64,000 bases of DNA from Thermococcus sp. 21S7 (lineage in GTDB: Archaea > Methanobacteriota_B > Thermococci > Thermococcales > Thermococcaceae). The DNA lies in assembly GCF_012027615.1 (NCBI RefSeq), contig NZ_SNUT01000003.1:186001-250000 (forward strand). The letters are read 5' to 3'. The notes beneath the pieces were generated by a model, which saw nothing but the letters and a program-made list of their open reading frames with translations, was not told the DNA's origin and searched no databases. Positions within the stretch are counted from its first letter, which is position 1. Every line of letters starts with the position of its first letter. Of the stretch, positions 1-64,000 are shown one piece after another. The translations under genes were made by a program, and so were the position numbers.

Positions 1-502
1 CGGTCCTCCACAGTGGGGTTAGGTTGTAGGTGAAGAAGGCAATAGTACTGTGCTCTCGTGTGTAGTACCCGTAAACGGCAACTCCCTCGGGAGTACAGAA
101 GTAAGAGCCGGAAAACTCCTCCAGGATCATGTTGAGATAGGAGGTGTTATTGATAAAGACGGTGAAGTTAATGAAAACGGTGTTATTTGGAGAAGCCTCT
201 CGTTTCCATCTGATGTCCAACCACTGTGGACACGTGATAAAACCTCCATATTCCTCCGAGAAATCCACTTCTTTAAACTTTCCATCGATTTCGATTAGAG
301 GGTTGGGTGAGTATGGTAGAGTGGAGTTATCCGTTATTGCTGTTGGAGTCCGCTCCAATGCTTCCTCCCTAGTGGACGTTTCCCAGCGGGTTGTTTTATT
401 GTTGTTGCTAAGCTTTGGATATTCCTCGTAAACAACCGAGGCCGCTGAAATTAGAATGAGCAAAAATAAAAACAATGCTGGGTACTTTCCCATTGAATTC
501 AT
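1..502 (-). CDS. Secreted or membrane-anchored hypothetical protein (partial, C-terminus beyond window)
   Basis: From ATG at 502 the minus-strand frame stays open to the window edge, so about 167 residues are seen and the C-terminus is missing. Residues 5-23 (KYPALFLFLLILISAASVV) form a signal peptide or membrane anchor. The rest is Asn/Thr-rich with several N-x-S/T sequons (NNTV, NFT, NNTS, NLT), as expected of an extracellular glycoprotein. A G-rich ribosome binding site (GGGGG, 8 nt upstream) supports 502; a second in-frame ATG lies at 493. It follows the next gene by only 23 nt on the same strand, so the two are probably co-transcribed. No family recognised. Confidence 0.7.
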   Translation of the reverse strand, partial: MNSMGKYPALFLFLLILISAASVVYEEYPKLSNNNKTTRWETSTREEALERTPTAITDNSTLPYSPNPLIEIDGKFKEVDFSEEYGGFITCPQWLDIRWKREASPNNTVFINFTVFINNTSYLNMILEEFSGSYFCTPEGVAVYGYYTREHSTIAFFTYNLTPLWRT

Positions 503-525
503 AGACTATGCCCCCTGCTAGTCAT

Positions 526-1983
526 CTACCATCTCACTATGTATTGCCACGTGTTTCGGTCAACAATCGGGAAGTTCTGCGAGGCTGATTCATCGGGAGC
601 GAAACATCCTCCGCAGTGTCCGTTAGCCCATTTACACATATTGCCAACATCTCCACCTTTACAGCATCTGTCTCTTAGCCACTGGAAATTTATGTACAGC
701 CTTACGTATATATCCGAATGGGAAGTACCTGGATTGGAAAGTGGAAGTTGGTAATACGAAACTACCCAGCATCCGTTTTTGTTGCACTCTACCTGCCAGA
801 TTAAATTACTTTCCTGAAATCTGCCATTTGAGGAGCCTGTGGACATGCCGGCAGTAGAGTGTGGGACAGGGTTGGAATTTGTATTATATGCCCAACCCCG
901 ATAGAATAGCTTAATTTCCATCGAGCCGCCAATATCTGGAAGAGCTGGGTATAGCTGTACTGCACGATCCCAGTATTTTTTAAAGTCTGTGCTGCTCTTA
1001 GGAAAATCATATGTGCAATACTGACCCCAGTAGTAGTCCTTGTTTGGAATACTGCTTTCGTATATTCCTACCCACACTGCAACTGGAGAAATGTATGTAT
1101 AATGCACCACTGGGGCTGAGCTTGCATATGCTTTGTTAAACACTCCTGGAAGAGGTGGAGCTAGTCCATAAGCATCCATACAGATAGACTCAGAACAACT
1201 GTCTCCTTGTGCAATTCCACCAAAGTTTATTGCCAACGGCTCTACCCCTGTAGCACTTGCTATCAGTATCTGCTTTCGTCCGGTTTCTCTGAGTGTTTGT
1301 ATGGTTTGTAGTTTTTCTTTCTCTTCGGTGAATCTGTAGATTTCATTCCAGAGTTTTTCCCTTTTGTCCAGCAGAGTGAAAATTTCACTGATTGTGTCGT
1401 CAGTATAGTTTCCGGCTTCAACTTTCTTAAGCAGTTCTCTCATCCGCATGTCCGTTTGAACGACCTCCGTAAACGTCAGCTCCGCCGCCTGCCTGTAGTA
1501 GGCTATGAACCACTCCAAGTCAACATCGGTCCTTACCGGATGGACCTTTTTAATGTGCTCTTGGACGATGGTGCTCTCTGAAGGCAGTTTATAATAGAGA
1601 ATCTTTTTACCATAAGGTGTTTGCACGGTGTAGTTCTGGGCAAGTTGGAGGCTGAGCTTTTGGCGTTCGAGGTACTTCAGCTCGTTGGTGAGGAGTCTAA
1701 TCTCATCTTTTAGCTTCACGATTTCAAAGAGAACGCTTGTGTTTTTGGTGACGCTCCATTCCCCATAAAGAGTTTTGAGTTTCAATCTCTTCTGTCCAAT
1801 GGTGTTAGTCAGGTTTGTGATGTTCGCTGTGAGATTACTTAGAAGGACGTTAACATCGATGCAGGAGCAGTCCTGACAGCTTGTCTGGACTTGGCTGGTG
1901 GTTTGTGTTGCTTCCGCTTTGACGGTATGAAAACCGCTCAGGAAGAGAAGCCCAAGGAGGAGCATCGTTACCCACTTTCGCAT
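526..1983 (-). CDS. Secreted coiled-coil, Cys-rich hypothetical protein
   Basis: 485 residues. Residues 1-23 are a clear signal peptide (MRKWVTMLLLGLLFLSGFHT...). A CxxCxC cluster follows near residues 36-41 (CQDCSC). Two charged helical stretches, about 45-115 and 150-245, look like coiled coils. The C-terminal half is rich in aromatic residues and cysteines, ending with the cluster CCKGGDVGNMCK / CGGCF, which suggests a disulfide-stabilised extracellular domain. The ATG at 1983 follows an unusually long G run as ribosome binding site, with a TATA box about 45 nt upstream. No family recognised; probably a surface-exposed protein made together with the secreted protein downstream. Confidence 0.75.
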   Translation of the reverse strand: MRKWVTMLLLGLLFLSGFHTVKAEATQTTSQVQTSCQDCSCIDVNVLLSNLTANITNLTNTIGQKRLKLKTLYGEWSVTKNTSVLFEIVKLKDEIRLLTNELKYLERQKLSLQLAQNYTVQTPYGKKILYYKLPSESTIVQEHIKKVHPVRTDVDLEWFIAYYRQAAELTFTEVVQTDMRMRELLKKVEAGNYTDDTISEIFTLLDKREKLWNEIYRFTEEKEKLQTIQTLRETGRKQILIASATGVEPLAINFGGIAQGDSCSESICMDAYGLAPPLPGVFNKAYASSAPVVHYTYISPVAVWVGIYESSIPNKDYYWGQYCTYDFPKSSTDFKKYWDRAVQLYPALPDIGGSMEIKLFYRGWAYNTNSNPVPHSTAGMSTGSSNGRFQESNLIWQVECNKNGCWVVSYYQLPLSNPGTSHSDIYVRLYINFQWLRDRCCKGGDVGNMCKWANGHCGGCFAPDESASQNFPIVDRNTWQYIVRW

Positions 1984-2023
1984 TTGCCCCCCCCAAAGAG
2001 GTTATCAATCACAATTATTAAGA

Positions 2024-2045
2024 GTATTATATAAAACTTTCGCCC
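2024..2045 (-). promoter_or_regulatory. BRE/TATA promoter for the secreted-protein pair
   Basis: On the minus strand a BRE-like GCGAAAGT is followed by TTTATATAATA. Its centre lies about 47 nt upstream of the ATG at 1983, giving a predicted short leader of about 20 nt that contains the G-rich ribosome binding site. Confidence 0.6.
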
Positions 2046-2156
2046 ACAAAATACTGAGATTAAACTTGCATTGAATAATATATAACTGTTGGAGGTATGT
2101 CCAAAGCAGTCAAAATACAGATTAATTACCCAATTCTGTCCATAACTGAACGTTTT

Positions 2157-2171
2157 AGGAAAGTTTTTAAA
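2157..2171 (+). promoter_or_regulatory. BRE/TATA promoter of the cysteine synthase gene
   Basis: GGAAAG followed by TTTTTAAAG, about 35 nt upstream of the ATG at 2204. A GGTGATGG ribosome binding site lies between them. This supports 2204 as the original start of the frameshifted gene rather than the ATG at 2286. Confidence 0.6.
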
Positions 2172-2203
2172 GCCCTCTTCTCACCCATTTTTGGTGATGG
2201 CAA

Positions 2204-3107
2204 ATGAACGTGTTTAACAGCACCCTCGAACTGTTCGAGAAGTACAAGCCGACCCCCCTGGTCAAACTCTCAGCCGAGAGGGGGGATGTATTTTGCCAAG
2301 CTAGAGTTCTTTAACCCGTTCAGCAGGAGCATAAAGGACAGGGCCGTTTTTAACATGCTTATGAAGGCCCTGGAGCGCGGCGACATCAACGGCACGAAAA
2401 AGCTTTTTGAGGCCACTTCCGGCAACGTTGGAATTTCTCTGGCGGCTCTGAGCAACGTGTTTGGCATCGAGTTCAGAGCCTACCTGCCGAAGCCAACACC
2501 CAGGGCGACGCAGATTCTCCTGAGGGTTCTCGGTGCAGAGGTCGTTATGACGGACTTCGAGACGATAGACCCAGCGATGGTGCGCTTTGTGGGGGAGGAA
2601 GCCAGAAAAGCCGGTGCGGTGAACCTCAACCAGTTCGAGAACGACGACAACTTCGACGCCCACTACCGCTTCACCGCCAGGGAGATCGAGGAACAGCTGA
2701 GGAGCATAGGGAAAACGCCCGACGTCATAATAGCCGGCATCGGAACTTCCGGACACATAGCCGGCATAGCGAGCTACTTCAAGGAGCGCTACGATACACA
2801 GGTTATCGGCGTCGTTCCAGCGAAGGGTGAGAAGATACCCGGCATCAAGAGGCTTGAGACGAGGCCCAAGTGGTACTTCCAGGTTGAGATAGACAGGGTC
2901 GTGGAGATAACGAGAAACGGGGCCATCGAAGGAGCCATCCGCGTTGCCAGAAGCGACGGTCTTCTCATAGGTCTAAGCTCCGGTGCCGTTTTCAGGGCCT
3001 ATGCGGAGATTGCCGGCGAACTCGGCGAGAAGACCTACGTCCTCATCTTCCCGGACGATGGGTTTAAATACGTCGAGGTATTTGAGAGCTATCTGGGGAT
3101 AACATGA
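2204..3107 (+). CDS. PLP-dependent cysteine synthase family protein, frameshifted near its N-terminus
   Basis: Beta-family (fold type II) PLP enzyme of the cysteine synthase group, which exchanges the leaving group of an activated serine for sulfide. The PLP lysine lies in SRSIKDR, the substrate-binding loop is TSGNVG and a phosphate-binding GTSGH loop is present. The promoter, ribosome binding site and ATG at 2204 begin a frame reading ...KYKPTPLVKLSAERGDVF, which is the expected family N-terminus. That frame stops at once, while FAKLEFFNPFSRS continues one frame over to 3107. Removing one T from the TTTT run at 2291-2294 restores a product of about 300 residues. The ATG at 2286 could start only a truncated protein. 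This is a sequencing error or a real pseudogene; the sequence alone cannot decide. It overlaps the next gene by 4 nt. Confidence 0.8.
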
Positions 3108-3448
3108 AGCGTTTGAGGGTTGCCTCGTCTCTCCTTTTTCTCAGCGGTTTTCTGCTCCTCTACTACGCCTACTACCTAGCCTCGCCCGTTTACCTCACCT
3201 TCGCAATCTTCAACATGGGGCTTGGATACGGCGTCGGGATTGAAAACAAGACCGCCATCAAGGTCGCCCTCATATACGCCGGCGTGACTTTCTTCTTCTC
3301 CCTGCTGTTCCTGATAGCCGGCAACCCCCTGGCCCTGGTTGAGGTGGCGATGAGCTTCTTCATAATTCACGACATCCTGAGCTACATCAAGGTGGTGGTG
3401 CAGGAAGAGGAGGCAGAGGAAGAGTTGGAGACCGGTACCGAAAATTAG
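3104..3448 (+). CDS. Small hypothetical membrane protein
   Basis: 114 residues with three or four hydrophobic segments (about 8-25, 29-45, 50-68 and 72-90) and a strongly acidic C-terminal tail (EEEEAEEELE). The start overlaps the stop of the cysteine synthase gene in an ATGA, indicating translational coupling. The tail would be cytosolic if the N-terminus is inside. No family recognised and no catalytic motif visible. Confidence 0.7.
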   Translation: MKRLRVASSLLFLSGFLLLYYAYYLASPVYLTFAIFNMGLGYGVGIENKTAIKVALIYAGVTFFFSLLFLIAGNPLALVEVAMSFFIIHDILSYIKVVVQEEEAEEELETGTEN

Positions 3449-3489
3449 GGGTCGCATCTCGAACCAATTTGGGAAATCTGGTGCGTTTA

Positions 3490-3505
3490 CGGAACCGTTT
3501 TAAGA
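3490..3505 (+). promoter_or_regulatory. Putative TATA promoter of the DUF257-MFS unit
   Basis: GGAACC followed by GTTTTAAGA lies about 40 nt upstream of the GTG at 3542, the spacing expected for an archaeal promoter plus a short leader. Confidence 0.45.
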
Positions 3506-3541
3506 CCTAATGGAGGAACATTACACAAGGGGGTGGATACA

Positions 3542-4240
3542 GTGAGGAAGAATCTAGAGAAGACCGTTTTTGAGTACGCCGAAACCGTTAGGCCCGGTGA
3601 ACTGGTTCTCGTGGAGTACACCTCTGAGGAGCCAGTTTACCTGCTCCTTTACGAAGTCCTCAAATACGCAAGGCACAATGGCATTCCCTACGCAATAGTG
3701 GATGTGCTCGATGGGCTTCACGTCATGAAGGCCCAGTTCAGGTTCGCCGGCCTCGACACGTCACCCATTGACGATGCCCCAGTGATAAAAATAGGGGGGC
3801 GGCTGGACACGGGCAGCGTTCTTGCAACGATCGACGAGAGAACGGAACTTCCGATACTGAAGAGGCGCTTCATGGAGTTCCTTGAGAGAGTCGAGGAGAC
3901 TGTGGGCGGAGAGTCATTCATCAGGATTGTAGTCGGCGCCACAGAACTCCTCCAGCAGCTGGAGAACGACCCGATGAAGCGCGAAGAGTTCTTTGCCAGC
4001 ATCATACGGCCGATGATTGGAAACCCCGAAAGCAGAGGACTGGTCTTCATAAACAGGAAGCGCGTGAATGGGTCGGGTCTTAGAGAGGCGGAGGAAATGT
4101 CCACCCGCGTTCTCAGGACCCGCATTGAGAACGGAAGGCTTGTGATAACGGTCGTTAAGTCGATTTACTTCGATGAATACCGCTCCGAAGTGGTGTTTGA
4201 ATCCGGCGCGATTGGGGGTGGGAAAAATGATGAAGCATAA
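3542..4240 (+). CDS. DUF257-like hypothetical protein
   Basis: About 232 residues. It resembles the Thermococcales-restricted DUF257 family, whose function is unknown. The order of alternating hydrophobic strands and helices (PGELVLVEYTS..., PYAIVDVLDG, FIRIVVGATELL, GLVFINRKR) is reminiscent of a RecA/KaiC-like fold, but no Walker A lysine motif is present. The start is taken at GTG 3542 because the GGGGGTG ribosome binding site sits 6 nt upstream; an in-frame GTG at 3533 would lie inside it. The next gene is a paralogue sharing the PGE(V/L) N-terminus and the V(V)KS...R(Y/S)GSE-like ending, and it overlaps this one. Confidence 0.75.
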   Translation: MRKNLEKTVFEYAETVRPGELVLVEYTSEEPVYLLLYEVLKYARHNGIPYAIVDVLDGLHVMKAQFRFAGLDTSPIDDAPVIKIGGRLDTGSVLATIDERTELPILKRRFMEFLERVEETVGGESFIRIVVGATELLQQLENDPMKREEFFASIIRPMIGNPESRGLVFINRKRVNGSGLREAEEMSTRVLRTRIENGRLVITVVKSIYFDEYRSEVVFESGAIGGGKNDEA

Positions 4241-4925
4241 AACGGTGGAGGACGTCGTTGATACCATGAAGCGTCTCCAGCCCGGGGAAGTCATCATAGC
4301 GGAGTACGATTCCCTCGCCCCGGTTCACCTTGCTGCGTCCGTGCCCCTCTCCGTACCCCTCCTTGACGCCGACGATGAAAGGCACCTCATAGTCAACGAT
4401 ATATTTGACCAGTTCCACGTTATAAAGGCCCACCTCTCGATAACAGGGATTGACACAGGATGGATGGACGAGATACCCGTGATTAAGTTCGGCGGCGTTC
4501 TCCACACAGGGAACGTAATCAAGAGGATAAGCGTGCTCAAGGCCGCCTCGGTGTGGCATCGAGAGTACGTGGAAGCCTTGGAGACATTCCCCGGGCTGAA
4601 AATTATAGTGATACTGGGGCTTGAGAAACTCCTGACCGTTAAGACCGACATTCCGTCATCCTCCATCTGCCGCATGTGCATGGCCTCCGCCATGGGCTCG
4701 GAAGACATGATTATGGTGGCGTTCGTCAACAGGGATATGCTCCCCGAGAGCGTTCGGGAGGACATCAGGGAGCTGGCCAGCAGGGTTTTTGAGTTCAGCT
4801 TCCGGAACGGCAGGCTCGTGCTCCGCGTGGTTAAGTCGCCCACCCTTGAGCGTTACGGCTCCGAGTTCTCGGTAAACGCCGGTGAACTCGTGGAATACCT
4901 CCACAGGAGGAGCGGGCGTAGATAG
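4227..4925 (+). CDS. DUF257-like hypothetical protein (tandem paralogue)
   Basis: About 232 residues, paralogous along its whole length to the preceding gene. Both share a QPGEVIIAEY / RPGELVLVEY start, a DxxDxxHV(I/M)KA block, PVIKFGG / PVIKIGG, and a VVKS near the end. ATG codons at 4227 and 4230 both lie just after a GGGGGTGG ribosome binding site, so the start is certain to within one codon; it overlaps the upstream gene by 14 nt. The stop overlaps the MFS transporter start by 1 nt, making a three-gene operon. The function is unknown. A CRMC cysteine pair near residue 147 is absent from the sister protein. Confidence 0.75.
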   Translation: MMKHKTVEDVVDTMKRLQPGEVIIAEYDSLAPVHLAASVPLSVPLLDADDERHLIVNDIFDQFHVIKAHLSITGIDTGWMDEIPVIKFGGVLHTGNVIKRISVLKAASVWHREYVEALETFPGLKIIVILGLEKLLTVKTDIPSSSICRMCMASAMGSEDMIMVAFVNRDMLPESVREDIRELASRVFEFSFRNGRLVLRVVKSPTLERYGSEFSVNAGELVEYLHRRSGRR

Positions 4926-6076
4926 TGCCTCAACGGCTGGGGATGCGGGGAGTGAGAACCGACTCCAAGGCCCCCTATCTCATTCTTCTCGCCGGCTTCT
5001 TCGCGATACTTGGCTCAACGATGAGCAAGTCCCCCACGCTTCCCCTCTACGCCCAGGGCATAGGGCTCGGAAAGGCGGAAATCGGCCTTGTCGCTGCCGC
5101 CTCGACGGTGACGGGCGTCTTCATAAACTTTGCCTCGGGCCTTCTCAGCGACGTTTACGGGAGGACGAGGCTCCTCAAGATGAGCGGCTTCGTTTTTCTC
5201 AGTGCGCCACTGCTGTACTTTCTCGCGGGCGACGCTTTAACCCTCGCCCTCGTCAGGGTTTACTACGGCGTTGCGACGGCCATCTTCGTCCCGGTGTCTT
5301 TCGCCCTGGTCAGCGATCTCTATCCGGACAGGAAGGGCACTTTCATGGGTTTCCTAAGCTCATCAACCCTCGTCGGCCGCGCCCTTGCTCCTGTCCTCGC
5401 AGGAAGCATCATATACTTCCTTGGATTTTCCGTGGTCTTCATCCTCTGTTCGCTGACTGGGCTTGTGGTTTTTGCCCTCACCTTCAGGTTCCCCGAGACG
5501 GGGGGTGAGCTCAAGAGGTTCGAGTTGACCTTTAGTATGGAGCTCCTCCTGATCGGCCTCCTGGACGCAGCCGTGTACATGGCCTACCAGGGTATAGAAA
5601 CCTTCCTGCCCCTCTTCTACTACCTTCAGGACAAGGCCTGGCTCTCCGGGCTGATACTGACGGTGGAAATCGCCATAATGGCAGTCGTTAAGCCCTACGC
5701 GGGCTATCTCAGCGACAGGATTGGCAGGACGAAGCCGATAGTGGTAGGCATGAGCATGGTGGGCCTGGCGATGTTCATGCTTGCCCTTTCGGATTCCCTT
5801 CCGCTGGTGGTTCTGGGTGCGGTGGTCTTTTCGGTGGGCGCCTCGATAAGCGAGGCCTCAACGAAGCCCCTGGCCACGGAAGTCTCGAAGCTCCGTGGAA
5901 CGGCATTAGGCTTTTTGGAGAGTGTGAAGGACATCGGCCAGGCGCTGGGGCCGGTTTTGATAGGATTCCTCGGGTTTAGAACCGGATTCCTCTTCGTGGG
6001 TGTGTTTGGGTTGGGGGCACTGGCGGTTTTTCTCCTGCGGGCCAAGAGCGGTTTCTCGCAGGGAATCAACCGCTGA
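4925..6076 (+). CDS. Major facilitator superfamily transporter
   Basis: 383 residues with about 12 hydrophobic segments. The MFS motif A-like loop between TM2 and TM3 (GLLSDVYGRTRLL) and its repeat in the second half (GYLSDRIGRTKPI) mark the two six-helix halves. The N-terminal half resembles drug or solute exporters of the MFS_1 group; the substrate cannot be told from the sequence. The GTG at 4925 overlaps the previous stop; ATG 4943 or GTG 4952 are alternative starts, and none has a convincing ribosome binding site. It is translationally coupled to the DUF257-like pair, suggesting a shared but unknown role. Confidence 0.85.
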   Translation: MPQRLGMRGVRTDSKAPYLILLAGFFAILGSTMSKSPTLPLYAQGIGLGKAEIGLVAAASTVTGVFINFASGLLSDVYGRTRLLKMSGFVFLSAPLLYFLAGDALTLALVRVYYGVATAIFVPVSFALVSDLYPDRKGTFMGFLSSSTLVGRALAPVLAGSIIYFLGFSVVFILCSLTGLVVFALTFRFPETGGELKRFELTFSMELLLIGLLDAAVYMAYQGIETFLPLFYYLQDKAWLSGLILTVEIAIMAVVKPYAGYLSDRIGRTKPIVVGMSMVGLAMFMLALSDSLPLVVLGAVVFSVGASISEASTKPLATEVSKLRGTALGFLESVKDIGQALGPVLIGFLGFRTGFLFVGVFGLGALAVFLLRAKSGFSQGINR

Positions 6077-6096
6077 AAAGTGGAAGAAAAGGGAAA

Positions 6097-6807
6097 TCAG
6101 CCCTTCAGGATTATCCTGGCGTCGACGACGACGGCACCCTTGCCCTTCTCGTAGACGAAGACGGGGTTGAGGTCCATCTCCTTGATGTACTCGTCGAGGT
6201 CGTCCACGAGCTCGCTGACCTTGAGGAGGAGGTTGACTATTGCGTCTATATCAGCGGGCTCCTCTCCGCGCGCTCCGGCAAGAATCGGGTAGCTCTTTAT
6301 CTCCCGAATCATCTTCCTGGCGTCGCGCTCGGTTATGGGCACTATGCGGAAGGTGACGTCCTTGAGAACCTCGACGAAGATTCCGCCGAGACCGAACATG
6401 AGTGCGTGGCCGAACTGCGGGTCTTCGGTGACGCCGATGATGATTTCCCTTCCGACCTTGAGCATCGGGGCTATGAGAACACCCAGGATTTCGGCGTCCG
6501 GGCGGTATTTGCGTGCGTTCTCGTGGATGAGCTCCCACTTCTCCTTCAGCTCCTCTGGGGTCTTGATGTTGAGAAGGACGACCTTGGCGTCGCTCTTGTG
6601 GAGAATCTGCGGGGACATCAGCTTCATGGCGACTGGATAGCCGATTTCCTCGGCGTACTTGAGTGCTTCATCGAGGGTCTTGGCAAGCTTTTCCTCCGGA
6701 ACCGGGAGGCCGTAGGCTTTGAGAACCTGCTTTGCCTCGTACTCAACGAGCGAAGTCCTTCCGGACTTCAAAACCTCTTCAATAACTTTAAGGGCTTCCT
6801 CCTTCAT
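6097..6807 (-). CDS. acdB: Acetyl/acyl-CoA synthetase (ADP-forming), beta subunit
   Basis: 236 residues, the usual length of the separate archaeal beta subunit. It is an ATP-grasp protein that transfers phosphate between the alpha-subunit phosphohistidine and ADP, so the complex makes ATP, acid and CoA from acyl-CoA at the end of peptide and sugar fermentation. Visible marks are ATP-grasp fold segments (PVAMKLMSPQ, ILGVLIAPM, EMDLNPVFV) and the conserved swinging-loop histidine in ILHKSDA. It lies 26 nt downstream of the alpha subunit gene, in the same operon. Thermococcales have several isozymes; which one this is cannot be assigned from sequence alone. Confidence 0.9.
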   Translation of the reverse strand: MKEEALKVIEEVLKSGRTSLVEYEAKQVLKAYGLPVPEEKLAKTLDEALKYAEEIGYPVAMKLMSPQILHKSDAKVVLLNIKTPEELKEKWELIHENARKYRPDAEILGVLIAPMLKVGREIIIGVTEDPQFGHALMFGLGGIFVEVLKDVTFRIVPITERDARKMIREIKSYPILAGARGEEPADIDAIVNLLLKVSELVDDLDEYIKEMDLNPVFVYEKGKGAVVVDARIILKG

Positions 6808-6833
6808 GATACCACCACCGGAAGATTGGGGGG

Positions 6834-8252
6834 TCAGGCCCCCCTCCTGAGGTATTCAGCGTACTTAACAAGGCCCGCCAGGGCGCGGACACCCCTTTCG
6901 GGGGTCGGGTAAACGGGAACTCCCCTGTCCTCAAGGATTCTGGCGTAGTGGTCGGTCTTCTTACCGCCCATTGCAACGGCAACGATTGGCTTGTTGCTCT
7001 TCTTCTGGTACTCCGCGAGGATGTCGATTATCTTCTCCTCTTCGAGGAGCGGGACCTGGAAGAGGACTATGACGAGGATAGCGTCAACGTTGGGGTCGTT
7101 CACGAAGCCCTCGATGGCTATCCTATAGCGCTCGGCGTCGGTGTCGCCAACGACGTCGGTCGGGTTTCCTGCCACCGCGTGCGGCGGGAAGTTCTCCTTC
7201 AGGTACTTGAGGGTCTCCTCGCTCAGGTCTGCCATCTTGAGGCCGAACTTGGCGACGGCATCGCTGGCCATAACGCCCGCTCCACCGCCGTCGGTGATTA
7301 TCCCTATCCTGTCACCCTTCGGGAGCTTGTCCTTGAGCCGGGCAAAGGCCTTTGCCAGGTCAAACATGTGCTCAAAGTCCTCGGCGCGGATAACCCCTGT
7401 CTGCTTGAAGACGGCATCGTAAATCGTGTCGGCACCTGCGAGCGAGCCGGTGTGGGAAGAGGCGGCCTTGGCACCGTACTCGCTCCTCCCGCTCTTGAGG
7501 GCTATGACCGGCTTGACTTTCGTAATGCGCTTGGCGGCCTCTATGAACTTCCTGCCGTCCTTGACGCCCTCGATGTAGAAGGTGACCACGTTGATTTCGT
7601 CATCGTGGATGAAGTAGTCCATAAGGTCTGCATCATCAACGTCGAGCTTGTTGCCGTAGCTGACCATCTTCCCGATTCCTATGCCTGCTCCAGCGGCCCA
7701 GTCGAGCATAGCTGCCGCGAAAGCTCCGCTCTGGCTGACGAAGGCTATCGGCCCGCTCTTCGGCCTGTCCATCTTGCTCTCCGGCAGGAAGACGGTGTCA
7801 ACGCCGGTGTCCGGGACGTAGACGCCGACGCAGTTCGGGCCGATGACCCTTATTCCGTTCTCCCTGGCTATCTCAAGGATCTCGCGCTCCAGCTTCTTTC
7901 CTTCCTCACCGAGCTCACCGAATCCGCCGGTGATGATGATGACGGACTTTATTCCCTTCTTGGCTATCTGCCTCATCGTATCGGGGACGAACGGGGCGGG
8001 AATCGATATGACCGCCAGGTCGGTGTCCTCCGGAAGCTCCTCGACGCTCTTGTAGACCTTGTAGCCCTCTATCTCATCGAGCTTGGGGTTCACGGGGTAT
8101 ATGTTGCCCTTGAAGACCCCGCGCTCCTTGTTCATCCTGAAGTTCTCAAAGATGACGTTTCCAACCTTACCCTTCTTGTTGGTTGCACCGATGATAGCGA
8201 CCGCCTTCGGGTCGAAGAAGGGCCTCATTTCCGTAACTATCTTTTCCACCAT
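6834..8252 (-). CDS. acdA: Acetyl/acyl-CoA synthetase (ADP-forming), alpha subunit
   Basis: 472 residues: an N-terminal CoA-binding Rossmann domain (FFDPKAVAIIGATNKKGKVG), a succinyl-CoA-ligase-like middle and a flavodoxin-like C-terminal part. The phosphorylated catalytic histidine lies in SSHTGSLAGAD and a glycine-rich GDGGGAGV-type loop follows (TDGGGAGVMASDA). The ATG at 8252 is chosen because GGTGGAGGG lies 6 nt upstream; an open frame runs further upstream but overlaps the promoter. Alpha and beta being adjacent implies stoichiometric production of the alpha2beta2 enzyme. Confidence 0.92.
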   Translation of the reverse strand: MVEKIVTEMRPFFDPKAVAIIGATNKKGKVGNVIFENFRMNKERGVFKGNIYPVNPKLDEIEGYKVYKSVEELPEDTDLAVISIPAPFVPDTMRQIAKKGIKSVIIITGGFGELGEEGKKLEREILEIARENGIRVIGPNCVGVYVPDTGVDTVFLPESKMDRPKSGPIAFVSQSGAFAAAMLDWAAGAGIGIGKMVSYGNKLDVDDADLMDYFIHDDEINVVTFYIEGVKDGRKFIEAAKRITKVKPVIALKSGRSEYGAKAASSHTGSLAGADTIYDAVFKQTGVIRAEDFEHMFDLAKAFARLKDKLPKGDRIGIITDGGGAGVMASDAVAKFGLKMADLSEETLKYLKENFPPHAVAGNPTDVVGDTDAERYRIAIEGFVNDPNVDAILVIVLFQVPLLEEEKIIDILAEYQKKSNKPIVAVAMGGKKTDHYARILEDRGVPVYPTPERGVRALAGLVKYAEYLRRGA

Positions 8253-8300
8253 TGGTATCCCTCCACCAGAAACTGCTTCTCGCAAGAACTTCAGTTTAAA

Positions 8301-8320
8301 TGTATAAAAGAGTTGCGTTT
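8301..8320 (-). promoter_or_regulatory. TATA promoter of the acyl-CoA synthetase operon
   Basis: On the minus strand ACGCAACT is followed by CTTTTATACA, centred about 54 nt upstream of the alpha subunit ATG. This predicts a leader of about 28 nt carrying GGTGGAGGG. Confidence 0.55.
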
Positions 8321-8355
8321 TGTAAAAATTGGACGCCAATGAACTGAAACGTCCA

Positions 8356-9123
8356 TTAATGAAGGCTTTTCAAAAATCCGAGGCTTCTCCTGGCAGATTC
8401 GATGTCGCCAACTTCGAGGGTCCGCGTCACCTTCGGGAGCTTTGGCAGCACCCTGACCCACGGAACCGTGCCGTCGCCCAGGGCGAGGTGCTCATCCTTC
8501 TCGCCCCGGTTGTCGTGGAGGTGAACGTGAACTATCCTGTCCCCGAGAACCTCCAGGAAGCGCTCGAACTCTCCGGTTGTCGTGTTCAGGTGTCCAACGT
8601 CGAAAGTCACCCCTATCTCGACGTCACCGAGTATCTCGCACAGCCTCTCGCACGTCTGGGCGTCGAGGATTACGAAGCGCGGCATGTTCTCGACGCCGAC
8701 CTTAACCCCGTACTCGAACCCCCATTCAGAGATTCTTCTCAGGGATTCCCTGTGTATCTCCAGGTACTTCCCCCGGTTCTTCATGCTGACCGGCGAGCAG
8801 TGGCCGGGGTGTATCGTGACCGAGAGCGCATCGAGTTCGGCCGCCAGTTCGATGGTCTCATGGATTATCTCCAGAGACGTTCTCCTCAGCCTGTCGTTGA
8901 AGGAGCCTATGTTGACGTCGCTGAACGGCGCATGGACGGTTCTCTTCATGCCCCAGCCGTCAAGGACCTCCGCAAAGACGCGGTAGTTGTCCTTCGTCAG
9001 GTAGTGGGGCCATTCGCTCAGAATCTCGATGAAATCAAAGCCCATCCTTCTCGCTTTCTGAACCCATTCCTCCAGCCCGGAGAGGTCCCTTCCGGAATAT
9101 GCAGTCATGGAGAGGCCTATCAT
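8356..9123 (-). CDS. Sugar phosphate isomerase/epimerase family protein (TIM barrel)
   Basis: 255 residues of the AP-endonuclease-2/xylose-isomerase-like TIM-barrel superfamily. The metal-ligand pattern is visible strand by strand: FIEILSEWP, TVHAPFSD, VTIHPGH, VGVENM (Glu), GVTFDVGHLN (Asp/His) and VHVHLHDN, ending with TLEVGD. These proteins act on sugar phosphates or nick abasic DNA; the short length and the sequence favour a sugar-isomerase-like role, but the substrate is unknown. The start at ATG 9123 has GGTGGTTGA as ribosome binding site and abuts the stop of the upstream transporter gene, so the two are co-transcribed. Confidence 0.8.
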   Translation of the reverse strand: MIGLSMTAYSGRDLSGLEEWVQKARRMGFDFIEILSEWPHYLTKDNYRVFAEVLDGWGMKRTVHAPFSDVNIGSFNDRLRRTSLEIIHETIELAAELDALSVTIHPGHCSPVSMKNRGKYLEIHRESLRRISEWGFEYGVKVGVENMPRFVILDAQTCERLCEILGDVEIGVTFDVGHLNTTTGEFERFLEVLGDRIVHVHLHDNRGEKDEHLALGDGTVPWVRVLPKLPKVTRTLEVGDIESARRSLGFLKSLH

Positions 9124-10317
9124 TCAACCACCCACCATCAGTTTGGCCATGAGCACGACGTAAATCGTGCCGAATATGTCGCTGTTGTTCGAGATGAGCG
9201 GTATCGCCACGTGGTCGGGGTCTATGTTCTTCTGGAAGAGGAAGTAGGAGACCGTGTAGGAGTAGAGCATGATGAAGAGAACCATAAACGGGTACGTGAG
9301 GACTATTATCCAGGCGGAGCCCGGAACCGCCATCCCTGTCGTCAGCTTCACAAGGGCGATGCCTATGAGGAGCTTCGTCGTCCCGATGACCGGCGCCGTC
9401 GTGAATAGCGCCAGGATGTCTGTGAGGGGCTTCCAGCAGATGAAGCTCTCTATCTCACCGAGGTGGAGCTTCGTCGAGGTTTTCGCGGCTATTATGGAGC
9501 CGTAGTTTCCGAAGCTGCTGAGGAGCGAGGGATAGATGAAGCTCAGTATGACCGACGCCTGGATTATCCCGCTGAACCTCGCGAGTATCGAACCGGATAT
9601 CGTCGAGAGGAGCGCCAGCCCGGTTATCGTTATGAAGACCTGCTTGAGCTCAACGAACTCCGCCTTCCTGACCCGGCTTACGGCCGTCACGACCGCAAAG
9701 AGGGCAAGCACCGCGTAGTTGAAGAGCCTGAATCCCTCCGGTGAGCGCTCTATGAGGAGAATGAACAGCACCAATGAGGGGACGGTAAGGAAGTCGCCCA
9801 TGGAGGCGACCAGCGGGGCCGCAACGCTGTCCGGGTCGGTGCCGCGCCTGAAGGAGAATATCGTGACGAAGGAGGTGAAGTAGCCGAGGATGAAGGACAC
9901 GAGTATCGTCGAGGTGACGACTATGAGGAGGACGTCAAAGGCGTTCTTCCGGACACCGGTGGCGACGCCTATGGCCCACAGCATGACTATCGGGATGAGC
10001 GAGATGAGCATTCTGAGAACTATCTCCTTGAGAACCTTCTTATCCCTCATCGAGGGTTCGAGATCACCGAGGTAGAGCATCGTGGAGAAGCGCGATGCCA
10101 TCGAGCCGAAAACGTTCCCGCGGAGGCCCATTATGCCCGGCAGAACCACAAGGAGGCCCGGGAACTGGGTTCTTATCGTCTCAAAGTATTTACCCAGAAA
10201 CGTACCGCCGAATAGGCCGAACACCTGCGAGGTGAACAGGGACGGCAGCGTAACCCTGTAGGCTTCCCTGACCTTTCCCCTCAGCTCCTTCCTGACCTCT
10301 CCGCCGATCACTGCCAT
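9124..10317 (-). CDS. MgtE/SLC41-type divalent cation transporter
   Basis: 397 residues made of two copies of the MgtE integral membrane domain. The first begins at SLFTSQVFGLFGGTFLG with the conserved GLRGNVFGSMASRF; the second repeats SSFGNYGSIIAAKTSTKL. Acidic/polar residues in the PGIMGLRGN and DPDSVAAPL / DPDHVAIPL loops are typical ion-path elements. This tandem layout is that of SLC41-like archaeal Mg2+ transporters; the cytosolic CBS domains of bacterial MgtE are absent. Two PhoU/TrkA-C proteins are transcribed divergently and may supply the missing regulatory part. Start ATG 10317 is preceded by GGAG; GTG at 10320 is possible. Confidence 0.82.
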   Translation of the reverse strand: MAVIGGEVRKELRGKVREAYRVTLPSLFTSQVFGLFGGTFLGKYFETIRTQFPGLLVVLPGIMGLRGNVFGSMASRFSTMLYLGDLEPSMRDKKVLKEIVLRMLISLIPIVMLWAIGVATGVRKNAFDVLLIVVTSTILVSFILGYFTSFVTIFSFRRGTDPDSVAAPLVASMGDFLTVPSLVLFILLIERSPEGFRLFNYAVLALFAVVTAVSRVRKAEFVELKQVFITITGLALLSTISGSILARFSGIIQASVILSFIYPSLLSSFGNYGSIIAAKTSTKLHLGEIESFICWKPLTDILALFTTAPVIGTTKLLIGIALVKLTTGMAVPGSAWIIVLTYPFMVLFIMLYSYTVSYFLFQKNIDPDHVAIPLISNNSDIFGTIYVVLMAKLMVGG

Positions 10318-10392
10318 CACTCTCCATCGCCCTCACCCCGTAGACGTTGACCCTTGCGGGTATTAAACTTTTCGAAGCGATGCTGTGTTGAG

Positions 10393-10409
10393 GAGAAAAG
10401 GATATAAGA
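10393..10409 (+). promoter_or_regulatory. BRE/TATA promoter of the PhoU/TrkA-C pair
   Basis: GAGAAAAG followed by GATATAAG, about 38 nt upstream of the GTG at 10442. It supports 10442 over the earlier GTG at 10385, which lies upstream of the promoter. Confidence 0.6.
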
Positions 10410-10441
10410 TTTCCCCCCGTTCCCCCATCGGTGAGAGCCGG

Positions 10442-11050
10442 GTGGAAGAGTGGGACGAAATCGAGGTTCCGAGGAACGTTAAGGACATCTTCGTTGAGAT
10501 GAAGAACACCGCAGAGCTGATGGTTGATCTGGCCTACTCCTCGATACTCTTCAACGAGGAGGAGATGGCCGAAGAGGTGCTCGAACTTGAGGAGTACCTC
10601 GACCTGCTCAACTACCACCTGATGGTTCACGCGGTTCTGGCAGCGAGAAGCCCCAAGGAGGCGGAGCAGATAACGTCCATCCTTCACATGGCGCACGCCA
10701 TAGACGACATGTCCAACGCAGCGGCAGATTTGGCAAAGATGGTTCTGGAGGGGGTCGAACTCCACCCGGTCATAACGGAGGCGATACTGGGCAGCGAGGA
10801 AATAATAGGCAAAATCTACGTCTCGGCAAACTCGATACTCGTGGGTAAAACCCTGGAGGAGCTGGACGTGGCCACGAACACCGGCGTCTGGATAGTGGCC
10901 GTCAGGAGAGGCAAGCGCTGGATTTTCGACCCCGACGGGGACTTCAAGATATTTCCCGGGGACATACTCATAGGGAGGGGCACGAATACTTCCATAGATT
11001 ACCTCAAGGAGATAGCCCGGGGCAACATCAAGGTGATGGGCAATGAATGA
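10442..11050 (+). CDS. PhoU-like / TrkA-C (RCK_C) domain regulator, first copy
   Basis: About 202 residues. The N-terminal part (to about 110) is a PhoU-like helical bundle (DIFVEMKNTAELMVDLAYSSILF, EEVLELEEYLDLL). The C-terminal part is a TrkA-C domain (ILVGKTLEELDVATNTGVWIVAVRRGKRW...GDILIGRG) of the kind that binds small ligands and gates cation transporters. No membrane segment or NAD-binding RCK_N domain is present. GTG 10442 is chosen from the GGTGAG 7 nt upstream. It overlaps its paralogue by 8 nt and is divergent from the SLC41-type transporter, suggesting that the pair regulates that transporter from the cytosolic side. Confidence 0.8.
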   Translation: MEEWDEIEVPRNVKDIFVEMKNTAELMVDLAYSSILFNEEEMAEEVLELEEYLDLLNYHLMVHAVLAARSPKEAEQITSILHMAHAIDDMSNAAADLAKMVLEGVELHPVITEAILGSEEIIGKIYVSANSILVGKTLEELDVATNTGVWIVAVRRGKRWIFDPDGDFKIFPGDILIGRGTNTSIDYLKEIARGNIKVMGNE

Positions 11051-11621
11051 GCTTGAGGAGATTAGGAACTGCCTCATAGAGATGAAGGACCTGTCCTCCC
11101 TGATGGTGGACCTGGCGTTCTCCTCCGTCATGTACAACAGCGAGGACATAGCGGAGGAGGTCTACCTCCTCGAAGAGCGCATGGACGAGCTGACGCTCAA
11201 GGTCAAGAAGCTGGCCCTCATGCTGGCCAAGAAGGAAGACGACCCCCTCAAGCTCCTCAGCGTTATAGACATGGCCGAGATAAACGAGCAGATAAGCGAT
11301 GCCGCCTACAAGATTTCCGACCTCGTGCTGAGGGACGTTGAGCCCCACCCGATAATCAGGCGGATAATGGAGGACACAGAGGAGGAGCTCGGCAGGGTGA
11401 CGGTTCACGGGGGCTCCGTTCTCCACGGCAAGACCCTTGAACAGCTCAAGCTTCCGAGCAAGATAGGCACGAGGATACTGGCAATAAAGCGCGGGAGCAG
11501 GTACATATACAACCCCGGAAGGAACGACGTCATCATGGAGGGGGACGTTCTCATTGCGGTTGGCTCCGACCTCGACAGGCTGAGGAAGCTCGCCGGTGAG
11601 GAAGTGGAAGAGGAGGAGTGA
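11043..11621 (+). CDS. PhoU-like / TrkA-C (RCK_C) domain regulator, second copy
   Basis: 192 residues with the same architecture as its overlapping upstream neighbour: a PhoU-like bundle (CLIEMKDLSSLMVDLAFSSVMY, EEVYLLEERMDELTLKVKKLALML), then a TrkA-C domain (SVLHGKTLEQLKLPSKIGTRILAIKRGSRYI...GDVLIAVG) and an acidic tail (EEVEEEE). The 8-nt overlap suggests 1:1 synthesis and a heterodimer. Pairs of this type accompany divalent cation transporters in Thermococcales genomes; the ligand is unknown. Confidence 0.8.
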   Translation: MNELEEIRNCLIEMKDLSSLMVDLAFSSVMYNSEDIAEEVYLLEERMDELTLKVKKLALMLAKKEDDPLKLLSVIDMAEINEQISDAAYKISDLVLRDVEPHPIIRRIMEDTEEELGRVTVHGGSVLHGKTLEQLKLPSKIGTRILAIKRGSRYIYNPGRNDVIMEGDVLIAVGSDLDRLRKLAGEEVEEEE

Positions 11622-11670
11622 CCTCCCAACATTCGAAAACTTTTTATCCTTTAGCATAGTTTCCCCTACA

Positions 11671-12426
11671 GTGGTCGCGGTGAAGCCAAGGAATCTGGCG
11701 GTAGTATTAGGGGTTCTTCTCCTGACGGCCTATTCCCTCACGTGGCTCCACGAAAGAACGCTGGCACATTCGGGAAACTCCCGCGTTTTCTGGCTGGAAG
11801 GGGAGAACGTAACCGCAGACGGCTCGAACCTGTCGAGCATCCTCGGGGACTTCAGGACGCTGGGGTTCGTCGAGAGGGAACGGAACGACCCCATTGACCT
11901 GCGAATTCGATACGTTCCCCAGGCGCTCTGGGCAACCGCTGGCCAGTGCAGCATTGAGGGGCCACTCCTGATAACGCTGTCGCCAAATCAAACGGTCACA
12001 ATAGAGCACATCTCGGTCAGGGTCACGCTCACCGGCGACGGCTGGGCCGACGAAATCTGGCCCGATTTTTCAGACCCCAACCCGGTCATCATCCCTCCGA
12101 AATTCGAGGGAGGACCCGGCTGTCTCGACGAAATCGGTAAAAGCCTGTGCGCCAGGTTCTGGGCGCTTAAACCCCTCTGGGGCAGGGAGGTTAGGCTGTA
12201 TCTCCATCCGGACTTTACCCTGCTCCAAAACGGCTCCACCTGCAACGGGAGCCTTCTACTTGAGTTCCGCGTAGAATACCTCGTGAGGACTGGCCTTTTC
12301 ACGTCCCGGCGGGAAGCGATGGTTCTCAGGCTCCCCGTGAAGTTCCACATCCACAACCTTCCGGAGCCGACATCCAGGATAGTTGTGAGGTACAAAAACG
12401 AAACTACCGTATATCCTCGTCCATGA
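11671..12426 (+). CDS. Hypothetical exported or membrane-anchored protein
   Basis: About 251 residues: a single N-terminal hydrophobic segment (NLAVVLGVLLLTAYSLTWL), then an extracytoplasmic beta-rich region with N-x-S/T sequons and four cysteines (GQCS, PGCLD, LCARF, STCNG). No family recognised. The start is GTG 11671 or GTG 11680: a TATA-like TTTTTAT at 11641-11647 places transcription initiation at about 11671, so the message would be leaderless or nearly so. The open frame reaches further upstream into the preceding gene, but that part is not expected to be translated. The 3' end overlaps the convergent endonuclease III gene by 23 bp. Confidence 0.6.
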   Translation: MVAVKPRNLAVVLGVLLLTAYSLTWLHERTLAHSGNSRVFWLEGENVTADGSNLSSILGDFRTLGFVERERNDPIDLRIRYVPQALWATAGQCSIEGPLLITLSPNQTVTIEHISVRVTLTGDGWADEIWPDFSDPNPVIIPPKFEGGPGCLDEIGKSLCARFWALKPLWGREVRLYLHPDFTLLQNGSTCNGSLLLEFRVEYLVRTGLFTSRREAMVLRLPVKFHIHNLPEPTSRIVVRYKNETTVYPRP

Positions 12427-13120
12427 CGAGCCCTTTTGCGTAGGGGCAGAGCCCCCTCAGCGGGCACTCGTTGCATTTCGGCCTTATAGGGTTGCATATC
12501 CTCTTTCCGTGGTCAACCATCGCGTGGTTGACGTAAATCCACTTCTCGTAGGGAATCAGCTCCGCAAGGTACTGCTCGACCTTTTCCGGAGAAGCCCTCG
12601 GTGGAGCCAGGCCGAGGCGCTTGCTTATCCTGTTCACGTGAGTATCAACCGGAATCGCCTGCCTGCCAAAGCCGTAGGCCAGGACGATGTTGGCGCACTT
12701 CCTTCCGATTCCTGGGAGAGTCATCAGCTCCCTAAGGTCGTCCGGAACCTTTCCGCCGTACTTTTCGAGGATTATCCGTGAGGCCTTCACTATCCACTCG
12801 CCCTTGGTCTTCCAGAGGCCGACTCCGTTCTTTCTCAGAAACTCCTGCATCTCTTCGACCGGCGTGCTGGCTATCCTGCGGATGTCTCCGTATCTCTCAA
12901 ACAGCCTCTCCCAGACCTTGTAGGTTACCTCGTCCCTCATGCGCTGCGAGATTATGCAGTGTATCAGCGTTCTGTACGGGTCACCGATGAGGAGATTCTC
13001 CCTCGGATGAGTTTCCATCAGAATCTCGACGATTTTTTCCGCACGATTTCTCTTCTCCTCCCAGCTTTCATCGAAGGTGAACTTTTCAAGGCTTAACGAT
13101 CCTGATTTTGTTTTCCCCAT
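12404..13120 (-). CDS. nth: Endonuclease III (DNA glycosylase/AP lyase)
   Basis: 238 residues, a base-excision repair enzyme that removes oxidised pyrimidines and nicks at abasic sites. The helix-hairpin-helix LPGIGRKCANIVL holds the catalytic lysine; the catalytic aspartate follows in PVDTHVNRISKRLG. A C-terminal [4Fe-4S] loop has the pattern C-x6-C-x2-C-x5-C (CNPIRPKCNECPLRGLC). ATG 13120 has GGTGGTGAT as ribosome binding site and overlaps the upstream hypothetical gene by 35 nt, implying translational coupling. Confidence 0.95.
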   Translation of the reverse strand: MGKTKSGSLSLEKFTFDESWEEKRNRAEKIVEILMETHPRENLLIGDPYRTLIHCIISQRMRDEVTYKVWERLFERYGDIRRIASTPVEEMQEFLRKNGVGLWKTKGEWIVKASRIILEKYGGKVPDDLRELMTLPGIGRKCANIVLAYGFGRQAIPVDTHVNRISKRLGLAPPRASPEKVEQYLAELIPYEKWIYVNHAMVDHGKRICNPIRPKCNECPLRGLCPYAKGLVMDEDIR

Positions 13121-13517
13121 AGATTATCACCACCGAGTTTTTGGAGACCCTAACTGCCTTTAGGTCATCGAACTCATCGCTATAAATCTTTTGCCCGTTC
13201 GGGTTCAGAATCAGAACCTTTTTCTCCAGGGTTATGACGAACCCGCTCTCGAAGGGGATTACCTCCCTCACGGGTTCATCGAACTCAAAATCAACGACCT
13301 CAACCTCGCCCCGCGAGAACTCTATCCTAGTGCTCCTGTTCACTTTTAGCGGCGAGGGCTCCGCCAGGACGACCTTGAAGCGGAGGGACTTTCCGAGAAG
13401 CTCAACTTCGATTTCCTCTCCAGTTCTGAGTTCCTCCCCGATGAGCTTGCCCTTTATGACATCGCTGAAATCCGCCGGCAGTTCGGCCTCGAAGAGGGGC
13501 TTTAGAACGGCCCGCAT
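13086..13517 (-). CDS. Conserved hypothetical protein upstream of endonuclease III
   Basis: 143 residues, soluble and rich in beta strands (EIEVELLGKSLRFKVVLAEPSPLKV, VITLEKKVLILNPNGQKIY, KNSVVIIYGENKIRIV). No catalytic motif or known family seen. The C-terminal third looks like a single propeller-type repeat. ATG 13517 is preceded by GGTGATACC. The overlap with nth suggests co-expression and perhaps a DNA-repair link, but this is inferred from position only. Confidence 0.7.
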   Translation of the reverse strand: MRAVLKPLFEAELPADFSDVIKGKLIGEELRTGEEIEVELLGKSLRFKVVLAEPSPLKVNRSTRIEFSRGEVEVVDFEFDEPVREVIPFESGFVITLEKKVLILNPNGQKIYSDEFDDLKAVRVSKNSVVIIYGENKIRIVKP

Positions 13518-13570
13518 GGTATCACCACTGAATCATTGGGGAAGACGGTAATAAGCGTTCCCACCGCAAT

Positions 13571-13600
13571 CTTTTTAAGCAATATATCGTTCGATATATT
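13571..13600 (+). promoter_or_regulatory. padR promoter with palindromic operator
   Basis: A TATA-like CTTTTTAAG at 13571-13579 is followed at once by AATATATCG-TT-CGATATATT (13581-13600). This is an inverted repeat with perfect 9-bp arms and a 2-bp spacer. It fills the space between the TATA box and the predicted transcription start. Binding by the PadR product would block initiation, as expected for autorepression of the regulator-exporter operon. Confidence 0.7.
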
Positions 13601-13611
13601 GGGTGAGATAA

Positions 13612-14076
13612 TTGGAGCGTCCGAGCTTCAAGGGTTACATGAAGATACTCGTGCTGGATCTCCTCAGGGAGCCAAGGCACGGGTACGGGATAATGTCCGA
13701 GCTGGAGAGACTCTACGGAATAAAGCTGAGTGCCGGCACCGTTTACCCTATACTCTCCGCACTAAAGAGAAACGGACTAATTGAAGTTGCCGACACGGGA
13801 AGCAGGGACAGAAAAACATACAGAATAACCGAAAAGGGCAAGAGGTATCTGGAGGAGCATGAGGAGGAACTCCGGGAGATACAGGCAAAAATGCGCGCCT
13901 ACCGGGCCTTTCTTGAGATGGGAGGCGATGAGCTGAGGGCGGCCTTCAAGGAGCTCTTTGAGTCCGTGGACGAACTGACTGACGAGCAGAGGGAGAGGAT
14001 TCGGGAACTCTTCACTGGCTGTGCGAGGGAACTCAGGTTGATTCTACTTGGAGGTGGGCTGTATGAACGCGATTGA
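13612..14076 (+). CDS. PadR family transcriptional regulator
   Basis: 154 residues. The N-terminal winged helix has the PadR signature (ILDLL-type LVLDLLREPRHGYGIMSELERLYGIKLSAGTVYPIL). The Arg-rich wing is GSRDRKTYRITEKGKRYL, and a C-terminal helix forms the dimer interface. Start TTG 13612 is supported by GGGTGAGAT 5 nt upstream. The gene sits behind a perfect palindrome and overlaps the ABC ATPase gene by 14 nt. It therefore probably represses its own operon and releases on ligand binding, as PadR proteins controlling drug-efflux pumps do. Confidence 0.88.
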   Translation: MERPSFKGYMKILVLDLLREPRHGYGIMSELERLYGIKLSAGTVYPILSALKRNGLIEVADTGSRDRKTYRITEKGKRYLEEHEEELREIQAKMRAYRAFLEMGGDELRAAFKELFESVDELTDEQRERIRELFTGCARELRLILLGGGLYERD

Positions 14077-15040
14077 GGTTGAGAACCTCGTGAAGAAGTA
14101 CGGGGATTTTGAAGCCGTTAAAGGAATATCGTTCAACGTGAGACAGGGCGAGATATTTGCATTTCTCGGGCCGAACGGGGCCGGAAAGACCACGACCGTC
14201 CACGTCCTCACCACACTGCTGAAGCCAACGGCCGGAAAGGCCATCGTTGCCGGACACGACGTCGTTAAGGAACCGATAGAAGTTAGGAGAAAGATAGGCA
14301 TAGTTTTCCAGGATCCAAGCGTTGATAGAGAACTGACCGCCTACGAGAACATGCTCATCCACGGCAGGATATACGGGGTCGAAAATCTGAAGGAGAAGAT
14401 AGAGCGCCTCCTCAAGTTCGTTGAGCTGTGGGAGTTCCGGGACAGACCCGTCAAGACCTTCTCCGGCGGCATGCAGAGGAGGCTTGAGATAGCGCGCTCC
14501 CTCCTCCACGAGCCCGAAATCCTCTTCCTCGACGAGCCGACGATAGGCCTCGACCCGCAGACGAGGGCGCACATCTGGGACTACATAAAAACCATGAAGG
14601 AGGAGCACAACATGACGATTTTCCTCACGACGCACTACATGGACGAGGCGGAGGGGTTGGCCGACAGGATAGCGGTGATGGACCACGGAAAGATAATCGC
14701 CGAGGGTACCGCCGAGGACCTGAAAAAGCTCGTGGGCAGCGACATAATCTATCTGAAGCTCCGGGCGAGGGAGGAACTCAAGTGTCTTAAGGCGGACTTC
14801 ATCAAGGGCTGCAAGATGCTCCCGGACGGGAGGATAAGGCTCGACGTGAACAACGCCGCCGAGGCTCTGCCGAGGCTCTTCGAGCTGGCGAAGGAGACCG
14901 GCATCAAAATCCTTGAGGTCACGTACCACAGGCCGACCCTCAACGACGTCTTCCTGCACCTCACGGGCAGGGAGATTAGAGACGAAGGTGGAGAGCAGAA
15001 CGTTGCGAGGATGATGATGAAGGCGAGGATGAGGAGGTGA
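14063..15040 (+). CDS. ABC exporter ATP-binding protein (DrrA/ABC-2 type)
   Basis: About 325 residues. Walker A GPNGAGKTTT, signature SGGMQRRLEIARSLL, Walker B ILFLDEPTIGLD and the switch histidine in LTTHYMDEAE are all intact. The roughly 90-residue C-terminal extension matches the domain found in daunorubicin-resistance-type ATPases. ATG 14063 has TTGGAGGTG as ribosome binding site inside the end of padR. It powers the ABC-2 permease encoded next; with the PadR regulator this forms an inducible efflux system for a toxic or lipophilic compound, identity unknown. Confidence 0.9.
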   Translation: MNAIEVENLVKKYGDFEAVKGISFNVRQGEIFAFLGPNGAGKTTTVHVLTTLLKPTAGKAIVAGHDVVKEPIEVRRKIGIVFQDPSVDRELTAYENMLIHGRIYGVENLKEKIERLLKFVELWEFRDRPVKTFSGGMQRRLEIARSLLHEPEILFLDEPTIGLDPQTRAHIWDYIKTMKEEHNMTIFLTTHYMDEAEGLADRIAVMDHGKIIAEGTAEDLKKLVGSDIIYLKLRAREELKCLKADFIKGCKMLPDGRIRLDVNNAAEALPRLFELAKETGIKILEVTYHRPTLNDVFLHLTGREIRDEGGEQNVARMMMKARMRR

Positions 15041-15044
15041 GGGC

Positions 15045-15809
15045 ATGCAGGTCTTTTTCACCATGATATACCGCGAGCTGAAGCGCTTTTCCCGCTCCAG
15101 GGCAAGGGTCATCGGAAGCATAATAAACCCCCTCATCTGGCTCATATTCTTCGGAAAGGGTTGGAGCGGCGTCTTCAACAACCCCATGGGGGCGCCCATC
15201 TTCGGCGGCGTCGACTACATGACATACCTCGTGCCGGGAATAATAGCCATGACGGTCTTCAACATGAGCTTCATGCAGGGCATAACGCTAATCTGGGACA
15301 AGCAGTTCGGCTTCCTGAAGGAGATTCTAGTCGCCCCCGCGAGCAGAACCGAGGCAATACTCGGCAGAATCACCGGGGGAGCGCTCATGGCCATGATACA
15401 GGGCATCATAATCCTCGCGCTCAGCTTCTTCATGGCCGACCTCAACGTGAGCGGAATCCTTCCAGCCCTCGGGCTGAGCTTCCTCGTTGGAATAGCGATA
15501 GCCGGCATGGGCGTCGCGATAGCGCTCAAGATGACCAGCATGGAAGGCTTCCAGATGATAGTGACCATGATAATGCTCCCAATGACCTTCCTGAGCGGAG
15601 CGTTCTACCCGATAAGCACGATGCCGGAGTGGATGCAGTGGCTGGCCAAGGTAAACCCGCTGACCTACGCGGTCGACGGTTCCAGGTACTACCTGGCCGG
15701 AGTCGAGCCGACCTTTGGAATCGTCACGGACTGGGTCGTGCTCATCGGCTTGGCGGCGCTCTTCGCTGGAGTTGCCGCTCTTGGATTTAGAAAAGCCACA
15801 ATAGACTGA
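15045..15809 (+). CDS. ABC-2 type permease (drug exporter)
   Basis: 254 residues with six predicted membrane segments. It has the ABC-2 permease features: an amphipathic N-terminus (YRELKRFSRSRARVIGSIINPLIWL), and a conserved block MTFLSGAFYPISTMPEWMQWLAKVNPLTYAVDG of the ABC-2 signature (seen at about residues 183-214). It begins 4 nt after the ATPase stop with a GAGGTGAGG ribosome binding site. It forms the membrane half of the PadR-controlled exporter. Confidence 0.88.
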   Translation: MQVFFTMIYRELKRFSRSRARVIGSIINPLIWLIFFGKGWSGVFNNPMGAPIFGGVDYMTYLVPGIIAMTVFNMSFMQGITLIWDKQFGFLKEILVAPASRTEAILGRITGGALMAMIQGIIILALSFFMADLNVSGILPALGLSFLVGIAIAGMGVAIALKMTSMEGFQMIVTMIMLPMTFLSGAFYPISTMPEWMQWLAKVNPLTYAVDGSRYYLAGVEPTFGIVTDWVVLIGLAALFAGVAALGFRKATID

Positions 15810-15820
15810 GGTGATGAAAG

Positions 15821-16129
15821 ATGAAGAAGCAGGTTCTGACGATGCTGTGCGTGGCCTTTGCGGGCCTCATCTTCATCCCCACCGTCTTTTTCAACCAGCC
15901 CATCTTTGCCCTGGCCGGGGCCTTTTTCGACTGGCTCCCCCTTCCAACGGGCTGGATGAAAGCCGGAGGAGAGGTAAACAGAACCTTCCTCAAACTTCAC
16001 GTGGCGGTGACCCTCATAGCCTACGCGATATTCGTTGGATGGCTCATCACAGGAACGGCTACGCTGGGCTTTGCCTTCCTTGAGGTCTGGTGGGTGGCGG
16101 TAATCTTCGGCGTGCTGATGGGCTACTGA
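15821..16129 (+). CDS. Small hypothetical membrane protein of the exporter operon
   Basis: 102 residues with about three hydrophobic segments (8-35, 60-77, 80-101) and an Asn/Lys-containing hydrophilic loop between the first two. It starts at ATG 15821 after CTGAGGTGATG, 11 nt downstream of the permease stop, so it is probably co-transcribed. No family recognised; it may be an accessory membrane component of the exporter. Confidence 0.65.
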   Translation: MKKQVLTMLCVAFAGLIFIPTVFFNQPIFALAGAFFDWLPLPTGWMKAGGEVNRTFLKLHVAVTLIAYAIFVGWLITGTATLGFAFLEVWWVAVIFGVLMGY

Positions 16130-16145
16130 AGTTTTCATTTTTAGT

Positions 16146-16160
16146 CGAAATCTTTTTAAT
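16146..16160 (+). promoter_or_regulatory. BRE/TATA promoter
   Basis: CGAAA followed by TCTTTTTAATT, about 35 nt upstream of the ATG at 16189, implying a very short leader for the following membrane-protein gene. Confidence 0.55.
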
Positions 16161-16188
16161 TTTTAAGTCCTAAAAATCCCGATGCGGG

Positions 16189-16731
16189 ATGAGTGACGCA
16201 ACATCCGCCGCAATCCTGCTGATGGTCGGCGTTCCCCTCTTCGGTGTCTACCCGGTTCACCTGTTCAGGAAGGGACGACTCTCGCTGGAATCCCTGACGG
16301 TCTACCTGGCCGTCACGGCCTGGATCGTCATGCTGGCCTTCGGGGCAGTTCTCGACAGCGGTTTCCTCGTAATCGGTTCCTTCGTTATCATGCTGCTCGC
16401 CGCAGGACTCGCGATTGCGTTCCGAAAGGATATGCTGAGGGACGCCTACTCGGTGGAGGTTTCCCCAGACGAACCTCTCAGGCTTCGCTGGCTGGTGGCG
16501 CTCAACTCTTCGTTCTGGGTCTGGCTCGCGTACCGCCGCGGAGCGACATTGGCGGCAGCCCTCGACGTCCTCACAACCTATCTGACCGTTCTAGGGACCA
16601 TAGCCCTGCTGAATCACTTCCTCGGCGGCCACTTTCCCCTGAAATCCTTCGCGGTGCTCTACGCGGTTGTCTCGGTTTTCCAGTTCAGGGATGCCTACGG
16701 GAGGCTCTACGAGAAAACGGGAAGGGATTGA
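16189..16731 (+). CDS. Hypothetical membrane protein
   Basis: 180 residues with about six hydrophobic segments in two clusters (residues 6-85 and 100-165), separated by a charged loop (RKDMLRDAYSVEVSPDEPLRLRW read in parts). No family recognised. It has its own promoter and no strong ribosome binding site before ATG 16189. Its stop abuts the end of the convergent phosphoglycerate kinase gene. Confidence 0.65.
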   Translation: MSDATSAAILLMVGVPLFGVYPVHLFRKGRLSLESLTVYLAVTAWIVMLAFGAVLDSGFLVIGSFVIMLLAAGLAIAFRKDMLRDAYSVEVSPDEPLRLRWLVALNSSFWVWLAYRRGATLAAALDVLTTYLTVLGTIALLNHFLGGHFPLKSFAVLYAVVSVFQFRDAYGRLYEKTGRD

Positions 16732-17967
16732 TCACCCCTCAAGCATTCCCTTGAACCTCTCGTAGCTCTCCCTGAACGCCTCCAGGACCGGGAGCTTTTC
16801 ACCTGCGAAGAAGCTCAGCATCGCGCCGCCGCCAGTGGAGACGTGGCTTATGCCGGTTATGTTGTGCTGGTATATGCTCGCTATCGAGTGGCCTCCCCCG
16901 ACTATGCTGAAGGCTGGGCTCTCCCCTATCGCCCTGAAGACGCCGACGGTGCCCACCGCGAACTCCTCCCTCTCGAAGACGCCCATCGGCCCGTTGGCAA
17001 CTATTATCTTCGCCCCCATCAGCACCTCGCGGTACTTCTCAACGGTTCTCGAACCTATGTCGAGGATGGAATACTCGTCGAACAGCCACTTCTCATCGCT
17101 CAGCAGGTCGACCTCGACGCGCTCCCCCCTGTAATCAACGGCGAAATCAACGGGGGTTCTCACGTAGGGGTAGAACTCGTTGAGTATCTCCTCGGCCCAG
17201 TCCACCAGTTTGAGAAGGCCCTTCCTCTCCATGAACTCAAGGTTAGAGTCGCCGAGGTGGAAGCCCTTGGCGAGGGTGAACACGTGACCGACCAGCCCGC
17301 CGGTGAGTATGACCTCTGCCCTGCCGTTCCTCAGCACGTTCTCCGCCACGCGGAGGGAGTCGTCAACCTTTGCACCGCCGAGCACGTAGACCCTCGGCTT
17401 CTCCTGGGTCTCGTAGGCCTTCGTGAGGGCTTGGACCTCCCTCTCCATGAGGAAGCCCATTATCATTGGTTTCAGCCTCGCGAAGCCCACCAGGGAAGGC
17501 TGGGAGCGGTGGGCGGCGGCGAACGCATCGTTCACGACGTAATCAATAAGGGGCGCGAGTTTTCTCACGAAAAACGTCTTCTCACAATCTTCAATCGGCT
17601 TGTATTTGACCTCCTCCGCGGCAAATCGGAGGTTCTCAAGGACGATGGCCTCGCCGGGTTTCAGCGCCTTTATCCTCTCGCGGGCGTATTTTCCGAAGAT
17701 GTCCTCAACGTACTCCACTTCCTGACCGAGCAGCCCGCTCAGTATCTCGGCGTGTTCCTCGGTGGTGATGTAGTCCCCCTTGTAGGGCTTGCTCTGGTGC
17801 GTTCCTATGACTAGTTTGGCCCCGTGTTCGAGGAGGTATATTATCGTCGGGAGAACCGCCCGAAACCGGGCGTCGCTGATTATCCTTCCGTCCTTGACGG
17901 GGGAGTTGAGATCAGCCCTCAGAAACACTGTCCTGTTGTGGTAGCTGAAGTCCGTGAGCCTGAACAT
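16732..17967 (-). CDS. pgk: Phosphoglycerate kinase
   Basis: 411 residues, the usual archaeal length. It interconverts 1,3-bisphosphoglycerate and 3-phosphoglycerate; in Thermococcales it serves mainly gluconeogenesis, because GAPOR bypasses it in glycolysis. Visible motifs are the N-domain FLRADLNSPVKDGRI(I)SDARFRA, the nucleotide-site GGAKVDDSL, VANGPMGVFE and the terminal GGGHSIAS. ATG 17967 is preceded by GGTGATGGG. Confidence 0.95.
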   Translation of the reverse strand: MFRLTDFSYHNRTVFLRADLNSPVKDGRIISDARFRAVLPTIIYLLEHGAKLVIGTHQSKPYKGDYITTEEHAEILSGLLGQEVEYVEDIFGKYARERIKALKPGEAIVLENLRFAAEEVKYKPIEDCEKTFFVRKLAPLIDYVVNDAFAAAHRSQPSLVGFARLKPMIMGFLMEREVQALTKAYETQEKPRVYVLGGAKVDDSLRVAENVLRNGRAEVILTGGLVGHVFTLAKGFHLGDSNLEFMERKGLLKLVDWAEEILNEFYPYVRTPVDFAVDYRGERVEVDLLSDEKWLFDEYSILDIGSRTVEKYREVLMGAKIIVANGPMGVFEREEFAVGTVGVFRAIGESPAFSIVGGGHSIASIYQHNITGISHVSTGGGAMLSFFAGEKLPVLEAFRESYERFKGMLEG

Positions 17968-17997
17968 CCCATCACCAGACTGGTGTTAAATTCCTCC

Positions 17998-18012
17998 CGT
18001 TAAAAACTTATT
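17998..18012 (-). promoter_or_regulatory. TATA promoter of pgk
   Basis: On the minus strand AAGTTTTTAACG lies about 37 nt upstream of the pgk ATG, predicting a leader of about 10 nt that includes GGTGATGGG. Confidence 0.5.
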
Positions 18013-18041
18013 TTGAACACTTCGGGTGATAATGAATTTCG

Positions 18042-18060
18042 GGGGAAAGAGATTTATAAA
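18042..18060 (+). promoter_or_regulatory. BRE/TATA promoter
   Basis: GGGGAAAGAG followed by ATTTATAAA, about 56 nt upstream of ATG 18113; an AT-rich leader of roughly 30 nt follows. Confidence 0.55.
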
Positions 18061-18112
18061 ATGAGATTCAAAAATATTCCAGTGTCTGATTTCGCTTTCA
18101 TAGGTGAGAGTG

Positions 18113-20251
18113 ATGCCGTGGACTCAGGATATAATAATGCTGGCATCTGAGGACGTTCTCATTGAAAACGTAATCGAGCTGCTTAAGAGAATGGGTTTCA
18201 GGGACTACGAAAAGGTCTCCAGCAAGAAGGACTGGGGAATAGACATAGTGGCCATAAGGGACGACCCCATAGCGGGTATGGAGAAGCTGGTTATAGCCGT
18301 TCACCGGAAGGGACTCGCTTCATCCCGCGACGTCAACGTCTTCGCTGGGCTCGTGGACAAGTATAAGGCGGACAAGGGAATACTCATCTCAACCGCGGGA
18401 TTCACCAAAGACGCCAAAGTTCTTATCTCCAGGGAGCACCGGGGAAGGATAATCCCCTGGGATGGGGAGAAGCTCATCTCGCTCTTCCACAACTATTCTC
18501 TTGAACCGCCTGAGGAACTCCTCAAGATGGCGGAGAGCACCAAGAAGAAATCCGAGAAAAAGAGCCCCCTGAACGAGTTCGAACTCGATGCCCCCCTCCT
18601 CTACGAGTTCTCGGCCAAAGATGTGTTCAAGAAGGTTGCCTCCTTCGCCGCATCCAAGTATCCGATCAAGCCCTCCGAGATGAACCTCCGAGCCCTCTCC
18701 GTGACGCTCTCCAGCGCCTACATATTTTCCTGGTCCGTCGAGGGCGGGAATGAGAAGGACAAGGCAGTGGTGTTCTCGGGGGAGGACATAGTCCTGCGCG
18801 CAACTGAAGATAAAAGGCTCAGCGTCCCTGTGACCAAAGCCCTCCTCAACGATTCCTCTTCCATCCAGGCAACCGAGAGATACATAGAGGTTCCAATAAG
18901 CCCGAGCGAGGCGGTTCTGATACTCAAAGAGCGAGCCGCCAGGGAACTGGGCGTCGCCGAGGGGAAGGTCTCAATCCATGAGCGGAAGAAGGTCTACGTT
19001 CCAAAGTTCGCCAAGCTTGAGCTCAGGGTTGGTGAGAACACCGCGAAGGCCACCGTCAACCTGGAGAGCGGCAAGGTCGAGTTCGAGATAAGCCCCCTCC
19101 CGGACGAGTACTTCATCGGAAAGACAGAGGAGATAGTTCTCAAGCAGACAGGGGAGGAAGTGCTCGAAAAGGAGCTGAAGAGGGACAGGGGGAAAGTGAA
19201 GATATCGGGCAAAACCAAGAGCTTTTCCTTTGAGATGGCTTTCAACGAGTACACCGGAAAACCCCTCAGCCTCGAAGCCCTGCTGAGCGACGAGGCACTG
19301 AACGAGCTCCTTGAGAAAGCTTACCCCAGCGGGAAAGTCATGAACCTTGAGAAGGGTAAGAAGGTTGCCGTTGCCGACATTCTGCTCGACGACGGCATAG
19401 CCGTCCTTGAGGTCGACCTGACCACCGGGAAGTACTCCGAAGTGAGAAAACTTCCGTCCCCAAGGGAGGCCTTCAAAAACGCCAAAGAGGTCATAGAAGG
19501 CAATTTTCCGCCCAGGAACCTTGAGATGAGCTCATACCGCGTGCTGGAGCACAAGTACCTTGAACTGACCCTTGAGAGTCCGGACGGCAAGGCGGTAGTT
19601 AAGGTGGACGGCGCCACGGGCGACGTTCTGGACTACCTCGTCGAGATAACCCCCGAGCGGGCCAAGGAGCTGGTGGCCGAAAGGTACCCCGACTTTGAGA
19701 TAACCTCGGTTGAAGGAAAAGATGCCGAGTACGTACTCAAGGCCGAGAACGAAATGCACGTGGTTACGATACGGCTCAGCAAGGACGGTAAGCTCGTCGA
19801 AGAGGTTGACCGCGTTCTGAAAAGGGAGCTGGCGGAGAAGATAGCCCTGGAGCGCGCGAGGGAGGTCGACGAGGAGGCCGGTATAGACTCAATCTCCCTG
19901 AACGACAACTGGGAGGTCGAATTCACCGGCAAGACGAAGATTGGAACGCTGGTTCTTCACAGGGCCACGGGAGAGGTTCTGGAGGAGAACGTGCGCTTCA
20001 CGGAGATGGCGATAGAGGCCATGTACCACGAGCACCTGATGAAGAGCTTCGGTGAGAGGGAGGTCAGAACCGAGAGGCTGACCCACTACAAGGATAAGGG
20101 GTATATAACCATCAAGGTCTCCGGCGCAGGGAGGCTCTACTACGCGCGGATAGACACGAGAACCGGAAAAATAATAAGCGAAGACACGGCACCTATAAAG
20201 GGAATAACGGCAAAGCTGAAGCAGATTCAGCTGGAGAGCAAATACAAGTGA
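18113..20251 (+). CDS. Mrr-like restriction-endonuclease-fold protein with PepSY-like repeats
   Basis: About 712 residues, no signal peptide or membrane segment. Residues 1-150 match the Mrr-type fold: a DWGIDIVAI strand pair (D44), then KLVIAVHRKG, then ADKGILISTAGFTKDA. The usual Q/E-x-K catalytic pair after D44 reads A62-V-H64, so cleavage activity is doubtful. From about residue 215 onward the protein is a series of alpha/beta units ending in hairpins such as LESGKVEF, DLTTGKYSEV, GATGDVLDY, RATGEVLEE and TRTGKIISED, which resemble PepSY repeats. ATG 18113 has GGTGAG 4 nt upstream. It could be a nucleic-acid-binding or protein-binding factor; no function is assigned. Confidence 0.75.
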   Translation: MPWTQDIIMLASEDVLIENVIELLKRMGFRDYEKVSSKKDWGIDIVAIRDDPIAGMEKLVIAVHRKGLASSRDVNVFAGLVDKYKADKGILISTAGFTKDAKVLISREHRGRIIPWDGEKLISLFHNYSLEPPEELLKMAESTKKKSEKKSPLNEFELDAPLLYEFSAKDVFKKVASFAASKYPIKPSEMNLRALSVTLSSAYIFSWSVEGGNEKDKAVVFSGEDIVLRATEDKRLSVPVTKALLNDSSSIQATERYIEVPISPSEAVLILKERAARELGVAEGKVSIHERKKVYVPKFAKLELRVGENTAKATVNLESGKVEFEISPLPDEYFIGKTEEIVLKQTGEEVLEKELKRDRGKVKISGKTKSFSFEMAFNEYTGKPLSLEALLSDEALNELLEKAYPSGKVMNLEKGKKVAVADILLDDGIAVLEVDLTTGKYSEVRKLPSPREAFKNAKEVIEGNFPPRNLEMSSYRVLEHKYLELTLESPDGKAVVKVDGATGDVLDYLVEITPERAKELVAERYPDFEITSVEGKDAEYVLKAENEMHVVTIRLSKDGKLVEEVDRVLKRELAEKIALERAREVDEEAGIDSISLNDNWEVEFTGKTKIGTLVLHRATGEVLEENVRFTEMAIEAMYHEHLMKSFGEREVRTERLTHYKDKGYITIKVSGAGRLYYARIDTRTGKIISEDTAPIKGITAKLKQIQLESKYK

Positions 20252-20875
20252 CTAAGTCATCAGCATGTTCTCTATCATTTTTATGGCTTCCACTATCTTC
20301 CTCTCCGGCTTTTCCTCGTTCTTCGGTATCTCAAGGTTTATGACGAGCCTCTCCTCCTTGCCCTCCTCGAAATCGTAGACCTCAAGCTCCTCAACCTCAA
20401 CGTCCTCAAAGATGCTCTCTATCTCCGGGCTGATTATCTTCTTGTCGTTGCCGTAGACCTCAACGCGCACAACGTCCTCCGTCGTCGAGGCTATTACCAT
20501 TATCTCGTACGCGCCGACCTTTTTGGTGAAGCGAAGGACGCTTCCGTAGCCCTCGACCTCCTCCTTGAAGCCGAGCTGGTGCATGGTGCTCCTTATCGCC
20601 TCAGTCTTGCTCTTTATCCTGTTCAGAATCCTCTCGCGGAGCTTGTAGCTCTCCTGGAGGGCCTTCTTTATCCCCTCCCCGGCATCCTCAACGGTGCCCT
20701 CCCAGATGCCGATGACCTTGATACCCGATGAAGTGGGTTTAAGCTCTATCTTGATCGAGTCTATATCGAAATCTCGCAGATCGTCTATTTTAAGCTCGCT
20801 CAGCGTGAGGATGTCGAATTCCATCCTCACGATGCTGCCGAAGGCCTTGCCCTTGAACTTCACCTTCATCACCAT
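20252..20875 (-). CDS. Hypothetical cytosolic protein
   Basis: About 207 residues, soluble, with an alpha/beta pattern. The beta-rich N-terminal half (MVMKVKFKGKAFGSIVRMEFDIL) is followed by a charged helix (KLRERILNRIKSKTEAIRS) and strands (GAYEIMVIASTTEDVVRVEVYG), ending in a Lys/Glu-rich helix. No family recognised. The start is taken at ATG 20875 because the TATA box at 20894-20904 leaves room only for a leaderless message; the open frame extends upstream but would precede the promoter. Its stop meets that of the convergent gene ending at 20251. Confidence 0.65.
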   Translation of the reverse strand: MVMKVKFKGKAFGSIVRMEFDILTLSELKIDDLRDFDIDSIKIELKPTSSGIKVIGIWEGTVEDAGEGIKKALQESYKLRERILNRIKSKTEAIRSTMHQLGFKEEVEGYGSVLRFTKKVGAYEIMVIASTTEDVVRVEVYGNDKKIISPEIESIFEDVEVEELEVYDFEEGKEERLVINLEIPKNEEKPERKIVEAIKMIENMLMT

Positions 20876-20892
20876 GGTGGGCTTATGGGGAT

Positions 20893-20908
20893 GGTTTAAA
20901 AACTCTTC
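20893..20908 (-). promoter_or_regulatory. TATA promoter for a leaderless transcript
   Basis: Minus-strand GAAGAGTTTTTAAACC; the TATA centre is about 24 nt upstream of the ATG at 20875, so transcription should begin at or next to the start codon. Confidence 0.5.
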
Positions 20909-20955
20909 CCCCTTGACGATGCGCAACGTCACAAAAAATGGAGGAAGGAAGGCTT

Positions 20956-22938
20956 TCACTTCCTTCTCCTGAGAAACGCCGGGAGAAGGGCTATAGCCAC
21001 CAGAGCAGCAGGGCCGCAGACGCCCTTGCCCTCGGACGGGGCGCTGGTTGTCGTGGTGGTCGCGGGTGCGTACTCGTAAGTGGTCTCGGCCGTGTTGCCG
21101 TAGAAGTCCTCAACGACCACCCTCAGGGTGAATTCCGAGGAGTTCACCGTGAACTGACTGAAGTAGTTGCCCTTGACGTCCCACGGATTGGTGGAGAAAG
21201 CGGGGTACTCCGCCACGACCTTTCCGTTCTCGATGACCTCAACCCTGGCGCTCTTTATTCCAACGTTGTCGCTGGCGTCGAAGAAGACCTTAAGGAGCGT
21301 TCCCGGCTTCGGCTTCCTCGGTGAGATGTAGCCGAACTCAACGGTCGGTTTCTGAGTGTCCTTCTCCCTGACAACTGCCAGCTGGCTCTCGCCCTCCGGC
21401 ACCGTAACGTTCAGCAGCATGTAGTAATTACCGCCTATCTCCCTCTCAGCGATGACCTTGTACGTTAAGGTGGTCGCGTCGGGGTCAACCTTGGCACCCT
21501 CGGGTATCTGAACCCCGAGGGGGCCGCTGACGGCTCTGCCCAGGTCGTTGAAGAAGTGGACCGCGCTTCCATCCTCACCGTTCTGCCTGAAGACGACGAA
21601 CTTCTGTGGAACCGGGAGGGAGCTTATTCCCGCGTGGAGGACATCGTCCATCTCCGGAAATGCCACCGTTCCGTTGGGATAAACGTATATCACCTGGGAG
21701 CCGTACCAGGAAGGAACGTCGTAGTTATGGGACAGGTCCACCTTGCTCGGGGGGTTGCTGGTCTTGTCCGGCGCCCCCGTGGTCGTCAGGGTGTAGAACC
21801 AGTGCTCGTTTCCGTCCCTGTCAATGTACAGTATCGGCTTGTCGTGGTGTATGTGGCCCGCGAGGACGAGCCTGACGTTGTACTTCTCGACGAGCTGGAG
21901 GAAGTACCTGGCTATGTCCTGGTACTGTCCGTCCCTGCCGGCCCAGTCCCAGCTGATGTACTTCATGAGGGCGTTCCAGTCGTTGTCGTCGAAGGCCGTG
22001 TAGCCCTTTATGGTGCCGTACCCTCCCTCGTCGGTCTTGTACCAGAACGGGTGGTGGACGAGAACTACGACCGTCTTGTTCGGGTGGGACTTGAGTACGT
22101 CCTCCATCCACTGGAGCTGCTCCATCTCGGGGTGCCTCTCCTCGCCGCGGCTGTCGAGGCCTATGATGAGGAAGTTCCCGATGACCTCGTAGAAATACCT
22201 GGGGCCGACGTACTTGGAGTAGTAGGTCGGTGGATGGTCGTGGTTGCCCTTGATGCCTATGAAGGGCATTCCGGCGGCCGTTCCGTGAAGAACCGCCAGG
22301 TCAAAGAGATGGTAACCCATTCTGTCCCCGTTGGTGTCAACGTCGTCGCCGGTGCTTATCATGACGTTTACATCATCACCGTCCACCATGGCGTAGTACG
22401 TCATGAAGCTGTCGGTGGCGGTGTAGCTGTGCATCGGTATCGGGTCGTCGCAGTACTTCAGTATCTCCTGGACGCTCTTCTGGAAGTACTCCCCGCAGAC
22501 AAAGCCCATCTTAGAGCCGCTCGTCACGTGAAAATCGCTTCCCTGGGCAATCTTGAGGACCTTCGGGGCCTCCTTCATGACCCAAACGCCGTTCGGAATT
22601 GTCACTTCTCCCTTGTCGCTCTTCACGACCAGAAAGTAAACGTCCGGTGCGGCATCTTCGGGTATCCTCGCCTTCACGACTCCGTTTTCGGTTCCGAGTA
22701 TCTGAAGGTCGTACGGGCCGTGGAGTATTGAAACTATCCGCAACCCCTGAATTGTAACCCCCTCTGCCGGCTGTACTTCTATGGTCTCCCCGGGGAGGCC
22801 GATGGCCGGAACGCCCGGGAGGGGCTTCAGGACGATGTCTCCAGGAGCCACTGTGGTTTCTGCCCTGGTCGGAACCGATAAAACCGCCACAACGGCGAGA
22901 AGGGCAACGATTATTGCAAGGGCTCTTCTGACCGTCAT
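20956..22938 (-). CDS. Secreted calcineurin-like metallophosphoesterase with CGP-CTERM tail
   Basis: 660 residues. Signal peptide 1-26, an Ig-like N-terminal domain, then a dinuclear metallophosphoesterase core with SDFHVTSG, GDDVDTNGD, GNHD, VLVHHPFW and GHIHHD in the usual order. A beta-sandwich domain follows (TVEFGYISPRKPKPGTLLKV...), then a Thr-rich linker and CGPAALVAIALLPAFLRRRK. That ending is the Thermococcaceae CGP-CTERM sorting signal: Cys-Gly-Pro, hydrophobic helix, basic end. The enzyme should be surface-anchored and act on an extracellular phosphoester. ATG 22938 is preceded by GGTGATAAC. Confidence 0.88.
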   Translation of the reverse strand: MTVRRALAIIVALLAVVAVLSVPTRAETTVAPGDIVLKPLPGVPAIGLPGETIEVQPAEGVTIQGLRIVSILHGPYDLQILGTENGVVKARIPEDAAPDVYFLVVKSDKGEVTIPNGVWVMKEAPKVLKIAQGSDFHVTSGSKMGFVCGEYFQKSVQEILKYCDDPIPMHSYTATDSFMTYYAMVDGDDVNVMISTGDDVDTNGDRMGYHLFDLAVLHGTAAGMPFIGIKGNHDHPPTYYSKYVGPRYFYEVIGNFLIIGLDSRGEERHPEMEQLQWMEDVLKSHPNKTVVVLVHHPFWYKTDEGGYGTIKGYTAFDDNDWNALMKYISWDWAGRDGQYQDIARYFLQLVEKYNVRLVLAGHIHHDKPILYIDRDGNEHWFYTLTTTGAPDKTSNPPSKVDLSHNYDVPSWYGSQVIYVYPNGTVAFPEMDDVLHAGISSLPVPQKFVVFRQNGEDGSAVHFFNDLGRAVSGPLGVQIPEGAKVDPDATTLTYKVIAEREIGGNYYMLLNVTVPEGESQLAVVREKDTQKPTVEFGYISPRKPKPGTLLKVFFDASDNVGIKSARVEVIENGKVVAEYPAFSTNPWDVKGNYFSQFTVNSSEFTLRVVVEDFYGNTAETTYEYAPATTTTTSAPSEGKGVCGPAALVAIALLPAFLRRRK

Positions 22939-23003
22939 GTTATCACCAGGAAGGGGTGGTACAACTCAATTATAAGCTTTCCTTTCAATGCGGGAAGGGA
23001 TTT

Positions 23004-23609
23004 TCAGAGAATTCGTTCCAGTAGCTCCCGCGACCATGCCACGATTCTCTCTGCGGTTTTTGAGCCTCCGCCAAAGCGGAGGTAGAGGCTGTAGTTTTCT
23101 TCTATCCTTCTTCCAAGCTTTAGAGACGGCTCCCGTTTTCCAGCCTTGACCGCAACGATAAGCCGCGTCAGGTCGACGGCCATCTCCACCAGCGCGCAGT
23201 CGGCCCTGCTGAAGGGTTTCGGCGGCAGCATCCCCTCGATGATCCCCCCAGGTTCCAGGGAACATGCCAGAACCGTAGTTTTCCCCAGGTCGTCCTCGTA
23301 GGGCTCCTCGCGGATATCAACCATTCCGTAGAACCCCGGCAGGCCTTTAACCCACCTGAAACGGTTCCCCTCCGCGAACTCAAGGCTCACCGGAAGGTTC
23401 AGCCCGAGTTTTACCAGGAGTTCGGCGTCGTTGGTTACCTGTATCGAGGCGTACGGATGCTCCTTAAGCTCCTCAGCACTCCTCCCGCCGAAGAGTTTGA
23501 AGAACAGCCGGTTTCCTTTCCTCACAACGCCCACCGGGGTGACGTTTGACCTCGTGACCAGCAGAACCTCGTAGACCTGCCCCTCAGTGAGGAACTCCAA
23601 AGGCTCCAT
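23004..23609 (-). CDS. DUF447-like (FMN-binding split-barrel type) protein
   Basis: 201 residues resembling the archaeal DUF447 family, whose members adopt a flavin-reductase-like split barrel. Supporting segments are EVLLVTRSNVTPVGVVRKGNRLFFKLFGGRSAEEL near the N-terminus and a helical C-terminal part with PFSRADCALVEMAVDLTRL. The function is unknown. It lies 32 nt downstream of an ABC ATPase gene and is probably its last operon member. GGTGGTCGC precedes ATG 23609. Confidence 0.7.
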   Translation of the reverse strand: MEPLEFLTEGQVYEVLLVTRSNVTPVGVVRKGNRLFFKLFGGRSAEELKEHPYASIQVTNDAELLVKLGLNLPVSLEFAEGNRFRWVKGLPGFYGMVDIREEPYEDDLGKTTVLACSLEPGGIIEGMLPPKPFSRADCALVEMAVDLTRLIVAVKAGKREPSLKLGRRIEENYSLYLRFGGGSKTAERIVAWSRELLERIL

Positions 23610-23641
23610 GCGACCACCGGGGAGAATAGAAATAAGGAGAT

Positions 23642-24706
23642 TTAAAGCTGCTGCCTCGGAAGGACTATTATGTCGTCCCTCTCGACGTAAAAGGTCACCT
23701 CCTGCAGGGGCCTGAGTCCCGAGACTTCCCTGTCGCTGATGGTTCTGGCGATTATCCTGGTGTCCCCGAAGAGGCCGACGACCTCGATGAAGAAGCCGTA
23801 GTACTCGATGAGGTCCACGGTTCCGGTGAATGAGACCGCGTTCTCGACGGGCTTGAGCTTTATCCTCTCGGGTCGGATGACTATGACGACGTCGTCGCTC
23901 TCCTCGGTGTAATGGAGGCCGTCAAGCCTTATACCCTCGAATTCGACGGAAACGCGGTCGCCGTTCCTCTCAACAACCTTGGCCGGGATGACGTTGGTCT
24001 TGCCCATGAAGCTGGCGACGAATTCAGTCCTCGGGCTCTCGTATATCTCCTTTGGCGTTCCGACCTGCTCGACGGTTCCAACGTTCATAACCGCTATCCT
24101 GTCGCTTATCGCCATGGCCTCCTCCTGGTCGTGGGTAACGTAGATAACGGTGATTCCGAGTTCGCGCTGGATTCTCCTTATCTCAGAGCGCATCTCAAGT
24201 CTGAGCTTGGCGTCGAGGTTGCTCAGCGGCTCGTCCAGGAGGAGAACCTTGGGCTCGACGACCAAAGCTCTGGCTATCGCGACACGCTGCTGCTGACCGC
24301 CGGAGAGCTGTGTCGGGTAGCGGTCTTCAAAGCCCTTGAGCTTGACCAGCTCAAGCGCCCACTCCACCTTCTTCCTTATCGCCTCCCTGGAGAGTTTTTT
24401 GAGCTTCAGGCCGTAGGCAACGTTGTCAAAGACCGTCATGTGCGGCCAGAGGGCGTAGTTCTGGAAGACGAGCACCGCACCGCGCTTGCTGGAGGGGAGA
24501 TAGGTGACCTCCTCGTCTCCGAAGTAGATGGTTCCGCTGTCCGGGAAGTCTAGACCGGCGATTATTCTCAGCGTCGTGGACTTTCCACAGCCGCTCGGTC
24601 CGAGCAGTGTGAAGAGTTCCCCGGCTTTGATATGAAGGTCTATCCCCTTGAGGGCGACCGTTTCTCCGAAGGTTTTAACGATGTTCTCAAGCTTAACGTC
24701 AACCAT
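23642..24706 (-). CDS. ABC importer ATP-binding protein (PotA/FbpC-like)
   Basis: 354 residues. Walker A GPSGCGKST, Q-loop, signature LSGGQQQRVAIARAL, Walker B VLLLDEPLSNLDA and switch THDQEEAM are intact. A C-terminal TOBE-type domain (from about 240) is typical of the spermidine/iron/sulfate ATPases. ATG 24706 is supported by GAGGTGGT just upstream. It directly follows the fused permease gene, and a lipoprotein receptor lies further upstream, so the importer is complete. The solute is uncertain: Fe(III)- or polyamine-type by family resemblance. Confidence 0.9.
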   Translation of the reverse strand: MVDVKLENIVKTFGETVALKGIDLHIKAGELFTLLGPSGCGKSTTLRIIAGLDFPDSGTIYFGDEEVTYLPSSKRGAVLVFQNYALWPHMTVFDNVAYGLKLKKLSREAIRKKVEWALELVKLKGFEDRYPTQLSGGQQQRVAIARALVVEPKVLLLDEPLSNLDAKLRLEMRSEIRRIQRELGITVIYVTHDQEEAMAISDRIAVMNVGTVEQVGTPKEIYESPRTEFVASFMGKTNVIPAKVVERNGDRVSVEFEGIRLDGLHYTEESDDVVIVIRPERIKLKPVENAVSFTGTVDLIEYYGFFIEVVGLFGDTRIIARTISDREVSGLRPLQEVTFYVERDDIIVLPRQQL

Positions 24707-24716
24707 CCCAACCACC

Positions 24717-26555
24717 TCACGTGAGACCTATGAAAGAGTACCTCTGTTTGGTTATCACGTTGGCGAGGACTATGGCTATAATCTGCACCGTCATGAGGAA
24801 GACGCCGAGCGCGGCTGCTAGATTAGCGCTTCCAACGGCACTCGTCATCAGCTCGACCATTCTGGCGGTTATCGGGTAGTACTCGGGGTTTATTGAACCA
24901 AGGGTGATGCCGACGCTGGTCTCGCTCATGCAGTATACGAAGCTCAGCATCGCTCCGCCCAAGAGGTTCAGGAGTATCAGGGGTATGAGGATTCCGGTTA
25001 ACGCCTTCCACCTTCCGGCGCCGAGGTTGAGCGCCGCCTCCTCAAGGGACACGTGAACCTGCTGGATTCCGGCGGAGATGGAGCGCGCCGCGAAGGGCAG
25101 ACGCCTTATGGAGTACGCCAGCACGAGAACCATCGCCGGGTTGAAGCCGAGCAGGTTGGTGGGGTCCAACGGGGTGTCGGGGAACACCTTGGCAAAGAAG
25201 AAGAAATAGCTCATGGCTATAACGATACCGGGAACCGCTATCGGGATCGTCGAGAGGCTGTCGAGGACCGGGCCGAGCTTGCTCTTCTTGAACCTGCTGG
25301 AGGCGTAGGATGCCGTGAGTGAGAGCAGGAGGATGACGATTATCGCCGCCGTCGAGTACATGACGCTGTTCATGATGACCCTCTCGATGTCGGGCTGGGT
25401 GATGATGCTCTGTATGTGGGCCGTCGTGAAGCCCTGCGGCCACGTTCCCGACCAGCTCTCGCTGAAGGCGAGGAGAACCACACCCACCTGCGGGAATATC
25501 GAGATGAGGAGCATCGGAATGACGACGAGGTAAATCAAAGCGGCCTGCCAGCCCTTGGGCTTGGCCACGCGCGGCTTCCACCTTCCGCCCTTGCTGAGCA
25601 TGGCGTACTGGCGCAGGCTGACGTACTTCCTGATGCCGAGGAACATCAGGATGGCGATGGTGAGCATTATGAGCGCGAGGGCGGCGAGCTGTGGACTGCC
25701 AACGTTGAAACCGCTCGTGAAGGCGCTGTAAATCTGGAAGGACATGAGCTTCCTGGCGAGCGGGTTGCCCTGGAAGACTATCGGTGCGGCGAGGTCTTCA
25801 AGGCTGAAAATGCCAACGAGGGTTGCACCGGCCGCTATTCCAGGAAGGGCAAGCGGGAACGTGACCGTCCTGAAAAGGTGGAACCTGCCGCTTCCAAGGT
25901 TCTCGGCCTGCTCCTCAAGGGTGGGGTCGATGTTTATGAAGCTCGCGTAGGCGTTGAGGTAGACGATGGGGTAGTACGTCATGGTCTGGGCCACTATGAC
26001 GCCGACCAGACCGTCGATAACGATTCTGTGCGGGAACAGGTGAAGGGTGTCGTAGAACAGCCAGTTGATGAGGCCGTTGGGGAGGAACATCTTCTTGACG
26101 ATGAAGACGTTGACGAACGGCGTGACGAGGAGGGGAACGAAGAGCAGAATTCTAACGATGTTCTTACCCGGAAAGTCGTAGCGGGCCATGACGAAGGCGA
26201 ATATAGTTCCGAGAATCGTCGTCAGTATCATAACGCTTATCGAGACGAGCAGGGAGTTCAGAATGACCCCAAAGTCAACTCCCTGGATGTAGTATATCTT
26301 CTCCCCGCTGGGCATGGTGATGAGCCTGTAGAACTCTCCCGTTGGTTTGCTGATGTAGTAGTCCGACGTCAGGATGCTGGTAAACCAGTGGAATGAGAAG
26401 TGACCGTTGTACTCGAAGGCCACCGCCAGCATCGTCACCACGGGAATTATCAGAAATGCCACCAGGTAGATGAGTGGAAACAGGAATGATGCCGTTACGA
26501 CAGGGTCGAAAATGGGCGTTCCGAAGAGATTCTCGCTCCACTTGCTAACCTTCAT
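24717..26555 (-). CDS. ABC importer permease, two fused membrane domains
   Basis: 612 residues with about 12 membrane segments. It contains two binding-protein-dependent permease modules, each with an EAA-type loop: EEQAENLGSGRFHLFRTVTFPLALPG in the first and EEAALNLGAGRWKALTGILIPL in the second. A single-chain double permease is the layout of FbpB/ThiP-like systems. ATG 26555 has GGAGGTTGAT as ribosome binding site. It has its own promoter, so receptor and permease are likely transcribed at different levels. Confidence 0.9.
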   Translation of the reverse strand: MKVSKWSENLFGTPIFDPVVTASFLFPLIYLVAFLIIPVVTMLAVAFEYNGHFSFHWFTSILTSDYYISKPTGEFYRLITMPSGEKIYYIQGVDFGVILNSLLVSISVMILTTILGTIFAFVMARYDFPGKNIVRILLFVPLLVTPFVNVFIVKKMFLPNGLINWLFYDTLHLFPHRIVIDGLVGVIVAQTMTYYPIVYLNAYASFINIDPTLEEQAENLGSGRFHLFRTVTFPLALPGIAAGATLVGIFSLEDLAAPIVFQGNPLARKLMSFQIYSAFTSGFNVGSPQLAALALIMLTIAILMFLGIRKYVSLRQYAMLSKGGRWKPRVAKPKGWQAALIYLVVIPMLLISIFPQVGVVLLAFSESWSGTWPQGFTTAHIQSIITQPDIERVIMNSVMYSTAAIIVILLLSLTASYASSRFKKSKLGPVLDSLSTIPIAVPGIVIAMSYFFFFAKVFPDTPLDPTNLLGFNPAMVLVLAYSIRRLPFAARSISAGIQQVHVSLEEAALNLGAGRWKALTGILIPLILLNLLGGAMLSFVYCMSETSVGITLGSINPEYYPITARMVELMTSAVGSANLAAALGVFLMTVQIIAIVLANVITKQRYSFIGLT

Positions 26556-26614
26556 CGAGCATCAACCTCCGTTGTTTTGAAGTACCCGTCACTCTGATTG
26601 GGTCGAGGTGGGGT

Positions 26615-26634
26615 CTATTTAAATATTTCCAAAA
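26615..26634 (-). promoter_or_regulatory. TATA promoter of the permease-ATPase operon
   Basis: Minus-strand GGAAATATTTAAATAGAC, about 65 nt upstream of ATG 26555. It explains part of the 164-nt gap after the receptor gene; the remainder is A/T-rich and holds nothing else I can recognise. Confidence 0.55.
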
Positions 26635-26719
26635 ATTTGTTGATTTACTGGCATCCAAAACGGGGGCAGGGATAGAAAAAATCTTCAGAAAAATATCAAA
26701 AAATGTGTAGATATCAAAT

Positions 26720-28159
26720 TCAGCCGGTCATGCTCTTGAGTTCCTGGAGAACCCTGTCGTACTTGTTTCCGGCGGCCTGGCGCCACTCCTGGACGAGCTG
26801 ATCCTGGAAGTTCCTGTCGCTGGTTATCTTGTTGTTTATCTTCTTGGCGTAGTCCTCGGTGAAGGTGACGGTCTGGCCGGTCTCGGGGTCCTTGAACTGT
26901 ATCGGAGCAGTGAGTTCATCCTTGAGCCGCTCGAACTGCTCCTTGGTTATCTTGCCGTCCTTATAGGCCCCCACTATGGCGACCCATGCGTCGTGAAGCT
27001 TCTGGTTGGGGTCAACGAGGGTGGCCTTGAAGTAGTACTGGAGTGCGCTGACGGTCTCAAGGGCGCGTTTGTCGTCGAACGGTATCCCCTTGGCGTTGAT
27101 GGCGTCCTGGTAGGCCTTCTTGAGGGCGGGCCTGACCTGGCCGTAGGTCTGTCCCTCGTGCTGGCCCTTGAATATGACGTCGGAGTAGGTCTTGGTTATC
27201 TTCATGTCAAAGATGTTCGGGTTGATGGGAAGCCTGTTGACGTCGGGGCTCATCCAGACGGCCTGGCCCTCGGTGAGGACCCAGTAGATGAAGGCCTGCG
27301 CCGCCTCCGGGTGCTGGGCGTTCTTGAGGAGCGCTATCGGGTCGCCGTTGATGATGCTCTCCCCCTTCGGGACTATGTACTGACAGTCAGGGTTCTGCTG
27401 CATGGCGGTGTAGCCGTAGAAGTCGATGGTGTTTCCAGCGGCAATCTCGCCGTTTATGACGGCATCCCTGACGGCGTCACTCTGCATGTATATCTTGGAG
27501 TTGGCCGCTATGAGGGTCATGATGCGCCAGCCCTGGTCCCAGCCGAAGGCCTGGACGATGATCTGGTAAATCCTCGTGTTGGACGTGCTCCTGGTCGGAT
27601 CGGCTATGCCGTACTGCGGCGGGTTGAGGGCCCACTGCTCGCTGGCAACGTCCTCCCACTTCTCCGGAACCGGGAGGTTCCACTTCTTGAGCTGGGCTTT
27701 GTTGATTGTGAATCCGAACGATGAGAGTGCGGCGGCTATCCAGTACACCTTGTCGCCTTCCTTTCTAATCATCGGCATTCCAGCGAGCTGGGTTGGAATC
27801 TGATTGCCCACGAGACCGAGAACCTTCTCATCGGTTATCGGCGCGAGGTAGCCGGCCTTGTAGAGGTCGTCGAAGAGGGTCGGACCTCCACCCCAGCCGA
27901 CGTCTGCGCCCTTCTCGATGTAGCTCGGCCAGAGGCTCTCAGGAACCTTGATGAACTTCAGGTCTTCGATGTGATACTGCTTCGCAATATCGCTCTTGAG
28001 GAACGCCTGCTTAGCCATGTACTGTATCGTTGCATCGTGTCTGGTGACGATGACAAGGGTTATGCCGCTGCTTTCGCCACCTCCGCTGCTAATGCAACCG
28101 CTGGCCACAACACTGATGGCAAGAAGCAGGATAAGACCAAAGGAGGCCCATTTTTTCAT
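26720..28159 (-). CDS. ABC importer extracellular solute-binding lipoprotein
   Basis: About 479 residues. A signal peptide ends at the lipobox-like sequence VVASGC, followed by a Ser/Gly linker (ISSGGGESSG), as in archaeal lipoproteins tethered outside the cell. The rest is a type II periplasmic-binding-protein fold (GITLVIVTRHDATIQYM, KGADVGWGGGPTLFDDL, NGEIAAGNTIDFYG, HPEAAQAFIYWVL). ATG 28159 follows GGGTGATAAGC. It is the receptor of the permease and ATPase encoded downstream. The insertions relative to typical iron receptors leave the ligand unassigned. Confidence 0.88.
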   Translation of the reverse strand: MKKWASFGLILLLAISVVASGCISSGGGESSGITLVIVTRHDATIQYMAKQAFLKSDIAKQYHIEDLKFIKVPESLWPSYIEKGADVGWGGGPTLFDDLYKAGYLAPITDEKVLGLVGNQIPTQLAGMPMIRKEGDKVYWIAAALSSFGFTINKAQLKKWNLPVPEKWEDVASEQWALNPPQYGIADPTRSTSNTRIYQIIVQAFGWDQGWRIMTLIAANSKIYMQSDAVRDAVINGEIAAGNTIDFYGYTAMQQNPDCQYIVPKGESIINGDPIALLKNAQHPEAAQAFIYWVLTEGQAVWMSPDVNRLPINPNIFDMKITKTYSDVIFKGQHEGQTYGQVRPALKKAYQDAINAKGIPFDDKRALETVSALQYYFKATLVDPNQKLHDAWVAIVGAYKDGKITKEQFERLKDELTAPIQFKDPETGQTVTFTEDYAKKINNKITSDRNFQDQLVQEWRQAAGNKYDRVLQELKSMTG

Positions 28160-28251
28160 GCTTATCACCCAGTTATGTTCAATCAGTGGAAGTTTCTCAA
28201 ACTCAATAAAAAATTAATGGTTCAAGGGGCTAAAGGAAAAGGAAGAAAGAT

Positions 28252-29295
28252 TCACCTCTTTCTCCTGTAGAGGGCAAGCGGTATGAGGGCAAGTCCAACG
28301 AGAACGGCCGGACCGCAGGTGCTTCCACCGCCCTCCTCCTTGCCGAGGTTCTGCTGGACGCTGATCGCCCAGTGGATGAAGTTGGTGACGAACTGCGGGC
28401 CGTCGAGTTTGACGCCGTGGTATTCCGGACTCCACATGGGCTCGTAACCGCCGTAGGGGGTCTCGCCGCTGACTATAAGCACGTTCTTCTTGTCCGGGAA
28501 GACCTCAACCGCCATGAGAGGGAACTGGCCAGTTGAACCGGCGGTGTAAGCCTGGGCCACCGGGTCAGTGTTCTCCACAATCTGACCGTCGCCGCTGCTG
28601 GTGACGATGACGTAAACGTTCTCAATCCCTCCCCCGCCGGGTATGGCCTTCCAGTTGCCGTCATCGTCAACGTAAGCGACGACGCCCGGCCCGTGGAAGA
28701 GAACCTTCCCACCGTTGGCAAGATCCTTGGTGAGCATGTCTTTCTCGGGGGTGTTAGCCTCCGGGTTAACGAGACCAACGACACGGTAGCCGGCTCCGGC
28801 GTTGCTGGTGGCGTCCTCCACCGAGCACTGGTCTAGTCTGAGGTGAACTCCAAGGGCGTCAAGTATGGAGTCAACATAGTCAATCTTGTCGCCGCTTCCG
28901 TAGTCGCTGTCGCCTGCAATCCAGAGGATTTTTCCGCCCTGGTTCCACCAGTCCTCCAAGGCCTTTATCTCATCGTTGCTGAAGGGCTGGCTGGGCTGTC
29001 CAATAATGAGAAAATCAACGTCCTTAAGAGCATCGGCGGTTATCTTCTCGCCGGCGCTCTGTATGCCAAGCTGATCCGCCAGAGAGGGATCACCGATGTA
29101 AACCCAGTTGACATCCGTTATAGTCTTGATCATTCCCTCGGCAAGGACGTTGCCGTTCTTGTCAGTCAACACTGCCAAGCCCTTGTCGCTTTCACCATGG
29201 GAGAGATCAACACCGACCGTGGTGGCGCCGGCCATGGCAAATCCAAACACTCCAAAGAAAACAAACACCGCGAGTATTACTGCAGCCTTCCTCAT
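28252..29295 (-). CDS. Secreted GATase-like-fold protein with CGP-CTERM tail
   Basis: 347 residues. Signal peptide 1-23, then an alpha/beta domain with a class-I-amidotransferase-like pattern (VDFLIIGQPSQPFSNDEIKALEDWWNQGGKILWIAGDSDYG) similar to DUF4350-type sensor domains. No catalytic Cys-His-Glu triad is evident. It ends with CGPAVLVGLALIPLALYRRKR, a CGP-CTERM anchor. It lies directly upstream of the ABC importer genes on the same strand and may be their surface partner, though it has its own start signals (GGTGATACC before ATG 29295). A similar alpha/beta layout occurs in the protein at 38574-39599. Confidence 0.75.
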   Translation of the reverse strand: MRKAAVILAVFVFFGVFGFAMAGATTVGVDLSHGESDKGLAVLTDKNGNVLAEGMIKTITDVNWVYIGDPSLADQLGIQSAGEKITADALKDVDFLIIGQPSQPFSNDEIKALEDWWNQGGKILWIAGDSDYGSGDKIDYVDSILDALGVHLRLDQCSVEDATSNAGAGYRVVGLVNPEANTPEKDMLTKDLANGGKVLFHGPGVVAYVDDDGNWKAIPGGGGIENVYVIVTSSGDGQIVENTDPVAQAYTAGSTGQFPLMAVEVFPDKKNVLIVSGETPYGGYEPMWSPEYHGVKLDGPQFVTNFIHWAISVQQNLGKEEGGGSTCGPAVLVGLALIPLALYRRKR

Positions 29296-29418
29296 GGTAT
29301 CACCGGGTTATTTAAGGCCCAGGAAGTTATAAATCTTGTGAATCTGAACTTTAACAGTCCGGAAAAACTTCCGTAAAGTCCTTAAAGGCTTATACCGTTC
29401 AGGCTTCAGGTGGTGAGT

Positions 29419-30546
29419 ATGGACATAGAGGGAAGGATAGAGCTCATTAAAAGAAAGCCCACGGAAGAACTTTTGACCGAGGAGAACCTCAGGCATCTGC
29501 TCGAAGTCGGCGTTCCAATGCAGCACTACATAGGATTTGAGATAAGCGGTTACATTCATCTGGGAACCGGTTTGATGGCAGGAGCGAAGATAGCCGACCT
29601 CCAGAAGGCTGGAATCAAGACGAGAATTTTCCTCGCCGACTGGCACAGCTGGATAAACGACAAGCTCGGAGGAGACCTTGAGGTCATCCAGAAGGTCGCG
29701 CTGAGCTACTTCAAGGAGGGCATGAAGCAGAGCATAAAGGTCATGGGCGGCGACCCCGACAGGGTCGAGTTCGTTCTGGCCAGCGAGATACTGGAGAAAG
29801 GCGACTACTGGCAGACCGTCATAGACATCTCCAAGAACGTCACCCTCGCGAGGATGATGCGCTCCATAACGATAATGGGCCGCCAGATGGGAGAGGCCAT
29901 AGACTTCGCCAAACTCATCTACCCGGCGATGCAGGTGGCGGACATCTTCTACCAGGGCGTTACCATAGCGCACGCCGGAATGGACCAGAGGAAGGCGCAC
30001 GTTATAGCGATTGAAGTTGCCCAGAAGCTGAAGTACCACGCTATAGAGCACAACGGCGAGAAGCTCAAGCCGGTCGCCCTGCACCACCACCTCCTGCTCG
30101 GCCTCCAGGAGCCGCCGGTCTGGCCGATTGAGAGCGAGGAGCAGTTCAAGGAGCTCAAGACCCAGATGAAGATGAGCAAGAGCAAGCCGTATTCGGCGGT
30201 CTTCATCCACGACAGCCCCGAGGAGATAAAGGGGAAGCTCAGGAAGGCATTCTGCCCGGCGAAGGAAGTCAGGTACAACCCCGTCCTCGACTGGGCGGAG
30301 TACATAATCTTCCGCGAGGAGCCGACCGAGTTCACCATCCACCGCCCTGCCAAGTTCGGTGGAGACGTCACCTACACCACTATCGAGGAGCTCAAGAGGG
30401 ACTTCGCGGAAGGAAAGCTCCACCCGCTCGACCTCAAGAACGCGGTCGCCGAATACCTCATCGAACTCCTCAAGCCGGTCAGGGACTACTTCGAGAAGAA
30501 CCCGGAGCCCCTTGAGCTGATGCGGGAGATAAAGATCACCCGCTGA
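29419..30546 (+). CDS. tyrS: Tyrosyl-tRNA synthetase
   Basis: About 375 residues, a class Ic synthetase close in layout to the archaeal TyrRS. The HIGH-type motif is GYIHLGT near residue 48; KMSKS appears as MKMSKSKP; and QVADIFYQGVTIAHAGMDQRKAH is the tyrosine-pocket region. The ending GDVTYTTIEELKRDF...HPLDLKNAVAEYLIELLKPVRDYF is typical of archaeal TyrRS. ATG 29419 directly follows GGTGGTGAG; a GTG at 29410 is in frame but lies inside that ribosome binding site. Confidence 0.92.
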   Translation: MDIEGRIELIKRKPTEELLTEENLRHLLEVGVPMQHYIGFEISGYIHLGTGLMAGAKIADLQKAGIKTRIFLADWHSWINDKLGGDLEVIQKVALSYFKEGMKQSIKVMGGDPDRVEFVLASEILEKGDYWQTVIDISKNVTLARMMRSITIMGRQMGEAIDFAKLIYPAMQVADIFYQGVTIAHAGMDQRKAHVIAIEVAQKLKYHAIEHNGEKLKPVALHHHLLLGLQEPPVWPIESEEQFKELKTQMKMSKSKPYSAVFIHDSPEEIKGKLRKAFCPAKEVRYNPVLDWAEYIIFREEPTEFTIHRPAKFGGDVTYTTIEELKRDFAEGKLHPLDLKNAVAEYLIELLKPVRDYFEKNPEPLELMREIKITR

Positions 30547-30578
30547 TTTTCCTTCCTTTGCCCCTTGCCGGTGATAGG

Positions 30579-31052
30579 ATGCCAGGGATTGACGAGAAGG
30601 ACAGGGAGATACTCAGAATCCTCAGAAAGGAGGGCAGGATAACCCTAACTGAGCTCGGAAAGCGCGTTGGCCTGTCCCCGGCGAGCGTGAAGAACAGGGT
30701 CGAAAAGCTGGAGAAGCTCGGGGCCATCAAGGGCTACTCCGCCGTTGTTGACCCGGCTTTCCTCGACGAATACGTTCAGGCGTTCTTTGAGCTCAAGCTT
30801 GCCATAGACGACCACACGGTCGACCCGATTCTGAGACGGGTCGCCGGGCTGGACGAGGTTCAGAGCCTCCACCGGCGCAGCGGCGAGAGGCAGATACTCG
30901 TGAGGGCGAGCTTCCACAACACCGACGAGGTTAAGGCCTTTGCCGGAAGGCTCAGACGGCTCTTCGGCAAAAACCTGGAGCGGGTTGAGGTTACACTCAT
31001 AATAGACACCTTCAAGGAGAACTGGGTGTCCTGTGAGAAGAGAAAACGCTGA
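30579..31052 (+). CDS. Lrp/AsnC family transcriptional regulator
   Basis: About 157 residues. The N-terminal helix-turn-helix is DEKDREILRILRKEGRITLTELGKRVGLSPASVKNRVEKLEKLGAI; the C-terminal half is a RAM/AsnC-like ligand and dimer domain (VQAFFELKLAID...VQSLHRRSGERQILVRASF). ATG 30579 has GGTGATAGG upstream. The regulated genes are not evident; it sits between tyrS and a helicase gene, 20 nt before the latter. Confidence 0.9.
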   Translation: MPGIDEKDREILRILRKEGRITLTELGKRVGLSPASVKNRVEKLEKLGAIKGYSAVVDPAFLDEYVQAFFELKLAIDDHTVDPILRRVAGLDEVQSLHRRSGERQILVRASFHNTDEVKAFAGRLRRLFGKNLERVEVTLIIDTFKENWVSCEKRKR

Positions 31053-31072
31053 GTGCCTGCGAGGGAGTGAGG

Positions 31073-33688
31073 ATGCTCTTCGTCGTGAGACCCGGGAGAA
31101 AGAAGAACGAGCTTGAGGCATTCTTCATCGAGAACGAGCCCGAAAAGCTCACCGCCATGAAGAACCTGAAGGCCGAGAGGATATACCGCTTCATAATGCG
31201 TGAGGGAAGGCTCTTCAAGGTTCTTGAGGGCAGCCAGTACCGCAACCCCAAGGAGATCGAGAAGCTCCTCCGCGGGGCCAGGATAGTCCTTGTGAACGCC
31301 GACGAGTGGGAGGACTACTTCAGGAGGAGGCTCCAGAACAAGCGCGTTGAGAAAGCCGAGCTCTGCCGCCTCTGCCTCCTCGACGGCAGAGTGACCGTCC
31401 TCACCGAAGGGAATCGCATTAAATACCACGGCGAGTACATCTGCGAGCGCTGTGCGGAGGACGAGCTGAAGAGGGAGCTCCGCTTCAGGTTCAGAAGCGT
31501 TGCCATGTTCGACCAGGCGAAGAAGCTCCTCGACAGGTTCAGGGACCTCGATAAAGTCCTCTACGCCTTCGACCCCCGCTTCGACCCGACGAGGCATCCC
31601 GAGATAACCAAGTGGGACGAGCTGAAGGCAAAGCACGTGCGCGTTGAGAAAATCCACCTCGACGAGCTCCCGCTTCCCGAGAAGTTTAAATCCGTTCTCA
31701 AGGCGGAAGGCGTTAACGAGCTCCTCCCGGTTCAGAGTTTGGCAATAAAGAACGGCCTCCTTGAGGGCGAGAGCCTCCTCGTGGTTTCCGCCACGGCGAG
31801 CGGCAAAACCCTCATCGGTGAGCTGGCCGGTGTCCCAAGGGCCATGAAAGGCAGGAAGATGCTCTTCCTCGTCCCCCTTGTCGCTCTGGCCAACCAGAAG
31901 TACGAGGACTTCAAGAGGAGGTATTCAAAGCTCGGCCTTCGTGTTGCCATTCGCGTTGGAATGAGCCGCATAAAAACCCGGGACGAGCTGATGGTCGTTG
32001 ACACGGGCATCGACGCGGACATTATAGTGGGAACCTACGAGGGTATAGACTACCTTCTCCGCGCCGGCAGGAAGATAGGGGACGTTGGAACCATCGTGAT
32101 AGACGAGATACACACCTTAGATGACGAGGAGCGCGGGCCGAGGCTGGACGGACTAATTGCGAGGCTGAGGAAGCTCTATCCGAGCGCGCAGTTCATCGGC
32201 CTCTCCGCAACCGTTGGAAACGCCGGTGAACTGGCGAAGGAACTTGGTCTGAAGCTGGTGCTCTACGACGAGAGACCGGTGGATTTGGAGAGGCACATAA
32301 TCATAGCGAGAAACGAGTCCGAGAAGTGGCGCCACATAGCGGTTCTCTGCCGGGCCGAGGCGATGAGGAAATCCCGGCAGGGCTACAAGGGGCAGACGAT
32401 AGTCTTCACATTCTCGCGCAAGAGGACGCACGAGCTTTCCGCCTACCTCACGAGCAAAGGGCTGAAAGCCAAGCCCTACCACTCCGGTCTGCCCTACAAA
32501 CAGAGGAAGCTCACCGAGATGGAGTTCCTGGCCCAGCGGTTGGACGTGGTCGTTACAACGGCGGCTTTGGGAGCCGGCGTTGACTTCCCCGCTTCGCAGG
32601 TGGTCTTCGAGAGCCTCGCCATGGGCAACAAGTGGCTGAGCGTGAGAGAGTTCCACCAGATGCTCGGAAGGGCAGGAAGGCCGCTCTACCACGAGAAGGG
32701 CAGGGTCTACCTCATCGTCGAGCCAGGAAGGAAGTATTCCGCCCAGATGGAAGGCTCCGAGGACGAAGTTGCCTTCAGGCTTTTGACCGCTCCAATTGAG
32801 CCCGTGATGGTGGAGTGGAGCGACGAGCTTGAGCAGGACAACGTTTTGGCCCATTCCTGCGTCTTCAACCGGCTCGACGTCATCGAGGATGTCCAGTCCA
32901 AATGCCTCGGCGCCAACCAGAGCGCGGAAAAGGTTCTCGAAAAGCTTGAGGAGCACGGCTTTGTCCGGCTTAAAGGGCCGTCCGTGGAGGTCACCCCCTA
33001 CGGAAGGGCCGTGAGCATGAGCTTCCTCCTACCCAAGGAGGCGTCCTCCATAAGGAACAACCTCGGGAAGAAGCCCGCCCGGTGGATATCCGTCAAGCTC
33101 CTGCCCTTCGAGAACCTCTACCTGAGCGGAACGCTCCAGAGGGAGCTTGAAGGTGCAGTGAGGGGAAGGCTGAGCGCCAACGTATTCTCGCCGAGCTTTT
33201 CAGCTATCCTTGAGGAGCTCGACAAGGTCATCCCGGAGCTCAGTCCTAACGCCGCCGAGAGGCTCTTCACGCTCTACCAGGAGTTCTTCATGTGCCCCGA
33301 GGAGGACTGCACGGACTACGCGATGGAGCGCGTCAGCAACATGATAATCGAGCTGAGGCGGAACGGTAAGCACCCGACCCAGATAGCGGAGCACTTCAGG
33401 AAGGTCTATGGCCTCATAGTCTATCCGGGAGACGTCTTCACGTGGCTCGACGGGGTCGTGAGGAAGCTTGAGGCGGTGGAGAGAATCGCGAGGGTCTTCC
33501 GCGTGAAAAGTGCCGAGGAAGAGGCAAAGGTTCTGAAGAGGGAGATCGAGGAGGGCAGAACGATACGCAGGGACCGCGGGGAGGAGAGAAGTTATCGGCG
33601 GCCTTCAAGCCGGGGAGACCAGAGGAAACCGGGGAGAGGAAACCCGGCCATGAGAAGGGCCGATAGAAGGGGGAAGAGGGTGGGCTGA
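31073..33688 (+). CDS. DEAD/DEAH-box (Ski2-like) helicase with N-terminal zinc finger
   Basis: About 871 residues. The N-terminal region (1-190) carries a CxxC...CxxC zinc-binding pair (CRLC and CERC). The helicase core follows: motif I SATASGKTLIG, motif II DEIH, motif III SATVG, the GAGVDFPASQVVFESLAMG region of motif V and motif VI QMLGRAGRP. A winged-helix/ratchet-like part comes after, and the C-terminal 35 residues are very basic (RRPSSRGDQRKPGRG...), a likely nucleic-acid-binding tail. The core is Ski2/Hel308-like; the zinc finger and the tail distinguish it from Hel308. It probably works on DNA repair or RNA processing; the substrate is unknown. Confidence 0.85.
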   Translation: MLFVVRPGRKKNELEAFFIENEPEKLTAMKNLKAERIYRFIMREGRLFKVLEGSQYRNPKEIEKLLRGARIVLVNADEWEDYFRRRLQNKRVEKAELCRLCLLDGRVTVLTEGNRIKYHGEYICERCAEDELKRELRFRFRSVAMFDQAKKLLDRFRDLDKVLYAFDPRFDPTRHPEITKWDELKAKHVRVEKIHLDELPLPEKFKSVLKAEGVNELLPVQSLAIKNGLLEGESLLVVSATASGKTLIGELAGVPRAMKGRKMLFLVPLVALANQKYEDFKRRYSKLGLRVAIRVGMSRIKTRDELMVVDTGIDADIIVGTYEGIDYLLRAGRKIGDVGTIVIDEIHTLDDEERGPRLDGLIARLRKLYPSAQFIGLSATVGNAGELAKELGLKLVLYDERPVDLERHIIIARNESEKWRHIAVLCRAEAMRKSRQGYKGQTIVFTFSRKRTHELSAYLTSKGLKAKPYHSGLPYKQRKLTEMEFLAQRLDVVVTTAALGAGVDFPASQVVFESLAMGNKWLSVREFHQMLGRAGRPLYHEKGRVYLIVEPGRKYSAQMEGSEDEVAFRLLTAPIEPVMVEWSDELEQDNVLAHSCVFNRLDVIEDVQSKCLGANQSAEKVLEKLEEHGFVRLKGPSVEVTPYGRAVSMSFLLPKEASSIRNNLGKKPARWISVKLLPFENLYLSGTLQRELEGAVRGRLSANVFSPSFSAILEELDKVIPELSPNAAERLFTLYQEFFMCPEEDCTDYAMERVSNMIIELRRNGKHPTQIAEHFRKVYGLIVYPGDVFTWLDGVVRKLEAVERIARVFRVKSAEEEAKVLKREIEEGRTIRRDRGEERSYRRPSSRGDQRKPGRGNPAMRRADRRGKRVG

Positions 33689-33691
33689 GGA

Positions 33692-34498
33692 TCAGCCCCC
33701 TATCTGAAGCACCAGCTGGGCCGGGTCCCTGATGGCCGGCCCCAGGCCGAGGACGTAAACCATGAGATACCAGAGCCTTCTTTCCTCTTCATCATCGACG
33801 AGCTTCTGAATGCCGTAGTAGACGACAATGAGGATGAGCGTTATCCATGGGTAGTAGAAGTACGCCCCGAAGTGCTGGACGAGGATGTTCTCCAGCCAGT
33901 GAACCTCGCGGTAGCCGTAGAAGTGTATGGCAACGACCGTTGAACCCATGTCGTAGAGGTGCGCCAAGACCGCGTAGAGGTAGAGCCTGTCAAAGGGTTT
34001 GTATTTGTATATCAGCAGCGCTGGTATCCATGAGATGAAAGTGTGAAGGAGCGTCAGTTCGTAGGGCTCCCAGCTCTTTGCGTGAGTGACCAGCAAATAG
34101 TTCGCCCACAGTGCCAGGAGTGCTCCCCAGCCGAAGGTCAGCTTCGGGTATGTCTTCAGCTTCGCGTCCAGAACTATGGCAGGCAGCATTATCAGGAAGG
34201 TCGTGAAGAAAATCCCCGGCGTGAGTATCAGGGGATTCTGGGGGAGTATGCCTCCATCGACGAGGGCTCTCACCGTGGAGCCGAAGACGACCATTAGTGT
34301 AACGGCCATGAAGAGCGTCCCATCGATTTTGATCTTGAGGGGTTTCAGTATATACTTATATGTATATATGGCACCGAAGCCGAGCATGAGTGCATACACG
34401 AGCGTGTTAATCGGGTTGTATCCGCTCCTGGTGAACATCGGCTCCCAGAAGTATTCGTACAGGAAACCCCACAGTTCGTTCCACAGTGATTCCAGCAT
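33692..34498 (-). CDS. DUF63 family membrane protein
   Basis: About 268 residues with seven or eight membrane segments, matching the archaeal DUF63 family: YNPINTLVYALMLGFGAIYTYKYIL near the N-terminus, and FDRLYLYAVLAHLYDMGSTVVAIHFYGYREVHWLEN in the middle with conserved Asp and His within the membrane. The function is unknown; such buried charged residues suggest an enzyme or transporter. ATG 34498 has GGGGGAG at a proper distance. The open frame upstream of it overlaps the divergent gene and is not expected to be translated. Confidence 0.8.
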   Translation of the reverse strand: MLESLWNELWGFLYEYFWEPMFTRSGYNPINTLVYALMLGFGAIYTYKYILKPLKIKIDGTLFMAVTLMVVFGSTVRALVDGGILPQNPLILTPGIFFTTFLIMLPAIVLDAKLKTYPKLTFGWGALLALWANYLLVTHAKSWEPYELTLLHTFISWIPALLIYKYKPFDRLYLYAVLAHLYDMGSTVVAIHFYGYREVHWLENILVQHFGAYFYYPWITLILIVVYYGIQKLVDDEEERRLWYLMVYVLGLGPAIRDPAQLVLQIGG

Positions 34499-34603
34499 CT
34501 TTCTCCCCCAGGGTGAGTCCCCCTCCCGGTTTAAAGGCCTTTTGGGAACAAAAAAAGAAAAGCTGATAAACGGTGAGATTTTAAAAATGCAGGGGGTGAG
34601 AGA

Positions 34604-34990
34604 ATGGCGCACGGACCGGCTATGGTTTTTGGTATGGGCGCCGCGATAGTACTGGGCTTCCTGCTGGCGCTCTTCATAGCGGCCCTGTTCCTGTGGATGG
34701 CCGCAAAGCTCATCGGAATCAAAAACGCCTCTATGGGGAAGGCAATGATCGCGATACTCGGTGGCGGAATACTGGCCGCCATCGTTGGCTCTCTGGTCGG
34801 AGCGGTTCTGAGACCCCTCGGCCCCATAGCGGCGTTCATAACCAGCATATGGGTCATCAAGGCGGTGTTCGATACTGACTGGATTAGAGCATTCCTGGCG
34901 TGGTTACTCTCAGGAATTATAGCCATCCTGGTAATGGGAATCCTCGCGTTCCTGGGAATATTCACAATCGGCGCCCTCGCGGCGCTCTGA
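34604..34990 (+). CDS. Small hydrophobic hypothetical protein
   Basis: 128 residues, almost entirely hydrophobic with four predicted membrane helices and Gly/Ala-rich packing motifs (GGGILAAIVGSLVGAVL). Only a few charges occur in the loops (KLIGIKNASMGK, DTDWIR). ATG 34604 has GGGGGTGAGAG upstream and a TATA-like GATTTTAAAA about 30 nt away. No family recognised. An oligo-T stretch follows the stop. Confidence 0.65.
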   Translation: MAHGPAMVFGMGAAIVLGFLLALFIAALFLWMAAKLIGIKNASMGKAMIAILGGGILAAIVGSLVGAVLRPLGPIAAFITSIWVIKAVFDTDWIRAFLAWLLSGIIAILVMGILAFLGIFTIGALAAL

Positions 34991-34996
34991 GTTCCC

Positions 34997-35002
34997 TTTT
35001 TT
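34997..35002 (+). terminator. Oligo-T terminator candidate
   Basis: Six consecutive T residues 6 nt after the stop codon at 34990; archaeal termination typically uses such U-tracts without a hairpin. Confidence 0.4.
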
Positions 35003-35010
35003 GAGTAAGG

Positions 35011-35018
35011 TATAAATA
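35011..35018 (+). promoter_or_regulatory. TATA box for a leaderless transcript
   Basis: TATAAATA preceded by AGTAAGG; its centre is 27-30 nt upstream of the start codons at 35039-35042, so the message should be leaderless. Confidence 0.6.
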
Positions 35019-35041
35019 TCCCCACCGCGCTAGACTATGTG

Positions 35042-35677
35042 ATGCCCATGTTCTTCAAACCGGCCGAGCTCCAATCCAGGGAGGTGAAGCCCTTCGAGGA
35101 GTTCCCCTTCGGCCTCAGCGAGGGGAGCCTAGCCGGGATAATCTCGACCGACGAGCTGGCCGAAACTGCTTTTCTATACCATCTCGTCGCGAACGCCCTT
35201 GAAAACGGCCCCGTCTACCATATCGGCCCGGGGGCATCGTTTTCCGTCAAGGTTCTGAAGCGCCTCACCGAGGACGTTTCCAACCTGTACGCCGGCAACG
35301 TCTACTCGGTTGAAGAACTCCTCCAAGCGCTCAACGTCGTTGAGGACGGCTCCCTTGTGGTGGTCTCGCTCTTTCCGACGCTTCTCAACCGCTCCGCCGA
35401 GGGAACAGTGGAGGTTCGGAAGCTGGTGGACAGGAAGGGGCTCATCCTGGTTCTGGGACACACAACCATAGAGCTCAACGAACTCGACCTTCCGGGAGAA
35501 TTCAGGCGCCTCTACGACCTTCCTGAGATATTCGAGGCGCTGGCTGTTCTGAGAACCAGCTCCTACCGCGGTCACTACAGGCTCAACATGACCGTTCTCA
35601 AGGCACCTCCCGACTACGTCCCCGCCGTTGGGGACCACTCGATACCGATAGACTCTCTGATAAAACCCCTTCTCTAG
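35042..35677 (+). CDS. Hypothetical protein, possible RecA-like fold
   Basis: About 211 residues, soluble. The strand-helix order (GPVYHIGPGASFSVKVLKRL, GSLVVVSLFPTLL, GLILVLGHTTIEL, HYRLNMTVLKAPP) resembles a RecA/KaiC-type nucleotide-binding fold whose P-loop is degenerate (HIGPGASFS in place of GxxxxGKS/T). No clear family. The start is taken at ATG 35042 from the position of the TATA box; GTG 35039 and ATG 35048 are alternatives. Its end overlaps the convergent ecfT gene by 4 bp. Confidence 0.65.
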   Translation: MPMFFKPAELQSREVKPFEEFPFGLSEGSLAGIISTDELAETAFLYHLVANALENGPVYHIGPGASFSVKVLKRLTEDVSNLYAGNVYSVEELLQALNVVEDGSLVVVSLFPTLLNRSAEGTVEVRKLVDRKGLILVLGHTTIELNELDLPGEFRRLYDLPEIFEALAVLRTSSYRGHYRLNMTVLKAPPDYVPAVGDHSIPIDSLIKPLL

Positions 35678-36435
35678 CCGTATATGCTCACGTGGCCGAG
35701 TCCCAGGCCGTAGCGGACGTAGAGCGCCAGTCCAAAGAGGATTAATATGATTGCAGTGGCCGCGTAGTCGGTTCCCCTCATCTCGATATCGTAGAGGAAC
35801 GTTCTCTTCTTGGCGGCACCGAGCGCCCTGCTCTCAAGTGCTATGCTCAGCTCGTGGGCGGTTTTGAGGGAGGCAACGAGCAGGGGGACGAGGACTGCGC
35901 TCATCCTCTTCATCCTGACCAGGAAATTCCCCTTCTCGACTTCCCAGCCGCGGCTCTTCTGGGCGTCCATGATGTTGCCCGTCAGAATGTAGAGCGTCGG
36001 GATGTAGCGGAGCGCTATGGAGATGGTCAGGCCAAACTCGTAGGGCATGCCAAGCTTCACGAAGCCGAGGATGAGGTCGCGCTGGGTCGTCGTCATCAGC
36101 AGCATGAACGTCAGCAGGGCAAAGGTCAGCAGGCGCATCGAGAAGGAGACTCCGAACAGAAGTCCCTGAAGCCTCGGCTTGTATATCAGGGGCCATATTA
36201 TGAGTGTTATGACGACTATCGGAATGAGCGGCTTCAGGAGGCGGAGTCCTTCCCGGATTTCAATCTTTCCCAGGGCCCTCACGGCGATGAGTGTCGTGAA
36301 GAACAGCGGAATCAGGAAAACCGGATCGTTGTAGAGCATTATCGCGGCTATCCCCACCAAGGTTCCGATTATCTTGACCCTCGGATCGAGGCGGTGGAGG
36401 ATGGAGTCCCTCTCAAAGTAGAAAGGATACATCAT
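35674..36435 (-). CDS. ecfT: ECF transporter transmembrane subunit EcfT (biotin module)
   Basis: 253 residues with five to six membrane segments. It has the EcfT N-terminus (FYFERDSILHRLDPRVKIIGTL) and the cytosolic coupling region with the two Ala-Arg-type signatures in DAQKSRGWE and ESRALGAAKKRT, which contact the ATPase. It couples ATP hydrolysis to the vitamin-binding S subunit. The ATG overlaps the stop of ecfA in an ATGA. With BirA and BioY nearby, the likely cargo is biotin (BioN). Confidence 0.9.
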   Translation of the reverse strand: MMYPFYFERDSILHRLDPRVKIIGTLVGIAAIMLYNDPVFLIPLFFTTLIAVRALGKIEIREGLRLLKPLIPIVVITLIIWPLIYKPRLQGLLFGVSFSMRLLTFALLTFMLLMTTTQRDLILGFVKLGMPYEFGLTISIALRYIPTLYILTGNIMDAQKSRGWEVEKGNFLVRMKRMSAVLVPLLVASLKTAHELSIALESRALGAAKKRTFLYDIEMRGTDYAATAIILILFGLALYVRYGLGLGHVSIYG

Positions 36436-37223
36436 CGCAAACCACCCGCCAGGGCGTTTATAACCTCTGAGGTACTCCGCACAAACCCTATTCCGAGCCT
36501 CTCACTTATTCTAAGGAGCTCCGGCTTTTCAAGCCCATAACCGTGGAGTTCAAGCGAGAAGAACTCCTCCACAGGGCCGTCGAAGACCTTCCTTCCCTCA
36601 TGGAGGAGCAAAACCCTCTCGGCCAGCTCAAGAACCAGATCCATGTCGTGGGTTATGAGCAGTATCCCGTGACCGTTTCTCCTGAGCTCGCGTATCGTCT
36701 CCACGACTCCCGCGGCGTTCCTGGCGTCCAGCCCCGTCGTTGGTTCGTCGAGGATCAGGTACTTCGGCTTCATCGCCAGGACGCAGGCTATGGCAAGCCT
36801 CTGCTTCTCACCTCCGCTCAGGGAGTAGGGGGTCCTCTTCTCGTAGCCATCGAGATGCACGGCCCTCAAAGCCCACCGAACGCGTTCCTCGACCTCTTCC
36901 TCGCTCAGGCCGAGGTTCTTCGGTCCGAAGGCCACCTCCTTGAAGACGTCCTCCTCGAAGAACATGTGCTCCGGGTTCTGAAAGACGTAGCCGACGACGC
37001 GCGAGAGTTCGGCGACCGTGTGCTCTCTCGTGTCCATTCCGTCAACGAGGACCCTTCCCCGGGTGGGCTTCAGAAGACCGTTCAGGTGCTTGGCGAACGT
37101 CGTCTTCCCGCTCCCATTCTGCCCCACAAGCGCCACTATCTCCTCGTCCATCTCAAAGTCTACGCCCCTCAGCGCCTCCTTGCCGTTCCCGTAGATGTGC
37201 CAGACGTTCTCAGCCCTCAGCAT
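36432..37223 (-). CDS. ecfA: ECF transporter ATP-binding subunit (biotin module)
   Basis: 263 residues. Walker A GQNGSGKTTFAKHLNG, Q-loop FQNPEHMFFEEDV (typical of ECF ATPases), signature YSLSGGEKQRLAIACVL, Walker B YLILDEPTTGLD and switch ITHDMDL are all present. A single ATPase gene means the complex uses a homodimer, as in BioMN. It overlaps birA by 14 nt upstream and ecfT by 4 nt downstream. Confidence 0.92.
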   Translation of the reverse strand: MLRAENVWHIYGNGKEALRGVDFEMDEEIVALVGQNGSGKTTFAKHLNGLLKPTRGRVLVDGMDTREHTVAELSRVVGYVFQNPEHMFFEEDVFKEVAFGPKNLGLSEEEVEERVRWALRAVHLDGYEKRTPYSLSGGEKQRLAIACVLAMKPKYLILDEPTTGLDARNAAGVVETIRELRRNGHGILLITHDMDLVLELAERVLLLHEGRKVFDGPVEEFFSLELHGYGLEKPELLRISERLGIGFVRSTSEVINALAGGLR

Positions 37224-37983
37224 CGCTTTCCACTTCCGGCGGCTGATTTAAAAAAGTTCCCAGTGATACCGTGAGTTCCCTGAACAGTTTCACGGAGACC
37301 TCCAGGAGTGTGGGCGCTCTTCCGAGCACGCGCGCCATGGACGTTGCATCGTCGGGTACTGGATTGGAAACGTTTAGCCCAATCCCAATAATCGTGTACC
37401 GAACCATATCCAGCTCCCCCGCGGCCTCCAGAAGGAGGCCCGCTATCTTCCGCCCCCCAATGTAAACCCCGCCCTCAAGAACCTCCGCCCGTATCTTATA
37501 ATCCCTGAGGGTTCTCGCCACTGCTTCGAGGGACGGCCCCACGAGGCTTTCGACATCGGTGAGCCTCATCCTGGGCCGCAGAATCACCGAGAAGTACAGA
37601 CCGCCCTTCTTTGAGAGCCACCGCCTTCCCCGCCGCCCCCTTCCAGCAGTCTGTTCCTCAGCTATGATGAACGTCCAGTTCGGTTCTCCGTTCTCCGCGA
37701 GCTTCCCGGCAACTCCCATCGTTGATGGTGTCTTCAGAAGGTAGTAGCTCCTAACGTCAAGCTCCCAGGGATAGGGCTTTTCGGGGGTGGAAACGAGCCG
37801 GTATCCCCTCCCCGTGGCTTCTATACCGTACCCAAGGGTTTGAAGCTCCCTCACGTGCTTCCATACCGAGACCCTCGAAACGCCCAGATCCCCGGCTATC
37901 CTGTCCCCGGACACAGTGCCCCCTTCCCTCAGCAGGGACAGTATCCCCCTCTTCACGGGACTGTCCTTTATCAGCCCCCTCAT
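37210..37983 (-). CDS. birA: Biotin protein ligase and biotin operon repressor BirA
   Basis: About 257 residues. The N-terminal winged helix (KRGILSLLREGGTVSGDRIAGDLGVSRVSVWKHVRELQTLGYGI) makes this a bifunctional, class II BirA. The ligase domain follows with the biotinyl-AMP loop AGRGRRGRRWLS, FSVILRP, the catalytic-site KIAGLLLEA and a C-terminal SH3-like part. It joins biotin to the carrier subunit of biotin-dependent carboxylases or decarboxylases and should repress transport genes when biotin is plentiful. ATG 37983 lies about 30 nt from a TATA element overlapped by a BirA-like operator. The protein thus probably regulates itself, ecfA-ecfT and bioY. Confidence 0.9.
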   Translation of the reverse strand: MRGLIKDSPVKRGILSLLREGGTVSGDRIAGDLGVSRVSVWKHVRELQTLGYGIEATGRGYRLVSTPEKPYPWELDVRSYYLLKTPSTMGVAGKLAENGEPNWTFIIAEEQTAGRGRRGRRWLSKKGGLYFSVILRPRMRLTDVESLVGPSLEAVARTLRDYKIRAEVLEGGVYIGGRKIAGLLLEAAGELDMVRYTIIGIGLNVSNPVPDDATSMARVLGRAPTLLEVSVKLFRELTVSLGTFLNQPPEVESDAEG

Positions 37984-37996
37984 GACGATCAAATTT

Positions 37997-38025
37997 CGTT
38001 AACTAAAATGTTTTAAAGATTAACG
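37997..38025. promoter_or_regulatory. Putative BirA operator in the birA-bioY divergent promoter
   Basis: CGTTAAC, a 15-nt spacer, then ATTAACG: an inverted repeat matching at six of seven positions. The 15-nt spacing equals that of described BirA operators (N14-15). The spacer includes TTTTAAAG, which can serve as TATA for bioY on the plus strand and, read on the minus strand as CTTTAAAA, for birA. One bound BirA dimer would cover both promoters. Confidence 0.65.
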
Positions 38026-38047
38026 GAAGTGCCCGAGTGGTGGTCAG

Positions 38048-38566
38048 ATGAGAGCGCGCGACGTGGCATTTGCAGGTCTCTTTGCTGCCCTAACGGCGGT
38101 GGGAGCACAGGTCAGCGTACCAATAGGGCCCGTTCCCATAACCCTCCAGGTGCTCCTTGTTCTTCTGAGTGGATTGGTGCTGGGGGCAAGGCTCGGCTTT
38201 CTGAGCCAGCTCGTCTACGTTGTCATGGGGGCGGTTGGACTCCCGGTGTTCGCCAACTTTCACGGCGGGTTCGCGGTGCTCTACGGGCCAACGGGGGGAT
38301 ACATAGCCGCATTCCCCATAGCGGCCTTTATAGCAGGATACATATCCGAAAAGACGAATGGAAAAACCGGCATGATTGGAGGCTCACTGATTGGGGTCGC
38401 GGTTGTCTATCTCCTCGGCTGGCTGAGGCTCGGCCTCTTCCTCGGAGGGGACTTCCACAGGGCACTCCTCATCGGGGTGCTGCCGTTTGTTCCGCTGGAC
38501 ATCGGAAAGGCTGCCCTGGCAGCTCTGATAGCCACCAGGGTGAAAAAAGCGGTGAATTTGGAATGA
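38048..38566 (+). CDS. bioY: Biotin transporter substrate-binding subunit BioY
   Basis: 172 residues with six membrane segments. It has the BioY hallmarks: VPIGPVPITLQVLLVLLSGLVLGARLGFLSQLVYVVMGAVGLPVFA near the N-terminus (seen in parts) and GPTGGYIAAFPIAAFIAGYI. As the S component of an ECF transporter it binds biotin at the cell membrane and docks on the EcfA-EcfT module encoded divergently. GAGTGGTCAG precedes ATG 38048. Confidence 0.93.
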   Translation: MRARDVAFAGLFAALTAVGAQVSVPIGPVPITLQVLLVLLSGLVLGARLGFLSQLVYVVMGAVGLPVFANFHGGFAVLYGPTGGYIAAFPIAAFIAGYISEKTNGKTGMIGGSLIGVAVVYLLGWLRLGLFLGGDFHRALLIGVLPFVPLDIGKAALAALIATRVKKAVNLE

Positions 38567-38573
38567 CGGGCGA

Positions 38574-39599
38574 TCAACCCGCCATCGCCTCTTCCAAAAC
38601 TTTTATCGCCTGCTTCTGAGTCAGCGAGGCAGTTCTCAAGTCGGGCAGTATGTGGAGCCTCCACAGGTTCCCCAGCACAGGCCCGTATTCGGTTGCGTTT
38701 TCATAGTGCGCCGCGGCGGTAGCGTTGTATTCCTGGGCTGCCTCCAGCGTCCCGTTGTCAACGCCCGCGGCCACGGCATCCCCGTAGAGTGTATTGTAGG
38801 CCTCAAGCGAACTCTCGTAGTGTCTGTAGTAGTAGAAGTTCAGCATCACAAAGCTCACGCGTCTGGTGCTCTGTACAGGAGTTACCGGAGCACTCTGCAA
38901 ATAACCCAGGTTGCTCTTTATCGTTTTCTTATAGAACGCCTCCCATTCGGAGCCCTTTCTTGCGACGCTGTACTCGATGGTCAGCCCCGTGACAAAGACC
39001 CTGCCGTCTCCGAGGGTGTACACCGCGGTGCTCGGCCTGGTGTTCTCGGGGGTTCCGGTGGGCGCCTGGACAGTGATTACCTCCGCGTTCGCGGGGAGGC
39101 CAACGAAGTAGCCATGGCTTGCGTAGCTGCTGGTGAGCGTTGTGTTGTTGGCGAGTACATAGTCGTGGCTTGAGTAGCCCTTCGTTATCTCCACACCACC
39201 GGGAAGCGGCGTAGTCCACACTCCCCCGCCCCAGCCCCAGTTGGCGGCGTGGATTTCGAGAACCTTTCCGGCCTTCACGTATTCCTCCAGCTTACCCATC
39301 TGAGGGCCCATCTCGTTGTAGAACCCCTGTCCCTGGTCGCTCACGATGACAATCATGTCGTACGCACCTATGAGGTCCCGGGCAGTTTTGTTCTGGAGCT
39401 CAGTGCTCGTCATGACGTCGTAGGGTATGCTCATGTTTGCGAGTGTTTTTTCGACGGTGGGCGAGCCCCAGGCATCAGAATTTTTCAAAATCAGCACGTT
39501 GTAATCCGTTAGGGGCCTCGCGGAAACCGGCGGCCCCAGAACGGCCACCAAACTGAACAGCATGAGCAGCGATAACGCCGCGCTTAGAATTTTTTTCAT
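38574..39599 (-). CDS. Secreted hypothetical protein with GATase-like domain
   Basis: 341 residues. Signal peptide 1-28 (MKKILSAALSLLMLFSLVAV...). The N-terminal alpha/beta domain (YNVLILKNSDAWGSPTVEKTLANMSIPYDVMTSTEL, YDMIVIVSDQGQGFYNEM, KVLEIHAANWGWG) resembles ThuA/DUF4350-like amidotransferase folds without an obvious catalytic cysteine. The last 90 residues are helical, rich in Tyr and Ala. Several N-x-T sequons suggest glycosylation. There is no lipobox and no CGP-CTERM tail, so it is released or held by partners. Its own TATA promoter lies at 39677-39688; GGAGAG precedes ATG 39599. Confidence 0.7.
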   Translation of the reverse strand: MKKILSAALSLLMLFSLVAVLGPPVSARPLTDYNVLILKNSDAWGSPTVEKTLANMSIPYDVMTSTELQNKTARDLIGAYDMIVIVSDQGQGFYNEMGPQMGKLEEYVKAGKVLEIHAANWGWGGGVWTTPLPGGVEITKGYSSHDYVLANNTTLTSSYASHGYFVGLPANAEVITVQAPTGTPENTRPSTAVYTLGDGRVFVTGLTIEYSVARKGSEWEAFYKKTIKSNLGYLQSAPVTPVQSTRRVSFVMLNFYYYRHYESSLEAYNTLYGDAVAAGVDNGTLEAAQEYNATAAAHYENATEYGPVLGNLWRLHILPDLRTASLTQKQAIKVLEEAMAG

Positions 39600-39675
39600 A
39601 TAAATCTCTCCTTTTTTGTTTCAAAGCGAGCAGAAGAACTTTCGGGACTCCCACCCTAACCCATTGTAGACCTTA

Positions 39676-39690
39676 CACTATTTAAGTCTT
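39676..39690 (-). promoter_or_regulatory. TATA promoter of the secreted GATase-like protein
   Basis: Minus-strand GAAGACTTAAATAGTG, about 80 nt upstream of ATG 39599, leaving a leader of about 50 nt. Confidence 0.5.
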
Positions 39691-39716
39691 CTTACATAAT
39701 TTTGAAGGATTTCCAA

Positions 39717-40313
39717 TCAAATTTGTCCTTCCCGCGTGAGGGCCTCGGCCGCGAACCTAACGTCGAAGGAGTTCCTTACCTTAAAGAAGCTCAGCGTCAC
39801 CTTGGGGTTTCTCTTCGCCAGCTCCTCAATGGACAGGGGTTCGTAGTCAAGGAACTCGGTTATCCTGCTCAGGCTCCTGTAGCCCTCTGCCAGGGCCGCG
39901 TTTATCGCATCTTCCAGTGCGTCGGGTTCGTAAACCGCATGGGCAACCTCTGCCGTCCCGTCTTTCCAGATAGGTATCAGAGCCTCCGGCTCGTTCTCGT
40001 AGAAGAGTCCGGTCATGTAGTTCACAAGGAAGGGCATTATCAAAGGCATGTTGCCCTCAGCCAGGAAGAACGGCTCTCCCTGGAGGGCTTTCAGAAGGGC
40101 CTCCATTCTGCTCCTCGCAGCAACGGGAAGGGGATTTGAGACATGGAGGGAATAGGTTCTGAGCTTGTCCTTTCTGACCACCGTGATGGCCTCGTCTATC
40201 CTCTTGCTCGTGAGGAGCCTCCTCTCCGTGAGCCTCACGACCGGCTCATCCGCAACTGGCAGGGTGTAGTTCTCCCACCGCTTCTCCGGAAACGCCAATA
40301 TGTACGCCCTCAT
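39717..40313 (-). CDS. MobA-like nucleotidyltransferase-fold protein with degenerate active site
   Basis: About 198 residues. The overall layout is that of molybdopterin guanylyltransferase-like NTP transferases: an N-terminal strand (MRAYILAF), ...MEALLKALQGEPFFLAEGNMPLIMP, then IPIWKDGTAEVAHAVYEPDAL and GYRSLSRITEFL. The key residues are missing: the nucleotide loop GG-x-S-x-RMG is replaced by PEKRW, and the metal-binding Asp of the CDMP-type motif is Asn (EGNMP). It is therefore probably a non-catalytic relative. ATG 40313 is chosen because the TATA box at 40333-40344 implies a leaderless message. Confidence 0.6.
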   Translation of the reverse strand: MRAYILAFPEKRWENYTLPVADEPVVRLTERRLLTSKRIDEAITVVRKDKLRTYSLHVSNPLPVAARSRMEALLKALQGEPFFLAEGNMPLIMPFLVNYMTGLFYENEPEALIPIWKDGTAEVAHAVYEPDALEDAINAALAEGYRSLSRITEFLDYEPLSIEELAKRNPKVTLSFFKVRNSFDVRFAAEALTREGQI

Positions 40314-40331
40314 GGGCCGAACTAGGGCGGG

Positions 40332-40350
40332 CCGTTTAAAAACCTTTTTC
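40332..40350 (-). promoter_or_regulatory. TATA promoter for the MobA-like gene
   Basis: Minus-strand GAAAAAGGTTTTTAAACGG with its TATA centre about 26 nt upstream of ATG 40313, predicting a leaderless transcript. Confidence 0.55.
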
Positions 40351-40382
40351 CAACCTCCTGTCATCTATACGAATTTTCCTCC

Positions 40383-40398
40383 AAAAATCTTAAATTAT
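40383..40398 (+). promoter_or_regulatory. BRE/TATA promoter of ppcA
   Basis: AAAAATC followed by TTAAATTATG, about 35 nt upstream of ATG 40428, with GGTGGGAT as ribosome binding site in between. Confidence 0.5.
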
Positions 40399-40427
40399 GC
40401 CAGTTCTTTGTCATTTTGGTGGGATAA

Positions 40428-41852
40428 ATGATACCAAGAACAATGAGCACTCAGCATCCTGACAACGTATTCATTCCCTTTTTCGCGGGCAGTCCGACGA
40501 TGGGCGGCGAGGACGAGGTCGTCGAGGCTTTCTACGCCTTCAGCGTCTTGGGGATAGACGAGCAGATGTGGGACTTCGAGGGCAAGGAGGTTGACGAGTT
40601 CGTCGTTAAGAAGCTATTCGAGCGCTATGGCTATTTCTTCAAGCGCAAAAAGCTCGGGGAAGAACTCAGACTGACGCCGCGCGTTCCGAACCCCAGCGTC
40701 GAGAGGGCCGAGGCGAAGCTCCTCCTTGAGACCCTGGAGGCCATACCCCGCTCGGCGGACTACGCGAGGCTGTTCTACGGGGAAGAGCTTCCGCCGATAT
40801 TTGAGGTCATCCTTCCGATGACAACCTCCTCCCAGGAACTAAACAGGGTTTACGAGCTATACAGGCACTACATATCCGGAAAGCAGTACAAGAGGGTTCA
40901 CGACATCAAGCTCCACGAGTGGATAGGGGAGTTCTATCCCCCGGAGATAGGCGTCATCCCGCTCTTCGAGAGCAGGGAGGCGATACTGGGCGCGGCAGAC
41001 ATCGTGCGGGAGTATCTCATCGGAAAGGAGGTCGAAAGCCAGCGCGTCTTCCTTGCCAGGAGCGACCCCGCGATGAACTACGGCCTCATAAGTGCGGTGC
41101 TCTACGACAAGCTGGCGCTCTTTGAACTGCAGAGACTTGAGGAAGAACTCGGAATTCCAATCTATCCCATAATCGGCGTCGGCGGTGCGCCGTTCAGGGG
41201 GCACTTCACCCCCGAGAACGTCGAGGGGGTTCTGGCCGAATACCCGAGCGTCCAGACATTCACGATACAGAGCTCGTTCAAGTACGACAGGACGCCAAAG
41301 GACGTTATAAGGGCCGTTGAGCGGATCAGGGAGTCGAAGAGGGGGGAAGCCCAGCCCGTTCCGGAGGAGGCGTTTGAGATCCTCAAGAAGTACGAGGCCA
41401 GATACTCGGAGGAGCTCAGGGCACTGGCTCCATTCATCAGGGAGGTCGCAAAGTTCGTCCCATCGAGGAGACGGAGGAAGCTCCACATCGGCCTATTCGG
41501 CTACTCTCGCGAGGTGAACGGCTCGGCGCTGCCGAGGGCGATAAAGTTCACAGCCTCGCTCTACTCCCTCGGAATTCCCCCGGAGCTCCTCGGTCTGAGT
41601 GCGCTGAGCGAGAAGGAGCTCGAATTCCTCGGCGACTACTACCTGGGCCTTTATAGGGACATCGAGTTCGCCTTCCAGTACTTCAACCCCGAGGCTGCCG
41701 GGAGGTTCCCATTCCTGAAACCCCTCGCGGAGATGGCGAAAGAGTACGAGCGGGACGAGAGGCACGGGGAGATAACAACGAAAATCCTTAAAGGAGAGCT
41801 CAACGAGACACTTGTCGTGGAGGCCGCTGGTATAAGATGCTTCCTTGGGTGA
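40428..41852 (+). CDS. ppcA: Phosphoenolpyruvate carboxylase, archaeal type
   Basis: 474 residues, the short archaeal-type enzyme rather than the roughly 900-residue bacterial/plant form. It fixes bicarbonate onto PEP to make oxaloacetate, replenishing C4 acids. Diagnostic segments are PRTMSTQHPDN at the N-terminus, QMWDFEGKEVDE, FEVILPMTTS, VIPLFES, FLARSDPAMNYG and the glycine-rich GVGGAPFRGHF. The start at ATG 40428 is preceded by GGTGGGAT. The following membrane-protein gene is coupled to its stop. Confidence 0.95.
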   Translation: MIPRTMSTQHPDNVFIPFFAGSPTMGGEDEVVEAFYAFSVLGIDEQMWDFEGKEVDEFVVKKLFERYGYFFKRKKLGEELRLTPRVPNPSVERAEAKLLLETLEAIPRSADYARLFYGEELPPIFEVILPMTTSSQELNRVYELYRHYISGKQYKRVHDIKLHEWIGEFYPPEIGVIPLFESREAILGAADIVREYLIGKEVESQRVFLARSDPAMNYGLISAVLYDKLALFELQRLEEELGIPIYPIIGVGGAPFRGHFTPENVEGVLAEYPSVQTFTIQSSFKYDRTPKDVIRAVERIRESKRGEAQPVPEEAFEILKKYEARYSEELRALAPFIREVAKFVPSRRRRKLHIGLFGYSREVNGSALPRAIKFTASLYSLGIPPELLGLSALSEKELEFLGDYYLGLYRDIEFAFQYFNPEAAGRFPFLKPLAEMAKEYERDERHGEITTKILKGELNETLVVEAAGIRCFLG

Positions 41853-41857
41853 TGGCC

Positions 41858-42178
41858 ATGCTCGCGGAAGTTGCCTTTGGCTTCCTCTTCACGGTCGCGT
41901 GGGCGCTATCCTATGCCCTCATCATCAGACAGAGGAGCACGGTAAAGGCAGTGCTCGGCGTCGTCCTCCTCTACGGGGCCATGCTCGCTTTCACGCCCCT
42001 CCGCTTCAGGGGGAGCCTCCTAGGCTGGTTTCTCGGTATAGTTCCCGGTTTCTTTGCCGGCATGTGGCTCGTCCAGAGATACGGCCCGGAAAAACCTACA
42101 GAGGAGTCGGCGGTGGCGGTTCTCCTCTTCGGGCCGCTGGTTTTGGCGGCCCTTTTGATTATCGTTCTGATGCTCTGA
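41858..42178 (+). CDS. Small hypothetical membrane protein
   Basis: About 106 residues with four hydrophobic segments and short charged loops (RQRSTVK, RYGPEKPTEES). GGTGAT, a perfect core match to the archaeal anti-Shine-Dalgarno, ends 3 nt before ATG 41858, which is therefore preferred over in-frame ATGs at 41852 and 41837. It begins at the ppcA stop codon, so it should be co-translated with PEP carboxylase. No family recognised. Confidence 0.65.
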   Translation: MLAEVAFGFLFTVAWALSYALIIRQRSTVKAVLGVVLLYGAMLAFTPLRFRGSLLGWFLGIVPGFFAGMWLVQRYGPEKPTEESAVAVLLFGPLVLAALLIIVLML

Positions 42179-42216
42179 GTGCTTTTCGTACTCCTCAATG
42201 TGGTGCCCTCAAACTC

Positions 42217-42222
42217 TTTTTT
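42217..42222 (+). terminator. Oligo-T terminator candidate after the ppcA operon
   Basis: Six T residues 38 nt after the stop at 42178, at the edge where base composition shifts toward the AT-rich restriction island. The rest of 42179-42417 holds no convincing gene. Confidence 0.35.
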
Positions 42223-42417
42223 AGGATCCTCACCGAGGAGGAAGAGCAGTTCACCCGAGTTGATCTCCTTAGCCTCGATTTTCACAGGACACCCCACTAT
42301 GGCCTTCATCCACTTTGCTCCACTTTATTTCGGGGTGCTTTTTCATCCTCCAGTAGAGTCAGGTGGGACAGAGAGGATTATGTTCGGCATGCCAGTACTG
42401 CACGGAATTATGTGAGT

Positions 42418-43908
42418 TCACGTATTTAATGGTGGCAGGAGCTGGGAGAAGAAAAGAGAATACTTTAAATACTCAAGAGCAACTTTTTCATTATATTCAA
42501 TATAAAGTTCCACTGTTCGTTTGGCTATTTCCAAACGTTTTTTGCTATTTTCCCATGCTTTAAATGATTGCTGAATCAATTGAGAAATTTTTTGTTGAAC
42601 TTGTGGGCATACTTTTGGAATGACAATCCTATTAAGCGAATCATAAGGAATCGCTGTTAATATTGTCCCTTGAGCTTCTCTTACTAAGTATATTTTTGAT
42701 AATACCTTTAGCAAGACCAATAATGTTTCTTTGTTTATTTCCTTTTCCTTGAAAACAAAAAATCCGGTAGATGCAACTAAATTGTTCTTATCAAAGTGTA
42801 TCAATGCAATTTTATCTATGGAGCCCTCCACAGAAGACATAATTACATATCCTTTTTTTACTTCCATTCTCGCTCTACTGGGCAAGTCTTCGCCTGAGAT
42901 TTGCTTTGTTTGTTTTACTACACCCAAATTGGGATTAATATCAGCAAGTTCAATGTAGTCGTAGGTTCCCCCTTTATTCACTTTTATTTTTTTCTTTGAA
43001 ATTTCAACTAAATGTGGTAGATATCCCCAACCGTTTTTGTAATTCTTTATCACATCTTCAATCTCATCATATTTTGGATCCCAGTACTCTGCATCCATTC
43101 TGTCTTTTTTTGTAACATCTGAAAGCATCCTTATTGAAATGTTTTCTTCTTCCTCAAAGTCTTTTCCATCAATCTTTATCTTCTTTGTCTTTGGCTTCCA
43201 ATTTTTAAGGCTTAATTCGTTTAATAAAATATGTTCAGCCTGTCTATAAAGTTGCTCTGCCCTTTTTCTCTCTTCATAAGCTGTTATAACAAGTTTCTCT
43301 ATGAACTTTTGGAAAGTATTAGAGGGAACAGGAATTTTTAAAGATTTAAGCTCTTCCGCATTTATGTTAGCTTGATTAACAGCTCTTCTCATAACCCTTC
43401 TCAATGATATCCTTCCATATTTTGTGTTAAGATATACAGTTATATAAAAGTTTGTAAAGTAATTCTTTGCTCTAACTATTATTAGATACGATGCAAAAGT
43501 GTGATCTCCATCCAGTAAGTAAATTCCCGTCCTACCCACGAATTCCTCTGAGTTTACTCGATTAAATAAGATATCGCCTTTTTCTAATTTAAACTTTTGG
43601 AATGTCTTTGAATCTATTTCCACATATTTACAATTTGAGTCATCTGCCAAGATGCCTATTATATCGTCCATTTTAAGGATTTTATAACCTACTTTCTCTT
43701 CGTTCATGGCTAATGAAAGTCCATATTGAACTTTAGAAACTAAATCACCAATACGACACCACTTTTTCTTTGTAATTATCTTCTCATTTTTCAAATAAAA
43801 TGGATCGTAATATTCAGCATCAATTCTCAATTCTCCTTCCAATTCCGAGATATTAACTATTGAGTATTCTATATTATAGTATCTTCCCTGATGTTTTGCT
43901 GTTTTCAT
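42418..43908 (-). CDS. hsdS: Restriction-modification specificity subunit (HsdS-like, two TRDs)
   Basis: 496 residues with two target-recognition half-domains. Each is introduced by the same motif, RIDAEYYDPFY at 28-38 and RMDAEYWDPKY at 270-280, and each is followed by a TRD and a long conserved helix (EERKRAEQLYRQAEHILLN in the first repeat). The twofold design reads a bipartite DNA target for the methylase-nuclease encoded upstream. The start overlaps the HEPN-type gene by 4 nt (ATGA). Codon use is strongly AT-biased compared with genes outside 42.4-46.9 kb, indicating horizontal transfer. Confidence 0.88.
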   Translation of the reverse strand: MKTAKHQGRYYNIEYSIVNISELEGELRIDAEYYDPFYLKNEKIITKKKWCRIGDLVSKVQYGLSLAMNEEKVGYKILKMDDIIGILADDSNCKYVEIDSKTFQKFKLEKGDILFNRVNSEEFVGRTGIYLLDGDHTFASYLIIVRAKNYFTNFYITVYLNTKYGRISLRRVMRRAVNQANINAEELKSLKIPVPSNTFQKFIEKLVITAYEERKRAEQLYRQAEHILLNELSLKNWKPKTKKIKIDGKDFEEEENISIRMLSDVTKKDRMDAEYWDPKYDEIEDVIKNYKNGWGYLPHLVEISKKKIKVNKGGTYDYIELADINPNLGVVKQTKQISGEDLPSRARMEVKKGYVIMSSVEGSIDKIALIHFDKNNLVASTGFFVFKEKEINKETLLVLLKVLSKIYLVREAQGTILTAIPYDSLNRIVIPKVCPQVQQKISQLIQQSFKAWENSKKRLEIAKRTVELYIEYNEKVALEYLKYSLFFSQLLPPLNT

Positions 43909-44876
43909 TTTCTCACACCTCTTTCTTGTAAAATTCTAATGTTTTCTTCGGTCAAATGTTTGAGAGCTAGGTATGAGTATTCAAATAGTGATTGCCAGTC
44001 TTCATCCATAGGATCAATAATAAAATGAAAAAGTATATTTCTCAATTTATATGCAAAGTCTAGAAACCATTTTGTCAGTTCCTCATCGAAGTATTGGGGT
44101 TTATTAGGTATTTCGAGGGTACTTTGGTTTATATCGTCTATTGCATTATGGGGTCTACGTGGGAAAATATTTTTGATGTCTAATTCTTCATAGAGCTTTC
44201 TCTCGATATCTCTTAAACATTCATCATTGAGAAAATTAATTCTTCTTTGTTTCCCTCTTTCACTGAGACGTTTGTTGCTGTTGATTATATGTTCTATTTT
44301 TTTTCTTACAGTTGACAAAACTTCCTCTATAAATTTTCCCTTTTCTTCAAAAATTCTGCTATTTTTAACTTTTTCTGAAAGAGAAAATCCAGTCTCTATA
44401 CTATCAGCTCCGAAATAATCCCTAAACTTTCGACGGTCATCCGTTAGTATGATTTTAAGATGTCTCTCTCGACTATTCAGATGAGCCTTCAATGAAAGTT
44501 TCGTTGTTTTACCTCTGTAAACATATAGAAATTCCTGATAATAATTATCATTGTAGGTGTAAAAAATTTCAAAATAATCCCTCAAAAAAGGACTTGAATT
44601 TAATGTCTCATTCTTTGCTTTTAAGTATGCATTTAATACATTCCTAACAAAATCTTCATCTATTTTTACAAGAATCTCGTTAAAAAGTTGTTCTTTGTAT
44701 TTCTCTAGGATATCACGATCTCCTCTACGTTCCCGTGTATCATTAGAATCCAGAACAAGCTCTTGAAGAGATGCAAGAAAAGTAAACCACGTCTTAATAA
44801 ACATAGTAATATAATCTGTTTCTATTAGTGATAACCAACTTATGTATTTTTTTCTTGTTGTATCTTGTGAAGGCAT
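43905..44876 (-). CDS. Hypothetical protein with HEPN-type motif inside a restriction-modification operon
   Basis: 323 residues, mostly helical, highly charged, no signal or membrane segment. Near the C-terminus (R279-H284) it has RNILFH, which fits the RNxxxH (Rx4-6H) active-site motif of HEPN ribonucleases. The surrounding helices are FLDFAYKL before and WQSLFEYSYLALKHLTEENIRIL after, as in HEPN folds. The N-terminal 250 residues match nothing I recognise. It starts at ATG 44876, directly after the methylase stop, and overlaps hsdS by 4 nt, so it is made together with them. By analogy with PrrC/RloC-type nucleases carried in type I loci it could be an RNA-cleaving back-up defence, but that is inference. 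Confidence 0.7.
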   Translation of the reverse strand: MPSQDTTRKKYISWLSLIETDYITMFIKTWFTFLASLQELVLDSNDTRERRGDRDILEKYKEQLFNEILVKIDEDFVRNVLNAYLKAKNETLNSSPFLRDYFEIFYTYNDNYYQEFLYVYRGKTTKLSLKAHLNSRERHLKIILTDDRRKFRDYFGADSIETGFSLSEKVKNSRIFEEKGKFIEEVLSTVRKKIEHIINSNKRLSERGKQRRINFLNDECLRDIERKLYEELDIKNIFPRRPHNAIDDINQSTLEIPNKPQYFDEELTKWFLDFAYKLRNILFHFIIDPMDEDWQSLFEYSYLALKHLTEENIRILQERGVRK

Positions 44877-46661
44877 TTATTCCACCTCCACATCATCTAA
44901 GAAATCAAATGCTTCATCCCCCTCATCTTCTAATCTCTTTTTTCCCCACTTAATGAAAGCATCTGCTATGTCAAACAAATCAGTTTGGTAGACAGGATTT
45001 CCTTTTTCATCGAACACTGGATCACCATTTTCATCTGTTACAAATATGTAATTGCCAGAGTTGTCCTTGAACGGTATCTTTGAAACCGCAAAGAATATGG
45101 GATAATCCTTGATCTTTGGATTCCCACCTTCGTCAAGTTCTTCTTCTTTCCATTTCCTCAAGAGTAGAAGTGATGTTTTTGTTCCTGTGTGTGGCTTAAA
45201 CGAATTCCCATGAAGCCCAATGACTGCTAGTATCCTTGCCTTTTTCATGATGAATTCCCGAATGTACCTATCTTTTGCGTTATTGAGCACCCCCTGCGGC
45301 AACACAATTGCTAACCTACCACCAGGTTTTACCATGTCTAAAGCCCGTTCAATAAACAGGACATGCCTGTCTATCTTAGAACCGGGTTTCCTTTTGCTTT
45401 CTGGGACGATATCATAAAGAGCCTTTAACCATTCTTCTTTTATATCTCCTGCAAAGGGTGGGTTAGTCATCAGAATATCAAAGTTAAGTTCCTTAAAGCG
45501 TTCATCTCTGACAAGGTCTTCTTCCCTTAAATCAGCTTTTAACTTTTCGCTCCACCGTATAAATTCCAAGGAGTTTTCTTTGTATATATGTGATCTACCA
45601 TCCCCTGCAATTAGCATAATGGCCCTTGAAATCTTAGTGGCTTTCTCTTCAAAATCTATCCCCCACAGGTACGTCCTGGCATATTCTTCTCTCGCCTTTT
45701 TGTTCGCAATGTTATATTTGTCCCACACATACTGCATGGAATGGACGAGAAAACCTGCACTACCACAGGCAGGATCAATTATGTACTCCTGTCTGTGTGG
45801 GTTTAACATCCTAACTGTTGCATCTATTATTACTCTTGGTGTAAAATACTGCCCTTTTTTTGATTTTGAAACTTCTGGTACGAGATATTCAAAAGCCTCA
45901 TCTATTACTCTTAAATCCGCCCCAAAAAGTTTCACTTCCTGCATTTCTGCAACACATACGCTTAAATGCTCTGGTGTTAACTTTATTTTCTCGGTTTTTT
46001 CGAATATTCCTTTCCATTTCTGCTTTGCTCCTTCAAAAAGTTCAGAGATCACTTTGTACGTTGTTTTTGGATCCTTATATTTTCTAAATTTCAGCTCTCT
46101 GTTTTTTCTGTAATACTCCGCCTCTATCTCATCAAATAGCTTTGCGTAGATTAGTTTGAAGATTTCATTGAAACTGTCAACACCAGAGTTTGCCAAAACT
46201 AGCTCTTCAAGAAGCTCAATAATTTCTCTTAGAGACTTTTTCTTTTTTCGGGCTTTTTTTTCCAACTCGTCAAGAGTCCATTTTCTGTTTAGTACAATAT
46301 CAGCCACTTCAATTGCAGGATTGCTAGTATCTTTGACTTCCAAATACTCTTCATAAGTGGGTATATCTGGCAAGTTATCATCGAATTCTTTCGGATAGGG
46401 GCGATAAAGAATCGTCATTTCTTTCCCGTTGATTGCAACTCCCAGTGGGGAACCTTCTGCATTTAAATAGCTTTTCAACTGTGATATATTCAACCTTTCG
46501 TGAGGGGCCTTTACTTCGATTATAATCCAAGGCGTTATATTATCTTGCTGATATACCACAATATCCGCCCTTTTCTTTTCTCTGCCAAAGCTCACTTTTT
46601 CTTCGATTTTTATCAGATTCAGAGGATAATTATAGTTATCAGTTAATTCAAACAAAAACAA
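44877..46661 (-). CDS. Fused PD-(D/E)XK nuclease / N6-adenine DNA methyltransferase (type IIB/IIG-like RM subunit)
   Basis: At least 594 residues. Residues 1-75 match the N-terminal nuclease domain of type I R subunits with D33 (RADIVVY) and E49-V-K51 (IIEVKAP). A helical spacer follows, then a gamma-class adenine methylase: motif I DPACGSAGF at 296-304, motif IV NPPF at 400-403, preceded by GQYFTPR. No helicase domain is present, so this resembles BcgI-type A subunits that cut and methylate with a separate S subunit. The only start, TTG 46661, cuts into a conserved helix: upstream in the same frame reads KKAEEIVRQ before a stop. The N-terminus may be lost by frameshift relative to the 65-residue ORF just upstream. 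Confidence 0.82.
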   Translation of the reverse strand: MFLFELTDNYNYPLNLIKIEEKVSFGREKKRADIVVYQQDNITPWIIIEVKAPHERLNISQLKSYLNAEGSPLGVAINGKEMTILYRPYPKEFDDNLPDIPTYEEYLEVKDTSNPAIEVADIVLNRKWTLDELEKKARKKKKSLREIIELLEELVLANSGVDSFNEIFKLIYAKLFDEIEAEYYRKNRELKFRKYKDPKTTYKVISELFEGAKQKWKGIFEKTEKIKLTPEHLSVCVAEMQEVKLFGADLRVIDEAFEYLVPEVSKSKKGQYFTPRVIIDATVRMLNPHRQEYIIDPACGSAGFLVHSMQYVWDKYNIANKKAREEYARTYLWGIDFEEKATKISRAIMLIAGDGRSHIYKENSLEFIRWSEKLKADLREEDLVRDERFKELNFDILMTNPPFAGDIKEEWLKALYDIVPESKRKPGSKIDRHVLFIERALDMVKPGGRLAIVLPQGVLNNAKDRYIREFIMKKARILAVIGLHGNSFKPHTGTKTSLLLLRKWKEEELDEGGNPKIKDYPIFFAVSKIPFKDNSGNYIFVTDENGDPVFDEKGNPVYQTDLFDIADAFIKWGKKRLEDEGDEAFDFLDDVEVE

Positions 46662-46669
46662 TTGCCGTA

Positions 46670-46867
46670 CTATCTCCTCGGCCTTTTTTGATTCTTCTTT
46701 TCATCTAGGATCAGTCTCTCTTTTCCACTGGCATCGTGACTTTTTATATACCATTTACCCTCTCCTTTTTCATAAATCTTAAGTTTTTCCAGATGAGTTA
46801 TTAGCAGAGGTAGCTCTGCTTTTGCATTTGGGATAATCCGGTTTATAATATCCATCCTCCCGCTCAT
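46670..46867 (-). CDS. Small ORF leading the RM operon, possibly the displaced N-terminus of the methylase gene
   Basis: 65 residues (MSGRMDIINRIIPNAKAEL... ending EKKNQKRPRR), lysine-rich and soluble. ATG 46867 has GGGAGATGGGAGC upstream. Its last codons overlap the run of A and G where the nuclease-methylase frame opens, and a single-nucleotide shift there would join the two into one protein. As it stands it would be a separate small protein of unknown role. I cannot choose between these readings. Confidence 0.5.
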   Translation of the reverse strand: MSGRMDIINRIIPNAKAELPLLITHLEKLKIYEKGEGKWYIKSHDASGKERLILDEKKNQKRPRR

Positions 46868-46947
46868 GCTCCCATCTCCCCGAATAGCCTGTTGTCTATG
46901 TTTCTTAAATGTTTCTGCTTTGGAGAGTAATGCATTATCGTTCTCAT
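46864..46947 (-). CDS. 27-residue ORF at the head of the RM operon
   Basis: A short frame (MRTIMHYSPKQKHLRNIDNR...) with a very strong ribosome binding site (GGGGGG, about 4 nt before ATG 46947). Its stop overlaps the next ATG as ATGA. It is basic and could be a leader peptide, a small regulator or a remnant. AT-rich sequence about 55 nt upstream (47001-47019) could hold the operon promoter. Coding status is uncertain. Confidence 0.4.
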   Translation of the reverse strand: MRTIMHYSPKQKHLRNIDNRLFGEMGA

Positions 46948-47034
46948 CGTTCCCCCCTAGGTTTTATTTTTGTGTCGTGAGTTGATGTAGTAAAGATGAG
47001 ATTAAAATTAAATTTAAGAAAAATTTTTTAAGAA

Positions 47035-48933
47035 TCAGCTCTTCAGCCACCTCTCCATCCACTCAGCAATCAGCTCAAGCCTCTTAACCCTGTGCTTCGG
47101 CTTTCCGCCTCTGCTGAGGTCGTGGTTCTCGCCCGGGAAGAGCGCCAGCTCAACGGTCTTGCCGAGGTATTTGAGCGCCGTGTAGAACTGAAGGGCCTCG
47201 GGCAACCAGCAGCGGTAGTCCTCCATCGAGTGGATTATGAGGAGTGGAGTTTCCACGTTCGGCGCGTACTTCAGCGGGCTCTTCTCCCAGTAGCCGTCGG
47301 TGTTGCTCCACGGGTCGCCGCCTATCTGGTCGGGCGCGAAGAAGTAGCCTATATCTGTGGTTCCGAAGAAGCTCACCCAGTTGGAGATTGAGCGCTGGGT
47401 TACCGCCGCTTTAAAGCGCTTCGTGTGGCCGACTATCCAGTTGGTCATGAAGCCACCGTAGGAGCCGCCGGTGACGCCGAGCCTCTCCCCATCGATGAAG
47501 TCGAAGCGCTTCAGTGCTTCATCAACGACCTCCATGAGGTCCTGATAATCCCTCTTCCCGTAGTGCTCCCTTATATCGGCGAACTCCTCACCGTAGCCGT
47601 CGCTGCCGCGTGGGTTGGAGAATATCACGACGAAGCCCTTAGCCGTCAAAACGTGGAACTCGTGCATGAATGAGTAGCCGTAGGCCGTCTTAGGCCCGCC
47701 GTGAATCTCAAGAACCGCGGGATACTTTTTCCCAGGCTCGAAGTTCAGGGGCTTCATAATCCAGGCGTCAATTTCTACTCCATCGCTGGCCTTGACCTTG
47801 AAGTGCTCCGGTTTGGAGAGGGTGTACTCCTTTATCCAGCCGTTGAAGTCCGTGAGCTTTTTCTCCTTGCCATCGCGGAGGACGTAGAGCTCCGTCGGAG
47901 TGACCGCGTCCTGGGCGGTGAAGGCTATGTAGTCGCCGATTGCGAAGCTCTCAACGCTTCTATCTCCTCCGATGACGCGTTCTATCTTCCCCTCAAGATT
48001 CACCCTGAAGAGGTTGGCCCTCGGGCCGTCGGTTGCGACATAGTAAACCCAGCCATCCTTGAAAACCAGTTCTGCCCTCTGACTTCCCCTGACGTCACAG
48101 TTCAGGGAGTTGTATGCAGCCCTGTCGAGTTCCGTGGTGAGCTTCCTCATCTCGCCCGTCTCGGGGTTGTAGTGGTAGATGTGAGTATTCGTCGGAATCC
48201 CGCGCTCGCGGGTGTTGGCCTTGAGGATGAACGTGCCGTCGTCGAGGGGTATGAAGTCCTGAACGCTCCACTCCCCCGGAGTTAGGCGCTTTGCCTTCCT
48301 TCCCTCAAGGACGTAGAGGTCGCTCACCATCGGCTTTCTCTCGCGGTCCTCCTGGGCGATGAAGTAGAGCTTTCCTTCATGGAACCTGATCTGCGAGACG
48401 TCGAGGTTCTTCGGCGTTACGCGCCTCTTCCTGCCCGTCTCAAGATCAACGAGATAAACCACGCTCCTCTTTCCATAGACCCAGCCGACGCCGTTGAACC
48501 AGAAAGGAATCTCCCTGATTACGTGGACGTCGTCCTTCGGCTTCTTCTCAACGTCTATCGGCGTGACGACCGCTATGCTCTTCCCGTCCTCGGTGAAGCG
48601 GATGTTCTTGATTCCGTACTTGAACTTCGCTAAAAGCCTCGCCTCGCCGCCGTCGGTCGGAATAACGTACAGCTCGGCTTCCTTGCTCTCCTTGTCTCGC
48701 TTTGATGTGAAGGCTATCAGCTTCCCGTCCGGGGAGAAGCGCGGGTTGGAGTCCTTCTTTCCGGAGGTGAATGGTCTGACCTTTCTGCCGTCGTAGAGGT
48801 AGAGCCTTGAGAAGTAGTCGTCCTTCTCAACGCTTATCTCCGTTACCTGGAAAACGAGCCTTCTCCCGAAGGCGTCGATGTTACCAACGAGCTTGAACTT
48901 TCCGAGGTCTTTCTCGCTCAGGCCTTTCGCCAT
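47035..48933 (-). CDS. S9 family serine peptidase (acylaminoacyl-peptidase/prolyl oligopeptidase type)
   Basis: About 632 residues: an N-terminal beta-propeller with repeated blade motifs (NPRFSPDGKLIAFTSKRD, IRFTEDGKSIAVV) and a C-terminal alpha/beta hydrolase. The catalytic serine is in GGSYGGFM, the aspartate in HSMEDYRCW, and the histidine in FPGENHDLSRGGKPKHR. HGGPKTAYGYSF forms the oxyanion side. It degrades short peptides in the cytosol (no signal peptide), feeding amino-acid fermentation. ATG 48933 follows GGTGGTTTCT; the open frame upstream lies within the promoter region. Confidence 0.92.
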   Translation of the reverse strand: MAKGLSEKDLGKFKLVGNIDAFGRRLVFQVTEISVEKDDYFSRLYLYDGRKVRPFTSGKKDSNPRFSPDGKLIAFTSKRDKESKEAELYVIPTDGGEARLLAKFKYGIKNIRFTEDGKSIAVVTPIDVEKKPKDDVHVIREIPFWFNGVGWVYGKRSVVYLVDLETGRKRRVTPKNLDVSQIRFHEGKLYFIAQEDRERKPMVSDLYVLEGRKAKRLTPGEWSVQDFIPLDDGTFILKANTRERGIPTNTHIYHYNPETGEMRKLTTELDRAAYNSLNCDVRGSQRAELVFKDGWVYYVATDGPRANLFRVNLEGKIERVIGGDRSVESFAIGDYIAFTAQDAVTPTELYVLRDGKEKKLTDFNGWIKEYTLSKPEHFKVKASDGVEIDAWIMKPLNFEPGKKYPAVLEIHGGPKTAYGYSFMHEFHVLTAKGFVVIFSNPRGSDGYGEEFADIREHYGKRDYQDLMEVVDEALKRFDFIDGERLGVTGGSYGGFMTNWIVGHTKRFKAAVTQRSISNWVSFFGTTDIGYFFAPDQIGGDPWSNTDGYWEKSPLKYAPNVETPLLIIHSMEDYRCWLPEALQFYTALKYLGKTVELALFPGENHDLSRGGKPKHRVKRLELIAEWMERWLKS

Positions 48934-48962
48934 AGAAACCACCAAACTGATTCGGCCTTTTT

Positions 48963-48980
48963 CGTATAAAAGCTTAGCGT
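48963..48980 (-). promoter_or_regulatory. TATA promoter of the S9 peptidase
   Basis: Minus-strand CGAAACGCTAAGCTTTTATACG, read here from 48980 down; the TATA centre is about 35 nt upstream of ATG 48933. Confidence 0.55.
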
Positions 48981-49013
48981 TTCGATGGCTGTCTCTCCGA
49001 CGTGTTTGCAACT

Positions 49014-49029
49014 GCGAAAGGTATTTAAA
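49014..49029 (+). promoter_or_regulatory. BRE/TATA promoter
   Basis: GCGAAAGG followed by TATTTAAAG, 25-30 nt upstream of ATG 49052, implying a leaderless message. It is divergent from the S9 peptidase promoter about 40 bp away. Confidence 0.6.
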
Positions 49030-49051
49030 GACATCAAGAACGATTGTCTCT

Positions 49052-50203
49052 ATGAAACTCCTAATGAGAAAATACCTCGCGGTGCTCGTGATAGTCGGCG
49101 TGATTCTCCTGGCCGTCGCCCAGTGGTGGAGCTATCGTCAGGTCGGCGAGATTTTAGAGGACTACCCCGCTACATCCGTCGTTGCCGGTTACAGCCTAAA
49201 CGTTAGTCCGCTTCTGCCCTCGCTGTACGTTCGCTCCATTGGGGATTCCATCGTGGGGTACTCCTACGAACCCTCAGATGGCACGTACGTTCTCCTCGTT
49301 AGGGGAAGGGCCGGGAAGCCCGACGAATACTACCGGTTGGAGCTTCAGTCGCTGAGGAACTCCTATCTGGATTACCTCAACCTCACGACTGGATACATTA
49401 AACTCTGGACCGAAACGGGAAACGAATCTGCCTTCAACTATGCAGTGGGCCTGCTTCGGAGAACCCTCGAAGCCAGGGCCGAGCTGGAGAATTTTAAACG
49501 TGGGGAGAACGTGACGGCGGTTTTAATGGAGCCTCCCTACCCGTACAGACTCCTCCATGGGGAGAACCCACTTCCCGGTGAGATAGTGGTCTCTCTGCTC
49601 CTCATAGTCGGTACCGTCCTGCTACTGTCCCGGCTGGACTTCCTGATTGAGGTGCTTTCGGATTTCAGGAACCTGGCGCTTCTTCTCTCCGTTATTATTG
49701 GGATTTCCTTCGTCTTCTATGGCCTCATTCAAGAGCGCCCCGACCCTTTCCTCAGTATCAAGTCGAACTGGGAGGATAAGCTGAATTTCTGTGGTGAGAG
49801 GGGGTACTATGTCCATCGCAATGCTGAGGCGGATTCCCTTTTGCTCGACGCCCTCAGCTCGGCGGAATATGCCAGGGTCTGGACGTGGGACGGGAAAAAC
49901 GTGTACAGTGTGACCTTGGCGATGTCTCCTGAGCGAACTGAAGGGCTGATCAACAACCTGTCCCAGGTTACCACGGTGCTCCACATGTACTCGGTTCCTC
50001 CGTGGCCGGAACCACCGGAAATCAAGAAAGCTCTGGTGTGGCGGGTTCGAGAGGACCTGCTGGAGACGGGTGAACTGGACGAAGGAGCAGTTGATGCCAT
50101 GATAAAAGCTTCCCTTGAGAATATTGAGCTGTCAATGGAGGAGTTCAGTTTTTGTGAAAACGTAACTATAGTGACGTTTGAGTTTGGGAGGGATAGGTGG
50201 TGA
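49052..50203 (+). CDS. Hypothetical membrane protein (first of three related genes)
   Basis: About 383 residues. One N-terminal membrane segment (KYLAVLVIVGVILLAVAQWW), an external domain with sequons and the segment RGENVTAVLMEPPYPYRLL, two further segments in the middle (EIVVSLLLIVGTVLLLS and LALLLSVIIGISFVFYGLI) and a soluble C-terminal part with two cysteines. The same layout and the NxTAV(V/L)xxPxPP block recur in the gene at 50907. ATG 49052 is chosen from the promoter position; no ribosome binding site is evident. The function is unknown. Confidence 0.7.
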   Translation: MKLLMRKYLAVLVIVGVILLAVAQWWSYRQVGEILEDYPATSVVAGYSLNVSPLLPSLYVRSIGDSIVGYSYEPSDGTYVLLVRGRAGKPDEYYRLELQSLRNSYLDYLNLTTGYIKLWTETGNESAFNYAVGLLRRTLEARAELENFKRGENVTAVLMEPPYPYRLLHGENPLPGEIVVSLLLIVGTVLLLSRLDFLIEVLSDFRNLALLLSVIIGISFVFYGLIQERPDPFLSIKSNWEDKLNFCGERGYYVHRNAEADSLLLDALSSAEYARVWTWDGKNVYSVTLAMSPERTEGLINNLSQVTTVLHMYSVPPWPEPPEIKKALVWRVREDLLETGELDEGAVDAMIKASLENIELSMEEFSFCENVTIVTFEFGRDRW

Positions 50204-50862
50204 AAAACTCCTCAAAGGCAATATTCGCCCTGGCGGTCCTGCTGGTCCCGGTTCCCTTCGTGGACTACGGCATAGCGGAGTTCCTCCTCCGGGACGTGCC
50301 GGAGGTTCCGGGGATTGTGGCCACGCCCGTGACGTACGGTATCTACTTCCCCAAGACCTACGCCATCCTGGAGGCCGGGAGGAACGGGGAGATACTCTGG
50401 AGGGCCGGCGATACGCTCTACGTCAGAACCGGGGAAAATCTCAGCCTCCCCATTGTGTACGACCACAGCCCCGAAATTCAGGAGCTGATTGAGAACCGCT
50501 CCGCGGGGATTAGACGGATCCTCGAGACGGTGAGGGAGAAGAAGGGCAGCTGGAACGGGAGCGAGCTTTACCTTCAGCTCTCCAACGTTGTCTGGCTCAA
50601 CGAGAGCGAGAGAAACGCGCTTTTCTCGGAACTAGAAAACCTCGGCGTCGTGTGGGTTGAAGGGGGTGAGTGCTGGAACGAGATGCGTCTGAGGTACCTG
50701 AAGGAGACCGAGACCCTGGAGAAGGAACTGCTCGAAAGGGGTTACATCGATGAGAGCGACTACATGGAGCTGAAGGGAGAGGGGGAGACCGGGAGAAAAA
50801 GGATACTCGAAATGAGGTTCCCCGCCGAGTACCAGGTTGAGGTGTACTTCCTTGGAGGGTGA
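50197..50862 (+). CDS. Hypothetical exported protein (second of three related genes)
   Basis: 221 residues: an N-terminal hydrophobic anchor (AIFALAVLLVPVPFVDYGIAEFLL), then an extracytoplasmic region with sequons (NLS, NRS, NGS, NES) and one long charged helix (YLKETETLEKELLERGYIDESDY). GTG 50197 or 50200 follows GGGAGGG and overlaps the stop of the previous gene, so the two are coupled. No family recognised. Confidence 0.65.
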   Translation: MVKNSSKAIFALAVLLVPVPFVDYGIAEFLLRDVPEVPGIVATPVTYGIYFPKTYAILEAGRNGEILWRAGDTLYVRTGENLSLPIVYDHSPEIQELIENRSAGIRRILETVREKKGSWNGSELYLQLSNVVWLNESERNALFSELENLGVVWVEGGECWNEMRLRYLKETETLEKELLERGYIDESDYMELKGEGETGRKRILEMRFPAEYQVEVYFLGG

Positions 50863-50906
50863 CCCGCTTTATATTCCCATGAACAGCCCTAACAGGTGCA
50901 TGGCAT

Positions 50907-51833
50907 ATGAAGTCAGTTCCAAAAATCGTTTCAACGGTGCTTTCGACTGCCCTCATCTTTATAATCCTAATCTCTGCCGCCCAGTGGGTAGCGTACGAGA
51001 ATGCCGAGGAGAAGGTTCTCTCGCTCCCCTGCAACCTCTCCACAACGCCCTACCTAACTGAGGTCGAGTCCTTCCTTCCGCCGGACGAGCTGATTGAGAG
51101 GGGAATAGGCCACCGCTACGGCGATGGGGAGCTTGAGGTTGTAGTGCCCGGAAAGCTCGGGGGAATGGACCCGTACTATGAGTATCTGCCCCGGCACCTT
51201 TCCTGGGAGCTGAACGATTCCATAGCTTATCTCAGGAGCTTTCTCGCGAACGGGAGCGATGGGGAAGTTAAGATGGCGTTTCAGGTCGTGGAGAGGAGCT
51301 ACTTTATGTTCCGGTTCGAGGAAAGGCTCTGCCGGAAGAACCTGACCGCGGTGGTTTTCAGGCCATCCCCTCCCCTTAAGTGGCTTCTGTCCCTGAGTTC
51401 TGCCCTGAAGGAGCTCGGCGAGGACGAGGGACTCAGGGCGATGCTCTTTGGAACGGCCGTTGCCTTCATCATTGTCGGGATTTTCTGGCTCTGGCTCTTC
51501 CTCGTTGCAAAGATACCCCTCAAAGGGCCGCTCAAAATGGCGGCATCGCTCCTCCTGATGGTCATCCTCTTCGGCTCCGCTGTCCCAGCGCTGAAGCTCA
51601 TCAACATCCATGGGGAAAACGGCGATCCGGCTCACAGGCTACCGAAGTGTGACGTTGCCTACGCTGAGAGCTGCCGCTCACTGCTCTTTCACGCGGCCCT
51701 AGATTACATGGGCGACAAGGGGCAGAAGGCCACCTGTGAGGTCCTCAACTACCTCAGCAACAGACTGAGCCAGGAGGAGATGGAAAAGCTTGTGGGTGCA
51801 CTTTCCCCGGACTGCCCTGAGCTAGGTTTTTAA
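50907..51833 (+). CDS. Hypothetical membrane protein (third of three related genes)
   Basis: 308 residues. It has the same plan as the gene at 49052: an N-terminal membrane segment (IVSTVLSTALIFIILISAAQW), an external domain ending KNLTAVVFRPSPPLKWLL, two membrane helices (LFGTAVAFIIVGIFWLWLFLV and MAASLLLMVILFGSAVPAL) and a soluble C-terminal tail containing four cysteines (CDVAYAESC, ATCEV, PDCPE). A TATA-like CTTTATATT at 50867-50875 may give it its own promoter. Its role is unknown; the tandem arrangement suggests duplication and a shared complex. Confidence 0.68.
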   Translation: MKSVPKIVSTVLSTALIFIILISAAQWVAYENAEEKVLSLPCNLSTTPYLTEVESFLPPDELIERGIGHRYGDGELEVVVPGKLGGMDPYYEYLPRHLSWELNDSIAYLRSFLANGSDGEVKMAFQVVERSYFMFRFEERLCRKNLTAVVFRPSPPLKWLLSLSSALKELGEDEGLRAMLFGTAVAFIIVGIFWLWLFLVAKIPLKGPLKMAASLLLMVILFGSAVPALKLINIHGENGDPAHRLPKCDVAYAESCRSLLFHAALDYMGDKGQKATCEVLNYLSNRLSQEEMEKLVGALSPDCPELGF

Positions 51834-51868
51834 ATCCCACTTCTCCCCTTTATCCGGGAGGGGTCGCT

Positions 51869-54304
51869 ATGACCGTCAAGGTCCGCTTTGACAAGGAAGT
51901 GAGAGAGTACGCGAAAGGCGAGAAAGTTAAGGACTCGGTTCTCAAGCTCACCGAAACCGCTCTGGCTCAGGCGCTTGAGAAGTTCCACAGGAGAATGATA
52001 ATCATAGAGGGGGACACGGTAAGAAAGGCAGAGCTGGCCGGAATACTGGCGGGGGCATCGGCCCGGGTTCTCGGGGATGTCCTCGATGAGCTTAAGGAAA
52101 AGCGCCTTCGCGATGAGAGCGAGGATGGGATAGAGGTTCTTTACGCTACGGACGCACTCGGCGAGGAAACCTTCGGGAGGAAGCGCTACGAGGCCTTCAG
52201 AAAGCACTTCGACGTTCTGGCCGGCTCGACCGCCGAAGTTAAGGCCGTAACGTTTAAACACACCCGCGACATCCTGGGCAGAACCTTCGACATCCTCGTT
52301 CTGGACATGAGCTACGACTACTCGCCGAACGACCTCGGAAGGATAATCGAGACCGTCCGCGGCGGCGGGCTCATCTTCATACTCGCCCACCCCTTCGAGA
52401 AGTGGAAGAAGATGTGGACTGGCTTCCACAAGAGCCTAGTCACGCCGCCCTACACCATAGACGACGTCAAGAAGCGATTCAACAGGAGGCTGATCAGGAA
52501 GTTCACGGAGCACGACGGCATCTACATCATCACCGAGAACGGCAAGCTCAAGAAGAAACCGAAGAGGAACAAGAGCCAGGCGAAGATTAAATCAAGGAAA
52601 GGCGTCCAGATTCCTAAAGAGACCCTCTTCCCGCGCGAGCTGTACGAGATGGCGCTCACCGAGGGGCAGGTCGAAGTCCTCAGGGCATTCGAGGGGCTGG
52701 TTGAGGAGGAGGGTATGCTCGTCCTCACCGCGGACAGGGGACGCGGAAAGAGCGTCTCCGTTGGAATAGCCGCGATAGGTCTCGCCCTAGCCCTCGGTAA
52801 GCGCACGCGCGTAGTCGTGACGGCCCCCGAGCCGGAGAACGTTCAGGCACTTTTCCGCTTCGCCAAGCGGGCACTGGAAAGGCTCGGCTTCAAGCCCCAC
52901 GTTGTCGAAGAGCGCGGTTTGATAAAGGAACTCTACGCGAGGAAGATTGGTCTGAGGTATTACCCGCCGGCCGAGGGTTACAAGAAGACGGCCGACCTGT
53001 ACATCCTCGACGAAGCGGCCGGAATCCACGTCCCCATACTCCACAAGTACCTCAGCAAGCCCCGCGTCGTTTACTCCTCCACGGTACACGGCTACGAGGG
53101 CGCCGGAAGGGGCTTCTCCGTCAAGTTCCTGAAGAAGGCGAGGGAGAAAAGGGAGTTTAGAGAGCTTCACATGGAGGAGCCCATCCGCTACGCGGAGAAC
53201 GACCCCATCGAGAAGTGGCTCTTCGACGTTCTGCTCCTCGATGCCGAGCCGGTTGAGCTCACGGAGGAGGACTGCGAACTTATAAAGAACAAGGAGGTCT
53301 ACTTCGAGGAGCCCGACCTCGACGACTGGTTTGAGAAGGACAGGGAGGACCTGCGGAACTTCGTCGGCATCTACATCCTCGCCCACTACCGCAACAGGCC
53401 GAGCGATGTTGCCCTGCTCGCGGATGCCCCTCACCACAGGGCGAGGGTGTTGAGGCTCAAGAACGGCAAGATAGTGACGGCAATCCAGATAGCGGAGGAG
53501 GGCAACATTCCAAAGAAGGTCATCGAGAAGATGGCGAAGGGCTACAAGCCGCGCGGCAACATAATCCCCGACATGATGGTCAAGCACCACATGGCGAAGG
53601 AGTTCGCGAAGCTGAAGGGCTACCGCATAGTGAGGATAGCGACGCACCCAGATGCGATGGACATGGGGCTTGGAAGCAAGGCGCTGGAACTCCTCGAAAA
53701 GGAAGCGAGGGAGCGGGGATTGGACTGGATTGGCTCGGGCTTCGGTGCCAGCGAGGAACTCGTCCGCTTCTGGGTCAGGAACGGCTTCGCAGTGGTTCAC
53801 CTCAGCCCCGCCAGAAACCCTGTGAGCGGTGAGTTTACCGCCATAGTCCTCAAGCCGATAAGCGAAAGGGCGAAGAAGCTCATCCGCAGGGCCAACGACG
53901 AGTTCAGGATAAGGCTCACGGAATGGCTGAGTGATACCCACCGCGAGATTGAGCCTGAGATAGTCAGGTGGCTCTTTGAAACACCCTTCGGCGAAGCTGT
54001 GGATTACCCGATTCACCTCACGGAGGTTCAGAGAAAACGCCTCGATGCCTTCACGGGCAAGGTTCTGACCTACGACACCGTGGTTGACGCCGTTAAGCCC
54101 ATCGTGAAGCTCTACTTCCTCGACGGCTGGATGAAGCCATACCTCGACGAGAGGCAGATAAAGCTGCTCATCTACCGCGTCCTGCAGGCACACAGCTGGG
54201 AGGAAACAGCAAGACTTATTGACAGAACCGAAACCTTCACCATGATAGAGGTGCGCGATATCATAAGGGGACTCTGGTACTACTACAAGAGGGTCATTTC
54301 ATGA
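51869..54304 (+). CDS. tmcA: tRNA(Met) cytidine acetyltransferase TmcA
   Basis: 811 residues in the TmcA/NAT10 order: a DUF1726-like N-terminal domain, an RecD-like helicase with Walker A TADRGRGKSVS and DEAA-type Walker B (LYILDEAAGI), a GNAT acetyltransferase domain (RIVRIATHPDAMDMGLGSKAL, GSGFGASEELVRFW), then a tRNA-binding tail. It acetylates cytidine N4 in tRNA and, in Thermococcales, many rRNA and other sites, supporting growth at high temperature. ATG 51869 has GGGAGGGG upstream and a TTTTTAAA TATA box at 51826-51833. Confidence 0.93.
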   Translation: MTVKVRFDKEVREYAKGEKVKDSVLKLTETALAQALEKFHRRMIIIEGDTVRKAELAGILAGASARVLGDVLDELKEKRLRDESEDGIEVLYATDALGEETFGRKRYEAFRKHFDVLAGSTAEVKAVTFKHTRDILGRTFDILVLDMSYDYSPNDLGRIIETVRGGGLIFILAHPFEKWKKMWTGFHKSLVTPPYTIDDVKKRFNRRLIRKFTEHDGIYIITENGKLKKKPKRNKSQAKIKSRKGVQIPKETLFPRELYEMALTEGQVEVLRAFEGLVEEEGMLVLTADRGRGKSVSVGIAAIGLALALGKRTRVVVTAPEPENVQALFRFAKRALERLGFKPHVVEERGLIKELYARKIGLRYYPPAEGYKKTADLYILDEAAGIHVPILHKYLSKPRVVYSSTVHGYEGAGRGFSVKFLKKAREKREFRELHMEEPIRYAENDPIEKWLFDVLLLDAEPVELTEEDCELIKNKEVYFEEPDLDDWFEKDREDLRNFVGIYILAHYRNRPSDVALLADAPHHRARVLRLKNGKIVTAIQIAEEGNIPKKVIEKMAKGYKPRGNIIPDMMVKHHMAKEFAKLKGYRIVRIATHPDAMDMGLGSKALELLEKEARERGLDWIGSGFGASEELVRFWVRNGFAVVHLSPARNPVSGEFTAIVLKPISERAKKLIRRANDEFRIRLTEWLSDTHREIEPEIVRWLFETPFGEAVDYPIHLTEVQRKRLDAFTGKVLTYDTVVDAVKPIVKLYFLDGWMKPYLDERQIKLLIYRVLQAHSWEETARLIDRTETFTMIEVRDIIRGLWYYYKRVIS

Positions 54305-54311
54305 TTCTAAA

Positions 54312-54324
54312 CTAACTTTTTATA
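54312..54324 (+). promoter_or_regulatory. TATA promoter of the NYN-domain pair
   Basis: ACTAACTTTTTATAG about 65 nt upstream of ATG 54384, just after the tmcA stop. Confidence 0.45.
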
Positions 54325-54383
54325 GTATTGGTGCGTAGTTCCCTCGGTATGTCATTGGTGTATCCATTCCAACGGTGACTCCT

Positions 54384-54893
54384 ATGCCGGGCGGCAACTG
54401 GGAGAAGATAATTTCGATAACAAAGGATGGAATGAGGAGCATAGGAACGATGAGACGAAAGATAAGCAGGGGTAAGAGGATAGCACTTCTCATTGACGGT
54501 CCCAACATCCTAAGGAAAGAGTTCGGCGTCAAGCTTGAGGATATAGTCGAAGCCCTGGAGGGGCTGGGCGACCTCAGGGTCTCAAAGGTGATACTGAACC
54601 AGTACGCCCCCCAGGGGCTCATAGAGGCCGTGTCGAACCAGGGCTTTGAGGCCATCGTCGTCTCGGGTGAGACCGGTGTGAAGCTCGCCGTCGAGGCGAT
54701 GAGGGAGATATACAACCCGAACATCGACGTGATTGCACTGGCCACCAGAAACGCGGAGTTCCTGCCCGTAATCCTCAAGGCCAAGGAGCGGGGCAAGGAA
54801 ACCATCGTCATCGGAATCGAGCCGGGCTTCTCTGCGGCGCTGAAGCATGCCGCCGACTACACCATAATCCTCGAAGGCGGTGAGGAGAAATGA
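54384..54893 (+). CDS. NYN/PIN-like domain protein, catalytically degenerate paralogue
   Basis: About 169 residues of the LabA/NYN RNase-like family (PIN-like fold). It keeps the first motif [14 protein letters not shown] (D38), but the other acidic positions differ from its downstream paralogue: [12 protein letters not shown] where the partner has [12 protein letters not shown] (D to E at 96, D to G at 98), and TRNAEFLP where the partner has TRDADFLP (N123, E125). It is therefore unlikely to cleave RNA itself. The stop overlaps the partner's start by 4 nt (ATGA), pointing to equal synthesis and possibly a heterodimer with the intact enzyme. ATG 54384 has GGTGA upstream. Confidence 0.8.
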
Positions 54894-55411
54894 AGGAGCG
54901 CTTTTTCAGGGTTCTGAGGCGCGGGGAGAAGGAGGTCAAGGAGGTCAGCGAGGAGGCGCCCAAGCCGAAGAAGAAGAGGAGCATAGGCCTTATCATCGAC
55001 GGTCCCAACATCCTGAGGAAAGAGTTCGGGATAAAGCTGGAGGACATCATAGACGCCCTCGAACGGATTGGAAAGCTCCGCGTTGCCAAGGTAGTTCTCA
55101 ACCAGTACGCCCCCCAGGGGCTCATAGAGGCCGTCGTGAACCAGGGACTCGAACCGATAATAGTGGCCGGCGACACCGACGTGAGGATAGCCATCGAGGC
55201 AATGGAGCTCATCTACAACTCCGACGTCGAGGTGATAGCCCTGGCCACCAGGGACGCAGACTTCCTCCCTATAGTCAACGAGGCGAAGCGCAGGGGGAAG
55301 GAGACGATAGTCATCGGCGTCGAGCCCGGCTTCTCGGTCGCACTCCAGAACGCAGCAGACTACGTCATCAAGATGGAGGGCAAAGGTACTGACGTTCACG
55401 AGGCCAAATAG
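54890..55411 (+). CDS. NYN/PIN-like domain protein (predicted RNase)
   Basis: 173 residues. A basic N-terminal extension (to residue 30) precedes a LabA/NYN domain with all expected acids: [12 protein letters not shown] (D37), [13 protein letters not shown] (D95, D97, E103) and [10 protein letters not shown] (D122, D124). NYN proteins bind one or two Mg2+ ions and cleave RNA. It is about 60% identical by eye to the upstream protein, which lacks four of these residues. The target is unknown. Confidence 0.85.
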
Positions 55412-55451
55412 CTTTTAAGCTTTCTTTCCAGCCATATTCTGGTGGGAAAAA

Positions 55452-56393
55452 GTGATAGTTGAAATCATCCTCTTCGCGCTCGGCCTCATCCTGCTCATCA
55501 AGGGGAGCGACTATTTCGTTGAAGCAGCCTCGCGCGTTGCAAAGGGATTCGGCGTCAGCGAGTTCATCATAGCGCTCGTTCTGGCGAGCATAGCCACCAC
55601 ACTGCCGGAGGTCACGGTCTCGGCCATCTCATCCTACCAGGGGAAGCCCGACATAGCCCTCGGCAACGCGATTGGAAGCGCCCTCGCGAACATAGCCCTC
55701 ATTCTCGGCGTTTCCGCCCTGCTTCGCCCTCTGAAGGTCGAGAAAACCGCCTGGAAGAACGCCCTCTTCATGATAGGCGTTACGGCCTACGCCGGCCTGC
55801 TCATGTACGACGGCACGATAAGCCGGATCGACGGCGCGAGCCTGATACTCATTTACTTCGGCTTCCTCTACTACCTCTACCGGAAGCACATGACCCTGGA
55901 AGAGCTTCCCGAAAGTGGGCGCGGGAACCCTAGGAGGGACGCCCTCATAATGTTCGGGAGCGGCATGCTCGTCGTGATCGGCGCCAAACTCGTGGTTGAC
56001 AGCGCCGTAACTATAGCCCGGGCATTCGGAGTGCCGGAGGTCGTCATAGGCCTCACGATGGTCTCGATTGGAACTTCCCTGCCCGAGTTCACCAACTCCC
56101 TCATGGCGACCATCAAGAGGCTCCCGAACATCAGCGTGGGCAACATAATCGGCGCGAACATCCTCGACGTTCTCATGGTCATCGGCATAGCGGCCCTCAT
56201 AAACCCGATTAGGGTGGACGCGACGATATACACCTTCACCCTGCCCCTGACGCTCCTCGTCATGGGCGTACTGACGGCCGTTCTCCGCCTCACCGGCAGG
56301 ATAGACAGACTCACCGGCGGGGTGCTGCTGGCAATCTATTCGTACTTCATCTACGTTTACCTCACCGGCGGCGTTCACCTGCCGGGCGGCTGA
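55452..56393 (+). CDS. CaCA-family sodium/calcium exchanger-like transporter
   Basis: 313 residues, about ten membrane helices in two inverted halves. The alpha repeats are ASIATTLPEVTVS (first half) and VSIGTSLPEFTNS (second half), with AIGSALANIALI and NIIGANILDVL as the matching second helices. This is the layout of YrbG/NCX_Mj-type exchangers that drive Ca2+ out with Na+ or H+. GTG 55452 follows GGTGGG, and a CTTTTAAG element at 55412-55419 could be its TATA box. Confidence 0.9.
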   Translation: MIVEIILFALGLILLIKGSDYFVEAASRVAKGFGVSEFIIALVLASIATTLPEVTVSAISSYQGKPDIALGNAIGSALANIALILGVSALLRPLKVEKTAWKNALFMIGVTAYAGLLMYDGTISRIDGASLILIYFGFLYYLYRKHMTLEELPESGRGNPRRDALIMFGSGMLVVIGAKLVVDSAVTIARAFGVPEVVIGLTMVSIGTSLPEFTNSLMATIKRLPNISVGNIIGANILDVLMVIGIAALINPIRVDATIYTFTLPLTLLVMGVLTAVLRLTGRIDRLTGGVLLAIYSYFIYVYLTGGVHLPGG

Positions 56394-56424
56394 GTTTCCT
56401 TTTCTCGATTCAATGCACAATTCT

Positions 56425-56444
56425 GGGGCGCAAAGCTTTTTAAT
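56425..56444 (+). promoter_or_regulatory. BRE/TATA promoter of the binding-protein gene
   Basis: GGGGCGCAAAGC followed by TTTTTAAT, about 60 nt upstream of ATG 56498, leaving a leader of roughly 30 nt with GGAGGTGG as ribosome binding site. Confidence 0.55.
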
Positions 56445-56497
56445 TTGCCCTATTACCCCATTATGAAAACCAAAAACCCGTTCATGGAGGTGGAAGA

Positions 56498-57637
56498 ATG
56501 AGGAAAATTACCACGCTGATGTTCATCCTTCTGCTCCTCGGTGCCATCGGGGCTTCAAAACCCGTCAAGGCCCAGGAGGAACTGACGGTTTACTCCTACA
56601 ACAGCATAGAGTGGTGGATGAAGGAGATAGTTCCGATTTTTGAGGAGAAATACGGTGTCAAGGTGAACCTCGTCCTCATCGGTGACGCCGGCGAGGTTCT
56701 CAACAGGCTCATCCTTGAGAAGGACAACCCCCAGGCTGACGTCGTCGTGGGCATAGACAACAGCTACCTGGCGAAGGCCATAGACGCGGGTGTACTGGAG
56801 CCGTACAAGCCGGCCAACGCCGACGTGATTCCGGGCTGGATTGTTGAGAAGTTCGACCCGAGTTACCACCTCACGCCCTACGACTACGGCTTCATAGCAA
56901 TCAACTACCGCAAGGACATGGTTCAGAACCCGCCGACCAGCCTCGAAGACCTCACCAAGCCGGAGTGGAAGGGCAAGCTGATAATCGAAGACCCGCGCAC
57001 CAGTTCACCGGGAATGGCCTTCCTCCTCTGGACGATAGCCGTTTACGGCGACGACTGGCTCCATTACTGGGAGAAGCTGAAAAAGAACGACGTCCAGATA
57101 GTCGAAGGCTGGAGCGCGGCCTGGAACTCCTTCACTAAGGGTGAGTACCCGCTCGTCCTCAGCTACGCCACCTCGCCGGCCGCGACGGTTTACTACGACA
57201 ACAACACCAACGTCGGCGCCGTAGCGTTCAAGGAGGGCAACTACCTCCAGATAGAGGGGGCGGGAATAGTCAAGGGCGCCAAAAACAAAGAGCTGGCCGA
57301 AAAGTTCATTGAGTTCCTCATCAGTGAAGAGGCCCAGGAGAAGCTCCCGCTCAACCAGTGGATGTACCCGGTAAACAAGAACGTCGGGACCCCCGAGGTT
57401 TTCAAGTACGCGGTGAAGATAGACAAACCGGTGACCGTTGACTCCAAGGAGGTCGGGAACAACTACGAGCTATGGCTCAAGCAGTGGACAGGGCTCATGG
57501 TCGAGGGCAAGAGCCCGGACGAGATACTGGGCAAAACCACCACATCCACTCCCAGCGAAAACGGCAAAACGTGCGGCCCGGGCGTTGTGGCTGCTCTGGC
57601 TTTGATACCTCTCATCTTCAGAAGAAAAGGGAAGTGA
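56498..57637 (+). CDS. Thiamine-type ABC solute-binding protein with CGP-CTERM tail
   Basis: 379 residues. Signal peptide 1-25, then a type II binding-protein fold close to thiamine-binding TbpA: ELTVYSYNSIEWWMKEI, ADVVVGIDNSYLAKAI, TPYDYGFIAINY, SSPGMAFLLWTIAVYGDDW and EGWSAAWNSFTKGEYPLVLSY. It ends in a Thr/Ser linker and CGPGVVAALALIPLIFRRKGK, the CGP-CTERM anchor, instead of an N-terminal lipobox. No permease or ATPase gene is adjacent, so it must use a transporter encoded elsewhere; the ligand is inferred from family resemblance only. Confidence 0.88.
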   Translation: MRKITTLMFILLLLGAIGASKPVKAQEELTVYSYNSIEWWMKEIVPIFEEKYGVKVNLVLIGDAGEVLNRLILEKDNPQADVVVGIDNSYLAKAIDAGVLEPYKPANADVIPGWIVEKFDPSYHLTPYDYGFIAINYRKDMVQNPPTSLEDLTKPEWKGKLIIEDPRTSSPGMAFLLWTIAVYGDDWLHYWEKLKKNDVQIVEGWSAAWNSFTKGEYPLVLSYATSPAATVYYDNNTNVGAVAFKEGNYLQIEGAGIVKGAKNKELAEKFIEFLISEEAQEKLPLNQWMYPVNKNVGTPEVFKYAVKIDKPVTVDSKEVGNNYELWLKQWTGLMVEGKSPDEILGKTTTSTPSENGKTCGPGVVAALALIPLIFRRKGK

Positions 57638-57642
57638 AAACC

Positions 57643-57647
57643 TTTTT
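57643..57647 (+). terminator. Oligo-T terminator candidate
   Basis: A CCTTTTTAC tract 5 nt after the binding-protein stop, in the 8-nt gap before the convergent methyltransferase gene and running into its 3' end. Confidence 0.3.
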
Positions 57648-58614
57648 ACAATTTTCTTACCAGGAGGACGCTCCTGGCAGGCCGTTCTATCTCGACGTCA
57701 AATCCAAGGGCAAGTATCCTCTCCGTTATTTCCTTAGCCGCAGGGAACCCTCTGAACTCCTTGTTCAGGCTCTCGAAGAACTCAAGTGCCGGAACGAACT
57801 CGAAGCTGTCAATGAACGGGTCAACTATCGCCATCCTCCCGCCGGATTTCAGGACATCGAGGGCGTTTTTGAGAACCCTGCCCCTGTCCTTCGGCTCAAC
57901 ATACTCCAGGACGAAGCTCAGGATAACGGCGTCGTATTCGTTCACAGGCCGTATCAGCCTTGCATCCAGCTCCTTCAGCTCAACAGGCAGGTTCTTCGCC
58001 TCCACCCTGGCGCGCGCAATGTCGAGGAGCGCCGGGGAGTAGTCAACGCCCATGTAGAACCCGTTGTAGCCAACCTTCTCCCCAAAGTACGCGGGGGATA
58101 CGGATCCACAGCCAATGTCAAGTACACTCATGCCCTTTTTGATTCCAAGAAGGCTTGCTGTGACGTCCCTATACGCCCTGGAGAACTTGGTGTTCATCCT
58201 CATGTCCCAGAAATCTGCGTCCTTGTCGAAGTCCATGAGGACATGGGGGTGAACAGGAGTTATGAAGGCGTAGTCAACCATTCGATATATCTCCTCCTGG
58301 ACAGAAACCCAGTCCGGCACGACCAGATCATACTTCCCCTGTGGAATTTTTATTGTGTACGAAAACCCGTCTAGGTAGAGAGCATAGTCCCGCTCTTCAA
58401 TGATATTCAACCTTTTCAGGACGTTGATAAAGCTTAGAAGCAGCCTCCTGTTCGGGAGGTCGATTTCATCTATCAGCTCCTGGGGTGTCGGATTCTTGGT
58501 TAAGAACGAAAATACCCCATGTTTTGTGCCGAGAGCTATTATGTGGAGAAGAGAAGTCCGTATCATCATGTCCAGGTTCACATCTATTATCCTCGGATTG
58601 CGCATGTTGTTCAT
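57646..58614 (-). CDS. SAM-dependent methyltransferase with N-terminal winged helix
   Basis: 322 residues. Residues 20-110 resemble the dimerising winged-helix part of O-methyltransferases (IRTSLLHIIALGTKHGVFSFL..., TPQELIDEIDLPNRRLLLSFINVLKRLNII). The class I methylase core follows with motif I MSVLDIGCGSVSPAYFG, MGVDYSPALLDIARARV, DAVILSFVLEYV and MAIVDPF. The substrate is unknown. It starts at ATG 58614 (GAGGTGG upstream), 10 nt after an HTH regulator gene, at the edge of the chemotaxis locus. A role in modifying a surface or archaellum component is possible but only inferred. Confidence 0.82.
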   Translation of the reverse strand: MNNMRNPRIIDVNLDMMIRTSLLHIIALGTKHGVFSFLTKNPTPQELIDEIDLPNRRLLLSFINVLKRLNIIEERDYALYLDGFSYTIKIPQGKYDLVVPDWVSVQEEIYRMVDYAFITPVHPHVLMDFDKDADFWDMRMNTKFSRAYRDVTASLLGIKKGMSVLDIGCGSVSPAYFGEKVGYNGFYMGVDYSPALLDIARARVEAKNLPVELKELDARLIRPVNEYDAVILSFVLEYVEPKDRGRVLKNALDVLKSGGRMAIVDPFIDSFEFVPALEFFESLNKEFRGFPAAKEITERILALGFDVEIERPARSVLLVRKL

Positions 58615-58624
58615 TGAAACCACC

Positions 58625-58954
58625 TCACAAGAACCTCCGATAGTAGTGGTAGTATTCTTTCAAGTAATCGACCACCTTTTTTCCATAGTCGGTCAGCCTG
58701 TAGTATTTGAAGCCGTTGCTTGACACTTCCTCGACCAATCCCAAATAGACCAGGGAACTTTCCCCATTGTATCTGTTGCCCAGCCCCACCAAGGCACCCC
58801 GAACGTTTGAAGGGTCAGAACCGACGACCCTAGCGATTTCGGAGAGGTACGTGGCGGAGGGATAGATTTCGTTCAGGTACATTAGAATTTTTTTCCTTAG
58901 TTCACTGCGGTGAAGGGAGCGAAGCACCTGCGGATCGACAATAATTGCGTTCAT
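58625..58954 (-). CDS. Winged-helix transcriptional regulator (EarA-like)
   Basis: 109 residues, a single winged-helix domain: SELRKKILMYLNEIYPSATYLSEIARVVGSDPSNVRGALVGLG is the DNA-binding part, and a Tyr-rich helix ends the protein (GKKVVDYLKEYYHYYRR). Size, fold and position beside the chemotaxis/archaellum genes are consistent with EarA, the euryarchaeal activator of archaellum operons; the assignment rests on these features and is not proven. GGGAGGGGG precedes ATG 58954; a TATA-like AATAAAAG lies at about 58991-58998. Confidence 0.75.
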   Translation of the reverse strand: MNAIIVDPQVLRSLHRSELRKKILMYLNEIYPSATYLSEIARVVGSDPSNVRGALVGLGNRYNGESSLVYLGLVEEVSSNGFKYYRLTDYGKKVVDYLKEYYHYYRRFL

Positions 58955-59131
58955 AACAACCCCCTCCCTCAGAGCGGTTTCCCCTGTTCTTTTATTGATT
59001 GTAATCCAATCATCGGGAGGTTTGACCCATCCATCCCCCTACAGCAGTATATGGTTGGATGGTATATAACATTTTCGCCGAATTTAGAGGTTTCTGCAAT
59101 AATCCATGAGTCAATTTGTAGCAACTATAAC

Positions 59132-59154
59132 AATCACGGATAGTATCCGCGATT
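59132..59154. repeat. 23-bp palindrome, putative operator
   Basis: AATC-A-CGGATA-G-TATCCG-C-GATT: ten of eleven symmetric pairs match. It lies in the 321-bp non-coding stretch 58955-59275 between the EarA-like gene and the coiled-coil gene, about 60 bp upstream of the latter's TATA box. Apart from the two promoters and this palindrome I see nothing else in that stretch. Confidence 0.6.
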
Positions 59155-59212
59155 TGTTGCATTAAATACAAGCCAGTGAAAAATCCACGAAGAGTGGCGA
59201 TTTCCAATTTGG

Positions 59213-59228
59213 CCAAATATTTAAATAT
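59213..59228 (+). promoter_or_regulatory. TATA promoter of the coiled-coil protein gene
   Basis: CCAAATATTTAAATATAA, about 55 nt upstream of ATG 59276, with GGTGAT directly before the start codon. Confidence 0.55.
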
Positions 59229-59275
59229 AACCGCGGCTTAGAGGAGATGTGGGGAGCTATAGCCAGGTGATTGTA

Positions 59276-60346
59276 ATGTGGGAACTCCTAGTGGTGGCGG
59301 CAGTATCTATTGCGCTTGCATACTACGTCAAAGACGTTTCTGGCAAGCTCCTAGCAAGACATTTTGAGTTGAAGAACGAGATTGGAACCCTGGACGAAAG
59401 GCTCACACGAACCACGTCCGAAATCAACAAAAAGATAAGGCAAATCGAGAGTAACCTGGCTTCCAGCTCCCTCCAGTCCGAGACGAACTTGAGCAGAAGA
59501 ATAGGCGAGATAGAGGAAAAGCTGAGGGCGATAGAGAAGAACCTGACCAACCTCAAAAATCTTGAAACGAAGGTGGAATACCGCTTTGGGGAGATTTCAT
59601 CCACCCTCCGTGAACTTCAGAATAGGGTTGCCCAGGTGGACGATCAGCTGGAGGGCATCAAGGACGAAATAAAAGACGAGGTCAAAAGCGAGGTGCTGGA
59701 GGAACTCCAAGATGAAATCGAACACCTTGAGGAAACCATAGAAAGAAGAAAAAACGAGGAGCTTGAAGAGTTCCTAGAACTCATCAAGGCGGCGGTCACC
59801 CTCCAGCCGGAGAAGCTCCAGGAGGGACTTGCAGAGACAAAAAAGGCCCTCCTTTCAATGAGGGACATAGCCAAAGTTTACGTCCTGACCGGAAGCGGAA
59901 CTGAGGAGTTCTACGAGGTGAAGGGTTCGCTCGTCGAACTGCTGAAAAACCTTCGGAAGCTTGCAGTTGTTTCCGTTCCGGAGGAATCAATATACTCCCT
60001 ATTCAATGACGTTATAGTCAGCGTCAAAAGGCTTGATCTGCCGATGAAGGTATCCCACAACGGTAGGGAAAAGGAACTCAACCCGGAGAGGAGCTTTATC
60101 CAGATACACAAGCTCGTATACGCAACGATAGAGAAGCTTGAAGAAATATCCGAAATGATTCAAGAACCGATCCCAGTGACCCCGATTGAGAAGGAATTCT
60201 ACGAAAAGCTCAGAATACAGTTTGAAGAGCTCCAAAAGCTAGAACAGCAGGTGAACGAGTTACTGCTGAGACTGTCACCTCCCAAGGGATCGGAGAAAGA
60301 AACAAAAGAACGCAGCATAGAGGAAATTCTGGAGGAACTCCTTTAG
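59276..60346 (+). CDS. Membrane-anchored coiled-coil protein
   Basis: About 356 residues: one N-terminal membrane helix (ELLVVAAVSIALAYYV), then a coiled coil from about residue 25 to 165 with heptad-spaced Leu/Ile (LDERLTRTTSEINKKIRQIESNL, IGEIEEKLRAIEKNLTNLKNLE, VDDQLEGIKDEIKDEV). A helical globular domain with an alpha/beta element follows (DIAKVYVLTGSGTEEFYEVKG), ending in a second short coil. GGTGAT 4 nt before ATG 59276 fixes the start. It lies next to cheW and mcp (convergent, 4-bp overlap), so a scaffold or receptor-like role in taxis is conceivable; no family recognised. Confidence 0.7.
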   Translation: MWELLVVAAVSIALAYYVKDVSGKLLARHFELKNEIGTLDERLTRTTSEINKKIRQIESNLASSSLQSETNLSRRIGEIEEKLRAIEKNLTNLKNLETKVEYRFGEISSTLRELQNRVAQVDDQLEGIKDEIKDEVKSEVLEELQDEIEHLEETIERRKNEELEEFLELIKAAVTLQPEKLQEGLAETKKALLSMRDIAKVYVLTGSGTEEFYEVKGSLVELLKNLRKLAVVSVPEESIYSLFNDVIVSVKRLDLPMKVSHNGREKELNPERSFIQIHKLVYATIEKLEEISEMIQEPIPVTPIEKEFYEKLRIQFEELQKLEQQVNELLLRLSPPKGSEKETKERSIEEILEELL

Positions 60347-60783
60347 AACTCCTCCCCGAGAAGTTTGTCCAGGTCAAGCATTATGAGCAGTCTCTCGCCC
60401 TCGTTTATTTTGGCAATGCCCTTTATGTACCTTATATCCACCCTGCTCGTGAGAGTCTTTGGTGGCTGCTCAATCTGCTCATCGGTCAGCGTTATAACGT
60501 CAGAGACTGAATCCACGATTATTCCGACGATCTCATCCTTTACCTCTGCTATTATGATTTTTTTCCGGGACAGGTCATCATCCGGTTCATAGTAGCCGAG
60601 CAGCTTCTTCAGATTGACGACCGTTGTTATCTGCCCGCGAAGGTTTATGACCCCTTCAACGAAGTCAGGGGCGTTCGGAACCCTCGTTATCGGCATCATC
60701 TCCTTGATCTCCCGTACTTTAGATATGTCCAGGCAGAACTCTTCGCTTCCGACCATAAACGCAACAACCTGCACTTCACTCAT
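60343..60783 (-). CDS. cheW: Chemotaxis adaptor CheW
   Basis: 146 residues, the usual CheW length. The conserved segments are [25 protein letters not shown] at the N-terminus (in part), [21 protein letters not shown], then VVNLKKLLG and [13 protein letters not shown]. It bridges the receptor encoded just upstream (4-nt overlap with mcp) and the CheA kinase, whose gene is not in this window. GGGGGTGATTCC precedes ATG 60783. Confidence 0.94.
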
Positions 60784-62021
60784 GGAATCACCCCCTTCAT
60801 GCGGTTGAGGATGGAGACAGACCTGTCAAGTAGTTCGTTGATTTCAGTTAAAGTGTTTTCTATCTCGTCAAGGCCTCTCGAAAACTCCAGCATGGAATCA
60901 GACATCTCAGAGAGCCTGTCCTGAAGGGCCCTCTGAACTGAGTAGACCCTATCCATGGTGTCCATTATCATCTGTACAGATTGAGCCTGTCCATCGATGC
61001 TGTCGGAGAGATCCTTTATCATGCCCGCGGTCTCGTTAGCCCTTCTGGCTATGTCGTCAAAGGCCGCTATCAGCTCCTGAACGGCCTCCCGTATCTCGGA
61101 GGTAACTGAGAATTCCCTTTCAATCGAATTGACTACCGTGTCTATGCTCCGCTGCATGTTGACTATTAGAGAGGAGATTTGTTCCGTTGATTTCTTGGCC
61201 TGATCAGCCAGTTCCCTTATGTTCTCTGCAACTACAGCAAAACCCCTTCCGTACTCCCCACTCCTGGCGGCTTCTATAGAGGCGTTTAATGCCAAAAGGT
61301 TCGTCTGGTCTGCAATCGATGAGATAACCCCTACTATCTCACCTATCCGCTTTGACTGCTCAACGAGTGTGGAAATCGCCTGCTCCATTTCCCGGTTTAC
61401 TTCGGTTATATTTGCAACGTTCAGGGCAACATTGTCCGATATCTCTTTGCCCTTCTCCGCCATGGTGGCGGTCTCCAGGGCGTACTCCTTGAGCGCCTGC
61501 GCCTGGGTGTTCATCTCCTCTATACCCGCGGTCAGCGTCTCGATGTAGTCCCCGAGCTCAGCCGTGGTGGAGCGTTCCTCTTCAAAATTCCCCAGAAGTT
61601 CGTTCGCATCGAAGGGGACCGTCATGGTTGGAACGCTAGACACCAATTCCTTAGTCCTGGAGAGAAGCTCCAGGGAGTCTTCCAGCGAGGGGAGAAGTTC
61701 AGACCGCATTCTATCCCATGCGGGGCTTCCCTCCGCTTTGGGTATTTTCAGCATTTCTTCCAGCCGGAGGAACCGAATCCGGAGTTCTTCATCAAAATCT
61801 TCCAGATTTGGGGAGACTCCCTCCATGAGGGAATCCAAAGCCTGAGAACACTTCAAGATTACGGTCTTCAGTTCCCTGTCCGAGAGCAAACTCACGGCGA
61901 GGGATAACATAAGACCGAGTAGGAATCCAGCGAGGGGGCTAAAGTAGACGGTTCCAAGAACGGCCAGCAGGGGCACTCCCAATCCGAGTATCCACATGAC
62001 TGACGCCTTCACCACCCTCAT
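60780..62021 (-). CDS. Methyl-accepting chemotaxis protein without extracellular sensor
   Basis: 413 residues. Two closely spaced membrane helices at the N-terminus ([20 protein letters not shown] and [17 protein letters not shown]) leave no external domain. A helical linker of about 100 residues leads to the MCP signalling domain with the highly conserved hairpin tip ([39 protein letters not shown]). No HAMP domain is obvious. It may sense a membrane or internal state such as energy or redox. It is co-transcribed with cheW. ATG 62021 is chosen; TTG 62027 is an alternative. Confidence 0.9.
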
Positions 62022-62048
62022 CCCCAACGTCCTTTATTTGTTTATGCT

Positions 62049-62066
62049 GGATAAAAGATTTTCGTC
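62049..62066 (-). promoter_or_regulatory. BRE/TATA promoter of the mcp-cheW operon
   Basis: Minus-strand GACGAAAATCTTTTATCC; the TATA centre is about 34 nt upstream of ATG 62021, so the leader is very short. Confidence 0.5.
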
Positions 62067-62121
62067 TGTAGGTAATAACCATTAATACGAGTTACAATAA
62101 TAATCAAAGGAATCGTAACGG

Positions 62122-62153
62122 CCTACCTATGCACCTACACAACCATCTACACA
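62122..62153. repeat. Three direct repeats with 12-bp spacing in the mcp-cheR intergenic region
   Basis: CTAC occurs at 62123, 62135 and 62147, exactly 12 bp apart, with similar flanks (CCTACCTATG, CCTACACAAC, TCTACACACA). A reverse copy, GTAGGT, lies at 62068-62073 near the mcp promoter. Possibly binding sites for a regulator of both divergent operons. Confidence 0.4.
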
Positions 62154-62244
62154 CAAAGATTTTTTATTTCAAATTCGATAAAGAATTTGTAAACTTTCCA
62201 AGGGACAGTGTTCCGATTACAAAATTTCCAGCAGGGGGGAGAGA

Positions 62245-63108
62245 ATGAACAAGACCCTTGACCCGGGGTATTTGGGGATCAAGCAGGAGCTGTTCAGGCA
62301 TCTGAAAGTTAACAAGGATGCCTACAAAGACTCATACCTAATCCGAAGGATAAGGGCCAGAATGAGAAAACTGGGTATATCAGACTACGCTGAATATTAT
62401 CGGATTATCCGGACGAACAAAAAGGAACTGGATGAGCTCCTGCTTACGGTAGCCATTAACGTGACGGAGTTTTTCAGGGATCCCGTGGTATGGAAAACGT
62501 TCGAGAGAAAGGTTCTCCCGGAACTCATCGAGACAAAGAAAAACCAGAGGATGTCCACCATAAGGATTTGGAGTGCCGCGTGCTCCACTGGGCAGGAACC
62601 TTACTCAATAGCCATGACCCTCCACGAAACGCTTGGGGACAGGCTGGGGGGATTCAGAGTGAGCATACTGGCGACGGACATAGACCGCGAGGCACTGGCG
62701 GTTGCTATGAGGGGAGAGTACCCCGCGGAGGTTGTGGAAAAGCAGATACCCCGCCACATGGTGGCCAAGTACTTTGTGAAGGTGGGGGATGAGAGGTACC
62801 GCGTGTCACCCAGAATCCGGAACCTCATAAAGTTTCAGCAGTTCAACCTCTTCAGCACCAGATACCCTCGGGGATTCGATGTAATCTTCATCCGGAACGT
62901 GCTTATCTACATAAAGCGGGAGGCCCAGGAGGAGATATTTAAAAAGTTGTACGACTCCCTCGAAGATCACGGGTATCTCATCCTCGGAAAAACCGAGACG
63001 ATACTCGGGGATTCCACCCGACTCTTCAAGTTATACGACCTCGTGGCTAGAATCTATAAAAAGAATCTGGAGGTGAAAGGATATGGCAAAGGTTTTGGTG
63101 GTAGATGA
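62245..63108 (+). CDS. cheR: Chemotaxis receptor methyltransferase CheR
   Basis: 287 residues. The small N-terminal helical domain (KDAYKDSYLIRRIRARMRKLGISDYAEYY) is followed by the SAM-binding domain with the CheR signatures VAINVTEFFRDPVVW, WSAACSTGQEPYSIAM, ILATDIDREAL and DVIFIRNVLIYI. It methylates glutamates on receptors to adjust sensitivity. ATG 62245 follows GGGGGGAGAG. The 3' end overlaps cheY by 26 nt. Confidence 0.94.
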   Translation: MNKTLDPGYLGIKQELFRHLKVNKDAYKDSYLIRRIRARMRKLGISDYAEYYRIIRTNKKELDELLLTVAINVTEFFRDPVVWKTFERKVLPELIETKKNQRMSTIRIWSAACSTGQEPYSIAMTLHETLGDRLGGFRVSILATDIDREALAVAMRGEYPAEVVEKQIPRHMVAKYFVKVGDERYRVSPRIRNLIKFQQFNLFSTRYPRGFDVIFIRNVLIYIKREAQEEIFKKLYDSLEDHGYLILGKTETILGDSTRLFKLYDLVARIYKKNLEVKGYGKGFGGR

Positions 63109-63445
63109 CGCCGCCTTCATGAGAATGCTGCTGAAAAAGATACTCACCCAGGGCGGCCATCAGGTCGTCGGGGAGGCCAGCAACGGCAAGGAGGCCGTGG
63201 AGAAGTACCAGCAGGTCAAACCGGACGTGGTCACCATGGACATAGTTATGCCAGAAATGGACGGGATAACTGCTGTCCAGGAAATAAAGAAAATCGACCC
63301 CAACGCCAAGATCATCATGATAACAGCGGTGGGTCAGGAAGGGAAGGTCATGGAAGCACTCAAGGCAGGGGCCTCCGGCTACATCGTGAAGCCATTCCAG
63401 GCTCCCAAGGTACTTGAGGAGATAAACAGAGTGCTATCGAGTTAG
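63083..63445 (+). CDS. cheY: Chemotaxis response regulator CheY
   Basis: 120 residues, a stand-alone receiver domain. Acidic pocket D8-D9, phosphoacceptor D53 ([11 protein letters not shown]), switch T81 (IMITAVG) and K103 (IVKPF) are all present. Phosphorylated CheY alters archaellum rotation through the archaeal adaptor CheF. It sits between cheR and cheB in one operon. Confidence 0.95.
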
Positions 63446-63456
63446 GGTGGGCTACG

Positions 63457-64000
63457 ATGGCAGCCGGCTCGCCGCTGAGAAAGAAAATCAGGGTGATGGT
63501 GGTAGACGACTCCGCGTTCATGAGAAAGATCATTAGGGACATTGTAAACTCCGATTCCGAGCTTGAGGTATGCTGCGAAGCCCGTGATGGCATCGAAGCC
63601 ATAAACCTTGCCAAAATTCACAAGCCGGATGTAATAACCTTGGACATAGAAATGCCTAGAATGAACGGTCTCGATGCATTGAGAGTTATAATGAAACAGA
63701 ACCCCACTCCCGTCATCATGGTGAGCGCCCTCACCCGAGAGGGCGCGGAGGCTACGATAAAAGCCCTCGAATATGGTGCAATAGACTTCATACCCAAACC
63801 AAGCTCTTCAATATCTTTGAACATGAGGGAGATGCGGGAGGAAATCATTTCGAAGATAAAGGAGGCCGCAAAGGTTCCACGGAGGTTCCTCGAACTCAGA
63901 AGAACCCGGCTGTTGAGGATTCAAAAAAGCAAGAGAAAAAGACCCGGCATAACGGCAAAAACGGTCGTTGCTATGGCTTCCTCGACGGGCGGGCCCCAGT
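63457..64000 (+). CDS. cheB: Chemotaxis methylesterase CheB (partial, C-terminus beyond window)
   Basis: 181 residues seen; the gene runs off the right edge. The receiver domain has D17-D18 and phosphoacceptor D63 ([11 protein letters not shown]), T/S switch region VSALT and K in PKPSS. A basic linker leads into the esterase domain, whose nucleophile-containing start ([11 protein letters not shown]) is just visible. It removes methyl groups added by CheR. ATG 63457 follows GGGTGGGC, 11 nt after the cheY stop. Confidence 0.93.

Follow-up and report, generated by a model that had tools for sequence, protein, structure and literature searches.

The 64,000-nucleotide stretch of Thermococcus sp. 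21S7 DNA that we analysed (hereafter, the window) contains a minus-strand operon of three genes, which encode, in order, a fusion of a nuclease with an adenine methyltransferase, a HEPN-like protein that we term X, and the specificity (S) subunit of a restriction-modification (R-M) system. We hypothesize, with a probability of roughly 0.55, that these genes constitute a mobile defence cassette, in which a type IIB-like restriction enzyme would be backed up by a HEPN RNase that is released when the enzyme cuts or fails.

The three genes are closely coupled: the TAA stop codon of the fusion gene is followed directly, with zero spacing, by the ATG of X, and X and the S gene overlap in an ATGA junction (Table 1). 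The GC content of the operon is 0.32-0.40, versus approximately 0.55 in its flanks. When we aligned the window with the relatives G061 and G092 by BLASTN, the alignment of the flanks ended at window positions 42429-42433 and resumed at 47041; both relatives possess the flanking genes and lack the operon, and the insert of approximately 4.6 kb replaces approximately 28 bp of G061. Because the alignment bounds the insert in this way, the operon is essentially the entire insert, and it was acquired horizontally as one unit. Among 114 genomes of Thermococci, none besides Thermococcus sp. 21S7 contains X. The insertion site itself (window 42180-42430; L108 in G061) appears by eye to be a vapBC-type toxin-antitoxin-like locus, whole in the relatives and present only as a partial remnant in Thermococcus sp. 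21S7.

Table 1. Features of the operon and its insert, in window coordinates.
Feature	Coordinates	Strand	Basis
Insert with whole operon	42430..47040	none	Junctions +/- ~15 bp; BLASTN versus relatives G061 and G092; GC drop
S subunit, two target-recognition regions, 496 aa	42418..43908	-	Pfam Methylase_S in two stretches; PADLOC Specificity_I E 4.8e-46
Middle gene X, 323 aa, HEPN-like	43905..44876	-	ORF call and homologue alignment
RNILFH (Rx4H) motif of X, R279-H284	44025..44042	-	Invariant R and H; end of penultimate helix in models
RM fusion gene (nuclease and adenine methyltransferase)	44877..46867	-	663 aa if frame change is read through
N6_Mtase domain	45087..45905	-	Pfam PF02384 E 2.6e-35; NPPF motif, residues 400-403
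HSDR_N_2 PD-(D/E)XK nuclease domain	46359..46658	-	Pfam PF13588 E 3.3e-17; D33, E49-x-K51, Q61xxxY65 (46661-frame numbering)
First ~60 codons of RM gene, other frame	46670..46867	-	Own 65-aa ORF, ATG behind Shine-Dalgarno-like GGGAG
A6 tract in RM gene	46684..46689	-	-1 frame change there restores full reading frame

The initial annotation, made from the sequence alone, had described a PD-(D/E)XK nuclease and an adenine methylase in one chain, a separate S subunit with two target-recognition domains (TRDs), a 323-residue middle protein with an RNxxxH motif coupled on both sides, and no HsdR gene in the window. All of this was borne out by the domain matches, the junctions and the HsdR search given here, with the qualification that the N-terminal ~60 codons of the fusion are out of frame in the assembly. 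The same annotation had run the fusion gene up to 46947 in one frame, and here we differ: the gene is likely to start at the ATG at 46867, and its reading frame shifts by -1 at an A6 tract. The main open frame spans 46661..44877 and would begin with a TTG. This TTG is not the real start, because it is preceded by a conserved EEIVRQL block that belongs to the main frame and follows the frame change. The family profile scores 682 bits against the read-through product versus 664 bits against the main frame; the first ~50 residues alone give no significant profile score and are supported by the start signal and the length. The frame change may reflect an error of assembly, a mutation or recoding, and the fusion copy in this assembly may be broken or mis-sequenced; its nuclease active site lies downstream of the A6 tract.

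Type IIB systems of the BcgI kind consist of a fused nuclease-methylase and an S subunit, and it was to such a motor-less platform that the operon had been likened at the outset. The likeness held up in both domains of the fusion, whose family profile has RM.BsaXI as its best PDB match (E 3.7e-4 for the nuclease and 4.3e-39 for the methyltransferase). D33, E49, K51 and the QxxxY motif are invariant across 11 aligned fusions, as is E20. The BsaXI residues in register with D33, E49 and K51 are D90, E105 and K107, which are catalytic (PMC11997821); the alignment of E20 with the first catalytic Glu of BsaXI, E73, could be off by two residues. In a set of 31 fusions, the nuclease residue set is absent only from two kinase-linked, MADS-like ones (L030 and L066), one further row being gapped or incomplete. 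The best reading of the fusion is a putative motor-less, type IIB-like enzyme: as in BsaXI and BcgI, a nuclease is fused to an N6-adenine methyltransferase, the two-TRD S subunit is separate and there is no motor. In contrast to those enzymes, the operon has a third gene, which falls outside the type IIB definition, and the fusion conserves the QxxxY motif of HsdR. Cutting of both strands on both sides of the site is predicted for it. On the Picosynechococcus plasmid pAQ6 (L024 8001-11540), fusion and S are joined into a single protein of ~1,180 aa, and X is absent.

Two other assignments were considered and rejected. The best NCBIfam matches of the fusion (276.9 bits) and of S (80.6 bits) are to the MADS proteins MAD2/MAD5, but these scores are far under the curated equivalog cut-offs (720 and 400), the operon has no kinase, and the nuclease residues lost from the kinase-linked MADS relatives are intact in the Thermococcus sp. 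21S7 fusion. A type I system was dismissed since no separate HsdR translocase accompanies the operon: we found no HsdR in the operon or within the window, and the full-length HsdR genes of this genome, at C1 and C8, each sit near their own M gene. Partnership of one of these stray HsdRs with the fusion and S, which had been named beforehand as a finding that would count against the motor-less interpretation, is accordingly unlikely and was rejected; moreover, the fusion is the sole HSDR_N match in two of the three clostridial genomes that bear the cassette. On C1 (G000; L049 10242-16854) two full-length HsdRs (1,105 and 1,084 aa) lie in tandem behind one type I M/S pair.

X could be assigned to no family of Pfam, PADLOC, NCBIfam or PHROGs. 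An RNx3H motif by itself is weak evidence, and the motif is strengthened by the behaviour of its two catalytic candidates in divergent homologues: the Arg and the His of Rx4H are invariant among nine aligned X sequences, archaeal to bacterial, that are only 15-30% identical. The residue after the Arg is Asn in all of them except L055 and L088, where it is Cys. The nine sequences also share W, D, F, W and D near the N terminus and R, L, H, P and Y near the C terminus; the N-terminal W/D/F/W block is conserved as strongly as Rx4H, the upstream Asp is conserved, the insert is variable and the family ranges in size from 197 to 426 aa. Its two subfamilies detect each other reciprocally (best E 2e-7 and 4.5e-10 among 1,635 ORFs, with one weak false match). 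We rejected as compositional or chance, and without support in any homologue, a DUF445 match of X (20 bits versus a cut-off of 33.8) and a PDB match to the DNA polymerase II large subunit (E 0.004). A radical SAM-like ORF (L023, E 5e-4) was likewise discarded as a false X homologue.

Structure models were made from alignments of window and fetched-locus proteins only. The AlphaFold model of a compact X homologue, L089 (pLDDT 87, pTM 0.86), has a helical core and a small beta insert; Rx4H ends the penultimate helix and the last helix follows. The model of the window X itself is poor (pLDDT 55), and a fold search with it gave nothing informative. HEPN active sites place Rx4-6H at the end of helix 3, with helix 4 thereafter and a variable insert between helices 2 and 3 (PMC3710099), and the modelled L089 protein appears to agree with this placement of both motif and insert. 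Searches of Pfam, PDB sequences and Foldseek returned no significant fold or profile match of X to a known HEPN protein. The best PDB chains found by Foldseek for L089 X are those of AbiV, which is a HEPN RNase, at E 2.9 and a low TM of about 0.2. The HEPN superfamily is characterised by extreme sequence divergence, and a significant fold or profile match is no defining feature of it. Because no such match was found, we call X HEPN-like and do not file it as a member of the superfamily; the earlier suggestion of a HEPN-like protein nonetheless agrees with the motif and with its predicted position in the helices, and X is in our judgement probably of HEPN type.

Conservation of the middle gene with the R-M genes had been set beforehand as a test, and we observed that the linkage is kept across archaea and bacteria. 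Scanning 84,980 species, each represented by one genome, with patterns derived from X only, we obtained three relatives, all in clostridial MAGs (L008-L010), with X directly downstream of fusion and S. A search of 396 genomes with the X alignment added two more (L088 and L089), with X directly downstream of S, such that X adjoins fusion and S in 5/5 of the genome loci found by X-only searches. A search led by the fusion placed X beside fusion and S in L025, L036, L029, L055, L056 and L064; its sources include a Klebsiella plasmid (L025), a gut 'phage' scaffold and four distinct IMG/VR loci, in one of which (L058) the X copy is broken by a frame shift. The Klebsiella version of the cassette recurs with 99.9% identity in three of 5,426 E. 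coli genomes, and in E. coli EC2001 (L036) it lies on the chromosome, inside an integrative element adjoining guaA. The gene order is M-X-S in the archaeon versus M-S-X in the bacteria, adjacency being retained. About 1,300 genome searches and the plasmid collection yielded no intact X outside this context, and scanning viral contigs with X's own patterns gave none beyond the loci already found. Because the fusion is uncommon in its own right (2/391 genomes of the class at high stringency), the adjacency of X and fusion is not due to chance. From its occurrence in an archaeon, Clostridia, Klebsiella, E. coli and virus-classed contigs, the cassette appears to be a mobile unit, and the pairing looks deliberate. 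Separately, 465 plasmids, mostly from Klebsiella, retain only a 3' remnant of X, and the remnant is widespread on conjugative plasmids; on the one plasmid examined (L070) it is a 138-aa ORF located by IS1 and upstream of two DUF262 genes, without fusion or S.

Comparing the fusion tree with pairwise identities, we observed fusions that are 88% identical and carry X proteins only 24% identical, and others for which the values are 86% and 25%. The S subunits of close fusions diverge as much as X does, strong divergence of S being usual for TRDs. These comparisons indicate that X subfamilies replace one another in a slot that itself persists. The archaeal fusion groups in the tree with relatives that have no X, with moderate support and long branches. 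At L034 (11403-12338, on the same IMG/VR contig as L062) the third gene encodes AbiJ, an Abi_C/HEPN protein (PADLOC 270 bits), which shares the slot of X and has no detectable sequence relation to it. Two other occupants, both unclassified, are of HEPN nature by motif only, as judged by eye: a GNAT protein that has RERNTITH close to its N terminus (L032 11448-12677) and a protein with RDNRNHFFH (L044 8941-9696). Because many related pairs of fusion and S, such as those of L026, L027, L048 and L061, have no X, it is not needed for restriction, and X appears to be an optional, exchangeable accessory rather than a subunit that restriction requires. In the clostridial operon of L088, a Fic/DOC-like gene (6927-8093, by eye) follows X directly and recalls the three-level R-M/HEPN/DOC loci described in PMC3710099.

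The PrrC and RloC HEPN nucleases ride in type I loci as a second line of defence, and failure of the R-M system is known to release the PrrC RNase. X, a putative HEPN RNase, resembles PrrC with PrrI, and RloC, in that a HEPN RNase (PrrC) is tied to an R-M system; it differs in having no ABC-ATPase part and in a host system that has no HsdR. X was rejected as a PrrC or RloC protein because its 323 aa give no above-threshold ATPase match. Since X does not possess the regulatory ATPase of PrrC, any control of X would be left to the R-M enzyme. We propose that fusion and S would assemble into a type IIB-like (RM)2S enzyme, which would methylate adenines at a bipartite site in the host and cut unmodified DNA without a helicase motor. 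X would be a metal-independent RNase of HEPN type, restrained by, or through contact with, this enzyme. Cutting of incoming DNA, or inhibition or overwhelming of the enzyme, would free X, which would then cleave RNA (tRNA or mRNA) and arrest the infected cell. A HEPN second line that the R-M enzyme silences, and that is released upon failure, has been proposed for R-M-linked HEPN genes (PMC3710099). Against this back-up role stand the missing significant tie between X and known HEPN proteins, the many fusion and S pairs without X, and the frame shift in the present copy of the fusion.

A variant of this scheme, which we regard as possible if doubtful, would make the motor-less restriction enzyme a sensor whose recognition or cutting of unmodified DNA directly activates an exchangeable HEPN RNase, namely X, AbiJ and perhaps others. 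An unlikely alternative is that X cuts no RNA and, as a non-catalytic protein of HEPN fold or merely a helical one, assembles with the R-M enzyme or regulates it, for instance in anti-self control or TRD modulation. Such a subunit would fit the missing HEPN match, the wide range of X sizes and an N-terminal block as conserved as Rx4H, but it fits poorly with an Arg and a His that stay invariant while the remainder of the protein drifts, with the unrelated HEPN protein AbiJ in the same slot, and with pairs that do without X. It is less probable still that X and the R-M pair are the HEPN toxin and the antitoxin of an addiction module, whose main role would be to maintain a mobile element and which would protect from phages secondarily. 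The presence of the cassette on plasmids, in the integrative element beside guaA and in virus-classed contigs would suit such a module, as would the replacement (by eye) of a toxin-antitoxin-like locus in Thermococcus sp. 21S7; the plasmids that keep only a remnant of X, with neither fusion nor S in the one examined, indicate on the other hand that the trio can be lost, and addiction otherwise predicts the same anatomy as defence. That the slot is a mere landing place for unrelated genes, and X a passenger with no working link to the enzyme, is very improbable: the slot does hold different contents (AbiJ, the GNAT protein, a kinase or nothing), but intact X occurs nowhere else in the genomes and plasmids searched, the genes are coupled by overlap or by a few bases, and the cassette has moved between the domains of life in one piece.

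HEPN genes have been known from R-M operons since 2013, when at least 16 HEPN clades, AbiJ among them, were reported from R-M neighbourhoods and a dual defence against DNA and RNA was proposed (Anantharaman et al. 2013, PMC3710099). Like X, those proteins are small, carry Rx4-6H and are encoded within an R-M operon; X differs in having no Pfam HEPN match, in a comparison with part of those clades, and in its type IIB-like partner. The initial annotation had supposed that a composite DNA- and RNA-targeting system of this kind was not described as such. Broadly, this does not stand, since PMC3710099 proposes the same dual defence; what is left of the claim is the HEPN-like family and its type IIB-like host. 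In the open-licence literature we found no relevant paper on BcgI or BsaXI with HEPN, or on the accession numbers of X. Relative to the open-licence papers and libraries searched, the X family, its type IIB-like partner and a spread from archaea to bacteria with exchange in the slot appear to be new. None of the annotation and defence libraries that we tried recognises X. We stress that the cassette, near-identical in E. coli and Klebsiella, offers a compact, three-gene case for the 2013 idea that HEPN RNases serve R-M systems as a reserve.

Follow-up and report, generated by a model that had tools for sequence, protein, structure and literature searches.

A candidate HEPN endoribonuclease gene between hsdM and hsdS in an hsdR-less restriction-modification operon of Thermococcus sp. 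21S7

The presence of HEPN RNases in restriction-modification (R-M) operons is an established idea (Anantharaman et al., 2013, PMC3710099). The same work reports no fewer than 16 HEPN clades from R-M neighborhoods and, with PrrC and EcoprrI as the model, proposes that the RNase is silenced by the R-M proteins until they are neutralized or overwhelmed (PMC3710099). Here we compare the described systems with gene X, located in a 64,000-nucleotide stretch of the Thermococcus sp. 21S7 genome (the window; contig NZ_SNUT01000003.1, positions 186,001 to 250,000). According to the list of open reading frames, X is the second of three genes on the minus strand, following hsdM and preceding hsdS (Table 1). 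In the open-licence papers searched, there was no description of the X family in company with an hsdR-less R-M fusion.

PrrC, encoded with the type Ic system EcoprrI, is similar in that a HEPN-type nuclease gene lies among hsdM and hsdS and its product is silenced by the R-M proteins, although for X this silencing is only proposed. However, PrrC and RloC combine HEPN with an ABC ATPase whereas X has no ATPase domain, the PrrC/EcoprrI operon includes hsdR whereas the X operon does not, and X contains a long insert that matches nothing known. The R-M-linked HEPN families (AbiJ, AbiU2, ApeA, Ymh, pEK499_p136, DUF4145, and others; PMC3710099) carry an Rx4-6H motif with N after the R, as X does, and share with it an R-M neighborhood and a predicted role as a suicidal RNase, which for X is proposed. 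X differs from these families in matching no Pfam model, in its own N-terminal block (WxxxxExD[YF]xxxF[IV]KxW), and in the length and variability of its insert. In MNT-HEPN toxin-antitoxin systems an MNT antitoxin gene is adjacent, but there is none among the open reading frames of the window operon. In the type IIB systems, which cut DNA on both sides of their site and include BcgI and BsaXI, a single chain combines the nuclease with the methyltransferase and S is a subunit of its own. The window operon shares this arrangement, but BcgI and BsaXI are described as RM and S only. Furthermore, the nuclease part of the window HsdM is, unlike theirs, of the HSDR_N_2 type and its cleavage of DNA is only predicted. 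The window HsdM and HsdS also resemble MAD2 and MAD5 of the MADS system, far below the family cut-offs; no other MAD proteins are encoded in the three-gene island and X has no PADLOC match.

Table 1. Features of the hsdM-X-hsdS operon (window coordinates).
Feature	Positions	Strand	Basis
hsdS, 496 aa, DNA specificity subunit with two TRD stretches	42418..43908	(-)	Pfam Methylase_S x2, PADLOC Specificity_I
Gene X, 323 aa, candidate HEPN endoribonuclease	43905..44876	(-)	ORF, junctions, homologues, invariant columns
RNILFH, codons 279-284, putative HEPN Rx4H active-site motif	44025..44042	(-)	Invariant R, N, L, H in 7 sequences
N-terminal block W-x4-E-x-D-x4-F-x-K-x-W, codons 14-35	44772..44837	(-)	Invariant residues, predicted helix 22-41
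hsdM, HSDR_N_2 (PD-(D/E)xK type) fused to N6 adenine methyltransferase	44877..46661	(-)	Pfam, PADLOC
Putative nuclease motif ADIVV...IIEVK of the HSDR_N part	46509..46565	(-)	Alignment of relatives
Probable true hsdM 5' end, other frame, ATG 46867	46691..46867	(-)	Three-frame translation

The first-pass annotation had placed a methylase gene immediately upstream of X, a description that captures only part of the product: a methyltransferase is present, but within an HSDR_N-N6_Mtase fusion rather than as a plain HsdM. The fusion matches Pfam HSDR_N_2 at its N-terminus (3e-17), N6_Mtase (3e-35), and the PADLOC model MTase_I (PDLC03034, 1.5e-168), and among solved structures the type IIB R-M fusion RM.BsaXI is its best relative. 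The D and ExK of the nuclease motif are kept in all 10 of the HsdM relatives aligned. The island has no hsdR and its operon consists of hsdM, X, and hsdS only; hsdR-type genes are present elsewhere in the genome, on contig C1. With the TTG start that the ORF finder lists, HsdM is 594 aa long. Its probable true start lies in another frame, and the two frames are offset by a -1 step close to an A6 run (~46684-46690). This frame break (46660-46867) may reflect an assembly error, phase variation, or decay, and it means that the system encoded in the window could be defective. An A6 run (AAAAAAGGG) also marks a -1 break in another, distant hsdM of this type (L025, 5640-5720), located inside HSDR_N. 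On plasmid pAQ6 of Picosynechococcus PCC 7002 (L017, 7001-10540), the R-M fusion is apparently joined to S in a single 1179-aa chain and X is absent.

The open reading frame of X was found at the annotated positions, on the minus strand with an ATG start and a length of 323 aa, and both of the tight junctions claimed for it could be read. Its ATG directly follows the hsdM stop (GGAATAA/ATGCCT, a gap of 0), while its own TGA stop lies inside the ATGA of hsdS, giving a 4-nt overlap (AGAAAATGAAA). The three-gene island looks acquired because its GC content of 32-40% is lower than the 53-59% of both flanks, and because the two flanking genes are only ~0.8 kb apart in G040, another genome of the same genus. 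At this site, G040 carries a short minus-strand gene pair (L041, 1755-2560) which has, by eye, the look of a VapBC toxin-antitoxin module.

The earlier statement that most of X matches no family agrees with our profile searches, in which X was not covered by any model in Pfam, NCBIfam, PADLOC, or PHROGs and no known HEPN profile matched. Weak Pfam matches (DUF445 at 6e-4, Tub, and SWI2_SNF2) were dismissed as helical or coiled-coil noise, being far below the cut-offs and not recurring in homologues. A PDB sequence match to the DNA polymerase II large subunit (0.004) was also set aside as it covers an unconserved part of X, and the pEK499_p136 HEPN, considered as a short form of X, is a different gene of 166 aa.

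The homologue set comprises seven distinct sequences, namely the window X and six relatives originating from three Clostridia MAGs, a human-gut scaffold filed as phage, a viral contig, and a Klebsiella plasmid. A scan of 84,980 species genomes yielded the three clostridial relatives, each the third gene in an M-S-X operon, with ~100 extra C-terminal residues. The Klebsiella plasmid homologue (263 aa) and the 376-aa X ORF of the gut scaffold, both within an M-S-X gene set, were reached via the methylase, and the Klebsiella protein as query led to the viral contig (L021), where the 3' end of hsdS lies directly ahead of X. Near-identical copies of the Klebsiella plasmid gene are found in three E. 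coli chromosomes with the same M-S-X set. X adjoins hsdS at seven of seven distinct loci; the window locus and those found by way of X make up five of these, while the two reached via the methylase offer no independent evidence of linkage. Some relatives of the M-S pair occur without any third gene. Among 94 genomes of the family to which the window belongs, no other had X, apart from two marginal local matches (E ~0.004-0.005) that were discounted as they fall inside unrelated ORFs of 749-780 codons. No relative of X emerged when single-protein searches were run against plasmids, viral contigs, PDB, and PHROGs, and no further homologues came from a DNA pattern search or from clostridial genomes numbering several hundred (391, 74, and 396 in draws that overlapped).

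The surroundings of these relatives offer some additional observations. One of them concerns L018 (10386-14916) and ~465 other plasmid records: in hundreds of plasmids from Klebsiella, and in a few from other enterobacteria, the short X gene has been reduced to its 3' half, often unannotated. Two DUF262 (GmrSD_N) genes come after X where the Klebsiella locus is intact. Downstream of X in one clostridial genome (L004, 9235-16184) are a second N6 methylase, a GHKL-like ATPase, a response regulator, and an HNH-like gene, identified by eye and possibly forming another defence cluster.

RNILFH was found at R279 to H284, where it had been reported as a candidate HEPN active site. The Rx4-6H motif alone is weak evidence because 79% of composition-preserving shuffles of X contain one, and 21% contain the stricter R[NDH]x3-5H. 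Unlike the motif alone, its invariance across the seven sequences is evidence, of a predictive kind, for a HEPN RNase. Most pairs of sequences share only 14-32% identity (52% and 66% for the two closest), and only 13 columns out of 323 never vary. These are W14, E19, D21, F26, K28, W30, P242, R279, N280, L282, H284, P289, and Y302, almost all of them in two blocks (W14 to W30 and R279 to Y302). R279 and H284, the two residues on which the earlier proposal depended, persist together with N280 in homologues with as little as 17-19% identity to X, and the joint presence of all three among the invariant columns has a hypergeometric probability of 5e-5, with columns treated as independent. N280 supplies the polar residue expected after the R of a HEPN motif, giving an invariant RN-x-L-x-H. 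The acidic residues E19 and D21 lie within the N-terminal block, which is likely an acidic/basic helix completing the putative active site. As judged from sequence, the invariant residues fit the signature of a HEPN RNase, with RNx3H and acidic N-terminal residues. What links the long to the short homologues is mainly the two conserved blocks, with an hhalign probability of 17-20% and, in the C-terminal one, P ~0.001.

Structure prediction gave models of low confidence, with a mean pLDDT of 53 for X (~65-88 in the conserved helices, 55-88 by local block, and mostly <50 in the insert) and of 52-53 across X and a short homologue. In the AlphaFold model of X, RNILFH forms the C-terminal end of helix 259-284 and is followed by a loop and helix 292-322, consistent with the earlier placement of the motif between two long helices. 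A long low-confidence insert precedes the motif helix, and the N-terminal block overlaps helix 22-41, modeled at a block pLDDT of ~80. In HEPN domains helix 3 ends in the motif, a loop then leads on to helix 4, and variable inserts occur between helices 2 and 3 (PMC3710099). The predicted layout of motif and insert in X agrees with this description, and the low-confidence model puts the motif at the HEPN position, as opposed to an arrangement that the first-pass annotation had taken as fatal to its claim. Foldseek comparison of both models with PDB and BFVD returned nothing significant, only unrelated helical proteins. Using VIA-align, the X model matched YutE (1ylm; Z 5.2, 110 residues, rmsd 3.8), a value within noise for helical bundles. 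YutE is named as a HEPN protein (PMC3710099) and was the sole VIA-align match whose best alignment skipped low-confidence stretches. The resemblance of the modeled X to it is suggestive only. The VIA-align list for the short-homologue model was uninformative.

With moderate confidence, we interpret X as a representative of an unnamed family of predicted HEPN endoribonucleases that would serve an R-M system lacking hsdR as its back-up effector, in the manner of PrrC. A back-up shutdown role is probable because the relatives in gut bacteria and Escherichia keep both the putative active site and the neighboring genes. The helices near the N-terminus would assemble with the helix pair at the C-terminus into a HEPN core, which the large variable insert interrupts. 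HEPN domains typically function as dimers. The M, S, and X proteins would be co-produced, with X kept silent by the M-S complex or by the attachment of that complex to correctly methylated DNA. Foreign DNA that overwhelms or inhibits the complex could then release X to cut RNA (tRNA or mRNA) in a metal-independent manner, and the resulting growth stop would be like that caused by PrrC when EcoprrI is blocked. The three-gene operon probably guards the archaeon against foreign DNA.

Other explanations must be weighed against this one. X could have a HEPN-like fold and yet serve as an accessory R-M subunit, involved in RNA or DNA binding, assembly, or restriction control, rather than as a toxic RNase. 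Its constant position beside hsdS and the C-terminal extension of the clostridial homologues would suit such a subunit, and the catalytic model is itself a prediction. Nonetheless, HEPN domains thought to be non-catalytic lack the motif, usually its R or H, and the activity of PrrC and of the KEN domain requires both residues (PMC3710099); as RN and H are among the best-kept residues of X, we regard an accessory role as rather unlikely. Alternatively, X might be a toxin that has M or S as its antitoxin and stabilizes the R-M island rather than defending against phage. While the tight gene packing, the stop-start overlap, and the acquired look of the island in both GC content and flanking-gene spacing would fit, the operon contains neither an MNT nor any other small antitoxin gene, and we consider this quite doubtful as a full account. 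It also overlaps with the back-up effector model, given that stabilization and defence can coexist.

The least probable of the explanations, to which we give little credence, is that X is not HEPN at all but a helical protein of another fold, in which RNxLFH is structural or part of a DNA-mimic (anti-restriction) protein. The lack of a significant fold match and the low-confidence models are compatible with it. However, the residues that have been kept (an acid and K, RN, and H), and their position relative to the predicted helices, are those of HEPN nucleases.

Three related M-S operons, whose hsdM is a fusion like that of the window, carry third genes unrelated to X. These encode a 252-aa protein with RNHFFH (L025, 8941-9699), a GNAT-fused protein with RNTITH (L026, 11448-12680), and an Abi_C protein with RNKDSDAH (L028, 11403-12341); each of their RN...H motifs has a 7-16% chance of arising in shuffles. 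As a tentative and rather speculative extension, the HSDR_N-HsdM/HsdS pair may serve archaea and bacteria in general as a DNA-sensing module with swappable RNase third genes, in which unmodified DNA would lead to RNA cleavage and growth arrest over DNA cutting. The proposed swappable effectors would be the X family, the Abi_C protein, and the RNTITH and RNHFFH proteins.

As of 2022, couplings of HEPN and R-M had been characterized experimentally in E. coli only (PMC9296519). If our reading of X is correct, it would add a HEPN RNase family outside Pfam, NCBIfam, and PADLOC, one common to a Thermococcales archaeon, gut Clostridia, and enterobacterial mobile elements. It would also offer a simple three-gene system for testing the proposed coupling of R-M to suicide at the RNA level, for which the E. 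coli chromosomal copies would be a convenient model.
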